A stretch of DNA of 64,000 bases from Bacteroidota bacterium (GTDB taxonomy: Bacteria > Bacteroidota > Bacteroidia > Chitinophagales > Chitinophagaceae), in contig SYIK01000010.1 in NCBI GenBank assembly GCA_005798905.1, positions 1 through 64,000 on the forward strand. Reading direction: 5' to 3'. This document shows positions 1 through 64,000 of this stretch, piece by piece. How positions within the stretch are numbered: the first letter of the stretch is position 1; every line of letters begins with the position of its first letter. Both the position numbers and the translations under genes were made by a program. The notes below the pieces were generated by a model. It was not told the DNA's origin, did not search any database, and saw nothing but the letters and a program-made list of their open reading frames with translations.

Positions 1-5
1 CTATT

Positions 6-142
6 TTCGGAGCCACTGCGCCCAACACGAGATTGCCGTAATTTTGGAGCAGCCCATTGGTGTCAACCGTTTTTTGAGTGGCTTTTCCATCCTCGTTCCT
101 CGGATGGCCGCCCCAAAACAACGGCAATCTCCGATCCGTTAT
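6..142. repeat. 137-bp dispersed repeat, copy 1; right part of an attC-like palindromic site ending at GTTAT
   Basis: Identical base for base to 49212-49348; contains gattgccgt/acggcaatc inverted arms; sequences diverge right after GTTAT. Left arm lies outside the window. Confidence 0.85.
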
Positions 143-2190
143 CGGCAACCCTTTGACGACAGAGCTAATTTGAAACTTTAGTGCAAACAACAAGAAACAT
201 AGAAAAAAAATGGATAGACAACTTTAAGAAGTCCTCTCTTGTTGACAAGACAAGCGGGACTTTTCAGAGTAGCTATGCACATCAGCTTTTCTATGGCAAA
301 CAAGACGACACTTACCCTTCTGACTTCCCTCACGACTTTTCGCACTTTTACAATTCTTGTGAAAGCACAGACCGAGACACCGCAATTGAAAATCTTACGG
401 AGTATTTGAGTTTTATCGGAATTAAAATTCGTAAAGAAGCAATTGTCAACCATCTTGAAAAGTTTCCAGACGATTTTACTAAGTTGACAAAAAAGTGTTA
501 TTACATTTTCAAAACTCTTGCACATTACGGAACAGACTTAAATATTGCAAACCCTTATCACGACAATAATGGCGACTTATTCTTTCTTCTAAGAATTGAA
601 TCGGAAGAAAGCATCAGTGGGGGACAACTAAACTTATTTGAAGATTTAGAACTTCCTGACCTTTATAAGAAAATCACAAACCTTCCAGACGGCTATGAAA
701 ATGATAAAACAATAACAGACCTGTTTGACAAAATTGAAAATAGCAACAGTAGTTTTTTTATTACAGGTAAAGCAGGAACAGGTAAATCTACATTCGTTCA
801 TTACTTTGCACAAAAGACAAAAAAGAAAGTTCTAATGACTGCATTCACGGGAATTGCAGCCATCAATGTTGGCGGACAAACCATACATTCATTTTTCCGT
901 TTCCCATTGAAGCCATTAATGCCAGAAGATGAGGAAATAACTATTTTCCGAAACTTCACACAGAAGTATAAAATCATTGAAAAAATTGACACAATCGTAA
1001 TTGACGAAGTTTCTATGCTTCGTTCAGACATTCTTGAAGGAATTGATTACTCTCTTCGTAAAAACGGAGGTGATCCCAACAAAAAATTTGGCGGCAAACA
1101 ACTACTTTTTATCGGAGATATATTTCAATTACCGCCAGTAGTTGATTCAACGGATGAAGTTGAAAAATTTCTTTTCTCCGAAGTTTACAAAAGCGAGTAT
1201 TTCTTTGATTCACACTCATACAAAGAAGTTAGTCCAACATATTTTGAATTTAAGAAATCGCATCGTCAAAAAGATGATATACCTTTTGTTCAATTATTAG
1301 ACGAGGTAAGAATATGCCAAGCAACCGACTTAACCTTGCGGAAAATTAATGAAAGATACAATCCAAATTACACCCCAAAAATTGATGAGTTTGTAATTAA
1401 TCTAACAGCAACAAATGCAATTGCAAATGCAGAGAACACAAAAAAGCTGTTAGAATTAACCTATACGAAATTTAATTTTGAAGCTGAAATCATAGGAGAG
1501 TTCAAGGAAGACAGGTATCCCACAGGGAAAACATTGGAATTGAAAAAAAATGCTCAAGTCATATTCATAAAGAATGATAGTGCTGGTGGCAAATGGGTTA
1601 ATGGAACAATCGCTAAAATTGACTTCATTTCAAGCGACTTAATAGAAGTTAGACTACAAAACGGTAGCACCCACAAGTTAGAGAAGGTTACTTGGGAAAA
1701 CAGGAAATACAAATACGATAAAGACAAGAAAAAAATTGTATCAGAGGTAATTGGAACATTTACCCAGTTTCCTATAAAATTAGCTTGGGCAATTACAATT
1801 CATAAAAGCCAAGGTTTAACATTTGACAATGTAATAATTGACCTTGGAACAGGAGCATTTGTAAATGGACAAATCTATACAGCACTTAGCAGATGCAGAA
1901 CACTGAATGGAATTACTCTCAAAAGAAAATTGCGTATTGAGGATATTATTGCCGACAAACGAATAATTAATTTTCACCAGACAGAACAAATTATTGACTC
2001 AATAAATTAATGGTAACACCAATCAGACTTCAATCAATAGTGCTACGGACAGACAGCAGGGCAGCCGATAACAAGGGGTTTGCGATAGCGGGGGTTCCGT
2101 GCTTCGCAGACACATTTGTGCAAGGTGGAAGTTCAGTTCTCCGAATGAAGTTTAGTGCTAAAACACCCCGCCATCGCAAACCCCCAAAAC
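138..2190 (+). mobile_element. Integron-cassette-like unit carrying a PIF1-like helicase gene and its own attC-like site
   Basis: 5' end GTTATCGGC (138-146) is the exact reverse complement of GCCGATAAC (2064-2072), which opens the palindromic site at the 3' end of the unit; the gene fills the space between. Confidence 0.55.
181..2010 (+). CDS. PIF1-like / AAA family ATPase-helicase with uncharacterised N-terminal region (GTG start)
   Basis: 609 aa; Walker A GKAGTGKST, Walker B-like IDTIVIDEVSM, C-terminal TIHKSQGLTFDNVIIDLG...YTALSRCR helicase motif. Confidence 0.85.
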   Translation: MQTTRNIEKKWIDNFKKSSLVDKTSGTFQSSYAHQLFYGKQDDTYPSDFPHDFSHFYNSCESTDRDTAIENLTEYLSFIGIKIRKEAIVNHLEKFPDDFTKLTKKCYYIFKTLAHYGTDLNIANPYHDNNGDLFFLLRIESEESISGGQLNLFEDLELPDLYKKITNLPDGYENDKTITDLFDKIENSNSSFFITGKAGTGKSTFVHYFAQKTKKKVLMTAFTGIAAINVGGQTIHSFFRFPLKPLMPEDEEITIFRNFTQKYKIIEKIDTIVIDEVSMLRSDILEGIDYSLRKNGGDPNKKFGGKQLLFIGDIFQLPPVVDSTDEVEKFLFSEVYKSEYFFDSHSYKEVSPTYFEFKKSHRQKDDIPFVQLLDEVRICQATDLTLRKINERYNPNYTPKIDEFVINLTATNAIANAENTKKLLELTYTKFNFEAEIIGEFKEDRYPTGKTLELKKNAQVIFIKNDSAGGKWVNGTIAKIDFISSDLIEVRLQNGSTHKLEKVTWENRKYKYDKDKKKIVSEVIGTFTQFPIKLAWAITIHKSQGLTFDNVIIDLGTGAFVNGQIYTALSRCRTLNGITLKRKLRIEDIIADKRIINFHQTEQIIDSIN

Positions 2191-2197
2191 GTTAAGG
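2064..2197. repeat. attC-like imperfect palindrome
   Basis: Left arm GGGGTTTGCGATaGCGGGG (~2075-2093) pairs with CCCCGCcATCGCAAACCCCC (2166-2185); bounded by GATAAC (2067-2072) and GTTAAGG (2191-2197). Confidence 0.65.
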
Positions 2198-2222
2198 GCA
2201 AGCATTTGGGACAGTGTATAAA

Positions 2223-2591
2223 ATGAACCACAATACAAGCCATCACGATGAACGCATTGCAAAAATGACATTCGCTTCGGTGTATCCACATTATCTTACA
2301 AAAGTGGAAAAGAAAGGTAGAACAAAAACAGAGCTGTTTCAAGTAATTGAATGGTTGACCGGTTATGATGAAAAAAAGCTGCAAGAACTAATTAATAAAA
2401 AAGTAACATTTGAAAAATTCTTTCAAAAAGCTAAACTAAATCCGAATGCCCATTTAATCACTGGCGTAATTTGCGGTTATCGGATAGAAGAAATAAAAAA
2501 TTCATTAACAAAACAGGTTAGGTATTTAGACAAGTTGATTGACGAATTGGCCAAAGGAAGAAAAATGGAAAAGATTTTGCGAGTTGGGTAA
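2223..2591 (+). CDS. DUF2200 family protein
   Basis: [38 protein letters not shown]...WLTGY...KVTFEKFF...[20 protein letters not shown]...[21 protein letters not shown] recognised from memory; ORF opens at 2214, internal ATG 2223 likely. Confidence 0.75.
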
Positions 2592-2612
2592 GTTGTCTAT
2601 TGTTAATTCTGT

Positions 2613-2642
2613 TTTTGGTGAGTAATGTTATTTGTATTTTTG
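2613..2642 (+). promoter_or_regulatory. Candidate Bacteroidota promoter (TTTG-N18-TATTTTTG) for the U32 gene
   Basis: TTTG at 2613-2616 and TATTTTTG at 2635-2642, close to consensus TTTG-N19-TAnnTTTG; start codon at 2662. Confidence 0.5.
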
Positions 2643-2661
2643 GCCACTGAATCTACATTTC

Positions 2662-3903
2662 ATGAAATCCAATACAAAAATTGAATTGATGGCTCCAGCC
2701 GGCAACTACGAGGCATTAATGGCGGCCATTCATGCTGGCGCTAATTCCGTGTATTTCGGTATTGAACAGCTTAATATGCGTGCTCGTGCTACCATGAATT
2801 TTACAATTGATGATATTCCTGAAATTGTGGCGCGCTGTAGTGCTAAAAATGTGAGAACATACATCACCTTAAACACCATTGTTTACGACCACGACATTTC
2901 CTTGATGAAACGCATCATTGATACCGCCAAAAAACATAACATCACAGCCATCATCGCTGCTGATCAAGCCGTTATTATGTATGCAAAACAAGTGGGCTTG
3001 GAAGTACATATTTCTACTCAAGTAAATATTACCAATCTTGAAACCGTTAAATTTTATTCCCATTTTGCTGATGTAATGGTCCTTTCGCGCGAATTGAGTA
3101 TAAACCAAATGAAAAGCATTGTAAATGGTATTAAGCGAGAAAAAATAATGGGGCCTGCCGGTAAATTAATCCAAATTGAAGTATTTGCCCACGGAGCGCT
3201 ATGTATGGCCGTTTCTGGAAAATGCTACCTTAGTTTGCATTCCCATAATTCTTCCGCCAATCGTGGTGCATGTATTCAAAACTGTCGACGCACTTATAAA
3301 GTTATTGATATTGAAGAAGGGTATGAACTTGAAATCGATAACGAATACATCATGTCGCCCAAAGATTTATGCACCATCGATTTTTTAGACCAATTGCTTG
3401 ATAGTGGAATTTCTGTACTAAAAATTGAAGGAAGAGGACGTGCACCAGAATATGTAAAAACAGTAATTGAATGCTACCGCGAAGCCATTGATGCATATTG
3501 CAACAAAACATATTCGCCCATCTTGGCAGAAGCATGGATGGAACGACTCGAAAAAGTGTACAACCGCGGCTTTTGGAGCGGATATTATTTGGGGCAAAAA
3601 ATGGGCGAATGGTCCAAAGGACATGGCTCACAAGCAACACAAAAAAAAATATACCTTGGAAAGGGCATTAAGTATTTTCCAAAATCTAAAGTAGGAGAAT
3701 TTAAAATTGAAGCACATTCGTTAAAAAAGGGAGACACCGTTTTAATTATGGGGCCGACCACAGGAGTAATTGAACAAGTAGTTGATGAAATTCGTGTAGA
3801 TTTAAAAAAAATAAGCGAAGCAAAAAAAGGAGATCATTGCTCCATTGCGGTAAATGAAGTTATTCGCCCTTCGGATAAATTGTATAAAATTATTAGCACT
3901 TAA
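2662..3903 (+). CDS. U32 peptidase family protein (TrhP/RlhA-like RNA hydroxylase candidate)
   Basis: ELMAPAGNYEALMAAIHAGANSVYFG, CMAVSGKCYLS, SANRGACIQNCRR, LKIEGRGRAPEYV motifs; ORF opens at 2632, internal ATG at 2662 likely. Confidence 0.85.
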   Translation: MKSNTKIELMAPAGNYEALMAAIHAGANSVYFGIEQLNMRARATMNFTIDDIPEIVARCSAKNVRTYITLNTIVYDHDISLMKRIIDTAKKHNITAIIAADQAVIMYAKQVGLEVHISTQVNITNLETVKFYSHFADVMVLSRELSINQMKSIVNGIKREKIMGPAGKLIQIEVFAHGALCMAVSGKCYLSLHSHNSSANRGACIQNCRRTYKVIDIEEGYELEIDNEYIMSPKDLCTIDFLDQLLDSGISVLKIEGRGRAPEYVKTVIECYREAIDAYCNKTYSPILAEAWMERLEKVYNRGFWSGYYLGQKMGEWSKGHGSQATQKKIYLGKGIKYFPKSKVGEFKIEAHSLKKGDTVLIMGPTTGVIEQVVDEIRVDLKKISEAKKGDHCSIAVNEVIRPSDKLYKIIST

Positions 3904-4142
3904 TGGTAACTATTACTCAACAAAGAGACAAGTGCATTGGCTGTAATTACTGTGTTGAGTTGGCACATGTGCAATGGCGCATGTCAAAAAAAGACGGTAA
4001 GAGCGTGCTTCTTGGTGCCAAAGATAAAAAGGGCTTTCATACCGTTAAAGTGGAAGATGAATTTTTTGAACCCAATGTAAAAGCCGCACAAGCATGTCCG
4101 GTAAAAATAATTTCAGTCCGCTCTTCGTCCGTTTCTCCTTAA
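3903..4142 (+). CDS. Small ferredoxin ([4Fe-4S], CxxCxxC...ACPV)
   Basis: DKCIGCNYCVELAHVQW ... QACPVKII; ATG overlaps the TAA of the U32 gene (taATGg). Confidence 0.8.
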   Translation: MVTITQQRDKCIGCNYCVELAHVQWRMSKKDGKSVLLGAKDKKGFHTVKVEDEFFEPNVKAAQACPVKIISVRSSSVSP

Positions 4143-4272
4143 AGAAGAGTGTTTATTTTGTTGGCAAGTCCATTTAAATAACGCTTTCGAAGTATCACCC
4201 ATCCGCACACACGTAAGAACAGATGTTAAATCAATTCTGAACCGTAAAAGGTGAAATTTATCTTACTCTCTA

Positions 4273-4286
4273 ATGATATTTATCAT
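4273..4286. promoter_or_regulatory. FNR/CRP-family-like operator palindrome ATGATATTTATCAT
   Basis: 6-bp perfect inverted arms (ATGATA/TATCAT) with TT spacer; resembles TTGAT-N4-ATCAA; about 41 bp upstream of the inferred TSS of the molybdoenzyme operon. Confidence 0.5.
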
Positions 4287-4308
4287 ACTATTTTTTTGTG
4301 CTTACAAA

Positions 4309-4316
4309 TAGTTTTG
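4309..4316 (+). promoter_or_regulatory. Candidate -7 element TAGTTTTG
   Basis: Matches Bacteroidota TAnnTTTG; no TTTG at the normal -33 spacing. Confidence 0.4.
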
Positions 4317-4383
4317 CAAACACAAGATTTTAGCTTGTATTGGAATGAAACAAAACAATCTGCAATAATCAAATCCAGAAAGT

Positions 4384-7300
4384 ATGACTAATAGAAGAAA
4401 ATTTTTAAAAACATCCCTCATCAGTGGAACTGGAACAGTGCTTCTTTCCAGTCTACCTTTTGATAGTTTTTCGAAAATGTTTTCATTTTTCGACCCAATC
4501 GATATCAACAACCCATTGTCTGCTTACCCTAATCGAGATTGGGAAAAAACCTATCGTGATATGTGGAATTATGATGATGAGTTCACATTTCTTTGTGCCC
4601 CTAACGACACGCACAATTGTCTTTTAAAAGCGCATGTAAAGAATGGGGCAGTCATACGTATTGCACCAAGTTATGCTTTTTCAAAAGCAGAAGATATGCA
4701 AGGGAATCAGCCAACTGCACGATGGGAGCCACGTTGCTGCCAAAAAGGATTGGCATTGGCAAGGCGTTTTTATGGAGATAGAAGAGCTAAATATCCTCTT
4801 ATTCGTGAAGGATATTTAAAATGGATTCAAAGCGGTATGCCACGAAGAGAAGATGGAAGCATCCCTCCAGAATTTCTTCAAGGAAGAGGTAAAGAAGCGT
4901 TTGTTAAAATTTCTTGGGATGAAACTTTTAAATATACAGCTGCTTCGTTAGCAAATATTGCTAAAACTTATAATGGAAAAAAAGGACAGGAGTTTCTTGA
5001 AAAACAAGGATATGACCCATTGATGGTTGAAGCAACCGAAGGTCATGGGGTTGAAGTTTTGAAATTTAGAGGTGGAATGGCCCCATTAGGCGTTACACGA
5101 ATTTTTGGAATGAATCGTTTGGCAAATTCTCTTGCTCTACTCGACAACCATATCAACAATAAAGGTCCCGAAGAATCTAAAGGTGCAAGAACATGGGATA
5201 GTTACGCATGGCACACCGACTTACCTCCAGGACATCCAATGGTTACGGGACAACAAACTGTCGATTTTGATCTTTGTTGCGTTGATCATTCCAATCACAT
5301 ACTTGTTTGGGGAATGAATTGGATAACTACAAAAATGCCAGATGCGCATTGGCTTACTGAGGCTAGAATGAAGGGTGCTAAGATTACTGTAATTGCTTGT
5401 GAATATAGTGCTACTGCAAATAAAGCAGATAATTTAATTGTATGTCGCCCTGGGGTTACTCCAGCCTTAGCACTCGGTTTTGCACATGTAATTATTAGAG
5501 ATAAACTTTTCGATACAGATTTTATGAAAAAATATACCGACCTGCCTTTTTTAGTCAGGATGGATAATCAAAAAATGCTGAAACCGACCGATATCATTGC
5601 TAATTATCAAAAACCCGACTTAAAAAATTACATCGAAATTCTTAAGAAAGGAGAAAAAAGCAAATCATCTTTAAAACAGGGTGTGCCATTTGTGGATGAA
5701 GAAATGGCAAAAGAATGGGGTGATTTTATGATTTGGGATGAGACCAAAAATGCAATCTCAGTTATTACACGCGATGATTATGGTAAGTACATGATTGAAA
5801 AAGGAGTTAATCCGGTTTTAGAAGGAAAATTCAAAATAAAAACCATAGATGGTAAAGAAATAGAAGTAAGAACTGTTTTTGATTTGATGAAAGAATATGT
5901 GATGGAAAACTACGACCCAAACACAGTTGAAGAATTAACATGGACACCTGTGAAAGGTATTGAAACTGTTGCAAAAGAAATTGCAAAAAATAATGGATCA
6001 ACCTTGTTTGCAATGGGCATGGGACCAAACCAATTTTTTAATAATGATTTGAAAGATCGTGCGATTTTCTTTTTAGCAAGCATCACAGGTAATGTTGGAA
6101 GAATTGGAGGTAACGTTGGTTCTTTTGCTGGAAATTATCGCGGAGCTTTATTCTCTGGCATTCCGGGATATATTGCTGAAGATCCGTTCAACATTGAATT
6201 AGATGGAACAAAACCAACGAAAATTAAAAAATATATGCATTATGAATCGGCTCATTATTTTAATAATGGTGACCGAATTCTTAGAATGGGTAAAAAAAAT
6301 ATGACAGGCAAAACTCATATGCCTACTCCTACAAAGTCTATTATGGTTTCAAATGGTAACTCTTTGCTGGCAAATGCAAAAGGGCATTATGAAAACGTAA
6401 TCAATATTTATCCTAAAATTGAATTTATTGGTGTGCATGATTGGTGGTGGACTGGATCGTGTGAATATGCTGATATTGTATACCCCGTTGATTCTTGGGC
6501 AGAATTCAAATACCCGGATATGACCATGTCAGTTACAAATCCATTTCTTTATGTGTTCCCGCGTACCCCATTAAAACGAATATTTGATACCAAAGGAGAT
6601 ATTGAAGTACTAGCAGGAATTGCATCGGCATTTGGAGATTTAACAGGCGACTCCCGATTTAAAGATTATTTTAAGTTTGTTCATGACAATAAACCAGAAG
6701 TTTATTTGCAGAGAATTCTGAATGCAAGCCAGGGTACAAAAGGATATAAGTTTGAAGAATTGGAAGAAAAAGCAAAAATGGGAATTCCCTCATTGATGAT
6801 GACTCGAACTACCCCAAAATATGTAGGTATGGAGCAAGTTGATGAGAATAAACAGTGGTACACAAAATCAGGAAGATTAGAGTTTTACAGAGATGAACCA
6901 GAGTTTATTGAAGCTGGTGAAAATATGGTTGTTTTTCGCGAACCCATTGACTCTACTTTCTTCGAACCTAATGTAATTGTTGGAAAAAAGCACCCTTGTA
7001 TCATGCCCGACGAACCGGAAAAATATGGTGTAGATATTAATGATCTTGCTACTGATACACGGCAATCAAGAAATATAGTAAAACCATGGAGCGAACTTAA
7101 AAACACAAAACATCCTTTACAAAAAGCAGACAAGGATTATAAATTTATATTCCACACTCCAAAATTTAGACATGGTGCACACACCACTCCTGTTGACACC
7201 GACATCGTTGCTGTTTGGTTTGGACCTTTTGGCGATATGCATCGAAAAGACAAACGCATCCCATTTGTTACAGAGTTATATGTTGATATTAACCCATTAG

Positions 7301-7863
7301 ATGCCAGAGAGCTTGGTGTAGATGATGGTGACTATGTATGGATTGATGCTGACCCTTCTGACCGACCATTTCGTGGATGGCAAAAGAAAAAAGACGGACC
7401 AGAGTATGAACTTGCTCGATTAAAAGCACGTGCTCGTTTTTATCCTGGAACTCCAAGAGGTGTAACAAGAATGTGGCACAATGCTTATGGTGCTACATAC
7501 GGGTCAGTGAAAGGAGCAAAAGAAAATGAGAATGGTCTCGCAAAAAATAATAAATCTGGTTATCAGGCATTGTTCCGCAATGGATCTCATCAAAGTTGCA
7601 CTAGGGCGTGGTTGAAACCAACTTTACTGACTGATTCGTTGGTTCGAAAAAATAATTTTGGACAAGGAATTGGAAAAGGATTTGAAATAGATGTTCATGG
7701 AGCAACTGGAAATCCTAGGGAATCATTTGTAAAAATATCACTTGCTGAAAAAGGCGGAGTTGATGGAAATGGTTTATGGGAAGGTGTTGAACAAGGTATT
7801 CGTCCAACTTACGAAAACGATGATTTTAAGAAATTCCTAAAAGGTGGTTTCATTAAGAAATAA
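4384..7863 (+). CDS. Type II DMSO reductase-family molybdopterin oxidoreductase, catalytic alpha subunit (NXR/NarG-like, Tat signal)
   Basis: 1159 aa; Tat motif [18 protein letters not shown]...PRCCQKG FeS region; [43 protein letters not shown]; followed by cognate FeS beta and chaperone genes. Confidence 0.85.
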
Positions 7864-7876
7864 AAACAAATAAATT

Positions 7877-9007
7877 ATGGCTAAAGTAAATAATTGGCAG
7901 TTGAAAAGGGAAATGGAATATCCTTACGAGGAAGTTAAGCCCAAAAAACAAATCGCTTATGTGTTTGATACCAATAAGTGTATTGCTTGTCAGACCTGTA
8001 CTGTTGCTTGCAAAACAACATGGACCGCAGGTAAAGGCGAAGAAACTATTTTCTTCAACAATGTTGAAACAAAACCTTATGGCGGATACCCGCAAAAATG
8101 GGATTTAAATACGTTAAAAGAACTTGACGATCAGCAATGGGATGGCAAAGGAGTTTATAAGGGCTCAACCATTTTTGAAAATACCGCACCAGGTGAAAGG
8201 GTGAAAGGATGGCGTCCACCTGAAAGGAATTATGCATTCCCAAATATAGGCGAGGATGAAGTTATGGGCACAATGGAAAAGGGCGCTTTCTTCAATGGTA
8301 TACACGACACATGGATGTTTTACTTAGCACGTATTTGTAATCATTGTTCTTATCCTGCATGTTTAGCCGCTTGTCCACGGAAAGCCATTTATAAAAGGGA
8401 TGAAGACGGAATCGTATTAATCGATCAGTCCCGCTGCCGTGGTTATAAAGAATGTGTGAAAGCATGCCCCTACAAAAAAACTTTTTTTAATATGGTAACA
8501 CGTGTATCTGAAAAATGCATTGGTTGTTATCCGCTCATTGAAAAAGGTGAACAACCAAGATGTGTAACTACCTGTATCGGAAAAATAAGAATGCAGGGTT
8601 TTATGGAAGATGCCAAAGAACCGAGAAAAGATAATCCGATTGATATGATTGTAAGAATTAGAAAAATCGCCTTGCCATTATATTCACAGTATGGCACTCA
8701 GCCAAATGTTTACTATGTGCCACCAATTCACGTTCCATTTGATTTTCTTCACCAAATGTTTGGACCAACAGTAGAAGAAACTATTCGTATCTACAAAAAC
8801 ATGAAAGACGACAAAGAATTGTTGGCTGCGTTTATGTTGTTTGGTAATACAAATAAGATTATTCATTCTTATAGAGCAGAAGAGAATCATGCAGTCGGTT
8901 TTAACGAAATTGGTGATGAAATAGTAAGAGTTCCATATGTTGAACCTGTGTTTAAGCGACCTCATTGGGATGAACAATTACAAACATTCCATCATAACAC
9001 ACCTTAA
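7877..9007 (+). CDS. FeS beta subunit (NxrB/NarH-like)
   Basis: CIACQTCTVACKTTW, FFNNVETKPYGGYPQ, CNHCSYPACLAACPRKAIYKR, CRGYKECVKACPYKK, CIGCYPLIEKGEQPRCVTTCIGKIR. Confidence 0.9.
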   Translation: MAKVNNWQLKREMEYPYEEVKPKKQIAYVFDTNKCIACQTCTVACKTTWTAGKGEETIFFNNVETKPYGGYPQKWDLNTLKELDDQQWDGKGVYKGSTIFENTAPGERVKGWRPPERNYAFPNIGEDEVMGTMEKGAFFNGIHDTWMFYLARICNHCSYPACLAACPRKAIYKRDEDGIVLIDQSRCRGYKECVKACPYKKTFFNMVTRVSEKCIGCYPLIEKGEQPRCVTTCIGKIRMQGFMEDAKEPRKDNPIDMIVRIRKIALPLYSQYGTQPNVYYVPPIHVPFDFLHQMFGPTVEETIRIYKNMKDDKELLAAFMLFGNTNKIIHSYRAEENHAVGFNEIGDEIVRVPYVEPVFKRPHWDEQLQTFHHNTP

Positions 9008-9030
9008 GTTTAAGAATAAAATCAATAACA

Positions 9031-10344
9031 ATGAACGAAATGAATTTTATGAAAAAATTAATCATTTTAGTCGCAACAGCTTTTTTCTTACATCTGCAAA
9101 CAGAGGCACAGAATTTAGCTGATGGAGAAAAAATTTTCAAAACTACTTGTACAGCATGTCATACTATTGGAAAGGGAAAATTAGTAGGGCCAGATTTAGC
9201 AGGTGTAAATGCAAGAAGAACACCAAAATGGTTATTAGAATTTACTAAATCACCACAAGCATTGATCAAAAAAGGTGATCCAATAGCTACGAAACTATTT
9301 AACGATTACAATAAGATTCAAATGCCAGATCCAAATTTGACAGAAGTTCAAATTAAAAATGTGTTGGCCTTTATAAAAAGTAAAAGTGCTCCAGCAACCG
9401 TAGTAAAACCTGTAATCGCAAATACTAAAGCTACTACTGCAAAAGCTGTAATTTCAAACACTACTTCTAAAATACAAGAAGTAAAAAAAACATCCTCTCC
9501 TGTTGCAGATTGGATTGATGCCGAATATAAAATCAAAAGTTTTTCATTTGCAGGGGAAATAAATCCAAAAGATTTGAATGCATCAATTTGGAACAATCAG
9601 AAAACAAATATGCTACCTATTTCAGTTCAAAATTTTACTTATCCTAATTTACAAACTGCTTCGGTTGACTCTATAAGTGTTAAATCTGTTTATCGGTCCA
9701 ATCAGGTTGTCTTTTTATTGGAGTGGTTGGATTCTTCAAAAAATGTTGAAGTAGATGTTGATAAATTCTGTGATCAGATCGCTATTCAATTTCCACTGAA
9801 TACAAATGAAATTCCAAGTTACATGATGGGTAATAAAGATGGGATGGTTCATATAATTCATTGGAAATCCATTTGGCAGGAAGACAAAGAAAAAGGATAT
9901 AGAGATGTACAAGTAATGTATCCCAATATGTGGGTGGATATATATCCAGGATTAGAAAGTTATTTAGACCGTAGTAAACGTGTTTATGCTCAGGATATAA
10001 CTTCCGAACAAATTGTTGAAACACATTCTTTCGGTAATATGCCAGGAACTTACTCTCATAATCCGATGTCTCAAATAAAACGTAAAGAGCCGGTTGAAGA
10101 AGCCAATGCTGTCGGGTTTGGAACAATTGCAACACAGGAAACACAGCAAGCAAAAGCATGGGGGCAATGGTCAAATGGTAAATGGACAGTTTGTATAGTA
10201 GTACCCGTAAATACAGGTAATATTTATAAAGCAAAATTTACGGACAAAACCAAAGTAGCGTTTGCATTGTGGGATGGTGGTTTCGGCAACATTGGAGGTA
10301 GAAAACATTTTATTCCCTGGGTTGATTTGATTCTTGAAAAATAA
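9031..10344 (+). CDS. Gamma subunit: signal peptide + monoheme cytochrome c domain + ethylbenzene dehydrogenase-type heme-binding domain
   Basis: MKKLIILVATAFFLHLQTEAQ signal (alternative start 9049); CTACHTIGKGKLVGPDLAGV; C-terminal FALWDGGFGNIGGRKHFIPWVDLIL. Confidence 0.8.
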   Translation: MNEMNFMKKLIILVATAFFLHLQTEAQNLADGEKIFKTTCTACHTIGKGKLVGPDLAGVNARRTPKWLLEFTKSPQALIKKGDPIATKLFNDYNKIQMPDPNLTEVQIKNVLAFIKSKSAPATVVKPVIANTKATTAKAVISNTTSKIQEVKKTSSPVADWIDAEYKIKSFSFAGEINPKDLNASIWNNQKTNMLPISVQNFTYPNLQTASVDSISVKSVYRSNQVVFLLEWLDSSKNVEVDVDKFCDQIAIQFPLNTNEIPSYMMGNKDGMVHIIHWKSIWQEDKEKGYRDVQVMYPNMWVDIYPGLESYLDRSKRVYAQDITSEQIVETHSFGNMPGTYSHNPMSQIKRKEPVEEANAVGFGTIATQETQQAKAWGQWSNGKWTVCIVVPVNTGNIYKAKFTDKTKVAFALWDGGFGNIGGRKHFIPWVDLILEK

Positions 10345-10359
10345 TTTATCAAACATATT

Positions 10360-10944
10360 ATGATGAAAACAAAAAAAGCAAATCTTCAATTATTTCAAGC
10401 AGACATGTATCGGCTGTTGGCGAACTGTTTTGATTTTCCAACTAAAGAACGCTTATCTACCATCAAAGAAATAACAGAAGGTTTGAGCCAGATTGGTTAT
10501 CCCGATATGGAAATTGCTAACATACTTGTAACGCTTAATGAGGCTTTTGACGAAAGTGAAATTATTAACGACTACTCTCTTATTTTTATTAAAGGTGGAG
10601 TCCCTTTGAATGAAAGCTACACTTTGCAAAAATTCAATAGCGTATCTGATGTCAGTGCTTTTTATAAAGCATTTGGATTTAGCCCAAAAACCGGAGAAAA
10701 TCCAGATTCAATTATGTATCAATTAGAATTTTTAGCGCTACTTTTAGTAAAAATTAATACTGCCCCAAATGAAGAAGCGAAAGAAATAACAGAAAAAGCA
10801 TACCGCTCTTTTCTTGAAGAGCATTGCGGTGAATTTGCATTATCCCTAGCAAAACGAATACGTGAAGGAAATGCAGGGACGTATTATTTTACAGTTTCTT
10901 ATTTGCTCGAATCTTTGATTACACAGGAATTGATAACCAAATGA
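10360..10944 (+). CDS. TorD/NarJ-like molybdoenzyme assembly chaperone
   Basis: 194 aa, position right after the gamma gene, helical sequence with LIFIKGGVPLNESYTL...MYQLEFLALLL. Confidence 0.7.
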   Translation: MMKTKKANLQLFQADMYRLLANCFDFPTKERLSTIKEITEGLSQIGYPDMEIANILVTLNEAFDESEIINDYSLIFIKGGVPLNESYTLQKFNSVSDVSAFYKAFGFSPKTGENPDSIMYQLEFLALLLVKINTAPNEEAKEITEKAYRSFLEEHCGEFALSLAKRIREGNAGTYYFTVSYLLESLITQELITK

Positions 10945-10979
10945 CAATATAAAATTTGAGATAAAGGAAAAAGATTAGC

Positions 10980-11963
10980 ATGCTGAAAGACAGTTTCGAT
11001 CGTATTCATAACTATTTACGCATTTCGCTTACTGATAAGTGCAACCTTAATTGCACCTATTGTTGTCCTGTGAATATGCCAAAAGCAACCTTTTCTAGAA
11101 AAAATCAAATGTCCGCTGAAGAAATTGATACAATCGTTTCTGTATTTGTAAAAGAAGGCGTTAAAAAAATTCGCCTTACCGGAGGAGAACCTTTAATAAG
11201 AAAGGATGCAAAAGAAATCATTGAGCGATTATCCAAATATCCTGTTGAACTTACTATTACGACCAACGGAGTTTATGTGCATGAATTTATCCAAACTTTT
11301 AATAAGGCAGGTATTCGTTCGGTCAATGTTAGTTTAGATACGCTGAAAAAAGAAAAAAATTATTTCATTTCACAACGCGATGAATTTAAAAGAGTCACAG
11401 AAAATATTGATCTTTTACTAAAAAATAATTTTCATGTAAAAGTAAATGTGGTGGTTATGAAAAATGTGAATGATGATGAAATACTTGATTTTATTGAGTG
11501 GACTAAAGATCGACTAGTACATGTACGCTTTATTGAGTTTATGCCTTTTACAGGAAACCAATGGAGTAATAAAAAAGTAATTTCTCACAAAGAAATACTT
11601 GAATTGATTTCAACTAAATATGATTTTATCAAGTTATTAAATGATAAAAATGATACCTCCAAAAAATATTTGGTTCCGAATCATCAAGGCACTTTTGCCA
11701 TTATAAGCACCATGAGCGAACCATTTTGTAGCAGTTGTAATCGTATGCGATTGACAACGGATGGTAAAATGAAAAACTGTCTTTTTTCAAAAGACGAAGT
11801 AGATATTCTCGGAGCTCTTAGAAATGGAGAAGACATTCTTCCATTAATTAAAAAGTGTGTGGATGATAAACAAGAATCACTGGGTGGACAATTTACTCCC
11901 AATTATGAAATTACAGACGCATCAAAAATCAATAACCGCAGCATGATTAATATTGGTGGTTAA
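10980..11963 (+). CDS. moaA: GTP 3',8-cyclase MoaA
   Basis: CNLNCTYCCP radical-SAM motif; SSCNRMRLTTDGKMKNCLFS; terminal RSMINIGG. Confidence 0.95.
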   Translation: MLKDSFDRIHNYLRISLTDKCNLNCTYCCPVNMPKATFSRKNQMSAEEIDTIVSVFVKEGVKKIRLTGGEPLIRKDAKEIIERLSKYPVELTITTNGVYVHEFIQTFNKAGIRSVNVSLDTLKKEKNYFISQRDEFKRVTENIDLLLKNNFHVKVNVVVMKNVNDDEILDFIEWTKDRLVHVRFIEFMPFTGNQWSNKKVISHKEILELISTKYDFIKLLNDKNDTSKKYLVPNHQGTFAIISTMSEPFCSSCNRMRLTTDGKMKNCLFSKDEVDILGALRNGEDILPLIKKCVDDKQESLGGQFTPNYEITDASKINNRSMINIGG

Positions 11964-12002
11964 TTTTTTACCATCTTTATTCCTTAAAATGGTACTTCGA
12001 AA

Positions 12003-13172
12003 ATGATTACAGTAAAAGAAGCAAAACAATTTATTACAGAAAATTGTAACACCACAAGAGTTGAGCTGCTTTCGTTACGTGAGGCATACGGATGTATCGC
12101 AGCTGAACCTATTTACTCTCTTATTGACACTCCGCCATTCAATCAATCTGCGATGGATGGTTATGCATTTTTGTTTGATGAAAAGAAATCTACTTTGTTT
12201 TTGACAGGAGAAATTCAGACAGGAAATATTTTTCAAAAAAATTTAAACCCTATCGAAGCTGTCAGAATTTTTACAGGTGCTGCTTTACCAAATGGCGCAG
12301 ATACAGTTGTGATGCAAGAGAAAGTAATTGTTTCTGAAAATAAAATTTCTATTACTGATGATCAGCTAATACGTGGAAGTAATGTTCGGTTGAAGGGTTC
12401 TCAAACTAAAAAAGGAACTGTTGTGTTAAATTCAGGTAGTATGTTTAACCCTGCAGTAATTTCATTTCTTGCAGGAGTTGGAATAGATAAAGTGAAAGTG
12501 TTTGCTAAACCGGCAATCAGTATAATTGTTACGGGGAAGGAATTGGTGCAGCCAGGAGAAAATCTTTCTGAAGGAAAAATTTATGAATCAAATTCTTTTG
12601 GATTGACTGCTGCAATAAATCAACTTGGCATTACACCTATATCTACTCAAGTTGTTGATGACGAAGAAATAGAAATCAGAAACGTAATAACAAATCAACT
12701 GCATAACGACATTGTTCTTATTACTGGAGGAATTTCAGTTGGTGATTATGATTTTGTTTCTTCTGCCCTCGAAAAATGCGGAGTTAAAAAAATATTTCAT
12801 AAAGTAAAACAAAAACCAGGTAAGCCTTTTTATTTTGGTAAGTACAACAATACATTAGTTTTTGCTTTGCCGGGAAACCCTGCTGCTGTTCTTTCCTGCT
12901 TTTATGAATATGTGGTTCCAGTTATCAGCAGTTTTACAAAGAAAGATTATTTTAGAAAAATAAAATTGCCACTTTTAAACGATTTCAGAAAAAAAACAGG
13001 ACTTACCTTTTTTATGAAGGGAAAAACAAATGGAAATGGAGTCAAAATTTTAAACAACCAGGAAAGTTACCTCATGAACTCTTTTGCAATGGCTGATTGC
13101 ATAGTAGAACTGGAAGAAGGTGCCGAGATTTATAATAAGGGTGAGTTGGTTAGTGTTAGCATGATTGAGTAA
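12003..13172 (+). CDS. moeA: Molybdopterin molybdenumtransferase MoeA
   Basis: DTPPFNQSAMDGYAF, TGKELV, TGGISVGDYDFV, KPGKPFYFG, ALPGNPAAV. Confidence 0.95.
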   Translation: MITVKEAKQFITENCNTTRVELLSLREAYGCIAAEPIYSLIDTPPFNQSAMDGYAFLFDEKKSTLFLTGEIQTGNIFQKNLNPIEAVRIFTGAALPNGADTVVMQEKVIVSENKISITDDQLIRGSNVRLKGSQTKKGTVVLNSGSMFNPAVISFLAGVGIDKVKVFAKPAISIIVTGKELVQPGENLSEGKIYESNSFGLTAAINQLGITPISTQVVDDEEIEIRNVITNQLHNDIVLITGGISVGDYDFVSSALEKCGVKKIFHKVKQKPGKPFYFGKYNNTLVFALPGNPAAVLSCFYEYVVPVISSFTKKDYFRKIKLPLLNDFRKKTGLTFFMKGKTNGNGVKILNNQESYLMNSFAMADCIVELEEGAEIYNKGELVSVSMIE

Positions 13173-13210
13173 CTTATTTTACTAAAATAATTAATAAATT
13201 TATTTCGTCA

Positions 13211-13945
13211 ATGATGTATTCAGAACTGCTGTTTTATTTTTTATTATTGCTGGTATCTTTTCTTTATTCATCAGTTGGGCATGGCGGTGCAAGCGGATAC
13301 CTTGCTTTGATGTCAATTTTTTCTTTTGCACCAAACACGATGCGACCAACAGCTTTGCTGCTGAATGTTTTTGTTTCACTCATTGCCTTTATCCAATATT
13401 ACCGCAGCGGTTACTTTCAATGGAAATTATTTTTACCTTTTGCCATTGCTTCTATTCCTACAGCTTTTCTTGGGGGTTTCATTACTATTGATGCTGGCTT
13501 ATATAAAAAAATATTAGGAGTGCTTTTAATTATTCCAACTATTAAACTTGTCGGAATAAAATTTCAAACTGAACAATCGATTAAGCAAATAAATTTATAT
13601 ACTGCTGTATTGATTGGTGCAGTCATTGGATTTTTTTCAGGAATGATTGGCATTGGCGGAGGGGTAATTCTTAGTCCTGTAATTTTATTATTACATTGGG
13701 CAGATATGAAACATACAGCTGCCGTATCAGCACTATTTATTTTTGTGAATTCTATTGCAGGTTTTGCAGGTTTGTTTACCAGCAGGTTTGAATATCAACC
13801 CGAAATGATGTGGATGATTGCAATTGCATTTACTGGAGGTTTGGCGGGTTCGTACCTCGGAGTAAAAAAATTTGAAAATCTTTTATTGAAAAGGATATTA
13901 GCTGTAGTGTTAGTAATTGCTGCTGTAAAACTAATCAGTACGTGA
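13211..13945 (+). CDS. TSUP/TauE-SafE family permease
   Basis: VSFLYSSVGHGGASGYLALM and GFFSGMIGIGGGVILSPVI repeats; multiple TM segments. Confidence 0.85.
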   Translation: MMYSELLFYFLLLLVSFLYSSVGHGGASGYLALMSIFSFAPNTMRPTALLLNVFVSLIAFIQYYRSGYFQWKLFLPFAIASIPTAFLGGFITIDAGLYKKILGVLLIIPTIKLVGIKFQTEQSIKQINLYTAVLIGAVIGFFSGMIGIGGGVILSPVILLLHWADMKHTAAVSALFIFVNSIAGFAGLFTSRFEYQPEMMWMIAIAFTGGLAGSYLGVKKFENLLLKRILAVVLVIAAVKLIST

Positions 13946-13946
13946 A

Positions 13947-14537
13947 ATGAGTAAGAAAAAAAAAATAGTTGGGATCGGATATATTCTTGCCGGAGGTAAA
14001 AGCTCTAGAATGGGCACCGATAAAGGTTTTCTGGTGTTAAATGGGAAAGCTATTGTACAGCACGTGATAGAACAAATACAGCCAGCACTTGACAAAGTGA
14101 TAATTGTTTCTGATAATCCTCACTATCAAAAATTTGGATTGGAAATAATTGGAGATTTGATAAAAAATATTGGGCCGGCAGGTGGAATTTATTCTGCCTT
14201 GAACCATGCAAGTTCAAATCAAATTTTTATTGTGAGTTGCGATGTGCCTTTTATTAATTCAGCAGCAGTAAACTTTATGATTGAAGCATCAAAACAATCA
14301 CAGATTACTTTACCTCAACATGAAAACAAAATAGAACCCTTGTTCGGAATATATTCGAAACAATGTTTACCACAATGGAAAAAAAACATCCAACAAGGAA
14401 TAATTAAATTACAAAGTTTAGTTTCGCAATTCGATTTGCTAAAAGTAAATGTTGACAACAACACATTATTTGACAAATCATTTTTTTCGAATATAAATAC
14501 AAAAACAGATTTTGAAAATGCTATTCATGAAATATAA
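13947..14537 (+). CDS. mobA: Molybdenum cofactor guanylyltransferase MobA
   Basis: ILAGGKSSRMGTDKGFL; IGPAGGIYSAL; SCDVPFI. Confidence 0.92.
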   Translation: MSKKKKIVGIGYILAGGKSSRMGTDKGFLVLNGKAIVQHVIEQIQPALDKVIIVSDNPHYQKFGLEIIGDLIKNIGPAGGIYSALNHASSNQIFIVSCDVPFINSAAVNFMIEASKQSQITLPQHENKIEPLFGIYSKQCLPQWKKNIQQGIIKLQSLVSQFDLLKVNVDNNTLFDKSFFSNINTKTDFENAIHEI

Positions 14538-14539
14538 AA

Positions 14540-14773
14540 ATGGAAATTAAAATTCTCACATTCGGACAAATTACTGATATAACTGACAAATCAGAATTTA
14601 AACTTGTAGGGGTAAATACTACGGAAGAATTAAACGCTAAGCTTGCCGAACTATTTCCTGAATTGCCATCAATTAAATATTCTGTTGCTGTAAATAAAAA
14701 AATTGTGAGAGAAAATACAAAATTGAACAATGAAGATGAGGTTGCATTGTTGCCCCCTTTTTCGGGAGGGTAA
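14540..14773 (+). CDS. moaD: MoaD, molybdopterin synthase sulfur carrier subunit
   Basis: 77 aa ubiquitin-like, terminal ALLPPFSGG. Confidence 0.9.
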   Translation: MEIKILTFGQITDITDKSEFKLVGVNTTEELNAKLAELFPELPSIKYSVAVNKKIVRENTKLNNEDEVALLPPFSGG

Positions 14774-14778
14774 AAAAA

Positions 14779-15897
14779 ATGAAAATGAATTTTGAAAGAT
14801 ATTCTAAACAAATTCTATTAAAAGAATTTGGAATTGCTGCACAGGAAAAATTGCTCAATGCAAAAGTTTTAGTTGTGGGTGCAGGAGGGCTGGGTTGTCC
14901 TGCTTTGCAATATCTTGCGGCTGCAGGTGTGGGAACAATCGGGATAGTTGATTTTGATGTAGTAGAGATTTCAAATTTGCACAGACAAATTCTCTACAAC
15001 GTTGATGACATTGGAAAATCAAAAGCTGAAACAGCAGCTTTGAAATTAAACTTATTAAATCCTGAAATTAAGTTTCAATCATTAAATCTTAAACTACAAA
15101 CTTCAAACACACTAAAAATAGTTTCGCAATACGACTTAGTGATTGATGGCTCTGATAATTTTTCAACCCGTTATCTTGTAAACGATGCATGTGTGTTGCT
15201 TAATAAACCTCTGGTATATGGTGCTGTGTTACAATTTGAAGGGCAAGTTGGAGTTTTTAATTTGGCAGACAAAAAAACAAACATCAAAACAAATTATAGG
15301 AATTTATTTCCAGCCCCTCCTGAAAATTATTTATCCTGTAATGAAGCTGGAGTTCTTGGCGTGTTGCCTGGTATCATTGGCACTATGCAGGCTGCAGAAG
15401 CAATAAAAATTATTACAAAAATCGACAACCCACTTTCTAATAAAATTATTTCTTACAATGCTTTGAACAATTTTTTTTATGAGTTTGAAATTTCACCCGA
15501 TAAAAAAACAGAAGAAGGTACCCCAAAAAATGAAATGGAATTTTTAAACTTTAATTATGATTGGTTTTGCGAACTACATAATGCAATCTGCGAAATATCG
15601 GTTAAAGAATTTAATGAAATGATGTCAATTGAAAATTTATTTGTTATTGATGTAAGAGAAAAAACGGAATTGCCGTTAGTGGATGAATTCCCATTGGTTA
15701 GAATTTCATTGAGTGAATTTGAAAAATTAGCGCCGATAATTTCCCCTGAAAATAAAGTTGTTGTTTTTTGCAAGTCAGGAAAACGTAGTATAAAAGTTGC
15801 TAAAACACTCAAAGAAAAATTTCCAACCTGCTCCGTATTTAGTTTGGCAGGAGGAATCACTGCGTGGGAAAAACAGTATAAAAAAATATCTGTGTAA
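14779..15897 (+). CDS. moeB: MoeB/ThiF adenylyltransferase fused to rhodanese domain
   Basis: FERYSKQILLKEFG, VGAGGLGCPALQYLAAAGVG, plus rhodanese loop CKSGKRS. Confidence 0.9.
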   Translation: MKMNFERYSKQILLKEFGIAAQEKLLNAKVLVVGAGGLGCPALQYLAAAGVGTIGIVDFDVVEISNLHRQILYNVDDIGKSKAETAALKLNLLNPEIKFQSLNLKLQTSNTLKIVSQYDLVIDGSDNFSTRYLVNDACVLLNKPLVYGAVLQFEGQVGVFNLADKKTNIKTNYRNLFPAPPENYLSCNEAGVLGVLPGIIGTMQAAEAIKIITKIDNPLSNKIISYNALNNFFYEFEISPDKKTEEGTPKNEMEFLNFNYDWFCELHNAICEISVKEFNEMMSIENLFVIDVREKTELPLVDEFPLVRISLSEFEKLAPIISPENKVVVFCKSGKRSIKVAKTLKEKFPTCSVFSLAGGITAWEKQYKKISV

Positions 15898-15898
15898 G

Positions 15899-16342
15899 AT
15901 GAAAGAAACAAAAATTAAAAAAATATTTATTGAAGGTGCAATCCCTCCGTCTTTTATTGCCGATGCTATTGCCAATCACAATGTTAAAAAAAATATTGGC
16001 GCTCACAGTATTTTTCTTGGACAAGTACGTAACGATGCAATTGATAACAAAGAAGTGAAAGCTATTGACTACACAGCATATCGCGAAATGGCTGAGGAAA
16101 CGTTTCAGGAAATACGCGAAACAGCTTTTGCAAAATATAAATTAATTTGCATGCATATTTATCACAGCATTGGAAAAGTAAGTGTAGGTGAAATCAGTTT
16201 GTTTGTATTTACATCATCCGTTCATCGCAAAGACGCAATTGCTGCATGTGAAGAGATTGTAGAAAAAATTAAAAAAAGAGCTCCCGTTTGGGGAAAAGAA
16301 ATTTTTGAAGATGAAAATTATCAATGGAAAATTAATACCTAA
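15899..16342 (+). CDS. moaE: MoaE, molybdopterin synthase catalytic subunit
   Basis: GAHSIFLGQVRND, YTAYREMAEE, VHRKDAIAACEEIVEKIKKRAPVWGKE; ATG at 15899 follows the moeB stop. Confidence 0.92.
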   Translation: MKETKIKKIFIEGAIPPSFIADAIANHNVKKNIGAHSIFLGQVRNDAIDNKEVKAIDYTAYREMAEETFQEIRETAFAKYKLICMHIYHSIGKVSVGEISLFVFTSSVHRKDAIAACEEIVEKIKKRAPVWGKEIFEDENYQWKINT

Positions 16343-16351
16343 AAAATATTT

Positions 16352-17272
16352 ATGATTGATATAACAAATAAAATTAAAACTCACCGACTCGCAATTGCTC
16401 AAGCAATTGTACGTGTTAGCAAGAAAGAAACGATTGATGCAATAAAAAACAAAACTGTACCTAAAGGAGATGTACTAGAAGCAAGTCGGATTGCAGGTTT
16501 GTTTGGAATAAAAAAAACAAGCGACATGATCCCAGATTGTCATCCGTTGCCCGTTGAATTCGCATCTATTACACATAAAATTGAAGGCCTTGAAATAATT
16601 ATCGAGACTGAAGTGCATACCATTTACCGCACTGGAGTTGAAGTGGAAGCCATGCACGGAGCAGCAATTGTTGCATTAACAATCTACGATATGTTGAAGC
16701 CAATTGACAAAGAAATTGAAATTCTTTCAATTAAACTTATTAAAAAGAAAGGAGGGAAATCGCAATACATAGATAAATTAGATCGCGACATAAAATCAGC
16801 AGTAATTGTTTGTTCGGATAGTGTATCAGCAGGTAAAAAACAAGATGCAGCTGGCAAAGCCATCATCACCAAACTTGAAAAATTAAAAACCGCTGTAGAT
16901 CAATACATCGTCATACCCGATGAAATAAAAATCATTCAGGAAACAGTTCGGAAATTATGCGATAAAAAAATTGATTTGATTATTCTAACAGGCGGTACTG
17001 GTTTATCGCCACGCGATGTTACACCCGAAGCCATACGCCCTATGCTTGACAGAGAAATACCAGGCATCGCTGAAGCAGCAAGAAATTACGGGCAAGAGCA
17101 AATTCCTTACTCCATGCTTTCAAGAAGTATTGCAGGTTTAATCAGCAACACGTTAGTGCTTGCTCTGCCAGGATCAACACGCGGTGCAACAGAAAGTATG
17201 GATGCGCTGTTTCCGTACCTACTTCATATTTTTAAAGTAATGGAACATACTTCACACAATGAAAATGAATAA
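16352..17272 (+). CDS. MoaC-MoaB fusion protein
   Basis: MoaC motifs ([37 protein letters not shown]) followed by MoaB/MogA ([36 protein letters not shown]). Confidence 0.93.
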
Positions 17273-17341
17273 CGTAAGACGGATTGTCGAATAGTCAGAA
17301 GTAAAAGTGTAAAACAGTAACCTCTGTAAATATCACAATAT

Positions 17342-17719
17342 ATGAGAAGTAAAATTTTAAATTTTCTTATTATTCTTACTTCGCTTGTAGGTTTTTTAGA
17401 ATGGGGAAAAGACAAAAAACTATTTCTATTTCAAGCTGAGGCAGAAATAATTTCTAAACTATTCACTAATCCTACTTCTGTTATTCATCCATTAACATTA
17501 CTGCCATTAATTGGACAGCTATTGTTATTAATTACGCTTTTTCAAAAGACACCAAATAAAACATTGACATTTATGGGCATTGGAGGATTAGGTGTTTTAT
17601 TTATATTAATATTTTTCATTGGCTTACTCAGTTTAAACTTGAAGATTGTATTTTCAACAATCCCATTTTTTGTATTTGTCTTTTTGATAACTAATTATTA
17701 TAGAAAAATAAATAAATGA
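17342..17719 (+). CDS. Small integral membrane protein, unknown function
   Basis: 125 aa with several hydrophobic segments; overlaps start of next gene by 4 bp. Confidence 0.65.
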   Translation: MRSKILNFLIILTSLVGFLEWGKDKKLFLFQAEAEIISKLFTNPTSVIHPLTLLPLIGQLLLLITLFQKTPNKTLTFMGIGGLGVLFILIFFIGLLSLNLKIVFSTIPFFVFVFLITNYYRKINK

Positions 17720-18768
17720 AAAAATCAAAAATTGCAGGAGTTGGAATGTATGTTCCAAAAAATGTATTTACAAATAATGACTTGACAAAATACATGGATA
17801 CCAATGATGAATGGATTCAAGAGCGAACAGGAATTAAAGAACGTCGCTATGCCGACCGAATAGGAGAAACCACTACAACAATGGGAGTGGAGGCTGCAAA
17901 AATTGCAATTGAAAGAGCGGGCATTACTGCGCAAGATATTGACTTCATCATTTTCGCAACTCTATGTCCTGATTATTATTTTCCGGGTTGCGGTGTATTG
18001 CTGCAACGAGCAATGCAAATGAAAGAAATAGGCGCATTGGATATTCGCAACCAATGCAGTGGATTTGTTTATGCATTAAGTGTAGCTGACCAATTTATTA
18101 AAACAGGAATGTATAAAAATATTTTAGTTGTTGGTAGTGAAAAACATTCTTTTGGCTTAGACTTTAGTACAAGAGGTCGAAACGTGTCTGTTATTTTTGG
18201 AGATGGTGCAGGTGCAGTGGTTTTACAACCAACAGAAGATTCTAATCGATGTATTTTAAGTACACATTTACATAGCAATGGTACCAATGCAGAAATACTT
18301 GCAATGTATAATCCAGGTACGCATGCTAACCATTGGTTGAAAGAACAAACACTTGCCGATTTTGACGAAGCAGAGTTGGGAGAAACGTTTATGAGTCATT
18401 CCATGATTGAAAAAGCACAACTTTTTCCATTTATGGATGGACCTACGGTTTTTAAAGTTGCAATTGATAAATTTCCTGCAGTTATTATTGAAGCTTTAGA
18501 AGCAAATAATTTACAAGCATCAGCTATTAGTTTATTAGTGCCGCATCAAGCAAATCTTCGCATTAGCCAATTTGTACAAAAAAAATTAAACTTAACCGAT
18601 AATCAAGTAAAAAATAATATTCAAAAATACGGCAACACTACTGCGGCATCTATTCCCATTGCACTTTGCGAAGCATGGGAAGAAGGCAGAGTAAAAGAAG
18701 GTGATTTAATTTGCTTGGCTTCTTTTGGCAGTGGTTTTACATGGGCTTCGGCATTATTGCGCTGGTAA
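17716..18768 (+). CDS. 3-oxoacyl-ACP synthase III (FabH-like)
   Basis: TNDEWIQERTGIKERRY, NQCSGFVYAL, VIFGDGAGAVVL, VPHQANLRI, KYGNTTAASIPIAL. Confidence 0.9.
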   Translation: MKKSKIAGVGMYVPKNVFTNNDLTKYMDTNDEWIQERTGIKERRYADRIGETTTTMGVEAAKIAIERAGITAQDIDFIIFATLCPDYYFPGCGVLLQRAMQMKEIGALDIRNQCSGFVYALSVADQFIKTGMYKNILVVGSEKHSFGLDFSTRGRNVSVIFGDGAGAVVLQPTEDSNRCILSTHLHSNGTNAEILAMYNPGTHANHWLKEQTLADFDEAELGETFMSHSMIEKAQLFPFMDGPTVFKVAIDKFPAVIIEALEANNLQASAISLLVPHQANLRISQFVQKKLNLTDNQVKNNIQKYGNTTAASIPIALCEAWEEGRVKEGDLICLASFGSGFTWASALLRW

Positions 18769-18798
18769 CTTCTAAAAAAATAAACGAACCCCTGTCCC

Positions 18799-18806
18799 TA
18801 TTTTTG
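18799..18806 (+). promoter_or_regulatory. Candidate -7 element TATTTTTG immediately before GTG start
   Basis: 6 nt before GTG 18813. Confidence 0.4.
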
Positions 18807-18812
18807 CGCCAA

Positions 18813-19724
18813 GTGAAACGATCAATTATCTATATTATCAATCCTATTTCTGGCACAAGGTCTAAAACATATCTTTGGAAAAAAATTGAAGAAAAAACAG
18901 AAAGAAAAAATATTCCTTATCAAATTTTTTCTTCTGTGTCAGATGGTGATTATTCTTTTCTTCATTCAATAATTCAAGAGAAAAATATAACAGACGTTGT
19001 TGTTGCTGGCGGCGATGGTACACTTAGCCAAGTTGTTGCTTCGCTTAAAAATTTTAATTTAAACTTCGGTATTATTCCATGTGGCTCCGGAAATGGACTA
19101 GCATTAGCTGCAAAAATTTCTACTAATTTTTCCAAGGCAATTGATACTGTGTTAACTAATAATGCATCTTTTATAGATGCTTTTTTTGTTAATAACCAAT
19201 TTGCTTGTATGCTTTGTGGATTGGGTTTTGATGCAAAAATTGCGAAAGATTTTGCAGGCAATCCCAATCGCGGGTTGATGACCTATTTAAAATTATGTAT
19301 GAAAAATTTTTGGAAAATGAAACCACACCCATTTGAAATACAAACAGGTGGTGACTCTTTAAAAACCAACGCGTATTTTATTAGCATTGCTAATAGCAAT
19401 CAGTTTGGAAACCACTTTACCATTGCTCCAAAAGCAAGTCTATCAGATGGTTTGTTAGATATTGTAATTGTACTCAACCAAAATAAGATAACACTTATTA
19501 TTCAACTACTTAAACAGCTCGTCGGTTGGAATAAATTACAATCAACTATTTCATTGCAAAACAAAAAAGGAATTGTCTATTTTCAAACTAATAAACTAAC
19601 AATTCGCAATTCTTCATTTGCTCCTCTCCACATAGATGGAGAACCTATTGAAACTTACAAACTGCTTACTGTTGAGATTAAGAAAAATTATTTCAAACTT
19701 ATTCAACCGGCTTTACCGCAATAG
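18813..19724 (+). CDS. Diacylglycerol/sphingosine kinase family lipid kinase (YegS-like)
   Basis: INPISGTRSK, VVAGGDGTLSQV, IPCGSGNGLA; ORF extends to 18711 but upstream part overlaps fabH; GTG 18813 proposed. Confidence 0.8.
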   Translation: MKRSIIYIINPISGTRSKTYLWKKIEEKTERKNIPYQIFSSVSDGDYSFLHSIIQEKNITDVVVAGGDGTLSQVVASLKNFNLNFGIIPCGSGNGLALAAKISTNFSKAIDTVLTNNASFIDAFFVNNQFACMLCGLGFDAKIAKDFAGNPNRGLMTYLKLCMKNFWKMKPHPFEIQTGGDSLKTNAYFISIANSNQFGNHFTIAPKASLSDGLLDIVIVLNQNKITLIIQLLKQLVGWNKLQSTISLQNKKGIVYFQTNKLTIRNSSFAPLHIDGEPIETYKLLTVEIKKNYFKLIQPALPQ

Positions 19725-21954
19725 TGTCTTCTTTATATAACAACTCCAACACGCTTTTAAAACTTTTTTGGTTTAGTATTGATTCCGACGATTTCATGAT
19801 TTGTTTTTTTTCTCTTCTAGAAAGATGAAAACTCATTGCTATTTTATCCTTTGTATTTTCCGCAGCATATTGAAAAATAATTTTATGAACAGCAGCTTTT
19901 TTATTGCGTGAATAATAACTTAACATATTGTTTTGAAAATATTCTTGCATATTGGGCCAATTGTGTTGCAATACTAAAAATGGTTTTGTAAAATGGTCTA
20001 CAAGATTATTGGTTGAATATGGATCTTCCCAAGCTCCTACAGGGCGGTCAATTAATTGAACTAATAATACACTGCTCGTATTTTGTGCAATCCAATCATC
20101 AAAAAAATTAAGAAATCGAAAAGTGGTTTCTGAACCATAATTATCTCTTATCCCTGCATCCATCACATCAATAATTGGATTGGAAGGAAGCCAAACATTA
20201 GGCATTGCTACAGGAAAAGTAGCATTCATTCTTAATGCGGAAAGTACACGTAAATTAAATGGATTTTGTTTCTCAAAAAAAGTAACAAAGTCAACTACAT
20301 CTGGTCCAAAATTCGAACTTACAGAAGAATCGTGCGTATCACTCATCATAAATCGAACAGGCTGCGTACTTATAATTACTTGTCGACCATCGCGTGTAAT
20401 TACCGAATTAAAAAAAGTTAAAGGAATTTCAGCATTCGCTTCTACGTCTTTATAAGATAAAAGGGATTTATCTAATAATCCATTTGTGCTTTCGTTTAGT
20501 TTTGATTCGAAAGAATAAGCTCGATCTTTTACGTATTGATAACCCCCAATATTAAATTTCAATGCAGGTGAAATAATATCTCTGGCAACAAAAGCAGTAA
20601 ACAGAGGGTTCAACAAATCCTCAGCAATGTCATCAACATATTTACTCGATTGTAAATTTATTTTCTCATTTTGCAGTCGACGTAAATAAAGTTCTCTGAA
20701 ATAGGTTGCTCCAATCATCCCTCCTGATGCTCCTGTAATTAGAAAAGTTTTTTTCATCCAATCTCCCTGTGTTATACTATCCAATTTTTGTAAAATACTC
20801 ATGGTAAAACTAGCACTACGATGACCACCTCCACTTGTATTTATCATCACAAGTACTGGTTTTTTTTCTCTTTGTTTTGCTTTCCATTTTTCTAATATCT
20901 GAATCATATTCAAACTATCAGCCTTGATGTTTTCGGCTGTATTTAATGCTAATAATGATTTTTTGCTGTATTCAGGTCTTTGTGACTTGTTTTGATAATT
21001 TAACCCATATGCTTTATTGCGCGGATCAATCCATCCTTCTTTATACGAAAAATTAAATGCTACAATTACAAAAACAAAAAATGGCAAACCCCATGTTTGT
21101 AAAAAATAACTAAAGGCTCCGAAAACTCCAATAAGTATAGCAAAAAAAATGGTGATGCTTGCTGCTGCAGGCAGTTGAAAAACTCGATTGTCCATTAAAA
21201 AACCAATACTAATTAAAAACAAAAAAGCAATAAACACAGTAAGTACTGCTGCAAAGTGATGGCGTTTTAAAATATTTTCAATAAAAGTTCGCGTGTAATG
21301 TGTAACATTCCTCACCTTATAAACACTCCATGGCGAATTGAGATACCACTCTACTTTTATTATTCTCGATTCATAAGATGGTGGTGTGGTCGGATTTAAG
21401 TGCATGCTGTATTCTTTTGGATTATTCATAGCAGGCATCATCTGACGAAGAATTGTTCGATCAGCCTGAAAAAAATATATAAACGAAACGGCAAAAATAA
21501 AAATAAGACCACATAAAAACCCGATTGCCAAAAACAAAATTTCAGTAACGGAGATAAGCTCTTTGTATTTATCGAATTGCCAAGCTTTGAAAAAATAAAA
21601 AATTAAAAAAACAACTGGGATACAAAAATTATTGATGCAATATTTTAGAAAGGGATTAGTTGTAGCTGCCAAAAAATTAAAGTGGCGGCTAAAAAGTATA
21701 AACCCAGTAATATTCCAGCTTATTATAAACATACCAATGGAAATTCCCACTATTGCCGCTCCAAAAGCATTTACATCTCCAAGATATTCTGGTGCTAAAA
21801 AAAGTGAATCTGCACCCAAGCGTTGCATAAAATTACTATCAATTGTACTAAATAAGATAAACCAAAACAGAAGCAAAATCTGGTGTTTCCGAAAATGTAG
21901 AAACAATAATTGTAGCGGAAAAGAATAAAAAATTCTTCTTAAATAAACTTTCAT
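19699..21954 (-). CDS. Membrane-embedded patatin-like phospholipase
   Basis: GGGHRSASF, GASGGMIGA (GxSxG), DAGIRDN; hydrophobic N-terminal half; ATG at 21952-21954. Confidence 0.75.
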   Translation of the reverse strand: MKVYLRRIFYSFPLQLLFLHFRKHQILLLFWFILFSTIDSNFMQRLGADSLFLAPEYLGDVNAFGAAIVGISIGMFIISWNITGFILFSRHFNFLAATTNPFLKYCINNFCIPVVFLIFYFFKAWQFDKYKELISVTEILFLAIGFLCGLIFIFAVSFIYFFQADRTILRQMMPAMNNPKEYSMHLNPTTPPSYESRIIKVEWYLNSPWSVYKVRNVTHYTRTFIENILKRHHFAAVLTVFIAFLFLISIGFLMDNRVFQLPAAASITIFFAILIGVFGAFSYFLQTWGLPFFVFVIVAFNFSYKEGWIDPRNKAYGLNYQNKSQRPEYSKKSLLALNTAENIKADSLNMIQILEKWKAKQREKKPVLVMINTSGGGHRSASFTMSILQKLDSITQGDWMKKTFLITGASGGMIGATYFRELYLRRLQNEKINLQSSKYVDDIAEDLLNPLFTAFVARDIISPALKFNIGGYQYVKDRAYSFESKLNESTNGLLDKSLLSYKDVEANAEIPLTFFNSVITRDGRQVIISTQPVRFMMSDTHDSSVSSNFGPDVVDFVTFFEKQNPFNLRVLSALRMNATFPVAMPNVWLPSNPIIDVMDAGIRDNYGSETTFRFLNFFDDWIAQNTSSVLLVQLIDRPVGAWEDPYSTNNLVDHFTKPFLVLQHNWPNMQEYFQNNMLSYYSRNKKAAVHKIIFQYAAENTKDKIAMSFHLSRREKKQIMKSSESILNQKSFKSVLELLYKEDTIAVKPVE

Positions 21955-22034
21955 AGTTATAAAAATGACTACAAAAAATCGGTCATTTAAATATACTACA
22001 AATCTTCCCTTTGTGAAAAATTTTTTTTGATTAA

Positions 22035-23093
22035 TTAACTTCTTGCTTTTTTGGTTGAGGAAATAAAAAGCATCCAAACAAATGAAAGCAGGAGAAACAT
22101 TGCCACCAGCTGATGCAACTGCGCAGTCCATTCAAAAACTCTCCAATTGTTTGGAACAATTTGCGAACTTGATAACAATGAAAAAACTCCTAACAATATT
22201 TGAACTAGGATTAAAATAATTGGCAACAACCTTGTTTTTGAAAATAAACTATTCATTTTTATTCGAAATGCTTTCCATGTCCAGATAATTATCATAACAA
22301 AAAGTAAGTACGCCAATATGCGATGTACAAAATGGATGATGATTTTATCTTCCATAAAGTCGATGAAATTTGCTGATAGCTGAGTTATTTTTTCTGGAAT
22401 TAACTCTCCGTTTATATCGGGCCAAGTTGGTGCTGCAGTTGCTGCTTTGTGCCCCGCCATCAATGCTCCATAAATTAATTGTACAGCAAGAATTGCAATT
22501 ATCGCAATAGAAAATTTGTACAATAAAGCTGTTTGTATTTTTTGTTTTTCATGAACAATAAGTTGCAACGCAAACCAAAAAGTATAACAAAGCAAACCCA
22601 TTGCAAAAATAAAATGCAATGCAAGTCGAATTGGTTTTACATAAATAGCATCACCAACAAGTCCGCTGGCAACCATTATCCAACCAATAGCTCCTTGTAA
22701 AAAACCCAATAGAAAAAGAATAATCAAGGGTTTTATCATCTGAGTTTTAAATCTTTTTTGCAACACAAAAATTATAAATGGAATGATAAAAACAAGTCCC
22801 ATCAACCTTGCCCAAAAACGGTGCAACCATTCCCAAAAGAAAATGAATTTGAAACCTTGTAGTTTAAAATCAAAATTTAAAAAAAGAAATTGCGGCGTTT
22901 GTTTATATTTTTCAAACTCTTCAATCCAGTTTTGTTCGCTTATTGGCGGAAGGGCTCCGGTAATTATATCCCACTCGGTAATAGACAACCCAGATCCAGT
23001 AAGTCTTGTAATTCCACCCAATAAAATTTGAACAAGTAGCATAGCAACTCCAGTCACAAGCCAGATGGCAACAGGTTTGGAAGAAGGAATCAT
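22035..23093 (-). CDS. Heme A synthase (COX15/CtaA family)
   Basis: GGITRLTGSGLSITEWDIITGALPP; WEWLHRFWAR; IYGALMAGHKA. Confidence 0.92.
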   Translation of the reverse strand: MIPSSKPVAIWLVTGVAMLLVQILLGGITRLTGSGLSITEWDIITGALPPISEQNWIEEFEKYKQTPQFLFLNFDFKLQGFKFIFFWEWLHRFWARLMGLVFIIPFIIFVLQKRFKTQMIKPLIILFLLGFLQGAIGWIMVASGLVGDAIYVKPIRLALHFIFAMGLLCYTFWFALQLIVHEKQKIQTALLYKFSIAIIAILAVQLIYGALMAGHKAATAAPTWPDINGELIPEKITQLSANFIDFMEDKIIIHFVHRILAYLLFVMIIIWTWKAFRIKMNSLFSKTRLLPIILILVQILLGVFSLLSSSQIVPNNWRVFEWTAQLHQLVAMFLLLSFVWMLFISSTKKARS

Positions 23094-23179
23094 TCGATTG
23101 AATTTTAAAAAAACAAAGTTAAGTTTACAATTTCTTAAAATAATTTATTGTTCTATTTTATTTAAGAACTTGCGCTAAA

Positions 23180-23773
23180 ATGCTACTACCCTTTTATCAA
23201 AATAAATTAATAGAAGCCGGTTGCGACGAAGCCGGGCGCGGCTGTTTTGCAGGACCTGTATTTGCTGCTGCGGTAATACTGCCAAAAAAAATTAACCACC
23301 CGCTGTTAAACGATTCAAAAAAACTGAATGAAAAACAGCGCAATGAAATGAGAAAATTTATTGAAAAAGAAGCGGTGAGTTTTTTTGTTTCTAGCATTAG
23401 CAATGAAGAAATTGACAACACAAATATTTTAAAAGCGTCAATAAAAGCGATGCACAATTCTGTTGTGCAACTAAATCCACAACCAGAACTTTTATTAATT
23501 GACGGCAATCGCTTTGTTCCATTCAATAAAATTCCGCATCGTTGCATTATTAAAGGTGATGGAATTTATACTTCCATTGCTGCGGCAAGCATATTGGCAA
23601 AAACTTATCGCGATGAATATATGTTACAACTTCACAAAGAGTTTCCATATTTTCATTGGAACTCGAATAAGGGCTATGGCACTGAAAAGCATCGCAAAGC
23701 AATTGAAGAATTTGGACTTTGTAAATACCACCGAAAAAGTTTTAAACTAATACCAGAAAAATTAATTCAATAG
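23180..23773 (+). CDS. rnhB: Ribonuclease HII
   Basis: AGCDEAGRGCFAGPVFAAAVIL, LLIDGNRF, KGDGIYTSIAAASILAK. Confidence 0.93.
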   Translation: MLLPFYQNKLIEAGCDEAGRGCFAGPVFAAAVILPKKINHPLLNDSKKLNEKQRNEMRKFIEKEAVSFFVSSISNEEIDNTNILKASIKAMHNSVVQLNPQPELLLIDGNRFVPFNKIPHRCIIKGDGIYTSIAAASILAKTYRDEYMLQLHKEFPYFHWNSNKGYGTEKHRKAIEEFGLCKYHRKSFKLIPEKLIQ

Positions 23774-23846
23774 AATTCCATCAATGCTTTTTAAAAAACG
23801 AATCCATCTTAATCGATTATATTTACTACACTTAAACTTCCTCGTC

Positions 23847-24860
23847 ATGAAAAATATTTTTATTTTTTTTACAGCAATGTTCCTTTTTGTTTCATGCAAC
23901 AACAATCAATGTAAAACGGTTGCTTCTTATTACAGTCACGACTCGGCCGGTGTTCGAACTGCCGGTGTAAAAATGATTCCGATTGAAACACCAATTGGAA
24001 AATTTAATGTTTGGACAAAAAGATTTGGCAACAATCCAAAAATAAAAGTGTTGCTACTTCATGGTGGACCTTCCTCTACACACGAATACCTTGAAGCATT
24101 TGAAAGTTTTTTTCCGCAGGAGGGATTTGAATTTTATGAATACGACCAGCTCGGCTCTTATTACAGCGATCAACCAACCGATAGTTCTCTTTGGACAATT
24201 GAAAGATTTGTGGAAGAAGTGGAACAAGTTAGAAAAACACTTGGATTAACCAAAGATAATTTTTATTTGTACGGAAACTCTTGGGGCGGAATGCTTGCGA
24301 TGGAATATGCATTTAAATATCAAAATAATTTAAAAGGTTTGATTATTAGTAATATGATGTCGAGCTGTCCCGATTATGGAAAATATGCAAACGATGTTTT
24401 GGCAAAACAAATGAAGCCAGAAGTTTTAAAAGAAATCAGAGAGATAGAAGCAAAACAAGATTTTGCAAATCCGCGCTACATGGAATTGTTGTTGCCGAAT
24501 TTTTATAAAGAACATCTTTGTCGGTTACAAGAATGGCCCGATGCGGTTAACCGTGCATTTAAACACACCAACAACGCAGTTTACGCGATGATGCAAGGTC
24601 CGAGTGAATTTGGTGTTGGAGGAAGATTGGTAAATTGGGATCGTTCAAAAGATTTGCCGCAGTTAAAAGTTCCCACGTTAACCATTGGTGCAAAACACGA
24701 TACGATGGATCCAAAACACATGGAATGGATGAGCACTCAAGTTCAAAATGGAAAATTTTTATTTTGTCCAAACGGAAGTCACATGAGCATGTGGGACGAT
24801 CAAGCAGTTTTTTTTGAAGGACTAATAAAATTTATTAAAGATGTTGATGCAGGAAACTAA
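23847..24860 (+). CDS. Proline iminopeptidase-family alpha/beta hydrolase lipoprotein
   Basis: LLLHGGPSSTHEYL, LYGNSWGGMLAMEYA; lipobox-like VSCNN; ORF opens at 23784, ATG 23847 likely. Confidence 0.85.
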   Translation: MKNIFIFFTAMFLFVSCNNNQCKTVASYYSHDSAGVRTAGVKMIPIETPIGKFNVWTKRFGNNPKIKVLLLHGGPSSTHEYLEAFESFFPQEGFEFYEYDQLGSYYSDQPTDSSLWTIERFVEEVEQVRKTLGLTKDNFYLYGNSWGGMLAMEYAFKYQNNLKGLIISNMMSSCPDYGKYANDVLAKQMKPEVLKEIREIEAKQDFANPRYMELLLPNFYKEHLCRLQEWPDAVNRAFKHTNNAVYAMMQGPSEFGVGGRLVNWDRSKDLPQLKVPTLTIGAKHDTMDPKHMEWMSTQVQNGKFLFCPNGSHMSMWDDQAVFFEGLIKFIKDVDAGN

Positions 24861-24879
24861 TTTCGTCTTCAAGAAAAAA

Positions 24880-25908
24880 TTAGTTAATCGTCCAAACTTC
24901 ATTACCTCTTAAAAGCTTATCGAGATCGGCAGGTTTTTTTGCTTTTGCAGCAGCAATTTGTTGTTCCATTACTTCTTCGTAACACTTTCTATCGGTTTCA
25001 TAAAACACACCAAAAGGTCGTGGTAAATGTCCTTCTGTTTTAGGGTCATCAAAAATGCGAACCAATATTTGTGCTTTGTAAATATCTTTTTCATCGTGTA
25101 TCCATAAATCATCCGCGCTGTAACCCTCTTCAAGGTTTACAACTTTTGGTGTAAATCCATCGAGCTTAATTCCTTTATTATTCCCAGCACCAAATAGTAA
25201 TGGTTTTCCTTGTTCAAGAAATAATACTTGTTCTGCTTTTGTCGATTTTTCAGTAAAAGTTTCAAAAGTGCCATCATTAAAAATATTACAGTTTTGATAA
25301 ATTTCTAAAAAAGATGCGCCTTTGTGTTGATGAGATCGAGTCAACATATTTTGTAAATGTTTTGGATCGCGATCCATGGAACGAGCTACAAATGTAGCAT
25401 CGGCGCCCAATGCCAATGCCAACGGATTAAACGGATGGTCGATACTTCCAAACGGTGTAGATTTTGTAACCTTATTTTCTTCTGACGTGGGAGAATATTG
25501 TCCTTTCGTCAAACCATAAATTTGATTATTGAAAAGTAAAACATTGAGATCAAAATTTCTTCGTAACAAATGTATAGTGTGATTCCCTCCAATACTCAAC
25601 CCGTCGCCATCGCCGGTTACAACCCAAACACTTAATTCAGGACGAGCCGCTTTCAATCCGCTTGCAATCGCAGTAGCCCGACCATGAATGGAGTGCATTC
25701 CGTAAGTATTCATATAATACGGAAATCGACTACTGCATCCAATGCCTGAAACAATAACAATATTTTCTTTTGGAACTCCAATTGTCGGCATCACTTTTTG
25801 TACTTGTGCCAAAATAGAATAATCGCCGCAACCTGGACACCAACGAACTTCCTGATCTGTTACAAAATCTTTTGCTGTTAAAACCGGAGCTGTAGTTACT
25901 TCACTCAT
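24880..25908 (-). CDS. 2-oxoacid:ferredoxin oxidoreductase beta subunit (KorB-like)
   Basis: RWCPGCGDYSIL, SGIGCSSRFPYYM, HGRATAIASGLKAA, TGDGDGLSIGGNH, TKGQYSPTS. Confidence 0.9.
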   Translation of the reverse strand: MSEVTTAPVLTAKDFVTDQEVRWCPGCGDYSILAQVQKVMPTIGVPKENIVIVSGIGCSSRFPYYMNTYGMHSIHGRATAIASGLKAARPELSVWVVTGDGDGLSIGGNHTIHLLRRNFDLNVLLFNNQIYGLTKGQYSPTSEENKVTKSTPFGSIDHPFNPLALALGADATFVARSMDRDPKHLQNMLTRSHQHKGASFLEIYQNCNIFNDGTFETFTEKSTKAEQVLFLEQGKPLLFGAGNNKGIKLDGFTPKVVNLEEGYSADDLWIHDEKDIYKAQILVRIFDDPKTEGHLPRPFGVFYETDRKCYEEVMEQQIAAAKAKKPADLDKLLRGNEVWTIN

Positions 25909-25952
25909 AAATTAAATATTCAATGCAAATTTAACAAATATCCTTAGTAGAA

Positions 25953-27749
25953 CTATACATTAAAACAATAACTTTTTGCAGCAATCATTTTATCTGCAAT
26001 TCTTCTACGAGCTGTTTTTGTATTAAAAGAATCTGTTTTTGTAAATCGTTTCAACCCTACCAAAATCATTCTTTGTTCATCACCATCCGCAAAGGAATTT
26101 ATTGCATCTTTCCCAGACTTATTGATTCGATCAGCTGCATCGTAAAGATAAGTTTGCAAAATATCAATATAGATACTGCTGGATGCTTCGCCTTGCATAT
26201 CTACAATTTTCATAACACGTAACAAAGTGCTTTCTGCATTGAAAGTTTCAATTGCCATATCCGCAATGTGCATTAATATTTCTTGCTCTCCTTCAATTTT
26301 CATCATTAGTTTTTGTACAGCAGCACCCGCTGTTAACAAAATCGCTTTTTTAAGATTTGCAACTAATTTTTTCTCCTTAGCAAACAAGCCATCTTCTTCT
26401 ACAGAAAAATCAGGAATACTCATCAATTCTTTTTGTACAGCCATTGCAGCAGTCATAATATCAAGTCGGCCTTGCATTGCGCGCTTTAATGTCATGTCCA
26501 AAATAAGTAGTCGATTAATTTCATTTGTTCCTTCATAAATTCGATTGATACGACTATCGCGATAAGCTCTTGAAATATTATATTCTGCACTAAAACCATT
26601 TCCTCCGTGAATTTGTACGCCTTCGTCCACTACATAATCCAACACTTCACTGCCATAAACTTTTAATATGGCGCACTCAATTGCATATTCTTCTGCTCCG
26701 CCAAGTAATGCATCATTAAAAGGAGTTCCGGTTGCAAGTAATTCTTGCTCTTTTGCATCAATCCAATTTGACGTTCGATACAAAGAACTTTCGCAAACAA
26801 AAACACGAATAGCCATTTCGGCTAATTTGTATTTTATTGCTCCAAAATTTGAAATTGATTGGTTGAATTGTTCTCTCGTTATTGCATATTCTACCGAACC
26901 GGTAATTGCCATTTTTGCACCGCCAATTACAGAGGCTCCCAATTTTAACCTTCCAAGATTTAAAATATTGAAAGCAATTTTATGCCCTTTGCCAATCTCT
27001 CCCAAAATATTTTCCACGGGTACCTTGCAATCTTGAAAATTTAATTGTACAGTAGAAGATCCTTGAATTCCCATTTTATGTTCTTCCGCACTTTGTGTAA
27101 ATCCTTCCGTTCCTCTTTCTACTATAAATCCTGTAAACGCCTTTCCATCCACTTTAGCAAAAACAGTATAAACATCTGCAAAACCACCATTTGTAATCCA
27201 ACATTTTTGTCCGTTCAAAATATAATGTTTGCCATCTTCGCTAAGTGTTGCTGTTGATTTTGCACCTAAGGCATCACTTCCGCTATTGGGTTCTGTTAAA
27301 CCATATGCACCAGCCCACTCACCGCTTATAAGTTTTGGAATATATTTTTCTTTTTGTGTTTGTGTACCAAAATATAAAATTGGCAACGAACCAATGCAAG
27401 TGTGTGCAGAAACTGCGACAGAAAATGAATGACCTGCGCCAAGCGCTTCGCTAACAAGTGTAGCAGTTACAAAATCTTTCCCTAGTCCGCCAAACTCCTC
27501 TGGACAAGAAGTTGCCAACAGTCCTTGTTCGCCAGCTTTTGTAACTAACGATTTCATGAGGCCAGGTTCAAGATTATCAATTCGATTCAAAATAGGAGTT
27601 ACTTCTTTTTCAAGAAACTGTATACACATATCCCGAATCATTTTTTGTTCTTCGGAAAAATTTTCTGGAGTAAACGTTTCTGAAAAAAGTGACTCTTTTA
27701 TTAACCACTCTCCACCCTTTACTACTGTTTGTTTTATGGAACCAATCAT
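25953..27749 (-). CDS. Acyl-CoA dehydrogenase
   Basis: YGLTEPNSGSDALG, YILNGQKCWITNG, QIHGGNGFSAEY...YRDSRINRIYEGTNEINR. Confidence 0.93.
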   Translation of the reverse strand: MIGSIKQTVVKGGEWLIKESLFSETFTPENFSEEQKMIRDMCIQFLEKEVTPILNRIDNLEPGLMKSLVTKAGEQGLLATSCPEEFGGLGKDFVTATLVSEALGAGHSFSVAVSAHTCIGSLPILYFGTQTQKEKYIPKLISGEWAGAYGLTEPNSGSDALGAKSTATLSEDGKHYILNGQKCWITNGGFADVYTVFAKVDGKAFTGFIVERGTEGFTQSAEEHKMGIQGSSTVQLNFQDCKVPVENILGEIGKGHKIAFNILNLGRLKLGASVIGGAKMAITGSVEYAITREQFNQSISNFGAIKYKLAEMAIRVFVCESSLYRTSNWIDAKEQELLATGTPFNDALLGGAEEYAIECAILKVYGSEVLDYVVDEGVQIHGGNGFSAEYNISRAYRDSRINRIYEGTNEINRLLILDMTLKRAMQGRLDIMTAAMAVQKELMSIPDFSVEEDGLFAKEKKLVANLKKAILLTAGAAVQKLMMKIEGEQEILMHIADMAIETFNAESTLLRVMKIVDMQGEASSSIYIDILQTYLYDAADRINKSGKDAINSFADGDEQRMILVGLKRFTKTDSFNTKTARRRIADKMIAAKSYCFNV

Positions 27750-27775
27750 ATAATTGTTTTTTGAAATTGAATAGT

Positions 27776-28216
27776 TTATTTAAGATTATCATATACTATT
27801 TGTAAAACTTCTTTGCACATTTCTACTTTTTCCGGCGCCACATTTTTTAATGCTTCTTCTAAAGTTGTTGTTGCTAATTGCATCGTTTGTTCTTGGAGTT
27901 TTACTGCTTGTTTTGTTAAAACAATTTTATTAATTCTTCGATCACTTTCCAATGACACACGTTTTACAAGATTTAACTTTTCTAAATTATCTACAAGCCT
28001 TGTGATGCTGGGCTTGTCTCTAAAAGTTGCATCGCACAATTCTTTTTGACTTTTTCCATCTTCTTTCCAAAGTTGATAAAGAACACTCCATTGTTCTATC
28101 GTAAGACTTACGCCAGCATTATTAAACTTTTTTTGCAATCGACGAGCAATAGCAATAGAAGCTTTTCCTGTTATAAAACTATAAATTTCTCCCTTTTTAA
28201 ATTGGTTGTTTGGCAT
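27776..28216 (-). CDS. MarR family transcriptional regulator
   Basis: LTIEQWSVLYQLWKEDGKSQKEL...DKPSITRLVDNLEKLNLVKRVSLESDRRINKIVLT. Confidence 0.88.
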   Translation of the reverse strand: MPNNQFKKGEIYSFITGKASIAIARRLQKKFNNAGVSLTIEQWSVLYQLWKEDGKSQKELCDATFRDKPSITRLVDNLEKLNLVKRVSLESDRRINKIVLTKQAVKLQEQTMQLATTTLEEALKNVAPEKVEMCKEVLQIVYDNLK

Positions 28217-28296
28217 ACAGTTGTTTATGCAACTATTCAAAGGTAGCAATCAATTTGAAACATCCAAAATTTTTACCTCATTTATTGAACATCGTT

Positions 28297-28304
28297 TAGA
28301 TTTG
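28297..28304 (+). promoter_or_regulatory. Candidate -7 element TAGATTTG 4 nt before GTG start
   Basis: matches TAnnTTTG. Confidence 0.4.
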
Positions 28305-28308
28305 CTTT

Positions 28309-29430
28309 GTGACAGTTTTTTTCTGCTTTTTATTGGGTATTCTTATTGCTTACACCTGTCTAATTCTTTACTACCGTAAGGGTTGGCGAATGCTTGAAAA
28401 TTTTATCCCATCTGTCGAAACCGATTCTGAAATAACAATTTCGGTAATTGTAGCTGCCCGAAATGAAGAAAAACGAATTGCCAATTTGTTGTCCTCATTA
28501 ATTTCACAATCATACCCTTCTTCTCTTTTTGAAATTATTGTGGTGAATGATCACTCCACCGACTTTACCGAAAAAATAGTGCAGCAATTTTCAACTGTGA
28601 AATTGATTTCATTAAACGAACCGGTTTTAAATTCTTATAAAAAAAAAGCAATTGAAGTTGGCATTGCAGCAGCAACTGGAAATTTAATTGTTACAATTGA
28701 TGCCGATTGCATTGCGCCAATAAATTGGCTAAAAACAATTTATGCTTTTAAAAAACAAACGAATTCTGTTTTCATTGCCGCACCGGTTGCCATTGAAGCC
28801 AATAATAGTTTTCTTCAAACATTTCAATCTTTGGACTTTATGGTTTTGCAGGGAATTACCGCGGCTTCCGTTCGATTGAAATTTCATAACATGTGCAACG
28901 GCGCTAATTTGGCTTACGACAAATCGGTATTTTATGAAGTAGATGGATTTTTTGGAATTGATCATATTTCATCCGGTGACGATATGTTGCTGATGCAAAA
29001 AATTGCAACAAAATATCCAAACCAAATTCAATACCTGCATTCAAAAGATGCGATTGTAACTACATCGCCCGTAAAAAAGTGGAAAGAATTTTTTCAACAA
29101 CGAATAAGATGGGCAAGTAAAGCAACGCAGTATCGAGATAAAAATATTTTTTTTGTACTTGTGTTGGTTTATTTATTGAACCTTTCCTTGTTTATTGCTT
29201 TAATAATGGGATTTTGGATGCAACTGTTTTGGTTCATTTTTTTATTTGCATGTATTGTAAAAGGAATTATTGAATATTTATTTGTTTATCCTGTTGCAAC
29301 ATTTTTTTCGAGAAAAAATTGGATGAACTTACTATTAATCTATCAACCCGCGCATATTTTATACACGCTCATCACAGGATGGCTTGGTGCTTTTGGAAAG
29401 TTTGAATGGAAAGGAAGAAGTGTAAAATAA
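28309..29430 (+). CDS. Family 2-like membrane glycosyltransferase
   Basis: ISVIVAARNEEKRIANLLSSL, VTIDADC, GDDMLLMQKI, QQRIRWASK. Confidence 0.88.
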   Translation: MTVFFCFLLGILIAYTCLILYYRKGWRMLENFIPSVETDSEITISVIVAARNEEKRIANLLSSLISQSYPSSLFEIIVVNDHSTDFTEKIVQQFSTVKLISLNEPVLNSYKKKAIEVGIAAATGNLIVTIDADCIAPINWLKTIYAFKKQTNSVFIAAPVAIEANNSFLQTFQSLDFMVLQGITAASVRLKFHNMCNGANLAYDKSVFYEVDGFFGIDHISSGDDMLLMQKIATKYPNQIQYLHSKDAIVTTSPVKKWKEFFQQRIRWASKATQYRDKNIFFVLVLVYLLNLSLFIALIMGFWMQLFWFIFLFACIVKGIIEYLFVYPVATFFSRKNWMNLLLIYQPAHILYTLITGWLGAFGKFEWKGRSVK

Positions 29431-29433
29431 CTA

Positions 29434-29862
29434 CTACGGTTTTCGAGAATAACGATAAGTGCCCGTCCATGTATTACTTGCAGTAGAACGAGAAGTAACC
29501 GTAACAGTGGTTATACATACTACGCTTACTGGTGTATTTGTGATTGTAAAATCGTTTACGCTTGTTGAAGTATTTTGGTTTGCAGTAAAAAAAGCAGGCT
29601 CGGAAGATCCATCATCTTTTTTACTTGTAACAACTATTGTTACACCTTGAGAGGGCATTGCAGAATTAATAGTAACTTTTAATGGAAAAGATACCAATGG
29701 TGCTGGTGATTGAACAGAATTTGCTGAAGGGTCTAAAGTAACTTGTAAGCTTGCTTCGGCCGGTGCTGGTGTTTTTGGTTTTTTACATTTGCCAGCCATC
29801 CCTAACAAAATAAATGATCCAACGAAAAAATAAACTATTGTTTTTTTCATGATTTCTTTCAT
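29434..29862 (-). CDS. Small secreted/lipoprotein-like protein, unknown function
   Basis: Hydrophobic N-terminus FFVGSFILLGMAGKCKKPKTP. Confidence 0.6.
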   Translation of the reverse strand: MKEIMKKTIVYFFVGSFILLGMAGKCKKPKTPAPAEASLQVTLDPSANSVQSPAPLVSFPLKVTINSAMPSQGVTIVVTSKKDDGSSEPAFFTANQNTSTSVNDFTITNTPVSVVCITTVTVTSRSTASNTWTGTYRYSRKP

Positions 29863-29924
29863 TAAACTAAGATAAGACTTCTGTCGGTATCTCTGTTACT
29901 TCATTTATACAATTTGCAATTTTT

Positions 29925-29932
29925 TATCTTTG
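29925..29932 (+). promoter_or_regulatory. Candidate -7 element TATCTTTG 6 nt before ATG
   Basis: matches TAnnTTTG. Confidence 0.4.
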
Positions 29933-29938
29933 TAAGCT

Positions 29939-30649
29939 ATGGCTCAAAAAAAATTGGAACGATTTGCAGAATTAAAACACATGCCGAATGTGTTGCAGTA
30001 CCCTCAAAATACAGCCGGGAATTGGAAAATTTTTTTAAAAAATGAAAACCCGATTACACTTGAATTGGCCTGCGGAAAAGGAGAGTACGCCATTGGACTT
30101 GCTCAATTACACCAAAATAAAAATTTTATCGGAGTTGACATTAAAGGAAATCGAATTTGGGTAGGTGCAAAAAAAGCATTGCAAAATAATTTTTCCAATG
30201 TTGCTTTTTTAAGAATACAAATTGATAGCATCACTGAATATTTTTCACCTGGCGAAGTGGATGCTGTTTGGATTACTTTTCCCGATCCACAATTACGAAC
30301 TGGGAAAGCAAAGAAGAGATTGACACATCCAAAATTTTTACGGTTGTATAAAGAAATACTTGACAAAAACGGATGTGTGCATTTGAAAACCGACAGCCCG
30401 GATTTATACCAATTTACAAAACTCGTTATTCAGCAATACGGCTGTAATTTATTGGAAGACATTTCCGATGTTTATCAAAACGAAACAATTGGTGAAGAAT
30501 TAAAAATAAAAACACATTACGAAACATTGGATATTGCAGGGAGTAACCGAATCCACTATCTTAAATTTTCGTTGCCCGAAATATTTCCCGACGCTGCAAC
30601 CGATAAACTTTTTCAACAATATTTAAAAGAGCATGAACAAGCAAGTTGA
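29939..30649 (+). CDS. trmB: tRNA (guanine-N7)-methyltransferase
   Basis: LELACGKGEYAIGLA, FIGVDIKGNRIW, WITFPDPQLRTGKAKKRLTHPKFL. Confidence 0.93.
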   Translation: MAQKKLERFAELKHMPNVLQYPQNTAGNWKIFLKNENPITLELACGKGEYAIGLAQLHQNKNFIGVDIKGNRIWVGAKKALQNNFSNVAFLRIQIDSITEYFSPGEVDAVWITFPDPQLRTGKAKKRLTHPKFLRLYKEILDKNGCVHLKTDSPDLYQFTKLVIQQYGCNLLEDISDVYQNETIGEELKIKTHYETLDIAGSNRIHYLKFSLPEIFPDAATDKLFQQYLKEHEQAS

Positions 30650-30818
30650 AGGAATTCATTTTTATTTTAATGCCGAAGGCTTGATGGTTTTTACGGAACA
30701 ACACCATCTTGAAAGAGGCTTTTGCTGTGGAATGAAATGCAAGCACTGCTCCTATCAACATAAAAATGTAGCGGAGCAAAAAGAAAAATTATTAAACCAA
30801 CCGAGGGAAAATAAATAA
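30633..30818 (+). CDS. DUF5522-like small Cys-containing protein
   Basis: IHFYFNAEGLMVFTEQHHLERGFCCGMKCKHCSYQHKN. Confidence 0.7.
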   Translation: MNKQVEGIHFYFNAEGLMVFTEQHHLERGFCCGMKCKHCSYQHKNVAEQKEKLLNQPRENK

Positions 30819-30827
30819 GTTCAATCA

Positions 30828-31217
30828 ATGGTTATCTCAAAAAAGAATACAAATAAATTAAAAATAATAAACCCTTCTGGAAAAATAGAAGCTAATTTTT
30901 TTGAATTGGTGTATGAAGTAGCGCGTCAAATTCCCAAAGGAAGGGTTACAAGCTATGGTGCAATTGCGGCTTGTTTGGGTACAAAGTTATCTGCGCGAAT
31001 GGTTGGCTGGGCAATGAATGGAGCACACCATGCAAATCCGAAAGTGCCTGCTCATCGAGTAGTTAACCGCAAGGGAATGCTTACTGGAAAATTGCATTTT
31101 GAAACACCAAAAAAAATGGAACAGCTTTTAATAAAAGAAGGAGTCAAAATAAAAAACGACACAGTCGTTGATTTTGAAAAACTTTTTTGGAATCCTTTAC
31201 TCGAACTTGAATTTTAG
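30828..31217 (+). CDS. MGMT-fold alkyltransferase-like (ATL) protein lacking the acceptor cysteine
   Basis: IPKGRVTSYGAIAACLG, WAMNGAHHAN, VPAHRVVNRKG (Ala at acceptor Cys position). Confidence 0.85.
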   Translation: MVISKKNTNKLKIINPSGKIEANFFELVYEVARQIPKGRVTSYGAIAACLGTKLSARMVGWAMNGAHHANPKVPAHRVVNRKGMLTGKLHFETPKKMEQLLIKEGVKIKNDTVVDFEKLFWNPLLELEF

Positions 31218-31756
31218 GAATAATACGGGCTAATCATTACATATACCAACACGCCGGTAATTGCTACATACAGCCAAATAGGCCAGGTAATTTTAGCTAA
31301 CTTTTTATGTTGAGGCCATTCACCAATCATAGCGCGGTAAGCTGTAAATAAAATAAACGGCAGTATTAAACCCGCCAAGGGAATATGTGTAAATAAAATA
31401 AAATAATAAATCGTTTTTGCAATTCCCGTTCCGCCGAAAACAGTTTCGCCCGTAAACAAATGATGGCAGATATAACTAACTAAAAAAAGTATGGACAACA
31501 CCATTGCGGCAAACATCATTCTTTTATGCGCAATAAATTTATTATTTTTTACAGCCCATAAAGCTGCAACTAATAATATTGCAACGGTTGCGTTAATAAA
31601 TGCATTTGCTTTTGCAAACAAGTGTACATCAAAGCCAAGGTTCACCGATAGTTTTATACGGCTTAACACAACCACTGCAGTAAATACAATTATAGAAAAT
31701 AATAAAATTAATTTCTTTGCAGTTGCGTCGTTTTTTTTCCAGCTGGCAGTTAACAT
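31214..31756 (-). CDS. DUF420-like membrane protein
   Basis: Multi-TM; HKRMMFAAMVLSILFLVSYICHH; located at end of cytochrome oxidase operon. Confidence 0.75.
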   Translation of the reverse strand: MLTASWKKNDATAKKLILLFSIIVFTAVVVLSRIKLSVNLGFDVHLFAKANAFINATVAILLVAALWAVKNNKFIAHKRMMFAAMVLSILFLVSYICHHLFTGETVFGGTGIAKTIYYFILFTHIPLAGLILPFILFTAYRAMIGEWPQHKKLAKITWPIWLYVAITGVLVYVMISPYYS

Positions 31757-31760
31757 TATT

Positions 31761-32573
31761 TTACTTTTTAGTTTTTCTTAATATTCTCAATAATACACCA
31801 AGACCTACAAGTGTCAACAAAAAAACTACGCCAATCAATTCTAATTTATCGGTAAAAAAACTTTCTCGATTTTTATCCTTTTCCAATTTTAGCAATACAA
31901 TATCTTCCGAAAGTTTGGCAATTGAAGTTGAATCAAGCCCGTGATAATATCCGCGAATTACACTGTTGCGATCTATCAATACAAAACGATCGGTGTGAAT
32001 AAAAGAAGTATCAACACCTTCACCATCAACCAGTCCTAATTTCATTTTATTAATACATAAATCGTAAATAGATTTTTTATCTCCAGTAAGCAACCACCAG
32101 TTTATGGGATTAATTTGAAACCGATCGGCCCATTTTTTTAACTCACTTACGGAATCGCGTTCAGGATCGATACTAAAAGAAATAAACTGTACATAGTCCG
32201 CTGTTCTATCGCCCACTTTTTGCGATTTTTTCATGGACTCTTGCAGCCATTTCATATTACTGGTTAAAGTTGGACAAATAGTAGGGCAACTTGTAAAGAA
32301 AAAATTTGCAACAACAATTTTATTGCCTTTGTCATTCTTTGCTTCATTCCAAGCTACTGTTTTTCCAAATTGGTTAACGAGTGTAACTGAAGGCACTTTG
32401 TTCCATACAGTGTCTGTTTCAATTTTTCCATTTTTACTTTGATGAATTACAGAATCAACATAAAAATGCGGTGGAATATTTACAGCTGAAGTGCTTAGAT
32501 TTTTTACAATAAAATAACTTGTTAAAGGAAGTAACAATGCAATTAATAAAGCATATATCGCAGTTTTATTCAA
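31761..32573 (-). CDS. SCO1/SenC family copper chaperone
   Basis: FFFTSCPTICPTLTSNM (CxxxC), FIHTDRFVLID. Confidence 0.9.
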   Translation of the reverse strand: MNKTAIYALLIALLLPLTSYFIVKNLSTSAVNIPPHFYVDSVIHQSKNGKIETDTVWNKVPSVTLVNQFGKTVAWNEAKNDKGNKIVVANFFFTSCPTICPTLTSNMKWLQESMKKSQKVGDRTADYVQFISFSIDPERDSVSELKKWADRFQINPINWWLLTGDKKSIYDLCINKMKLGLVDGEGVDTSFIHTDRFVLIDRNSVIRGYYHGLDSTSIAKLSEDIVLLKLEKDKNRESFFTDKLELIGVVFLLTLVGLGVLLRILRKTKK

Positions 32574-32643
32574 ATTGATTCCTTTAAAATTTGTATATTA
32601 ATGTATGTGGTTAATAAGCTAACACATTAATATGAGAAAGTTG

Positions 32644-33057
32644 TTAGTGGTTAGAATTGCTCTTTTGTTTGACTGTTGTACTCTCTTTAAAATGTTTATC
32701 GTAATCATTTCGGAGGTTTTTATACGAATTCCCGTCCATTAAAAAAGCACATATAAACCAAATAAATAACAACAGAGGTACAACAATAGTCACAATCATA
32801 TTCCTTATCTCATCACCCAAATGCATAAAAATAGATACAATATAAAATGCTTTAGCAAAAGATAAAATTACAATGACCCCTTTTGTAGCAAGTGTAAGAT
32901 TGTAAGGCCAATCCGTAGCATATAGCAATAATCCAAGCCCTAATTCAATAAGGGTAATGAATAACATCACCCAAAAAGTTCTCCAAATACGCTTGGTGTC
33001 GTTTGATGGTTCGTGATGAAAAGTAATTTCTGTAGCTACATTTTGTTGAAGTTCCAT
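32644..33057 (-). CDS. Cytochrome c oxidase subunit IV-like protein
   Basis: Three TM segments, SFAKAFYIVSIFMHLGDE; ORF opens upstream but ATG at 33057 likely. Confidence 0.8.
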   Translation of the reverse strand: MELQQNVATEITFHHEPSNDTKRIWRTFWVMLFITLIELGLGLLLYATDWPYNLTLATKGVIVILSFAKAFYIVSIFMHLGDEIRNMIVTIVVPLLLFIWFICAFLMDGNSYKNLRNDYDKHFKESTTVKQKSNSNH

Positions 33058-33077
33058 ATTACAACGATTCTTTTTTA

Positions 33078-33950
33078 TTAAATTAGATAAAAACAAAGAA
33101 ATACAAATACCCAAACTAAGTCTACAAAGTGCCAATAAAGTCCCACTTTTTCTATCATCAAATAATGGCCTCTTTTTTCAAATACTCCTTTTTGTGCCAT
33201 TATTAGCATAATGATATTAATAACAACTCCCGAAAAAACGTGAAATCCATGAAAGCCAGTAATACCATAAAAATAACCACCAAAAGCAACAGGTCCTTTT
33301 TCACGAATATGTAACTCGGCTACATTTAACATCCCAGTTAATTGTTCGTGCGACATTCCCATCAATGTTTCGTGCGTCATATTTTGATGATGCTCGTGCA
33401 CCATTGAAACAAGTGTTTCGTGTGAAGTATTTTTCAGCGCATCAACTACAAGATTTACATCTGCTAAGTTTCCCCAAGGATTTCCGCGCATCGTTTGTCC
33501 AATTAATTCCAATTTTCCATCGGCAAGTACAGCATGTGTCCCTGTTATTAAATGCCACCACTCCCATGCTTGACACCCCAAGAAAGCTAATCCGCCAACT
33601 ATAGTCCAAGCCATCCATTTTACAACTCCTTTTTTATTTCTGTGATGTCCCGCATGAACTGCCAAAACCATCGTTACTGAACTCATGATGAGGATAAAAG
33701 TCATTACACTCACAAACGCCAATGGTAGATTGGCATGACCGGCTCCTGGAAACGCATTAAATACCACATTTGGATCGGGCCAAAAATTTTGTGAAAAACG
33801 AATGGTTCCGTATGAAATTAGAAATGCTCCAAAAGTAAATGCATCACTCATCAAAAAATACCACATCATCAACTTTCCATATTCCATATTGAAGGGGCTT
33901 TTTCCGCCGCTCCACCATTTTATTTTATTCGTTGTTGTTGTACTGGACAT
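33078..33950 (-). CDS. Cytochrome c oxidase subunit III with His/Met-rich insertion
   Basis: CQAWEWWHL, ITGFHGFHVFSGVVINI, YWHFVDLVWVFVF. Confidence 0.9.
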   Translation of the reverse strand: MSSTTTTNKIKWWSGGKSPFNMEYGKLMMWYFLMSDAFTFGAFLISYGTIRFSQNFWPDPNVVFNAFPGAGHANLPLAFVSVMTFILIMSSVTMVLAVHAGHHRNKKGVVKWMAWTIVGGLAFLGCQAWEWWHLITGTHAVLADGKLELIGQTMRGNPWGNLADVNLVVDALKNTSHETLVSMVHEHHQNMTHETLMGMSHEQLTGMLNVAELHIREKGPVAFGGYFYGITGFHGFHVFSGVVINIIMLIMAQKGVFEKRGHYLMIEKVGLYWHFVDLVWVFVFLCFYLI

Positions 33951-33969
33951 ATTATTAATAAATTAATCT

Positions 33970-34539
33970 TTATTGAATCCAAATAAAAAATAACAATATA
34001 TAAACCCAAAGAAAATCTACAAAATGCCAATAAGTAGCCATTACTTCAATGGGTGTATTGGTGGCAATTTTTGATTTTCCAAAAAATGCTTTTAATAGCA
34101 TTACAAAAAGTGCGACAATTCCACCTATAACATGTAATCCGTGTAAACCAAAAATTACATAAAGAAACTGTCCTGCTCCCGCTACGCCTTTTAATTGTAT
34201 GCCACTTTCCCAAAGTTGTTTAAAGCCGAAACATTGCAAAACAACAAAAAGAATTCCCAACAAAACGGTTATGCCTAACAGTTGTTGAAATTTAGCTACC
34301 GCCTTTTTTTTAAAAGAGCTTACTGCTAATTGCAATGTTACACTACTTCCAATGATTGCAATTGTAGAAATTAAAAACAATTGTGGCATGGCTAAATTTT
34401 GCCATCCCGCTTGATTACTTTTTACAATATAAGCACTCGTTAGTCCAGCAAACATCATAATAATGCTTGCAATTGCCACCCACAAAATAAAAATTTGCGG
34501 ACGAATTTTTTGTTTCTGCTGTGCACTCACAATTACCAT
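33970..34539 (-). CDS. Second cytochrome c oxidase subunit III-like protein
   Basis: VIFGLHGLHVIGGIVAL, ATYWHFVDFLWVYILLFF. Confidence 0.88.
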   Translation of the reverse strand: MVIVSAQQKQKIRPQIFILWVAIASIIMMFAGLTSAYIVKSNQAGWQNLAMPQLFLISTIAIIGSSVTLQLAVSSFKKKAVAKFQQLLGITVLLGILFVVLQCFGFKQLWESGIQLKGVAGAGQFLYVIFGLHGLHVIGGIVALFVMLLKAFFGKSKIATNTPIEVMATYWHFVDFLWVYILLFFIWIQ

Positions 34540-34556
34540 TTTTCTTTTTGCGTTTT

Positions 34557-35477
34557 CTACACTTTATCCCCTAATAAAGCCAATAATACTACTGCTAAAT
34601 AAATATAACTCCCAAACATCACTCGCCTTGCCGATTTCACATCCATATTGCGATATAGATTAACACATTGAATTACCATAAAAAAATTGGCGATTGCTAC
34701 AATTATTAAACTTACCCATCCGCTTATTCCAATAAAGTATGGAATTACTCCAATAGGAATTAGCAGCAATGAATAAATTACCGTTTGCAATGCAGTAAAT
34801 TTTGTTGGCCCTTGTTTGCTTGGCAACAATTTAAATCCAGCATTCGTATAGTCCTGATGTGCCACCCAAGCAATAGCCCAAAAATGAGGGAATTGCCAAA
34901 AGAACTGTAAAAAAAACAATGTCCATCCACCAATTGAAAGTTCATCAGTCCCTGCTGTCCAACCAATCAAACATGGCAATGCGCCCGGAAGCGCTCCAAC
35001 CAATACTGCTATTGCATTTACTTTTTTAAGTGGAGTATATATAAAAGCATAAAGAAATAATCCCAGCCCAGCTAAGCCTGCAGACAGGTTATTAAAAAAA
35101 TATGCAAGAATGAATATCCCCGACAAGCCGATAGTAAGTGCAAAAATCCACCCTTCCATAACAGTCATCCTTCCAGATGCTATAGGGCGAGATGCAGTCC
35201 TTTTCATCAATGCGTCAGTTTCTTTTTCTACAACATGATTGATCGCATTCGCACCACCTATTACTAGCAAACCTCCAATAGCTAATAAAAGTGCCATTAA
35301 TAATGGGTTTTCGTACTTTGATTCCAAATTGGGTGTTAATAAAAAACTTATAACACACGAAAAGGCAACCATGATACTAAGCGACATTTTTATTAGTTGC
35401 AAATAGTCTTTTATCTTGGCTCCAATATTTAAAGAACTGTTTTTATTATCGTTTACTTCTTCCTGCATATTCAACAC
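34557..35477 (-). CDS. cyoE: Protoheme IX farnesyltransferase
   Basis: NHVVEKETDALMKRTASRPIASGRM, YTPLKKVNAIAVLVGALPGALP. Confidence 0.93.
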   Translation of the reverse strand: MLNMQEEVNDNKNSSLNIGAKIKDYLQLIKMSLSIMVAFSCVISFLLTPNLESKYENPLLMALLLAIGGLLVIGGANAINHVVEKETDALMKRTASRPIASGRMTVMEGWIFALTIGLSGIFILAYFFNNLSAGLAGLGLFLYAFIYTPLKKVNAIAVLVGALPGALPCLIGWTAGTDELSIGGWTLFFLQFFWQFPHFWAIAWVAHQDYTNAGFKLLPSKQGPTKFTALQTVIYSLLLIPIGVIPYFIGISGWVSLIIVAIANFFMVIQCVNLYRNMDVKSARRVMFGSYIYLAVVLLALLGDKV

Positions 35478-35502
35478 CCTCTATTCAACTTTTACTTTTG
35501 TT

Positions 35503-37311
35503 CTAATGGTCTTTCGATTCATCTGCACCAAATGGTTCTGTTTGAGGAATAAAAGATCTTCCTCCTTTTCCGTAATCGTACGGCCAACGATGAACTTCTG
35601 GAATTTCGCCTGGCCAGTTTCCGTGTCCTGGATTAATTGGAGTCGTCCACTCTAATGTATTTGAACCCCAAGGATTTTGTACTCTCACTTTTCTTCCTTT
35701 GAAAATAGAATAGAAGAAATTAAAAACAAACATCAATTGTATTGCAAATACAATGATTGTAACAATTGAAATTAATTTATTCAAATCTTCAAATTGATTA
35801 AAAGAATGCCATCCTCTCAAGTCAAGATAACGACGAGGGACACCTGCTAATCCTTCGTAATGCATTGGCCAAAAAATTAGGTAGGCACAAATAATTGTCC
35901 CCCAAAAATGAATGTAGCCAAGCGTGTTATTTAAATATCGGCCAAACATTTTTGGAAACCAATGATAAATGCCGGCGAACATACCAAACATAGAAGCAAC
36001 TCCCATTACAATATGAAAATGTGCAACAACAAATTTTGTGTCGTGTAGATAAATATCAATGGTAGAATTTCCAAGAAACAGTCCCGTTAATCCGCCAGAA
36101 ATAAAAAGACTTACAAATCCGATTGCAAATATCATTGCTGGTGTAAAACGAATGCTTCCGCGCCAAAGTGTAGTAAGCCAATTAAATACTTTAATAGCTG
36201 ATGGAACCGCAATCAATAATGTTAATAGGACAAAGACTGATCCCAGAAAAGGATTTAATCCTGTTACAAACATGTGATGAGCCCAAACCAAAAATCCAAG
36301 TGAACAAATTGCAAACATAGAACCAATCATTGCCATATAGCCAAAAATTGGTTTTTTAGAGTTTACACTCAAAATTTCCGACACCATTCCCATTGCAGGC
36401 AATAAAATGATATAAACCTCTGGATGGCCTAAAAACCAAAATAAGTGTTGGAATAATATTGCACTACCACCTTCATTGGGAAGAATTTCTCCAGCAATTA
36501 CAATATCACTTAAGTAAAAACTTGTTCCAAGATTTCTATCAAATAGTAATAAAATAGCTCCTGAAAGGAGCACTGGAAACGAAAGCACTCCAAGAATAGA
36601 AGTGAAAAGAATTGCCCACATTGGTAATGGCAACCTTGTCATACTCATTCCTTTTGTACGCATATTAAGAATAGTTGCTATATAATTTAACCCTCCTAAT
36701 AAAGAAGATACAATAAACATAGCCATGCTAATCAACCAAAGATCCATTCCAATTTTCAAACCATCACCAGACTGACCTAGTGCACTTAACGGAGGATAAA
36801 TGGTCCAACCGCCAGAAGCCGGTCCTGTATGTACAAATAGGGATGATAGCATAATCACACTCGCTAAAAAGAAAAACCAATACGAAAGCATATTAAGAAA
36901 TGGCGATGCCATATCTCTTGCACCAATTTGTAGTGGTATTAATAGATTTGCAAAAGTTCCACTTAAACCAGCAGTTAAAACAAAAAACACTAATACGGTT
37001 CCGTGGATAGTTACAAGCGCATAATAAAACTCAGGCTGTATAACTCCTCCTTTTGCCCATCTTCCCAAAAATGTTTCTAAAATTGGAAACGTTTGTTCGG
37101 GAAACCCCAATTGCAAACGGAATAGTACAGAAAACAATCCACCAATAATAGCCCAAACGATTCCAGTTATTAAAAACTGTTTACCAATCGTTTTGTGATC
37201 TTGGCTGAAAATATATTTTGAAACAAATGATTGCTGCTGATGATGAACATCGCTGTGCTCGCTATGATTGGTATCAGTCGTGTGGTCGTTTAATGTTGCT
37301 TCGTTGCTCAT
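35503..37311 (-). CDS. Cytochrome c oxidase subunit I
   Basis: LFWFLGHPEVYIILLPAMGMVSEI, WAHHMFVTG, HDTKFVVAHFHIVMG. Confidence 0.96.
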   Translation of the reverse strand: MSNEATLNDHTTDTNHSEHSDVHHQQQSFVSKYIFSQDHKTIGKQFLITGIVWAIIGGLFSVLFRLQLGFPEQTFPILETFLGRWAKGGVIQPEFYYALVTIHGTVLVFFVLTAGLSGTFANLLIPLQIGARDMASPFLNMLSYWFFFLASVIMLSSLFVHTGPASGGWTIYPPLSALGQSGDGLKIGMDLWLISMAMFIVSSLLGGLNYIATILNMRTKGMSMTRLPLPMWAILFTSILGVLSFPVLLSGAILLLFDRNLGTSFYLSDIVIAGEILPNEGGSAILFQHLFWFLGHPEVYIILLPAMGMVSEILSVNSKKPIFGYMAMIGSMFAICSLGFLVWAHHMFVTGLNPFLGSVFVLLTLLIAVPSAIKVFNWLTTLWRGSIRFTPAMIFAIGFVSLFISGGLTGLFLGNSTIDIYLHDTKFVVAHFHIVMGVASMFGMFAGIYHWFPKMFGRYLNNTLGYIHFWGTIICAYLIFWPMHYEGLAGVPRRYLDLRGWHSFNQFEDLNKLISIVTIIVFAIQLMFVFNFFYSIFKGRKVRVQNPWGSNTLEWTTPINPGHGNWPGEIPEVHRWPYDYGKGGRSFIPQTEPFGADESKDH

Positions 37312-37354
37312 AAATCTTTATTTATTAGATATCCTAAAAGTTTATCAAAAAATA

Positions 37355-38386
37355 TTAATGTTCTTTTGTTACTGCCGCAATTGTTTTGCTAATTGGTTCT
37401 TGTTCTGGAAAAATTTCGAGATATTTTGGGGTTTTTGCCGCCATCCAAATATCATATTCTTCTTGTGTTTCCACTACCACAATTCCTCTCATACTGTAAT
37501 GCCCTTTTCCACATAGCTGGTTACAAGAAATTTCAAATACGAATTCAGGATCATTATTTTCTTGTCGCATTTGCTTTGTGGTTTTCGTTGGAGTAAACCA
37601 CATGGTAGTTGGTGTACCAGGAACAGCATCCATCTTCATACGAAAATGAGGAAGACCGACACTATGAATTACATCTTGAGAATTGATTACTAGCCTTACC
37701 GGCTTGTTTACCACTAAATGCATCTCTTGATTAACAACAATATCGTCAAAATTTGCAGCGTCATCCCAAAGTTGCCCTAATGTATTTCCTTTTGATGCGT
37801 CAATATTTTTATAATACTTTTTACCAAGCTCATCGTCTTTTCCAGGATAACGAAATATCCACTCATATTGCTTTCCTGTAACTTCTACATACGTTGTTCC
37901 TTGTGGTGCTTCGCCCGTTATTCTATACCAATAATAAAGACCGAAACCAACCATAACAGTTAGTACAATTGCTGGCACTACTGTCCATATAATCTCTAAT
38001 CGGTTGTCGTGTGGAAAATAAAACACTTCTCTTTTTTCAGTTTCTTGATATTTGAATGAAAACCAAAACAACAAAATCTGTGTAATAACAAATACAATAC
38101 CCGTAAGAATTAGGGTTATTTTGAGCATTTTGTCTATATCAATACCATGATCGGAAGCGGCAGAGCCTAATTGTAATATTTTTCCAGAAAGTTTCTCATT
38201 GCAATAATAAACGCCAATCAACCCCACCACAAGAAAAACCAACAATAAAAACGCATTAATACGGTTGTTTTGTTTTCTCGACTTTTCTTCTCCACGTAAT
38301 ATCGAAACATATTCACTAGCTTTTGCTATTTGAAAAGTAATTAAAAAGCCAAACAACAAAATCGCTATTATTAAAAGAGTCTGCAT
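37355..38386 (-). CDS. Cytochrome c oxidase subunit II with CuA site
   Basis: SQDVIHSVGLPHFRMKMDAVPG, ISCNQLCGKGHYSM. Confidence 0.95.
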   Translation of the reverse strand: MQTLLIIAILLFGFLITFQIAKASEYVSILRGEEKSRKQNNRINAFLLLVFLVVGLIGVYYCNEKLSGKILQLGSAASDHGIDIDKMLKITLILTGIVFVITQILLFWFSFKYQETEKREVFYFPHDNRLEIIWTVVPAIVLTVMVGFGLYYWYRITGEAPQGTTYVEVTGKQYEWIFRYPGKDDELGKKYYKNIDASKGNTLGQLWDDAANFDDIVVNQEMHLVVNKPVRLVINSQDVIHSVGLPHFRMKMDAVPGTPTTMWFTPTKTTKQMRQENNDPEFVFEISCNQLCGKGHYSMRGIVVVETQEEYDIWMAAKTPKYLEIFPEQEPISKTIAAVTKEH

Positions 38387-38442
38387 ATTCTTAAGTTCGT
38401 TTTATGAATTTTACAAAACTAATTGTAGAATCCTCAATTGTT

Positions 38443-39669
38443 TTAGGTATGATGTATAACGCTTTCTTTAAAAAATGGATGATATTTTGGTACTAATGCA
38501 TGCTTGCTTAAAGTTCTTCCTGTTAAAAACATAATTAACCCTACAAATCCTGCAGCAATTCCCAAATCGTACAATATCATTGGTACATGATCTCTTGAAG
38601 GCCCTGGATGAACCATTTGGAAAAAATCGAGCCAGTGGCCAAAGATGATTAACACTGCCAATAAAGTAATTGTCATATAATTTCTTTTGGCATCTCTTTT
38701 CATTAACAATAGCAATGGACCCAAAAAGTTAATAATAAGGCTAAAAAAGAAAACTATTTTATAAACGCCATTTACTCTTGGTTGAAAATAAATGGTTTCC
38801 TCGGGTTGGTTACTGTACCAAATCAACATATACTGACTAAACCATAAATAAGTCCAAAACACAGAAAATCCAAACATAAATTTTCCTAAATCGTGCAAAT
38901 GTTCTTGGTTGGTATATTCTAAATATCCTTTGTTTTTCAAATACACTACATAAAGTGCTATCAAAGCCATACCCGATACAAACGTACTTGCAAATGTATA
39001 CCAACTATACATAGTGCTGTACCAATGAGCATCGATGCTCATTAACCAAAGCCAAGGAATCGTTGACATTACTGTTAATGAAAAAACAATCATAAACAAT
39101 GCTGCCCAAATTGTATTTTTCCAAATAAATTTTTTTCCAACTTCAACACCCATTGGACCAATATCAGTGCTGTGTGATAAGGATCGTATTTTTTTACCAA
39201 GTACCCACCATAAAAAAATGGTTAGCACTGTCCAAACTGTAAAAAAGGTTTTATTTAAAAATCCGCTTTTGTGAAGTAAAATAGGATCGTGTTTTACATG
39301 TTCAGTATCTGTCCAGTGGTAAATAGCGTGATCGCCACCAAAAACTATTGCCAATAAAATAGCTCCGCAAATAATCCCAATTACAGGAACTGCTGATGAA
39401 ATAGCTTCGGGTATTCTTCTAAAACTAGTAGCCCATCCGCCCCATGCTAAGATAGTAGTACAAATAAAAAACATGGCAGCATTTACAACTAACAAAAAGA
39501 AAACACTGTTTTGTAAAAGACTTGCCCAAAATCGAGACCGATCATGTTCATCTTCGGATGAACCATAATTGATGTACAATAGCAATACAGAAAGTACTCC
39601 TATAGTCATCAACACATACGACAACAAGCTGTACTTTTTAGTTATTTCAAATTTTTCGCGAATAGACAT
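38443..39669 (-). CDS. actF: Alternative Complex III membrane subunit ActF
   Basis: Multi-TM quinol:cytochrome c oxidoreductase-type sequence in conserved act order. Confidence 0.88.
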   Translation of the reverse strand: MSIREKFEITKKYSLLSYVLMTIGVLSVLLLYINYGSSEDEHDRSRFWASLLQNSVFFLLVVNAAMFFICTTILAWGGWATSFRRIPEAISSAVPVIGIICGAILLAIVFGGDHAIYHWTDTEHVKHDPILLHKSGFLNKTFFTVWTVLTIFLWWVLGKKIRSLSHSTDIGPMGVEVGKKFIWKNTIWAALFMIVFSLTVMSTIPWLWLMSIDAHWYSTMYSWYTFASTFVSGMALIALYVVYLKNKGYLEYTNQEHLHDLGKFMFGFSVFWTYLWFSQYMLIWYSNQPEETIYFQPRVNGVYKIVFFFSLIINFLGPLLLLMKRDAKRNYMTITLLAVLIIFGHWLDFFQMVHPGPSRDHVPMILYDLGIAAGFVGLIMFLTGRTLSKHALVPKYHPFFKESVIHHT

Positions 39670-39701
39670 TTCTTGTTTTTTATTTTCTTCAAAAAATAAT
39701 T

Positions 39702-40304
39702 TTAGTTTTTTGCAACATCACCCCCACTTGCTAGCCTTTGTTTTTGTTTTATATAATAGACAATCATCCACCTTTGTTTTGTACTTAATTGAGAAATGAA
39801 TGAGCCCATCATGTTTTTACCATACGTTACGGAGTGAAACATAGTACCCTCTGCCATAGCAATTGCAACTGGGTCTGAAATTAAATTTCTAGGTGCTGCA
39901 GGAAAAGGACCGTCGCCAGTTTTCCATAATGGCCCATTTCCATCCAATTTATCACCGTGACAAATTGCACAATTCACCAAAAATAATCTTGTTGCTTCTA
40001 AATAATCTTTCTCATCTAAAGATGATACGGGATTTTTTATACTTTTAGAATTGGCATATCCAAAAGAATCATTTTTATAAATATAAGCCGACATGTCGCC
40101 TCGAGCAACAGTTCCTTGCACAGGTGTTGCATTATAATTTATTCCTTTTTCAAGTAAATTTTCAGTCGTTGCGTAGGTTTCGTAAGCTCGGCTATAAGCC
40201 ATGTCTGGCATATATGTTGTTCCTGTTTCTTCTGTATTATTTGTACAACTAAATACAGAAAGTATTACAATAAAAACAGTAAACACAATTGTAATCTTTT
40301 TCAT
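39702..40304 (-). CDS. actE: Alternative Complex III monoheme cytochrome c ActE
   Basis: NCAICHGDKLDGNGPLW; lipoprotein-like signal FSCTNN. Confidence 0.9.
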   Translation of the reverse strand: MKKITIVFTVFIVILSVFSCTNNTEETGTTYMPDMAYSRAYETYATTENLLEKGINYNATPVQGTVARGDMSAYIYKNDSFGYANSKSIKNPVSSLDEKDYLEATRLFLVNCAICHGDKLDGNGPLWKTGDGPFPAAPRNLISDPVAIAMAEGTMFHSVTYGKNMMGSFISQLSTKQRWMIVYYIKQKQRLASGGDVAKN

Positions 40305-40334
40305 TCTGAAATAATTAAATAAACTCATTTAGTT

Positions 40335-40916
40335 CTATTGTTTACCTTTTTCAAATATTTTAATTTCTTTATCATAACGGCCCAACCACCATTCGGTTTC
40401 TTTGTAATCCACTACCACATCTGTTGCACCAACGTTTTGTAAAAAAGCAACGGCTTCTTTTTCGTTCGTCTTTTCTGTACATTCTAAAGCCATCACAAAT
40501 AAATCATCTGTTGATCGAAGATTGAAATGATCCTTTTTTACAAATGGAGCCATTTGGCACAAGTAACAAAAAGTAAGCACCATTCCCACTGCCGAAAAAA
40601 GAACAGTAAGTTCAAAAATAATTGGAATCCAAGCTGGAAGTGAAAAAAATGGTTTTCCTCCAATATTTAATGGCCAATCTTTTGTTGCTACCCAAGTAAT
40701 AAATCCAAGAGCTGTAGCAGTTCCTGTAATCCCATAAATGAACCCTGCAGTATGAATACTTGTATCACGAAGTCCCATTACTTTATCAAGTCCATGAATT
40801 GGGAATGGGGTAAATACATCGTGTATTTTATAGCCGGATTTGCGTACTTGTTTTACGGCAGGAAACAAAACTGCTTCATCGTCAAAACTTCCAACTATGA
40901 ATTTTTTTACAGCCAT
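40335..40916 (-). CDS. actD: Alternative Complex III ActD (DUF3341)
   Basis: VRKSGYKIHDVFTPFPIHGLDKVMGLRDTSI. Confidence 0.92.
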   Translation of the reverse strand: MAVKKFIVGSFDDEAVLFPAVKQVRKSGYKIHDVFTPFPIHGLDKVMGLRDTSIHTAGFIYGITGTATALGFITWVATKDWPLNIGGKPFFSLPAWIPIIFELTVLFSAVGMVLTFCYLCQMAPFVKKDHFNLRSTDDLFVMALECTEKTNEKEAVAFLQNVGATDVVVDYKETEWWLGRYDKEIKIFEKGKQ

Positions 40917-40942
40917 ATGATTATTTCTAATTTCTTTTTTAT

Positions 40943-42397
40943 TTATGCTCCGTGATCGTGCGAATGTTCTTTTACAAAATCATCCGATCCTTGTTTTTCT
41001 ATTTCGTTCATTTTATTTTTATACCCATCGCCACTTCTTTTCAAAATATGTTTGATTTCTGCCAAAGCAACAACTGGAAAGTATTTTGTAAAAAGAAAAT
41101 AACAAGTAAAAAATAAGCCAAAGGTTCCCAAGTAAAATCCAATTTCCCAAATTGATGGCGTATAATAAGTACTCCACGAAGAAGGTAAATAATCCCGATA
41201 AACAGAAGTAACAATAATCACAAATCTTTCAAACCACATTCCTATATTTACTAAAATCGACATAAAAAAAGTAATGGTTATATTCCTTCTCATTTTGCTA
41301 CTCCAAAATATTTGTGGCGACAATACATTACATCCCATCATAATCCAATAACTCCATCCGTACGGACTGTTTAGATTTAACCTGTTTTCCATAAAGGCAA
41401 AACTTTCGTATTGGTTGGCGCCATACCACGACATAAACAATTCGGTTAAATATGCAATACCCACAATAGAGCCAGTGAGAATAATAACTTTATTCATCAC
41501 TTCAATGTGTTCAATTGTAATATATTGTTCAAGTCCTAAAACTTTTCTTGTTATAACCAATAAAGTTTGCACCATTGCAAATCCTGAGAAAATAGCTCCT
41601 GCAACAAAATATGGTGGAAAAATAGTTGTATGCCATCCCGGAATTACCGATGTGGCAAAGTCGAATGATACAATTGTATGTACTGATAATACAAGTGGTG
41701 TGCTTAATCCCGCAAGAACCAATGAAAGTGATTCATGACGTTGCCAATGTTTTGTACTTCCTGTCCAACCAAATGCGGTAATTCCATAAAATAATTTGCG
41801 CCATTTTTTCTTTGCACGATCGCGCAAAGAAGCAAGATCCGGTAGTAACCCGCTGTACCAAAATAAAAGAGATACAGTAAAATAAGTGGAGATTGCAAAT
41901 ACGTCCCAAAGTAGTGGCGAGTTAAAGTTTACCCATAAAGGACCTCGTGTATTAGGATAAGGAAGGGAGAAAAATATGTCCCATACTCTACCCATATGAA
42001 ATATAGGAAACTGGCCAGCACACATTACAGCAAAAATTGTCATCGCTTCAGCCGCTCGGTTTACTCCTGTTCTCCATCCTTGACGAAATAATAAAAGTAT
42101 GGCGGAAATTAATGTTCCAGCATGTCCAATTCCAATCCACCAAACGAAATTGGTAATATCCCATCCCCAGCCAATTGTTTTATTTAAATTCCACTGACCA
42201 ACACCATAAATTACTTCCATTGTTACTGAAACAACACCAAATAGTAAAAAGGCAAGTGAAATAGAGAATCCAATCCACCAAGCTCTTGATGGTTTTGATT
42301 CTACTGGTCGGCAAATATCTTCAGTTACCTGATGATATTCCTTGTTTCCTTTTACTAAAGGCGGTCTTACCTGTGACTCGTATCTAAGTAGTGACAT
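40943..42397 (-). CDS. actC: Alternative Complex III NrfD-like ActC
   Basis: WIGIGHAGTLISAILLLFRQGWRTGVNRAAEAMTIFAVMCAGQFPIFHMGR. Confidence 0.94.
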   Translation of the reverse strand: MSLLRYESQVRPPLVKGNKEYHQVTEDICRPVESKPSRAWWIGFSISLAFLLFGVVSVTMEVIYGVGQWNLNKTIGWGWDITNFVWWIGIGHAGTLISAILLLFRQGWRTGVNRAAEAMTIFAVMCAGQFPIFHMGRVWDIFFSLPYPNTRGPLWVNFNSPLLWDVFAISTYFTVSLLFWYSGLLPDLASLRDRAKKKWRKLFYGITAFGWTGSTKHWQRHESLSLVLAGLSTPLVLSVHTIVSFDFATSVIPGWHTTIFPPYFVAGAIFSGFAMVQTLLVITRKVLGLEQYITIEHIEVMNKVIILTGSIVGIAYLTELFMSWYGANQYESFAFMENRLNLNSPYGWSYWIMMGCNVLSPQIFWSSKMRRNITITFFMSILVNIGMWFERFVIIVTSVYRDYLPSSWSTYYTPSIWEIGFYLGTFGLFFTCYFLFTKYFPVVALAEIKHILKRSGDGYKNKMNEIEKQGSDDFVKEHSHDHGA

Positions 42398-42473
42398 AAT
42401 TCAAGTTTGAGTTGTAACTTTTGTTACTGTCTCTTTTATTTTTATAAATCAACTATTATTCCTTTTTAAATTC

Positions 42474-45400
42474 TTAATGATGTGCTTCAGTTTTTACCTC
42501 TTCGTGGTGTTCTACTTCTTCCACATCATCTGTGTTTCTAATTTTTGCCAAATAATTTACATTCGGCAAAGTGTGAATTTGTTCAATAACATAAAACAAG
42601 CGCTGTTCATTTTCCACTCTTGCTTTACTAATCTTACTTTCTTTATCATGAACATTTCCAAATACAATCGCTTCAGTAGGGCAAGCTGTCATACATGCTG
42701 TTCTTGCATCTCCATCTATTAAAACTCTATTTTCTTTTTTAGCATTTAGTTTTCCTTCCTGAACACGTTGAACACAAAAAGAACATTTTTCGATAACACC
42801 ACGACTTCTTACGGTTACATCCGGATTTAAAACCATTCTTGTAAGATCGTCATTCATTTGATGTACAACCGGATCCAATTTGCCAACTATTTTTTGATCT
42901 TGGTTATTCGGAAAACTATCTGCTCCTAAATAATCAGCCCAGTTAAACCTACGAACTTTATACGGGCAGTTGTTGGCACAATAACGCGTGCCAATACAAC
43001 GATTATATGCCATTTGATTCATGCCTTCAGCACTATGGTTAGTAGCTGCAACCGGACAAACATTTTCGCAAGGCGCATTATCGCAATGTTGGCACATCAT
43101 TGGTTGAAAAACTACAGACTTTAAATCATCTGCATTTTCTTTATCGCTAACAAAATAGCGGTCGATGCGTAACCAATGCATATCGTGATAACGCACTACT
43201 TCGCTTTTTCCAACAACAGGTACATTATTTTCTGCATGACAAGCAACAACACAAGCTCCACAAGCAACACAACTATTCATGTCAACACTCATTCCCCATT
43301 TTAAACCAGGTTGTGCATGATCGGGATAAAGAGTTCCTTCTTTGCGATAATCTCCTGTTAATGGTGCATAGCTTTTTGCAAGATCGTCACGGAACTTTTT
43401 GTATTGATCAGGATCTTTTTTGAAGCTTGCTAAACTTGTTTCTTTTACAACTTCTTTTCTGTCTTCGTAAGAATTATGTATTTGTGTTTGCGCAACCTTG
43501 TATTTTTTCCCTGTGTTTGTTACTGAAACATTACGAGAAAAATATTCAGTAGTAACTCCATTTGAACTACTAAAAACAAATGCGTTTTTACCTGCACCTT
43601 CAACCACTTTTCCCAAACTACCCGTACGGCCATAACCAACTGCCACCGCAATCGTATTAGCATTCATTCCTGGTAAAATAAGTACAGGAAGTTCAATTTC
43701 TTTATTATCCTTCGTAATTTTTACAACTGGTTTTTCTGGAAAATATTCGTACTTGTTTATTTCTCTTTCTTTTCCTTTTACTAAATCAATTCCTAAAATT
43801 TCTTTTGCCATCGACATAGACATAACTGCATAGTTGTCCCAGGTGGCCTTTGTAATTGGATCGGGTAATTCCTGTAACCAAGGATTTCCTGCTTGCTTTC
43901 CTGTTCCCATTGAAACTTTTTGGTATAAAACTAGTTCAATATTTCCCCCTTTTTTTTCAGAAGAAATTGAAGCTACAGCTACATTAAATCCACTTTTATT
44001 AAACGAGCCAGTTGTTGAATTATTAGAAACGGATTCTAAAACTCCATTTTGTAAAGCAACATCAAACGCTGCCGAAGAGCCTAATTTTTCAATCCAATAT
44101 TGTTTGAAATAAGTTTCGTAATCATTCGTATTTCCGCTCCACTTTAATAGCGATGTTTGATAAGGCCTCGTTTTAAACAACGGATGAATGGTTGGTTGAA
44201 TAAAACTGATATGGTTTGATTTTGGTTCTGTTTCGCCCCAGCTTTCTAAATAATGATGTGTAGGTACTAAAAAAGTACACAGTTCACTTGTTTCATCTAG
44301 TTTTTCTGTAAACGAAATAGTAACTTTTACTTTCTTTAATGCTGATGTAAATTTTTCTGCGGCATGATAATCGTAAGCAGGATTTGCACCGTAAATCATT
44401 AATGTACCAACTTGCCCTGCTTCCATTTTGTCAACAAGTTCATTCATTTCCTTGTCAATTCCTTGGCGGCAATTAATAGTCGTTGACCAATCAATTGCAT
44501 TGCCATAAGCATTTATCAATTCATTGATTCCGTTAATAATAGTTTGAATTGCAACATCATTACTACCACAAACCACCAACGCATTTCCGCGATGTGCCTT
44601 TAGTTCAGCAGCAACTTTATCTATTGAAGCTTTTTGTTTTTTATCTAAAATTGGAGTAGAAACCGAGCCGTCTAACACAGAATATAATGCAAGAACCAAA
44701 GCACCTGTTTCGGATGGGCGATGGGTAATTCTTTCATCTGCACTTGCACCTGTTGTACTTAAATAGCTTTCGAATTGAAAGTGTTTACTCATTTCCAAAT
44801 TACCGCCTTTGAGTTTTCTTTGTTGAACATATTGACGAGAAAACTCAACAGGGCTAAGCCAAGTGCCAAGAAAATCAGCACCAAAACTTACAATTACTTT
44901 TGCCTTTTCAAAATTGTACGAAGGAATAGCTCTTTTGCCAAAACAGGTTTCATTTGCCAACAACATTCCAGAGAAAGAGTCCGCATCGTATTGAATATGT
45001 TTTAAACTTGGATATTTTGCAATAACTGCTTTTGTTGATGGAGAAGTTATCGTACTTGTCAATAAAACAGGATTAGACACGCCTGCCATTGCATTTATTA
45101 TTAATTCATCCAACTGTTCAAATGTTGGAACTTCTTCAAACTTGTCTCCAACTTTTCTTTTTGGATGTGTCAAGCGATAGGTGTCGTATAAATCTAAAAC
45201 CGAAGCTTGCGCCCTTGCATTTGTTCCGCCTTTTGTAAATACACTTAATTCGTTTCCTTCAATTTTTATTGGTCGGCCATCTCTTACTTTAGCAACAATG
45301 GGAATTGCATCTCCATCTTGTACATAAGTGGTTGCATAATATTTTGCAACACCTGGAGAAATTTCGGCAGGTTTATTACCAAATGGAATTGCATTTTTAA

Positions 45401-45614
45401 CTGGTATTCTACATCCCGCAGCAAGTGAAGCTGCTGCTGTACTAAAACCAAGATATTTTAAAAAATCGCGACGTGGAGTTGCTGCATCTAACCAGCCTTT
45501 TTCATTATTTGCTTCAAATGGAAGGTCTTCTTGAAATTCGTTTTGAGTACGTTTTTCATGTTCACCGGTTGCAGCTAACTCGCCAAATCCTTGCCAGTAC
45601 TTATTATCGCTCAT
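42474..45614 (-). CDS. actB: Alternative Complex III FeS/molybdopterin-like ActB
   Basis: RRDFLKYLGFSTAAASLAAGC; CVACGACVVACHAENN, CQHCDNAPCENVCPVAAT, CIGTRYCANNCPYKVRRFNW. Confidence 0.94.
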   Translation of the reverse strand: MSDNKYWQGFGELAATGEHEKRTQNEFQEDLPFEANNEKGWLDAATPRRDFLKYLGFSTAAASLAAGCRIPVKNAIPFGNKPAEISPGVAKYYATTYVQDGDAIPIVAKVRDGRPIKIEGNELSVFTKGGTNARAQASVLDLYDTYRLTHPKRKVGDKFEEVPTFEQLDELIINAMAGVSNPVLLTSTITSPSTKAVIAKYPSLKHIQYDADSFSGMLLANETCFGKRAIPSYNFEKAKVIVSFGADFLGTWLSPVEFSRQYVQQRKLKGGNLEMSKHFQFESYLSTTGASADERITHRPSETGALVLALYSVLDGSVSTPILDKKQKASIDKVAAELKAHRGNALVVCGSNDVAIQTIINGINELINAYGNAIDWSTTINCRQGIDKEMNELVDKMEAGQVGTLMIYGANPAYDYHAAEKFTSALKKVKVTISFTEKLDETSELCTFLVPTHHYLESWGETEPKSNHISFIQPTIHPLFKTRPYQTSLLKWSGNTNDYETYFKQYWIEKLGSSAAFDVALQNGVLESVSNNSTTGSFNKSGFNVAVASISSEKKGGNIELVLYQKVSMGTGKQAGNPWLQELPDPITKATWDNYAVMSMSMAKEILGIDLVKGKEREINKYEYFPEKPVVKITKDNKEIELPVLILPGMNANTIAVAVGYGRTGSLGKVVEGAGKNAFVFSSSNGVTTEYFSRNVSVTNTGKKYKVAQTQIHNSYEDRKEVVKETSLASFKKDPDQYKKFRDDLAKSYAPLTGDYRKEGTLYPDHAQPGLKWGMSVDMNSCVACGACVVACHAENNVPVVGKSEVVRYHDMHWLRIDRYFVSDKENADDLKSVVFQPMMCQHCDNAPCENVCPVAATNHSAEGMNQMAYNRCIGTRYCANNCPYKVRRFNWADYLGADSFPNNQDQKIVGKLDPVVHQMNDDLTRMVLNPDVTVRSRGVIEKCSFCVQRVQEGKLNAKKENRVLIDGDARTACMTACPTEAIVFGNVHDKESKISKARVENEQRLFYVIEQIHTLPNVNYLAKIRNTDDVEEVEHHEEVKTEAHH

Positions 45615-45665
45615 TTAAACAAAATTGAAAGTTTGATAATTTTTATTATTTGAATACAAACAAAA

Positions 45666-46940
45666 TTAATAATGACATTTTTGACACTCCAACCCACCAA
45701 TATCTCCCACAGTCACGCTATCCATTTTCCCCGATTTTATATCGTTATGAAATTTTTCATAAATACTATAAAATTTATTCCCCTTTTCTTTATCGTAAAA
45801 ATTAACTTTTGTATCTCTATGACAATTAATACACCAACCCATACTCAGTTCTGAAAATTGAGAAACTACATCCATTTTATTAATTTCTCCATGACAGCTT
45901 TGGCATTGAACATTGCCAGCTTTAATATGTTGCGAGTGATTGAAATAAACATGATCAGGAAGGTTGTGAATTTTAACCCATTCGATAGGTTTAGCCATTT
46001 CTGGCTTCCAAGCACTTGGATTTTTTGGATCGAAGCCAGCAAATTTGTGAAGTTTTTCAATTTCGGCAGTTCCGTTTATTTCTTTTCCTTCTTTGTCAAA
46101 CAATTTTGGTCCTTTCTCATAACTGACAATTGCTTTATGACAACTCATACACTCATTAGTGCTAGGTATAGCCGCATGCCTGCTTTCCATTGCATTTCCA
46201 TGGCAATAAAGACAACTAATTTGATTAATACCAGCGTGTACTTTGTGTGAATAAAATATTGGTTGTTTTGGTTGGTAACCTTTTTGACGACCAAAATCAA
46301 TGGCTCCATTTGATACAAAATAGCCGCTGGCTACAAAAAAACAAATCGCTGCTATTGAAATATAGCTTTTGTTCTTGTAAAAAGGTGTTGGTTCTGGAGT
46401 AAGAATTCCTTCAACATCATCGCTAAGTTTTTTCAGGTTGCTATTTACTTGCATTAATACTACAACTACAATAGCCATAATTAATGAAATAACGCCGAAT
46501 AAAAACACATTTTTATTTGGACTTTCCTCTGTTTCACTACCTTGAACAGTTGCTACAGCCCCGCCAGGACCTTTTTCATATGTTTGATTGATATAAGTAG
46601 TAATAGCAACAAGTTCGTTTTCTGTTATATCTGAAAAACTCGACATTACTGAGCCAAACTGAGCTTTTAATCCGGCTGTATAAGCATCGTTTGCCATATA
46701 TGCAGCTGGGTTTTTTACCCATTTCAACAATTCTTTCGTATCTGCCCATTTTCCATTTTCTTTTTCTTGAAATCCGCCCAATGCAGGTCCTGTTGTTGAT
46801 TTAAACACATTGTGGCAAGATGCACATTTTGTATTAAACAATACTTTCCCATCCTGTGCAACAAGTTGGGTGTTGAATAAAACAAAAAAAACAAGAAAAC
46901 AAGCGATTAAATTTTTCCTAAAAATCCTTTTTAAATTCAT
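45666..46940 (-). CDS. actA: Alternative Complex III multiheme cytochrome c ActA with N-terminal cytochrome c domain
   Basis: CASCH, CLYCH, CMSCH, CQSCH, CINCH, CQKCH: six CxxCH motifs. Confidence 0.92.
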   Translation of the reverse strand: MNLKRIFRKNLIACFLVFFVLFNTQLVAQDGKVLFNTKCASCHNVFKSTTGPALGGFQEKENGKWADTKELLKWVKNPAAYMANDAYTAGLKAQFGSVMSSFSDITENELVAITTYINQTYEKGPGGAVATVQGSETEESPNKNVFLFGVISLIMAIVVVVLMQVNSNLKKLSDDVEGILTPEPTPFYKNKSYISIAAICFFVASGYFVSNGAIDFGRQKGYQPKQPIFYSHKVHAGINQISCLYCHGNAMESRHAAIPSTNECMSCHKAIVSYEKGPKLFDKEGKEINGTAEIEKLHKFAGFDPKNPSAWKPEMAKPIEWVKIHNLPDHVYFNHSQHIKAGNVQCQSCHGEINKMDVVSQFSELSMGWCINCHRDTKVNFYDKEKGNKFYSIYEKFHNDIKSGKMDSVTVGDIGGLECQKCHY

Positions 46941-47194
46941 AGCAACAATTAATCTGAAAAATGTGGATAAAATCTAAATAGGTCGCAAAATTAACATAGG
47001 AACTCTATAAAAATTCATTAACCCTATTATTTTTTTTTTCCCTTTACTGCCCTACATTTCAGCTATATTTTAATGCATTTTTTTGGATAGTACACTTTTG
47101 TCACCACTTTGTAAACATCCAAATTTTGAAAAATATATAGTTGAATACTCTTTCAGATTTTCCGATTTTTGTACTCCAAAACAATTCTTGATTT

Positions 47195-47488
47195 ATGTTT
47201 GACGGATTGAAAAAGAAATGGAAAGTTGGCTCGCTGCAATTCTTACTTATCATAATTACTTTTACAGTTGGTGGGCTTTGCACAGGTTGGGCGGGGAAAA
47301 AAATAATGAATTTTTTGGATATTCAACAAGATTGGCTTTGGGCTACGGTTTACATTTTATTAATGACAATCATTTGGCCTGCAATGGTTTTATTGATTAG
47401 TTTTCCTTTTGGTCAGCTTCGATTTTTTTTAAATTATACCCGCCGACTTGGAGAAAAAATTGGTTTATTGAAAAAGAAAAGTTCCTAA
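47195..47488 (+). CDS. Small two-TM membrane protein, unknown function
   Basis: 97 aa, two hydrophobic segments; TTG at 47207 is an alternative start. Confidence 0.6.
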   Translation: MFDGLKKKWKVGSLQFLLIIITFTVGGLCTGWAGKKIMNFLDIQQDWLWATVYILLMTIIWPAMVLLISFPFGQLRFFLNYTRRLGEKIGLLKKKSS

Positions 47489-47544
47489 TTACTAAAAGAC
47501 AGCTGATTCCTTTCATGTCGTTAAGTTAATAATATTATTGCTTT

Positions 47545-47552
47545 TATATTTG
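47545..47552 (+). promoter_or_regulatory. Candidate -7 element TATATTTG 4 nt before ATG
   Basis: matches TAnnTTTG. Confidence 0.4.
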
Positions 47553-47556
47553 TTGC

Positions 47557-48117
47557 ATGAAGAAATTGGCAATTTTTGCTTCGGGTGCGGGATCGAATGC
47601 GGAGAAAATTATTGAAACTTTTTGCGACAACAATTCTATTTCCATTTCATTAATTGTTTGCAACAATCCATCGGCAGGTGTTTTAAAAATTGCCGAATCA
47701 AAAAAAATTCCTTTTTTGATTTTAGAAAAAGAAAAATTTTTCAACGGCAATGGATTTGTAGATGAATTGAAAGCGGCAGAAATTTCATTTATTGTATTAG
47801 CGGGTTTTTTATGGAAAGTTCCCGAAACATTAATTCGGGTTTATCCAAAAAAAATCATCAACATTCATCCTGCATTATTGCCAAAGTACGGCGGCAAAGG
47901 AATGTACGGAAACCGTGTACACGAAGCAGTAATTGCAGCAGGAGAAAAAGAAAGCGGCATCAGCATTCATTTTGTAGATGATTTGTACGACCACGGGCAA
48001 ATTATTTTGCAAGCAAAATGTATGATCGAAGAAAAAGACGACGCTGTTTCTCTTGCAAAAAAAATTCACTTGTTGGAACATCGCCATTTTTCTGCAACAA
48101 TTGCAACCCTACTTTAA
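47557..48117 (+). CDS. purN: Phosphoribosylglycinamide formyltransferase
   Basis: AIFASGAGSNAEKIIE, IINIHPALLPKYGGKGMYG, SGISIHFVDDLYDHGQII. Confidence 0.93.
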   Translation: MKKLAIFASGAGSNAEKIIETFCDNNSISISLIVCNNPSAGVLKIAESKKIPFLILEKEKFFNGNGFVDELKAAEISFIVLAGFLWKVPETLIRVYPKKIINIHPALLPKYGGKGMYGNRVHEAVIAAGEKESGISIHFVDDLYDHGQIILQAKCMIEEKDDAVSLAKKIHLLEHRHFSATIATLL

Positions 48118-48152
48118 ATTTTTATTTGCATTTTCTTTCGTTACTTGCCGCA

Positions 48153-48881
48153 TTGAAAAAAAATTCCCTCCATATTATTTTCATTCTGATTTTTCTTTTT
48201 GCGTTTCAAAAAACCGATGCACAAAATTTTAGATTGAAAGGAGTGGTGTACGACAGTGCCCGCATTTATCCATTGCAAGCTGTAAGTGTTTTATCTAGTT
48301 CGGGCGCAGGAACCATGACCGATGCAAACGGTCGTTACGAAATATTGGTTTTAGAAACCGATTCGGTTTGGTTTAGCTACTTAAATAAACCCACTGTAAA
48401 ATTTGCCGTTGCAAAAATTTTCGACTCGCAAAAATTCGATATTGCCTTGCATGTAAATATTCCTGTGCTAAAGGAAATTATTTTGCGGCCAAAAAATTAC
48501 CGGTACGATTCGCTGCAAAACCGAATTGATTATGCCAAAGTTTTTAATTGGGAAAAACCGAAACTAACGCCCAATATGGGTTCGGGAGAATACGGTGCGG
48601 CAATGGGGTTTGATTTGCAAGAAATAATTCGCATGTTTCAGTTTCGGAAAAACAAAAGCATGGAATTGTTTCAAGAACGGCTATTGCAGCAGGAGCGAGA
48701 TAAGTTTATTGATTACCGTTTCAACAAAGCATTGGTACTACGACTAACCGGATTGACAGGAGCGGCAAGGGATAATTTTATGGCACGCACCCGCCCAACT
48801 TATGAATTTTGCATTGCAACAAACGACTACGATTTTCAATCCTATATCAAATTTTGTTTTGAAAAATACCAAATAAAATAA
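48153..48881 (+). CDS. Secreted carboxypeptidase-regulatory-like domain protein (start uncertain, TTG proposed)
   Basis: Signal-like NSLHIIFILIFLFAFQKTDAQ then FRLKGVVYDSARIYPLQAVSVLSSSGAGTMTDANGRYEI; longer ORF overlaps purN. Confidence 0.65.
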   Translation: MKKNSLHIIFILIFLFAFQKTDAQNFRLKGVVYDSARIYPLQAVSVLSSSGAGTMTDANGRYEILVLETDSVWFSYLNKPTVKFAVAKIFDSQKFDIALHVNIPVLKEIILRPKNYRYDSLQNRIDYAKVFNWEKPKLTPNMGSGEYGAAMGFDLQEIIRMFQFRKNKSMELFQERLLQQERDKFIDYRFNKALVLRLTGLTGAARDNFMARTRPTYEFCIATNDYDFQSYIKFCFEKYQIK

Positions 48882-49059
48882 CCCTAACGAAAAGTGGTAT
48901 TGTTTTGTTTATTTTAATCTGTTACTTTGGAAAAAAGTATAAATAAAATACAAAGTCTGTTAGATAAAGAAAAAATTATGCGAAACCCGTAGTTTCGCTA
49001 AGCCAACATATTTTGGAAAAAAAGCGAAGATTTTAATAGATTTACTTCGTATAATAAAT

Positions 49060-49345
49060 GTTGAACCGCAATGGCAGCAGCCAACGGAGTTTGCTATGCA
49101 GAATGGGTACTGTGGCTGCTACCACGAAATACCGCACCGCAGGAAACGGAGCTTTGTATTTCTTAATGCGGTTCAACGGATCGGGGAATGACACCCATAA
49201 AATGACCTTTATTCGGAGCCACTGCGCCCAACACGAGATTGCCGTAATTTTGGAGCAGCCCATTGGTGTCAACCGTTTTTTGAGTGGCTTTTCCATCCTC
49301 GTTCCTCGGATGGCCGCCCCAAAACAACGGCAATCTCCGATCCGT
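49060..49345. mobile_element. Small ORF-poor integron-cassette-like unit including attC-like site
   Basis: 5' GTTGAACCGCA (49060-49070) is exact reverse complement of TGCGGTTCAAC (49167-49177), which opens a palindromic site ending at GTTAT 49344-49348. Confidence 0.55.
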
Positions 49346-49350
49346 TATAG
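49171..49350. repeat. attC-like palindrome containing 137-bp repeat copy 2
   Basis: aacggatcgg (49175-49184)/ccgatccgtt (49337-49346); gattgccgt (49237-49245)/acggcaatc (49327-49335); ccatcc/ggatgg (49293-49298/49308-49313); 49212-49348 identical to 6-142. Confidence 0.7.
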
Positions 49351-49369
49351 CCCATTTTAAAACGACCGA

Positions 49370-49546
49370 ATGACACGAGAACTACTCTTTGATAAACTCT
49401 TAAAACATCTTTATGACAACGCAGACGGTTATTGGCAAATTGATGGTTTAGCAGACCAACATTTCGGTGTAACGGACAGGCAACTTCTTGAATCAATCGT
49501 AGACGAAATGCTTGAAAAAAATTGGGCAACATCAAAAAATTATTGA
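49370..49546 (+). CDS. 58-aa ORF of following cassette, probably truncated
   Basis: MTRELLFDKLLKHLYDNADGYWQIDGLADQHFGVTDRQLLESIVDEMLEKNWATSKNY; begins 25 bp after the GTTAT boundary and ends at the junction with the GNAT remnant. Confidence 0.45.
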   Translation: MTRELLFDKLLKHLYDNADGYWQIDGLADQHFGVTDRQLLESIVDEMLEKNWATSKNY

Positions 49547-49896
49547 TTGATGGAAAAATTGTTTGCGTGTGGGTAATCGCTTTTAGCGATGCAGATATTT
49601 GGGAAGAAAAAAATATTGATGCTGCAATTTACATTCATCGAATTGCAACGGATTCCAATTGCAGAGGAAAAAATTTTGTTTCAATTATTGTGGAATGGGC
49701 GAAGGGTTATGCAAAAAGTATTGGAAAAGATTTTGTACGATTAGACACCCTTGGCAACAATGTAGGATTAATAAAACATTATACCAATGCAGGTTTTCAT
49801 TTTTTGGGAATGTTCGATTTAAAAGACACTTCACAACTTCCGCCGCATTACCACAATATGCCGGCTTGTTTGTTCGAAATAAAATTGAACCCTTAA
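49522..49896 (+). pseudogene. 5'-truncated GNAT family N-acetyltransferase
   Basis: IYIHRIATDSNCRGKNFVSIIVEWAKGYAKSIGKDFVRLDTLGNN...HYTNAGFHFLG is C-terminal GNAT; the usual N-terminal ~40-50 aa are absent and replaced by cassette sequence. Confidence 0.6.
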
Positions 49897-49966
49897 TTTC
49901 CCCTCGTACATATTTTTGCTGTCCCATTTAGATTATCTATTTTTCATTTTTAAAACAAACGAATCA

Positions 49967-51148
49967 ATGACTCGATTAATTCTGTTGCCAATTTTTCTTT
50001 TCCTTTTTGCAAATAGCAATGCGCAACTATCGGCAAAAGCAAAAAAAATTCATTTCGGAGCTACGCTTGTTGATGCACACAACGATATTCTTTCCACCAT
50101 TGTCAGCGATAGTGTGAATATTGAAAATAATCTTTTGGGGAAAACACATTCCGATCTTTTTCGTTTTGCAAAAGGTGGAGTGGATGTACAAATTTTTTCG
50201 GTTTGGTGCGATGGAAAAATGCAAAATCCTTTTGCATGGGCTAATCGCGAAATAGATTCTTTGTATGCAGTTGCAAATCGAAATCCGGAAAAAATGCAAA
50301 TTGCTTTTTCGCAAAGCGATGTAAAAAAAATTGTTAAACAAAATAAATTAGCCGCTATGATGGGAGTGGAGGGCGGTCACATGATTGAAGATGACATCAA
50401 TAAACTCGATAGTCTTTATAAAAGAGGCGTTCGTTACATGACATTGACTTGGAACAACTCTACTTCTTGGGCAAGTTCGGCAATGTATGAATCCAATAAT
50501 CGTGATTCAATAAAACAAAAAGGACTTACCAGTTTTGGTAAACAAGTAGTAAACAGAATGAACGAATTGGGAATGATGGTGGATCTGAGCCATGTTGGCG
50601 TTCAAACTTTTTGGGACGCTATTGAAACCACAAAAAAACCGGTGATAGTTTCGCACAGTTGCGCTCATGCGCTTTGTCCTGTTTTTAGAAATTTAACCGA
50701 TGAACAAATTGTTGCCGTTGCAAAAAACAATGGGGTTGTTTGTCTAAATTTTTATTCGGGATTTGTTGATAGTAATTTTAATAAACGAAATGCTGCTTTC
50801 AACGAAAAACATAAAACGGAAAGAGATTCTTTACTAAAAACAGTTACCGATCCTTATTTTGCCAGCGATTATTTGTTTAAAAAATATGCTACGGAAGTTC
50901 AGGCACTTCGTCCGCCGCTTTCTGTTTTGTTCGATCATTTAGAACATATTGTAAAATTGGTTGGCATAGATCATGTTGGCCTTGGTAGCGACTTTGACGG
51001 CATCAGTTCCGCTCCACAACAATTGGATGGTGTTCAAGATTTTCCAATTATTACCGAGGAATTAGTAAAAAGAGGATTTTCTAAAAAAGAAATCAAAAAA
51101 ATTCTTGGTGGAAATATTTTGCGTGTGTTTGCGGCAAACAGCAACTAA
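49967..51148 (+). CDS. Membrane dipeptidase (peptidase M19)
   Basis: LVDAHNDIL, MMGVEGGHMIEDD, DLSHVG, PVIVSHSCAHAL, VGLGSDFDGI. Confidence 0.92.
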   Translation: MTRLILLPIFLFLFANSNAQLSAKAKKIHFGATLVDAHNDILSTIVSDSVNIENNLLGKTHSDLFRFAKGGVDVQIFSVWCDGKMQNPFAWANREIDSLYAVANRNPEKMQIAFSQSDVKKIVKQNKLAAMMGVEGGHMIEDDINKLDSLYKRGVRYMTLTWNNSTSWASSAMYESNNRDSIKQKGLTSFGKQVVNRMNELGMMVDLSHVGVQTFWDAIETTKKPVIVSHSCAHALCPVFRNLTDEQIVAVAKNNGVVCLNFYSGFVDSNFNKRNAAFNEKHKTERDSLLKTVTDPYFASDYLFKKYATEVQALRPPLSVLFDHLEHIVKLVGIDHVGLGSDFDGISSAPQQLDGVQDFPIITEELVKRGFSKKEIKKILGGNILRVFAANSN

Positions 51149-51159
51149 AAATTGAATTG

Positions 51160-52656
51160 TTAAGTTGTTTCAATCGACCAACTCATCTCACCATTTTTTT
51201 CGTCTTTCAAAACAATTCCTAATTGGTTGAGTTGGTTTCGAATTTTATCGGAAGTAAAAAAATCTTTTTTACCTTTTGCTTCTTTGCGAATTTCAATAAG
51301 TAACTCCATTGCTCCGATTAATTTTTTATTGTTGGCTTCTGTAAAATTTTTCAACCCGAGAATATCTTCAATAAAAAGTTTCATTTTCTTTTTTAATAAA
51401 TCAAATGTTTCAATGCTCAGCGCATCGGCAGCAATTGTTTTGTCTTTTATAGCATTTAGCACCGGAACAATTTCAAACAAATTGGCAAGCACTTTCGCTG
51501 TATTAAAATCGTCGTTCATAAAATCATCCAACCCGCCAACAAGTTTTATAATTTTTGAATTTAGTTCTTCGTCCTGCGCTACTTTATTTGTTCCGTTTAT
51601 TTTTTGAAAATTTTCGTATGCTTCTAAAAGTCGCTTTAGTCCTTTTTCTGCAGCCTGAAGAGCTTCGTTGCCAAAGTCGAGTGTACTGCGATATTGTGTT
51701 TGTAAAATAAAAAAACGAACCACCATTGGGTGATAGGCTTTCTCCAATAACGGGTGTGTGCCGGCAAAAAGTTCGGTCAATGGAATTACATTATTGTAGC
51801 TCTTTCCCATTTTCTTTCCCTTAATGGTTATCATATTATTGTGAATCCAATAACGTACAGGCGTTTCATGATTACAAATAGTGCTTTGTGCAATTTCACT
51901 TTCATGATGCGGAAATAACAAGTCCATTCCACCTCCGTGAATATCGAATTGCTTTCCTAAATATTTTGTTGCCATTGCCGAGCATTCAATATGCCAACCT
52001 GGAAAACCTACACCCCACGGACTTTGCCAACGCATAATATGTTCCGGTGCTGCAGCTTTCCACAAGGCAAAGTCGGCACTGTTTCTTTTTTCCTCTTGCC
52101 CCGAAAGTTCTCTTGTGTTTTCTAATAACTCGTCAATAACTCTTCCGCTTAATTTTCCGTAATCGTATTGTGCTGCATATTTTTTTACATCAAAATAAAC
52201 CGAGCCATTTATTTCATATGCAAATCCTTCACCAATTAATTTTTCAATCATTCCAATTTGTTCAACAATATGCCCCGTTGCAGTTGGCTCAATCGTTGGC
52301 CGAAGTGTATTGAATTGCTCCATCGCCCAATGAAATAAATTGGTGTATTTCTGTACCAATTCCATTGGTTCTAATTTTTCAATTACTGCTTTTTTTGAAA
52401 TTTTATCTTCGGCTTCTCTTCCTTCTTCTTCAAAATGGCCGGCGTCGGTAATGTTGCGCACATAGCGAACTTTATATCCCAAATGTTTTAAATAGCGAAA
52501 GATAACATCAAACGTAATGTACGGACGAGCATGACCTAAATGACTTTCGCCGCTTACGGTTGGACCGCAAACATACATACCCACATAGCCGGGTGTAAGC
52601 GAAGTGAACAATTCTTTTTTGCGACTGTTGGAATTATAAATTTTTAAACTGCTCAT
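51160..52656 (-). CDS. cysS: Cysteinyl-tRNA synthetase
   Basis: MYVCGPTVSGESHLGHARPYITFDVIFRYL, GWHIECSAM, KMGKSYNN. Confidence 0.95.
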   Translation of the reverse strand: MSSLKIYNSNSRKKELFTSLTPGYVGMYVCGPTVSGESHLGHARPYITFDVIFRYLKHLGYKVRYVRNITDAGHFEEEGREAEDKISKKAVIEKLEPMELVQKYTNLFHWAMEQFNTLRPTIEPTATGHIVEQIGMIEKLIGEGFAYEINGSVYFDVKKYAAQYDYGKLSGRVIDELLENTRELSGQEEKRNSADFALWKAAAPEHIMRWQSPWGVGFPGWHIECSAMATKYLGKQFDIHGGGMDLLFPHHESEIAQSTICNHETPVRYWIHNNMITIKGKKMGKSYNNVIPLTELFAGTHPLLEKAYHPMVVRFFILQTQYRSTLDFGNEALQAAEKGLKRLLEAYENFQKINGTNKVAQDEELNSKIIKLVGGLDDFMNDDFNTAKVLANLFEIVPVLNAIKDKTIAADALSIETFDLLKKKMKLFIEDILGLKNFTEANNKKLIGAMELLIEIRKEAKGKKDFFTSDKIRNQLNQLGIVLKDEKNGEMSWSIETT

Positions 52657-52690
52657 AAATTTAGGATGCTTCAAAAGTAATCATTCCAAC

Positions 52691-53806
52691 TTATTTATTT
52701 AATTGCAAATCTGTCAATAACATATAGTGATCGCTATAATTATTTACCACTCGGTGAAATTGTTTTACGCTAAATAATTTATCTGTAAAAATATAATCAA
52801 TACGAAGCGTGGGAGATAACCCACTATACGTGCGCCCAATTCCAATTCCTCTTTCAAGAAATGCATCCTGCATTTCTCCGCGAATTTTATAATACGTATT
52901 TGAATTGGGAACATCGTTAAAATCGCCACACACTATTTTTGGGAAAGGACTGTCGTCCGAAATTTTTCTTACAACATCTGCTTGCGTGCTGCGCAATACA
53001 ATTGCTCTTTTAAGTTTTGATAGAATTGTTTTTGAGTTTGAAAACAAGCTATCGTCGGCGTTTGTAATATCTGCAATTGCTTTGTATTCTTTTTTTCGAA
53101 ATTGAACAGATTGTAAATGAGTGGTAAAAATGCGCAGGGTGTCATTATTAATTTTTATATCTGCATAAATTAAAGCTTCCGGTGTTGCGGGTCTGAAATA
53201 GCGCACAATGCCCGAATCCACAATTGGAAATTTTGAAAATATAGCAGAGCCGACATATTGTTTTTGTTTGGTGGAATCGTACGAAAAATAAAAATAGGGA
53301 TAGCCCATTGCTTTCACTTCTTTGATATTGTTATAAAAATTTTTATCGAAAGAATAAAAAAACTCTTGTAGACAAAGTACATCTGCTTTTTGTGTTTTTA
53401 ATTGATGCAGCATTTTTAAACGCAGCTGACTTCCTTGGTTGTTATTGCGCCGCCATTCTCTAAAACGGGCCACATTCCAACTTACAATGCGTATTTGCGA
53501 ATCGGATTCTTTGTGTTCAAATTTTTCGGAAGAATTGAACGCAATAAAAACACTAATGCTTTTATACCCACTTGCCAATACAATTAATGGTATTAAAATC
53601 AGTTTTGGTTTTGTTATTAACCACCAAACCACAAACCCAATTTGTATTGCCAATAATATTGGAAACCCGATTCCTAAAATAGAAAGCGGCCACCAATAAA
53701 CTGGACTAAAATAAGGTGCAACACAAGAAAGTAAAAACAAAATTGCGGTTACCGCATTTGCAATAATACTTATTTTTTTAGCTGCAGTTCTGATTAATGA
53801 TGGCAT
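52691..53806 (-). CDS. Endonuclease/exonuclease/phosphatase family membrane protein
   Basis: SWNVARFREW, VLCLQEFF, VCGDFNDVPNS, YSDHYMLLTDL. Confidence 0.9.
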   Translation of the reverse strand: MPSLIRTAAKKISIIANAVTAILFLLSCVAPYFSPVYWWPLSILGIGFPILLAIQIGFVVWWLITKPKLILIPLIVLASGYKSISVFIAFNSSEKFEHKESDSQIRIVSWNVARFREWRRNNNQGSQLRLKMLHQLKTQKADVLCLQEFFYSFDKNFYNNIKEVKAMGYPYFYFSYDSTKQKQYVGSAIFSKFPIVDSGIVRYFRPATPEALIYADIKINNDTLRIFTTHLQSVQFRKKEYKAIADITNADDSLFSNSKTILSKLKRAIVLRSTQADVVRKISDDSPFPKIVCGDFNDVPNSNTYYKIRGEMQDAFLERGIGIGRTYSGLSPTLRIDYIFTDKLFSVKQFHRVVNNYSDHYMLLTDLQLNK

Positions 53807-53832
53807 TAATCGAAGTTACGAAGCTTCTGCAC

Positions 53833-54570
53833 TTATTTTTTATTTGTTGGATGAAACAAATTATTAATGCCATTAAATAAATTATTTAACGGTTTGCTTG
53901 GGTCGTATCCGAACTTTAATAACAAAACCAATAAAACGCCGATTAATCCTCCGGCAATATCTGCAATAATTTCTCCGGTTGTTTTTGGTGTAAACAAATC
54001 AACGACAATATAAATTGCAGTAATTGCAAAAAGTGGAATGCCGCCTTTTAGCATTGGAAAAATTCGATAAGTTGGCGCTAACATTGTTGCGGAAATAGCA
54101 ATAGAAAAAACACCCGCCGATGCACCAATAATTGATGAATTGCTTGGCATTTGTTGCAACAAAATATTTGAAAAAATAATTGAAATTACCGCACCGCCCA
54201 TTGCACCGTAAATAAAAAACGGAATTATTTTTTCCCTGCTCGTAACTTCTTGAAAGAAAAATCCAAACAACAGCAACCAAATCATATTGCCAATAAAATC
54301 CCAAGAGTTAGCGTGATAAAAAAAATGAGTGATGATTGTCCACGGTTTATCAATCAATGTTTGAAAATGTAACGGAAGTGCGAGATTTTCGTAAATGTTT
54401 TTCGAAAAAAGAAGAGCAGCTTCTTCTTTGCCATATGTTATTAAAAAATAAACATTGATAAATGAAAATAACACAAATACCGAAAACTGAATTATAAACA
54501 GTTGCAGAAGTGGGTTTTCTTTTTGATCAAAAGAAATGCGTTGTTTTTTTTGCTCTTCATCAAAGTTCAT
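53833..54570 (-). CDS. Rhomboid family protease
   Basis: FFYHANSWDFIGNMIWLL, SIIGASAGVFSI. Confidence 0.85.
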   Translation of the reverse strand: MNFDEEQKKQRISFDQKENPLLQLFIIQFSVFVLFSFINVYFLITYGKEEAALLFSKNIYENLALPLHFQTLIDKPWTIITHFFYHANSWDFIGNMIWLLLFGFFFQEVTSREKIIPFFIYGAMGGAVISIIFSNILLQQMPSNSSIIGASAGVFSIAISATMLAPTYRIFPMLKGGIPLFAITAIYIVVDLFTPKTTGEIIADIAGGLIGVLLVLLLKFGYDPSKPLNNLFNGINNLFHPTNKK

Positions 54571-54595
54571 TCGAAAAAATTTATTTGTCGTTCGA

Positions 54596-55210
54596 TTAAT
54601 AAAATGTTTTTTTTGTTTTGTTCCAAATAATGATGGTAATCAAACCAGCCAACGCACCGCCCAAATGTGCCCAATGTGCAATATTATCTCCACCAGCATT
54701 TGCCACACCACCAAAAACATCAATTGCTGCTAATCCAACAAGAGCCCATTTTGCTTTTATGGGAATTGGGATAAACATTAAATACAATTCTGTATTAGGA
54801 AATAAATAAGCAAATGCCGCGAAAAGCCCCATGATGGCCCCCGAAGCGCCAACAGCAACTGTAAAATTTCCCATAATTTGTTGTGCAAACGCGGCCGCTA
54901 TTCCACATAAAAGATAGAAAAAAAGAAATCGTTTTGCCCCCCAATGATTTTCTAAAATTTTACCAAACATCCACAAACTAAACATGTTGAAAAATAAATG
55001 GCCCATACTTCCATGCATAAACATGTGTGTAACAAACTGAAATGGTTGAAACAAATCTGAGTCCCATTTAAACAAACCTCCGTAATAAATCAAATCAACT
55101 ATTCGTTGTTGAAATATTATTTGTCCAAAAAATACAATCCCATTTATTATTAATAAATTTTTTACAACCGGAGGAAAATTATTTGGTCGCGTAAATTGAA
55201 AGTTACTCAT
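54596..55210 (-). CDS. Rhomboid family intramembrane serine protease
   Basis: FMHGSMGHLFFNMFSLWMFG, VGASGAIMGLFAAFAY, IAHWAHLGGALAGL. Confidence 0.92.
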   Translation of the reverse strand: MSNFQFTRPNNFPPVVKNLLIINGIVFFGQIIFQQRIVDLIYYGGLFKWDSDLFQPFQFVTHMFMHGSMGHLFFNMFSLWMFGKILENHWGAKRFLFFYLLCGIAAAFAQQIMGNFTVAVGASGAIMGLFAAFAYLFPNTELYLMFIPIPIKAKWALVGLAAIDVFGGVANAGGDNIAHWAHLGGALAGLITIIIWNKTKKTFY

Positions 55211-56643
55211 TGGGTAAATTTAGTTTTTAGTTTTAGCTGCACCACATTTTCGATATGCTGCGTGTGTGGAAACATATCGACAGGTTGCACTTTTGTAACA
55301 AAATATTTTTCGCCAAGCAAGTTCAAATCTCTTGCTTGTGTGGATGGATTGCAACTTACATAAACAACAGTCGGCGCTTCTATTTCAAGAATTTTTTTAA
55401 CCAACTTTTCGTGCATACCTGCGCGAGGCGGATCGGTAATAATTACATCTGGCCTTCCGTTTGTTGCAAAAAAATCATCGTTGCAAACAGTAATTACATC
55501 TCCATCAAAAAATTCGGCATGAGAAACATTGTTCAATTTTGCATTTTCTTTTGCGTCTTCAATTGCCGCTGTAATCATTTCAACGCCAATTATTTTTTTT
55601 GCAAATTGGCTAACAAAAATTCCAATACTACCGGTGCCACAATAAAGGTCGTACACGGTTTCGTTTCCTGTCAATTCTGCAAATTCTTTTGTTGTGTTAT
55701 ATAATTTTTCCGCCTGTTTTGTATTGGTTTGAAAAAAAGATTTTGGGCCAACTTTAAAACAAAAAATTTTGCCGCTATCTTTTTCAATTAATTTTTCAAT
55801 AATAAATCCATTTCCAGAATACACGATTGGCTTTAAATCATAAATGCTGTCGTTGAATTTTGTATTAATGGTGTAAAGCAGTGCGGTGATTTCTGGGAAT
55901 TGTTTTTTCACATTTTCCATCAATAGCATTTGTTTTTCCGAATCATCATCTGCAAACACAATATTCACCATTACTTCGCCTGTGGTGCTTGTTCTAACTT
56001 GAGCGTTTCTTAAAAAACCAATATGTGATTTATAATCATAAAAAGTAAAATCATTTGCTCGGGCAAAAGAGGAAATAAAATTTCTTATCGCATTGGAAGG
56101 GTCTGCTTGTAGCCAACATTTTTCTATTTCCACTACTTTATCAAACCACCCTCTTGCATGAAATCCGGCAGCGCCTGTTTTGTATATTTCATTTTTATCA
56201 ACCGGTGGTGTTGCAAAAAATTCTTTGCTGCTAAATGTAAACTCCAATTTGTTTCGATAGTTCTCTGTTTCCTCCGCTCCGATAATTGGAAAAATCGGTG
56301 GCAAAGAAATTTTTCCAATTCTTTTTAAAGTTTCTTCGACTTGTTTTTGTTTATATTTTAATTGATGTTCGTATGGCAACATTTGCCATTGACAACCGCC
56401 GCAAACGCCAAAGTGTTTGCAGATTGGCTTTACACGGTCGTTGGAAAAAGTATGAAACCGAACCGGATAACCTTCTGCCCAATCTTTTTTACTTTTTGTT
56501 AATTGTAAATCCACAACGTCGCCGGGCACAGCTTTTTCAATAAATATTGCCTTGCCGTCAATTCGCGAAATACATTTTCCTTCTCCGGCATAATCTTCCA
56601 CCAAAACATTTTCTAAAATTCTATTTTTTTGTTTTCTTTTCAC
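55207..56643 (-). CDS. 23S rRNA (uracil-5-)-methyltransferase RlmD/RumA family (GTG start)
   Basis: CKHFGVCGGCQWQMLPYEHQL, VYDLYCGTGSIGIFVS, VIITDPPRAGMH, VYVSCNPSTQARDL. Confidence 0.92.
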   Translation of the reverse strand: MKRKQKNRILENVLVEDYAGEGKCISRIDGKAIFIEKAVPGDVVDLQLTKSKKDWAEGYPVRFHTFSNDRVKPICKHFGVCGGCQWQMLPYEHQLKYKQKQVEETLKRIGKISLPPIFPIIGAEETENYRNKLEFTFSSKEFFATPPVDKNEIYKTGAAGFHARGWFDKVVEIEKCWLQADPSNAIRNFISSFARANDFTFYDYKSHIGFLRNAQVRTSTTGEVMVNIVFADDDSEKQMLLMENVKKQFPEITALLYTINTKFNDSIYDLKPIVYSGNGFIIEKLIEKDSGKIFCFKVGPKSFFQTNTKQAEKLYNTTKEFAELTGNETVYDLYCGTGSIGIFVSQFAKKIIGVEMITAAIEDAKENAKLNNVSHAEFFDGDVITVCNDDFFATNGRPDVIITDPPRAGMHEKLVKKILEIEAPTVVYVSCNPSTQARDLNLLGEKYFVTKVQPVDMFPHTQHIENVVQLKLKTKFTQ

Positions 56644-56647
56644 GGCG

Positions 56648-56655
56648 CAAAACTA
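56648..56655 (-). promoter_or_regulatory. Candidate -7 element TAGTTTTG (minus) 4 nt before GTG
   Basis: plus-strand CAAAACTA. Confidence 0.4.
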
Positions 56656-56750
56656 CGGTTTCAAGCACGACTGTTGCTTTTTGTATTTAGCTTTCTTTAA
56701 CAACTCCGTACATTGAATTAAATATCTTTGTCTCTTAACAGTTTTTCAGC

Positions 56751-58196
56751 ATGAAACGATTTATCTTTTTTATTTTTTTAGCATTTTTAAACTTAGTTGT
56801 CGTAGGACAAGAATCCGCGTTTGAGCTAAAAGTAAATTTTAAGCCGTATAAAAATCAATACATTTATCTTGGCTATTATCTTGGAAAACAAAAACCCATT
56901 GTTGATTCGGTTCTTTTGGACGAAAACAGTTTTGGCGTTTTTAAAAGTGATAAAAAAAAGGAGCGCGGTGTTTACTTAATTGGCTTTCCAAACAAATCGG
57001 GTTACTTCGAATTGCTACTTGATAAAGAACAAAAATTTTCAGTTTCTGCCGATAGCAGCGACGTGTTGAATTCGCTAAAATTTGAAAGCTCTTTCGACAA
57101 TAATTTATTTATTGAATACCAAAAATTTACGGCTTCGAAAGGAAAAGAAATAGAAGCAGCAAAACAACAATTGGTTTTAGCAAAAACAAAAACAGATTCC
57201 CTTTTTTGGATAAATGCTGCGGAAAAAAGCAGCAATGAAATTCATCAAAATCGTGCGCATTATGCAACACAATATCCCGATGCGACAATCACAGCTTTAT
57301 TGAATGCAATGAAAGTGCCGACGATTCCTCCGATTGCGGAACACCCCAATGGAAAATACGATTCGGTTTTTGCATATCAATTTTATAAAAATCATTTTTG
57401 GGATAATGTTGATTTTTTTGACGAACGATTAGTCCGTACTTCTTTTTTTGAAGAAAAATTGGACCAGTTTTTCGAACAAGTTGTTTATCCAAATCCCGAT
57501 TCGGTTATAAAAGAAATAAACTGGATGCTCGGCTATGCAAGCATTAACGCTGAAATGGAAAAATTTTTATTGGTAAAATTTGTCAACCGTTATCTCAACA
57601 TGAAATACATGTGGGATGATCTTGTTTACGTTCATTTATTTGAAAAATATTTTTCTCAAAAAGAATACGAGTGGCTTACAGAAAAAGGGAAGAAAATTAT
57701 TTTTGATCGTGCGTATAATTTAATGGCGAATTTGTTTGGCTCTCAAGCCAATAATATTGAATTACCCGACAGTAGCGGAATTCCTCAGCATCTTTATTCA
57801 ATTTCAAATCCATATACGGTGGTTGTTTTTTGGGATCCGACTTGCGGGCATTGTAAAGAAACGCTTCCAAAAATGGATTCTATTTATAAAGCAAAATGGA
57901 AAATTGCGAATGTAAAAATATTTGCAATTGCAAAAGAAACTGATGGCAGTAAAAAAGACTGGTTACAGTTTATAAATGAACACAAACTTGAAGAATGGCA
58001 ACATGTATATTATTCCAAGGCCGATAACGACACCAGGGTAAATAACAATATCCCAAGTTATTTTCAGCTTTACGATGTGCAAACTGTTCCTTCTTTGTAT
58101 TTATTGGATAAAGACAAACGAATCTTAGCTAAAAAAATTCCTTTTGAGCAATTAGACGAAGTGCTTCAATATAAATTAAAAGAAAAAAACAAGTAG
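56751..58196 (+). CDS. DUF5106/thioredoxin-like (TlpA-type) protein
   Basis: Signal peptide; FWDPTCGHCKETLPKMDSIY; -7 element TATCTTTG at 56723-56730. Confidence 0.85.
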   Translation: MKRFIFFIFLAFLNLVVVGQESAFELKVNFKPYKNQYIYLGYYLGKQKPIVDSVLLDENSFGVFKSDKKKERGVYLIGFPNKSGYFELLLDKEQKFSVSADSSDVLNSLKFESSFDNNLFIEYQKFTASKGKEIEAAKQQLVLAKTKTDSLFWINAAEKSSNEIHQNRAHYATQYPDATITALLNAMKVPTIPPIAEHPNGKYDSVFAYQFYKNHFWDNVDFFDERLVRTSFFEEKLDQFFEQVVYPNPDSVIKEINWMLGYASINAEMEKFLLVKFVNRYLNMKYMWDDLVYVHLFEKYFSQKEYEWLTEKGKKIIFDRAYNLMANLFGSQANNIELPDSSGIPQHLYSISNPYTVVVFWDPTCGHCKETLPKMDSIYKAKWKIANVKIFAIAKETDGSKKDWLQFINEHKLEEWQHVYYSKADNDTRVNNNIPSYFQLYDVQTVPSLYLLDKDKRILAKKIPFEQLDEVLQYKLKEKNK

Positions 58197-58230
58197 CCTA
58201 AAATTATCCTCAAAATATTGGCGGTAGCTA

Positions 58231-59301
58231 TTAGTCGAAATTTTTATTTTCACCCGCTTTTACAGCTTGTGCATTAAGAACAACTTTTTCTTTTCTTCCT
58301 TGATTGTTCTGCCCCTGAACAACAAACGCAACAACTCTGCATTTTGTTAAATCGTATCCAGTTGCATTAATTACAAGCGATTTGTCGTAGGTCACCCCTT
58401 TTACTTGCTTCTCAGTTGGAATAGTTTCGCCAAAAAGATCGAGACCAGTTGCCCGTAATATTGCATTGTGCACATAGCCACTTATTGGATTTGGTAATCC
58501 GAAATAGTTATAATTTGCTTGTTGATAAACAATTCCGTCTTCTAATAAATAAACAACCAATTTAAGGTTTACACTTGTAGTAACATCAAACTTTACTTTA
58601 GCAGTAACATTTACCGTGTTTCCAGAAATCGTTGTTGTAAAAGCCAATCCCAATGGCGCTCTGCGATTAGTAAACTGAGCATCAAGTTGAGCAGTATTTT
58701 CATTCCATTTTACATCGCGATCCACCCATGCCGAAGGATACCCTGTAACACTAAAAGAATTTGCCAATTGGGAGTGAGCTGAGAAAGTAAATGGATCATT
58801 GCTTGGGCCATGGTTGGCAATTATCAAACAATTGGGATGCCCTGCATTAACATAGTTCTCTAATGCTATACCCACTCGTGGGCAATGACCACACCATGTA
58901 CCTGTATAATCTTCTACAATTATTTTTTGAGCAAAAGGAGACGGACCAGCATTAACTGCTGTTAGTATGACTTCTGGAGAAGCAATTCCCGACTTGGTTG
59001 CTTTTATTGTATAGGACCCAGGTGTTGATGTCCAAAAAGAAGTACGAGGATAGCTTGCATTATCAATATATATTGTACTTGCACTTGTTACATCATTTCC
59101 GCCTTGATCTTTTACTGTAAAAACAGCTTCTTCCCACCCGTCTGCAAATATTTGCGACTTATTTAGAGTAACAGTAAGTGTGCTTGCAGGCGGCGGTGGT
59201 GGAGGTGTTGGTGGTGTTGTACCTGTTTTTGGTTTTTTTGTACAAGCTCCTAAAACTAGGAGTGTTGTGAATAACAACAAATAGGGTTTTAATTTTTTCA
59301 T
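58231..59301 (-). CDS. Omp28-related lipoprotein
   Basis: Lipobox VLGACTKK, proline-rich linker, VEDYTGTWCGHCPRVGIALENY. Confidence 0.85.
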   Translation of the reverse strand: MKKLKPYLLLFTTLLVLGACTKKPKTGTTPPTPPPPPPASTLTVTLNKSQIFADGWEEAVFTVKDQGGNDVTSASTIYIDNASYPRTSFWTSTPGSYTIKATKSGIASPEVILTAVNAGPSPFAQKIIVEDYTGTWCGHCPRVGIALENYVNAGHPNCLIIANHGPSNDPFTFSAHSQLANSFSVTGYPSAWVDRDVKWNENTAQLDAQFTNRRAPLGLAFTTTISGNTVNVTAKVKFDVTTSVNLKLVVYLLEDGIVYQQANYNYFGLPNPISGYVHNAILRATGLDLFGETIPTEKQVKGVTYDKSLVINATGYDLTKCRVVAFVVQGQNNQGRKEKVVLNAQAVKAGENKNFD

Positions 59302-59402
59302 GTAGCTAATTTAAAGTTTAAAAACAGAAGTACAGATTAAAATTAGTAACTTTTTTCTTAAACCCTTGAAATTTCTGTAAGTTTACCCGCACTAAGCTTA
59401 AC

Positions 59403-59888
59403 ATGATGAAAAAAAATTACCTTTTAGCAGCCCTTTTATTTTCGGTTTATTTTACATCTGCTCAAAATTTTTTGCCAGATGTTAACATCAAGTCGCTCTC
59501 TGGAAAAACTGTTTCTTTTGCCTCGTTTGCAAACAACAACGATACAGCAATTATTGTAAGTCTTTGGGCTACATGGTGTATTCCTTGTATTCTAGAGTTG
59601 GAAACAATAAGTGAGCAATATGAGGAAAAACAAAAAGAAACTCCATTTAAATTTATCGCTATTTCAATCGACGATGCACGAACATCTCAAAGAGTCAAAC
59701 CTTTTGTACGCGGCAAGGGCTGGCCTTTCGAAATTTATTTGGACACAAATAGCGATTTAAAACGAGCGTTAAATATTAATGATGTTCCCCATATTCTGAT
59801 TATTAAAAAAGGGGAAATCATTTACCAACACAACGGGTATGTTGCAGGAAACGAAGAGGAACTTTTTGAAAAATTGAAATCTAATTAG
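59403..59888 (+). CDS. TlpA-like thiol:disulfide oxidoreductase
   Basis: VSLWATWCIPCILELETIS. Confidence 0.9.
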   Translation: MMKKNYLLAALLFSVYFTSAQNFLPDVNIKSLSGKTVSFASFANNNDTAIIVSLWATWCIPCILELETISEQYEEKQKETPFKFIAISIDDARTSQRVKPFVRGKGWPFEIYLDTNSDLKRALNINDVPHILIIKKGEIIYQHNGYVAGNEEELFEKLKSN

Positions 59889-59905
59889 ACCACATACAAT
59901 AAAAC

Positions 59906-61477
59906 ATGAAGCAACTTTATTTTCTATCGCTAATACTAATAATCAATACAATTGTTTTGGGGCAAAATAACGGTGGAGTTTTTAGCGGAAGTTTTGACTC
60001 GTACAACCAATTGTACCGCAAAGACATCAAAATAGGTGCTATTTTACCACAAGACAAAGTAGGTTCTAATAATTATTTAAAATTAGATTATAAACAGAAA
60101 AAATTTAGCGGTGGCGTGCAATTCGAAGCCTATTTACCGTCTGTACAAGGTTTTCCTTTTATTGCAAACGGTAACAAAATAGCTAATAAATATTTTAAAT
60201 ATACTACTTCTAATTTTTCGTTGCAAGTGGGCGATTTTTATGAGCAATTTGGAAGCGGTCTTGTTTTTCGTGCATGGGAAAGTAGGCAAATAGGAATTAA
60301 TACTGCATTGGAAGGTGTCAACTTGCAAGTAGCTCCATTTCCATTTCTTAATGTAAAAGCAATTTATGGAAGACAACGAAAAAATTTTGAATATGCAAAC
60401 AGTAATATACGAGCCATAGATGCGGAAATTGATTTTTCAAAATTGAACATGAGTGCTAAAACAAGAACTGTTATTGGTTTTAGTTTTGTAAGCCGTTATC
60501 AACAATACACAGGACCGATTCAAAATTTTCCTGCAACGGTTAATGCAACTTCTACACGGTTAGATATTGGCGGTGCAACCACTTCCGTTTCTTTGGAAAT
60601 GGTAAACAAAAAAAGTGATCCACACGACGCAAATAATTTTGACAAGAAAAATGGAAAAACATTTTTAGCCAATCTCACTTTTAGTAAAAATAATTTAGGG
60701 GCAACTGCTACTTTTCGAAGTTTAAAAAACATGAGTTACCGAAGTGAGCGAGAAGCTGTTGGTAGTGTTGGCTTTATGAACTTTGTCCCAGCATTAACTA
60801 AACAACACGATTATTTAATTACCAATATTTATGTATACAATGCACAAAGAAAAGGAGAAATTGGCGGACAAACTGATTGGTTTTATTATGCACCAAAAGG
60901 CAGTGTACTTGGTGGAAAATATGGTTCAAATTTTTCGTTGAATTATGCTTCGTATAGCGGACTTAAAAACGAAAACAACATTTTTAGTTTTAGTAATGAC
61001 AATTATTTTCACGATTTAAATTTAGAATGGAAGAAAAAATTGAATGAAAAATTGTCAATTATTTTATTATATCAAAATGTTTTTTACAACCGTTTAGTTA
61101 TAGAAGGAGAGCCGCTTCCCGATGTAAAATCAAATGCATTTGTTATTAATACTGTTTATAAATACGCAAAGAAAAAAACATTTCGTTTCGAATTACAACA
61201 TTTATCTACAAAACAAGACAAGGGAAATTGGGCTGCTGTACTTACAGAATTTTCATTCGCTCCAAAGTTTACATTTTATTTAAGCGATTTGTACAACTAT
61301 GGTGTTACCGATATTCATTATCCAACAGTTGGAGGAAGCTATACCAAGTCGGGAACAAGATTTGGCTTAAGTTATGGAAGACAAAGAGCGGGACTATTTT
61401 GTGTTGGAGGGGTTTGCCGTTTTGTTCCTGCATCGAGCGGGTTTACAGCAACGCTTACAACTACATTTCATAAATAA
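59906..61477 (+). CDS. DUF6029-like outer membrane beta-barrel protein
   Basis: Signal peptide, alternating beta-strand composition, located downstream of TlpA/Omp28 genes. Confidence 0.7.
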   Translation: MKQLYFLSLILIINTIVLGQNNGGVFSGSFDSYNQLYRKDIKIGAILPQDKVGSNNYLKLDYKQKKFSGGVQFEAYLPSVQGFPFIANGNKIANKYFKYTTSNFSLQVGDFYEQFGSGLVFRAWESRQIGINTALEGVNLQVAPFPFLNVKAIYGRQRKNFEYANSNIRAIDAEIDFSKLNMSAKTRTVIGFSFVSRYQQYTGPIQNFPATVNATSTRLDIGGATTSVSLEMVNKKSDPHDANNFDKKNGKTFLANLTFSKNNLGATATFRSLKNMSYRSEREAVGSVGFMNFVPALTKQHDYLITNIYVYNAQRKGEIGGQTDWFYYAPKGSVLGGKYGSNFSLNYASYSGLKNENNIFSFSNDNYFHDLNLEWKKKLNEKLSIILLYQNVFYNRLVIEGEPLPDVKSNAFVINTVYKYAKKKTFRFELQHLSTKQDKGNWAAVLTEFSFAPKFTFYLSDLYNYGVTDIHYPTVGGSYTKSGTRFGLSYGRQRAGLFCVGGVCRFVPASSGFTATLTTTFHK

Positions 61478-62431
61478 TTATAGCTGCTTTATTACATTGG
61501 CTATCACATTTGGTTTGCCTAATGTATAATAATGTAAAACAGGGGCTCCGGCTTCTTTCAATTCTTTCGACTGAGCCAACAACCACTCTTCGCCCACTTT
61601 TTCAGCAGCTTCATCATCTACACATTTATTAATTGCGTTTGAAAGATCGAAAGGAATGTCTACATAAAATGTGTTCGGGATAATGCTAAGTTGTTTTTTT
61701 GTACTAATTGGTTTCAGTCCTGGAATAATTGGAACAGTAATACCTGCCTCACGACAGGCTTTTTCAAATGCAAAGAATTTTTTATTATTAAAAAACATTT
61801 GTGTAACAATATATTCGGCACCTGCATCTACCTTATTTTTCAAGTGCATTAAATCTGTTTGCATGTTTACTGCTTCGAAATGTTTTTCAGGATAACCTGC
61901 TACGCCAATACAAAAAGTTGTTCCATTGGTTCCTTTTAATTCTTCTTCCAAATAAATTCCTTTGTTAAGATTGTCAACTTGTTTTAATAAATCAATTGCA
62001 TATCTATGTCCGCCAATTTCCGGAACAAAAGTTGGTTCATTTTTTTCTGCGTCGCCACGCAATACCAATACATTGTCAATTCCTAAATAATTCAAAGTTA
62101 GTAGTGCATCTTCGGTATCTTCTATATTAAATCCGCCACAAATCAAATGTGGAACGGTATCTACTCGATAACGATTCATGATTGAACCGCAAATTGCTTC
62201 CGTTCCTGGACGTTTTCGATACACTACTTTTTCAACGCTACCATCGGGTTTTTTTTTGTTTTTATGTTCGCTTCTATGATAAGTAACATTAATAAAGGAT
62301 GGATTGAATTCCATTAAAATATCTAAATGATCATAAACAGCCTGTATCCCTTTTCCTTTTAAAGGAGGAAGTATTTCAAGAGAAACAAGGGTTCCGTTTG
62401 CTTTGCGAATATGGTCAATTACTTTCATTTG
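61478..62431 (-). CDS. metF: Methylenetetrahydrofolate reductase
   Basis: SLEILPPLKGKGI, FINVTYH, VLVLRGDAEK, AEYIVTQMFFNN, PIIPGLKPI. Confidence 0.92.
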   Translation of the reverse strand, partial: QMKVIDHIRKANGTLVSLEILPPLKGKGIQAVYDHLDILMEFNPSFINVTYHRSEHKNKKKPDGSVEKVVYRKRPGTEAICGSIMNRYRVDTVPHLICGGFNIEDTEDALLTLNYLGIDNVLVLRGDAEKNEPTFVPEIGGHRYAIDLLKQVDNLNKGIYLEEELKGTNGTTFCIGVAGYPEKHFEAVNMQTDLMHLKNKVDAGAEYIVTQMFFNNKKFFAFEKACREAGITVPIIPGLKPISTKKQLSIIPNTFYVDIPFDLSNAINKCVDDEAAEKVGEEWLLAQSKELKEAGAPVLHYYTLGKPNVIANVIKQL

Positions 62432-62520
62432 TAAATTGTTTGCAAACATAATATAGCCGATTGATAATAAAACAAAATATTAAAATTGATTGCTTCGTAT
62501 TTCATCATCAACGCATACCT

Positions 62521-62528
62521 TATTTTTG
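62521..62528 (+). promoter_or_regulatory. Candidate -7 element TATTTTTG 6 nt before ATG
   Basis: matches TAnnTTTG. Confidence 0.35.
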
Positions 62529-62534
62529 CTTTGT

Positions 62535-63305
62535 ATGTCAATTTCAATTCAAACAAAAAATCTTGTCAAGCGATATGGCCATCGCACGGTTGTAGATAAT
62601 GTTTCGATTGAAGTAAACCAGGGAGAGATTGTTGGTTTGCTTGGGCCAAATGGTGCTGGTAAAACAACCACATTTTATCAGGTTGTTGGATTAATCAAAC
62701 CAGATGATGGAGCTGTTTTTTTGGATGATAAAAATATAACCACATTACCTATGTACAAAAGAGCAAAAATGGGAATTGGTTATTTACCGCAAGAACCATC
62801 CATATTTCGAAAATTGACAGTAGAAGACAACCTGCTTGCTATTTTAGAAATGACTACATTAAATAAAGAAGTGCGTAAACAAAAACTAGAACAGCTCCTT
62901 TTAGAATTTCGATTACAACATGTTAGAAAAAATATGGGTGATGTGCTTAGTGGCGGAGAAAGAAGAAGAACAGAAATTGCCAGAGCACTATCGGTAGATC
63001 CAAAATTTATATTGCTCGATGAACCATTTGCTGGCATTGACCCTATTGCAGTAGAGGATATTCAAAGTATTGTAGCAAAATTAAAATATAAAAATATTGG
63101 CATCCTCATCACCGATCACAATGTAACCGAAACGCTTTCTATTTGCGACCGCGCTTATCTTTTAATTGAAGGAAAAATATTCAAACACGGAACCGCCGAA
63201 GAGTTAGCTGCCGATGACGATGTGCGAAAATTGTATCTCGGAAGAAATTTTGAATTAAAAAGAAAAGAATATTTGCACCAAGAAGCAAAAGAATCTGTTC
63301 AATAA
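62535..63305 (+). CDS. lptB: LPS export ABC transporter ATP-binding protein
   Basis: [55 protein letters not shown]. Confidence 0.95.
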
Positions 63306-63341
63306 AGTTTTCCATAAATAATTTTATCTTGCTAACTATCA

Positions 63342-64000
63342 ATGAATCTGCTTAGTCCAGCCATATCATCTCTTGCCCGAATGCGAATGTGGCGCATAGA
63401 CGCATGGAAAGAAAACGCCGAGGATGTTCAGCGCGATGTATTACAAAATTTAGTAACCGCAGCACAATACACCGAATTTGGAAGAAGGTATAATTTTTCT
63501 CAGCTTTCTAATATCCGCGATTTTAAAAATGCAATTCCAATTCATGAATACGATGATTTAAAACCTTACATCAATCGAATGATGAAAGGCGAACAAAATG
63601 TTTTATGGAATACGCCAATTTATTGGTTTGCGAAAAGCAGCGGAACCACAAGCGATAAAAGTAAATTCATTCCTGTAAGTGAAGAAAGTTTACAGGATTG
63701 TCATTACAAAGCCGCAAAAGATGTACTAACGCTTTATTATAATTTCAATCCAAATTCTGAATTGTTAACTAGTAAAGGATTGATTATTGGTGGAAGCCAC
63801 ACCATTAACCCGATGAATGAAGAAGCGCAATACGGCGACTTAAGCGCAGTGCTTTTGCAAAACACACCTTTTTGGGGAAACTGGTTTCGAACGCCAGATT
63901 TAGACATTGCGTTGATGAATGAATGGGAATCGAAAATTGAAAAATTAGCAAGTTCAACTTCAAAAGAAAATGTATCATCTATTTCGGGGGTGCCAACTTG
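63342..64000 (+). CDS. GH3 auxin-responsive promoter family protein (3' truncated by window end)
   Basis: Translated by eye: MNLLSPAISSLARMRMWRIDAWKENAEDVQRDVLQNLVTAAQYTEFGRRYNF...IPIHEYDDLKPYINRMMKGEQNVLW...WFAKSSGTTSDKSKFIPVS. Confidence 0.8.
   Translation, partial: MNLLSPAISSLARMRMWRIDAWKENAEDVQRDVLQNLVTAAQYTEFGRRYNFSQLSNIRDFKNAIPIHEYDDLKPYINRMMKGEQNVLWNTPIYWFAKSSGTTSDKSKFIPVSEESLQDCHYKAAKDVLTLYYNFNPNSELLTSKGLIIGGSHTINPMNEEAQYGDLSAVLLQNTPFWGNWFRTPDLDIALMNEWESKIEKLASSTSKENVSSISGVPT

Follow-up and report, generated by a model that had tools for sequence, protein, structure and literature searches.

A PIF1-like helicase gene as putative mobile-cassette cargo of an integron-like system widespread in Bacteroidota

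In classical integrons, exchange takes place at G|TT, and an attC site has an outer core that matches the beginning of its own cassette; in an array, that beginning is the 3′ core of the preceding site. The insertion that characterizes the integrase IntI has been described as essential for integron function and as not fully conserved in an "integron-like" subgroup (PMC8138268). Within Bacteroidetes, IntegronFinder 2.0 reported a single complete integron, that of Salinibacter (PMC9024848). The recombinase-associated acquired interbacterial defence (rAID) of gut Bacteroidales is described in PMC12247911. Here, we consider a 64,000-nucleotide stretch of a Chitinophagaceae genome (the window), in which a PIF1-like helicase gene would be, as read from the DNA, mobile-cassette cargo of an integron-like system widespread in Bacteroidota.

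The initial annotation had proposed an integron-cassette geometry around this gene, and the geometry is supported, with sites that behave like attC sites (Table 1). The 9-mers GTTATCGGC (138-146) and GCCGATAAC (2064-2072) are perfect reverse complements, as claimed, and the latter opens a palindrome with 19-nt arms (2075-2093 / 2166-2184, 95%) that is followed by GTTAAGGGC (2191-2199). For the bottom strand of 2055-2200, the fold has an energy of -31.2 kcal/mol (z = -4.4), which none of 200 shuffles equalled. As to the further claim that the relation is hard to get by chance, the 9-mer match alone is weak because GCCGATAAC has one further occurrence in the window, at 58020, and it is the neighbouring palindrome together with the neighbour rule in related loci (see below) that goes beyond chance. 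A second hairpin and the repeated leader had been overlooked. This second palindrome ends just 5′ of position 138, and the 9-mer match therefore joins two neighbouring sites. Cutting at GTT would free a cassette circle with a complete hairpin site, and for cassette 138-2190 the predicted circle junction is CCCCCAAAAC|GTTATCGGC. With Rfam (evalue mode), no match was obtained in window positions 1-6000, and the hairpin is thus not accounted for by a known RNA family. The closest helicase homologues among 100 relatives are less than 50% identical, and sites 92-96% identical to 2064-2199 are present in four other genomes. As had been stated, there is no integrase within the window; the array is truncated on its left, however, because the window begins at base 1 of its contig (C5). 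Two sites recognized by a covariance model lie within 1-2199, and the array may continue beyond the contig end to a recombinase on contig C19.

Table 1. Features of the putative cassette array and of the second leader copy in the window
Feature	Position	Strand	Details
3′ part of repeated leader, attC-like end of ORF-less "cassette 0"	1..137	+	arms 29-54 / 106-131
Cassette 1	138..2190	+	2053 nt; starts at GTT boundary, stops just before next GTT
PIF1-like helicase gene of cassette 1	181..2010	+	ORF, 609 aa, GTG start; Pfam PF05970 E 4.2e-30
attC-like site of cassette 1	2064..2199	+	136 nt; cores GCCGATAAC 2064-2072 and GTTAAGGGC 2191-2199; covariance model 127.7 bits
Probable cassette 2	2191..2591	+	starts at GTT; DUF2200 gene 2223-2591, Pfam PF09966 E 6.4e-53
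Second leader copy	48890..49059	+	only the two ends of the recombinase gene remain; attI-like region precedes 49060
Complete ORF-less "cassette 0"	49060..49343	+	GTTGAACCGCA 49060, TGCGGTTCAAC 49167, ends CCGATCC|GTT

The DUF2200 unit is probably a cassette whose own attC was lost, since it starts at GTT and, at another locus (L044), an attC-like site comes straight after a gene 79.8% identical to it; a search 3′ of the DUF2200 gene did not find the expected partner core GCCCTTAAC. Further downstream, positions 4384-10944 have an operon-like layout comprising a 1159-aa molybdopterin-oxidoreductase-like protein, a ferredoxin-type subunit, a cytochrome-like subunit and a chaperone-like gene, a set that, from reading the translations, appears to resemble a type II DMSO-family reductase of the nitrate or a related kind.

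How widespread are sites of this kind? By BLAST, the hairpin sequence was matched in 37 of 150 related genomes, and among named Bacteroidota contigs 23 stretches contain a 22-nt piece of it, with Flavobacteriales, Cytophagales, Chitinophagales and Saprospirales among the orders represented. Training on 35 diverse sites, some of them supplied by the scanned genomes themselves, gave a covariance model that places sites in at least 107 of the 150 relatives, roughly 70% (E <= 0.01; best 22 candidates per genome). Within the genome under study, a homology search with the helicase-site sequence returned only itself and chance-level matches. The initial annotation had counted a lack of other such sites in the genome against its proposal; the covariance model and a contig-end scan, rather than the homology search, did find further ones, at window positions 18-146 (40.4 bits) and 49224-49352 (33.4 bits) and at C11:12-146 (94.7 bits) and C18:1171-1275 (25.9 bits). 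Sites are nevertheless few in this genome, which we count against the explanation preferred below.

In the 35-site alignment, two-sided compensatory changes in the stem number 154, compared with 48.8 (sd 4.9) after shuffling, and the stem covariation score of 0.616 (shuffled, 0.151) falls to about 0.1 or less when the partner is slid by 1-3 columns. AACA, a single A within the 5′ arm, and CGTT do not vary. Between the two outer cores of one site, pairing stays at the shuffled level (64.3% vs 63.6%); it is the neighbour that is matched, the 3′ core of one site (GTTxxxxxx) complementing the 5′ core of the next (xxxxxxAAC). Pairing is perfect at all six variable core positions in 25 of 38 neighbouring pairs and holds for at least five of the six in 28 of 38, the maximum in 5000 shuffles being 17. 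Outer cores that do not covary within a site and yet match those of the neighbour are what exchange at GTT predicts. Each cassette unit is a gene plus a hairpin site of 130-200 nt. We infer that folded single strands may be the main recombination substrate; the bias in stability is only modest, the bottom strand being the more stable one in 46 of 74 sites (p = 0.015).

The leader in front of the helicase cassette occurs at six places in the genome, and window positions 1-137 are identical to 49207-49343 at 135 of 137 positions. An ordinary upstream attC at 18-146 was considered and rejected, since the leader comparison shows that this segment lies inside a larger repeated attC (49167-49343), one that belongs to an ORF-less cassette. 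Three leader copies reach the GTT boundary and three different cassettes start exactly there, with the helicase cassette at 138, GTTATAGCC at 49344 and GTTGTGCGA on contig C18; the copies part immediately after GTTAT. The same leader thus precedes different cassettes exactly at GTT, which runs against the outcome that the initial annotation had held to be damaging, a single block with no alternative cassettes at G|TT. The first cassette on C18 (L127, 207-1121) contains a PDC-S18 candidate anti-phage defence gene (PADLOC E 1.3e-132, DUF5655 domain) with its own attC.

To which leader copy does the helicase cassette belong? Contigs C19 and C17 end inside the leader, and C5 (the window) and C18 begin inside it; on C19, the leader behind the recombinase gene runs into the contig end. 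Most simply, the cassette with the helicase would belong either to the recombinase-bearing C19 leader or to a recombinase-less copy at the end of C17. Synteny does not favour either C19 or C17, as none of 12 relatives has a close counterpart of the flanking peptidase gene. Of the two copies, we infer that the window array may go with the one that bears the C19 recombinase.

The second leader copy in the window matches both flanks of the C19 recombinase gene as well as its 3′ leader. Recombinase-attI-cassette units of this kind, with no intact recombinase gene, show a MITE-like spread (window 48890-49343; the C17 end, L144; C7, L116), and both ends of the recombinase gene are still recognizable in the window and C17 copies. 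On reading the sequences, transposase-like genes are seen at or inside attC-like sites (L060, IS110-like and beside an attC end; L014; L116, 1-430), with a common sequence after the GTT core in L060 and L014. IS elements that target attC sites are known, and the L060/L014 pattern recalls them.

Which enzyme could move such cassettes? Canonical IntI was not found in this 99.7% complete genome, where nothing exceeds the NCBIfam integrase_gron cut-off (best score 127.6 vs 265 bits), and one intact IntI-like tyrosine recombinase of 292 aa was found (C19:335225-336104), with the leader repeat directly behind its gene. The segment from GKGxKDR to HxxRHSF spans 65-68 aa in 55 of 55 members of its clade, against 107 aa in 22 of 22 IntI. 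All 55 homologues lack the IntI insertion of roughly 40 residues that all 22 IntI compared carry, and the same gap appears in the alignment with the solved IntI4 structure (2a3v). In a tree rooted with three Xer sequences, the recombinase falls on the IntI side (support 96) and IntI forms one clade (100); the tree suggests that IntI nests inside the insertion-less clade, but a separate clade is not rejected by the AU test (p = 0.40), and no claim of nesting is made here.

These data bear on the suggestion that the locus is either CALIN-like or a distinct recombination system. As an ordinary CALIN, the locus would hold classical cassettes served by a canonical IntI that lies elsewhere, has been lost, or is missing from the assembly. 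The sites do obey attC logic, and canonical IntI is encoded by 105 of the 396 phylum genomes, few of which belong to this class, as well as in one of the 150 close relatives (G107, of the same order), where it could act on such sites. Against this stand the lack of any IntI above cut-off in a 99.7% complete genome, the disparity between one relative with IntI and at least 107 of the same 150 with sites, and arrays that adjoin the insertion-less recombinase instead. We regard an ordinary CALIN as unlikely. A distinct system is favoured because the genome has no IntI above cut-off and the recombinase that heads arrays is IntI-like and insertion-less.

Array linkage was examined at 32 loci picked by recombinase alone, each with at least 3 kb of downstream sequence. 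Perfect site links on the same strand were found downstream at 15 of the 32, and at least a first-cassette match at 18 (none in shuffled sequence for either measure); at the remaining 14, a detector restricted to long-arm sites of 60-210 nt found no array or first junction. Relatives that head arrays are about 35-55% identical to the C19 recombinase, and 78% in one congener. Their first junctions mostly lie 100-330 nt past the recombinase stop, and a leader junction motif recurs, the first cassette often following an AT-rich motif near TTGCGTATATTTA..|GTT; at fixed spacing, the attI of the genome under study matches this motif poorly. Two genomes share a common 286-nt platform (95.8%) and diverge at GTTAG. 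One of them (L097) has the recombinase in the divergent, classical arrangement, and the notion that an array always follows its recombinase on the same strand was rejected on this account. Downstream of a recombinase of the same clade in another genome (G088; L093 / L169) tandem repeats of about 87-90 nt take the place of long attC sites and may form another type of site array.

Alternatively, the cassettes could be real and be moved by XerC/XerD or another recombinase rather than by the C19 enzyme. Two Xer-like enzymes are encoded in the genome, and the 14 loci with neither array nor first junction by the detector fit this account. The clade examined for array linkage is, however, the IntI-like one, which stands at array heads with a common junction motif and clusters with IntI, not with the three Xer sequences of the tree; we therefore give the Xer account little credence. 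Least credible of all are dispersed structured repeats between genes (REP/MITE-like elements or terminators) that undergo no cassette recombination: the leader is itself a dispersed repeat with internally deleted copies and the hairpins could double as terminators, but such elements would not match a neighbour's outer core rather than their own, and they would leave unexplained why arrays adjoin a site-specific recombinase and why a junction motif recurs there.

We thus consider it very probable that the window opens with the contig-cut left end of a Bacteroidota integron-like cassette array and, jointly, that an insertion-less IntI-like recombinase would be its mover. Weighing against this are, besides the small number of sites in this genome, the assembly break between recombinase and window, the 14 loci at which the detector found neither array nor first junction, the poor fit of this genome's attI to the junction motif, the canonical IntI of G107 and the modest strand bias. 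An enzyme of this type would recombine the folded sites, mainly as single strands. Cassettes would leave as circles, and the circles would insert at an AT-rich attI-like site beside the recombinase gene or at other sites of an array. In this genome the likely enzyme would be the C19 recombinase, excision and integration both being ascribed to its type from sequence comparison.

A literature search of incomplete coverage returned no description of this system as an integron, and we take it to be a new integron variant. Sites with integron logic are present in at least 107 of 150 relatives, almost all of them lacking canonical IntI, and arrays lie beside insertion-less recombinases; if confirmed, this would widen the known cassette pool of Bacteroidota. 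The comparisons lean towards Bacteroidia having a widespread integron lineage of their own, whose IntI-like recombinases never had the insertion or lost it and which includes rAID and the tet(X)/tnpF loci as members. In that case, recombination of hairpin cassette sites does not require the insertion, and a large pool of cassettes would have escaped notice because search tools key on IntI.

How does this system compare with described ones? With chromosomal integrons (class 1 IntI1, the Vibrio superintegron) it shares the unit of a gene plus a hairpin site, the G|TT boundary, complementarity between the start of a cassette and the 5′ core of the attC that belongs to it, palindromes conserved in structure and not in sequence, ORF-less cassettes, and tandem arrays beside an IntI-related tyrosine recombinase. 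It differs in that this recombinase lacks the IntI-specific catalytic-domain insertion (roughly 40 aa) and in the 3′ core, which is not a strict GTTRRRY: GTT is invariant and the bases that follow often break RRRY (GTTATCGGC, GTTAGCGGC, GTTGTGTGC). Furthermore, the stems are long and nearly perfect, the core-stem spacers differ in length between the two sides (about 1-2 nt against 5-6 nt), and most arrays are downstream of the recombinase gene and co-oriented with it, L097 being divergent.

The integrase of a Bacteroides ovatus plasmid (L154 / L232, NZ_CP081918) is 45.7% identical to the C19 recombinase. On this plasmid the clade recombinase is followed by immunity genes, which fits the rAID description in PMC12247911; co-oriented short genes and conserved intergenic motifs, also reported there, are further points of likeness. 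The core rule (at least 8 nt) holds for 9 of 14 neighbouring intergenic pairs in the B. ovatus array, against 7 of 211 non-neighbours. The Bacteroides sites are roughly 50-60 nt with an ATTA core, whereas those described here are longer with GTTA, and the cargo there consists of immunity genes, while here it comprises the helicase, DUF2200 and one candidate defence gene (PDC-S18). The locus therefore does not show the rAID combination of recombinase, co-oriented orphan immunity genes and intergenic motifs, although its recombinase is related. If confirmed, the present system would supply a mechanism for gene gain by rAID arrays, a point that the rAID authors leave open (PMC12247911).

The third comparison is with the TnpF/XerD recombinases associated with tet(X) on Acinetobacter plasmids, which belong to the same clade (52-55% identical). 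Such tet(X3) loci were seen at L152, L153 (about 6853-8211) and L157, on Acinetobacter / pHH1107 plasmids. There, tet(X3) occupies the first-cassette position behind the recombinase and is followed by a partial attC of this site family (covariance-model E 2.7e-5 and 1.5e-4). Unlike in the arrays described above, the attC is truncated, the N-terminus of the recombinase is shortened in the annotation, and the unit has come to move together with plasmids and an IS91-like element. This arrangement suggests that the tetracycline-destroying gene tet(X) passed through an integron-like platform of Bacteroidota, in which it was formerly a cassette.
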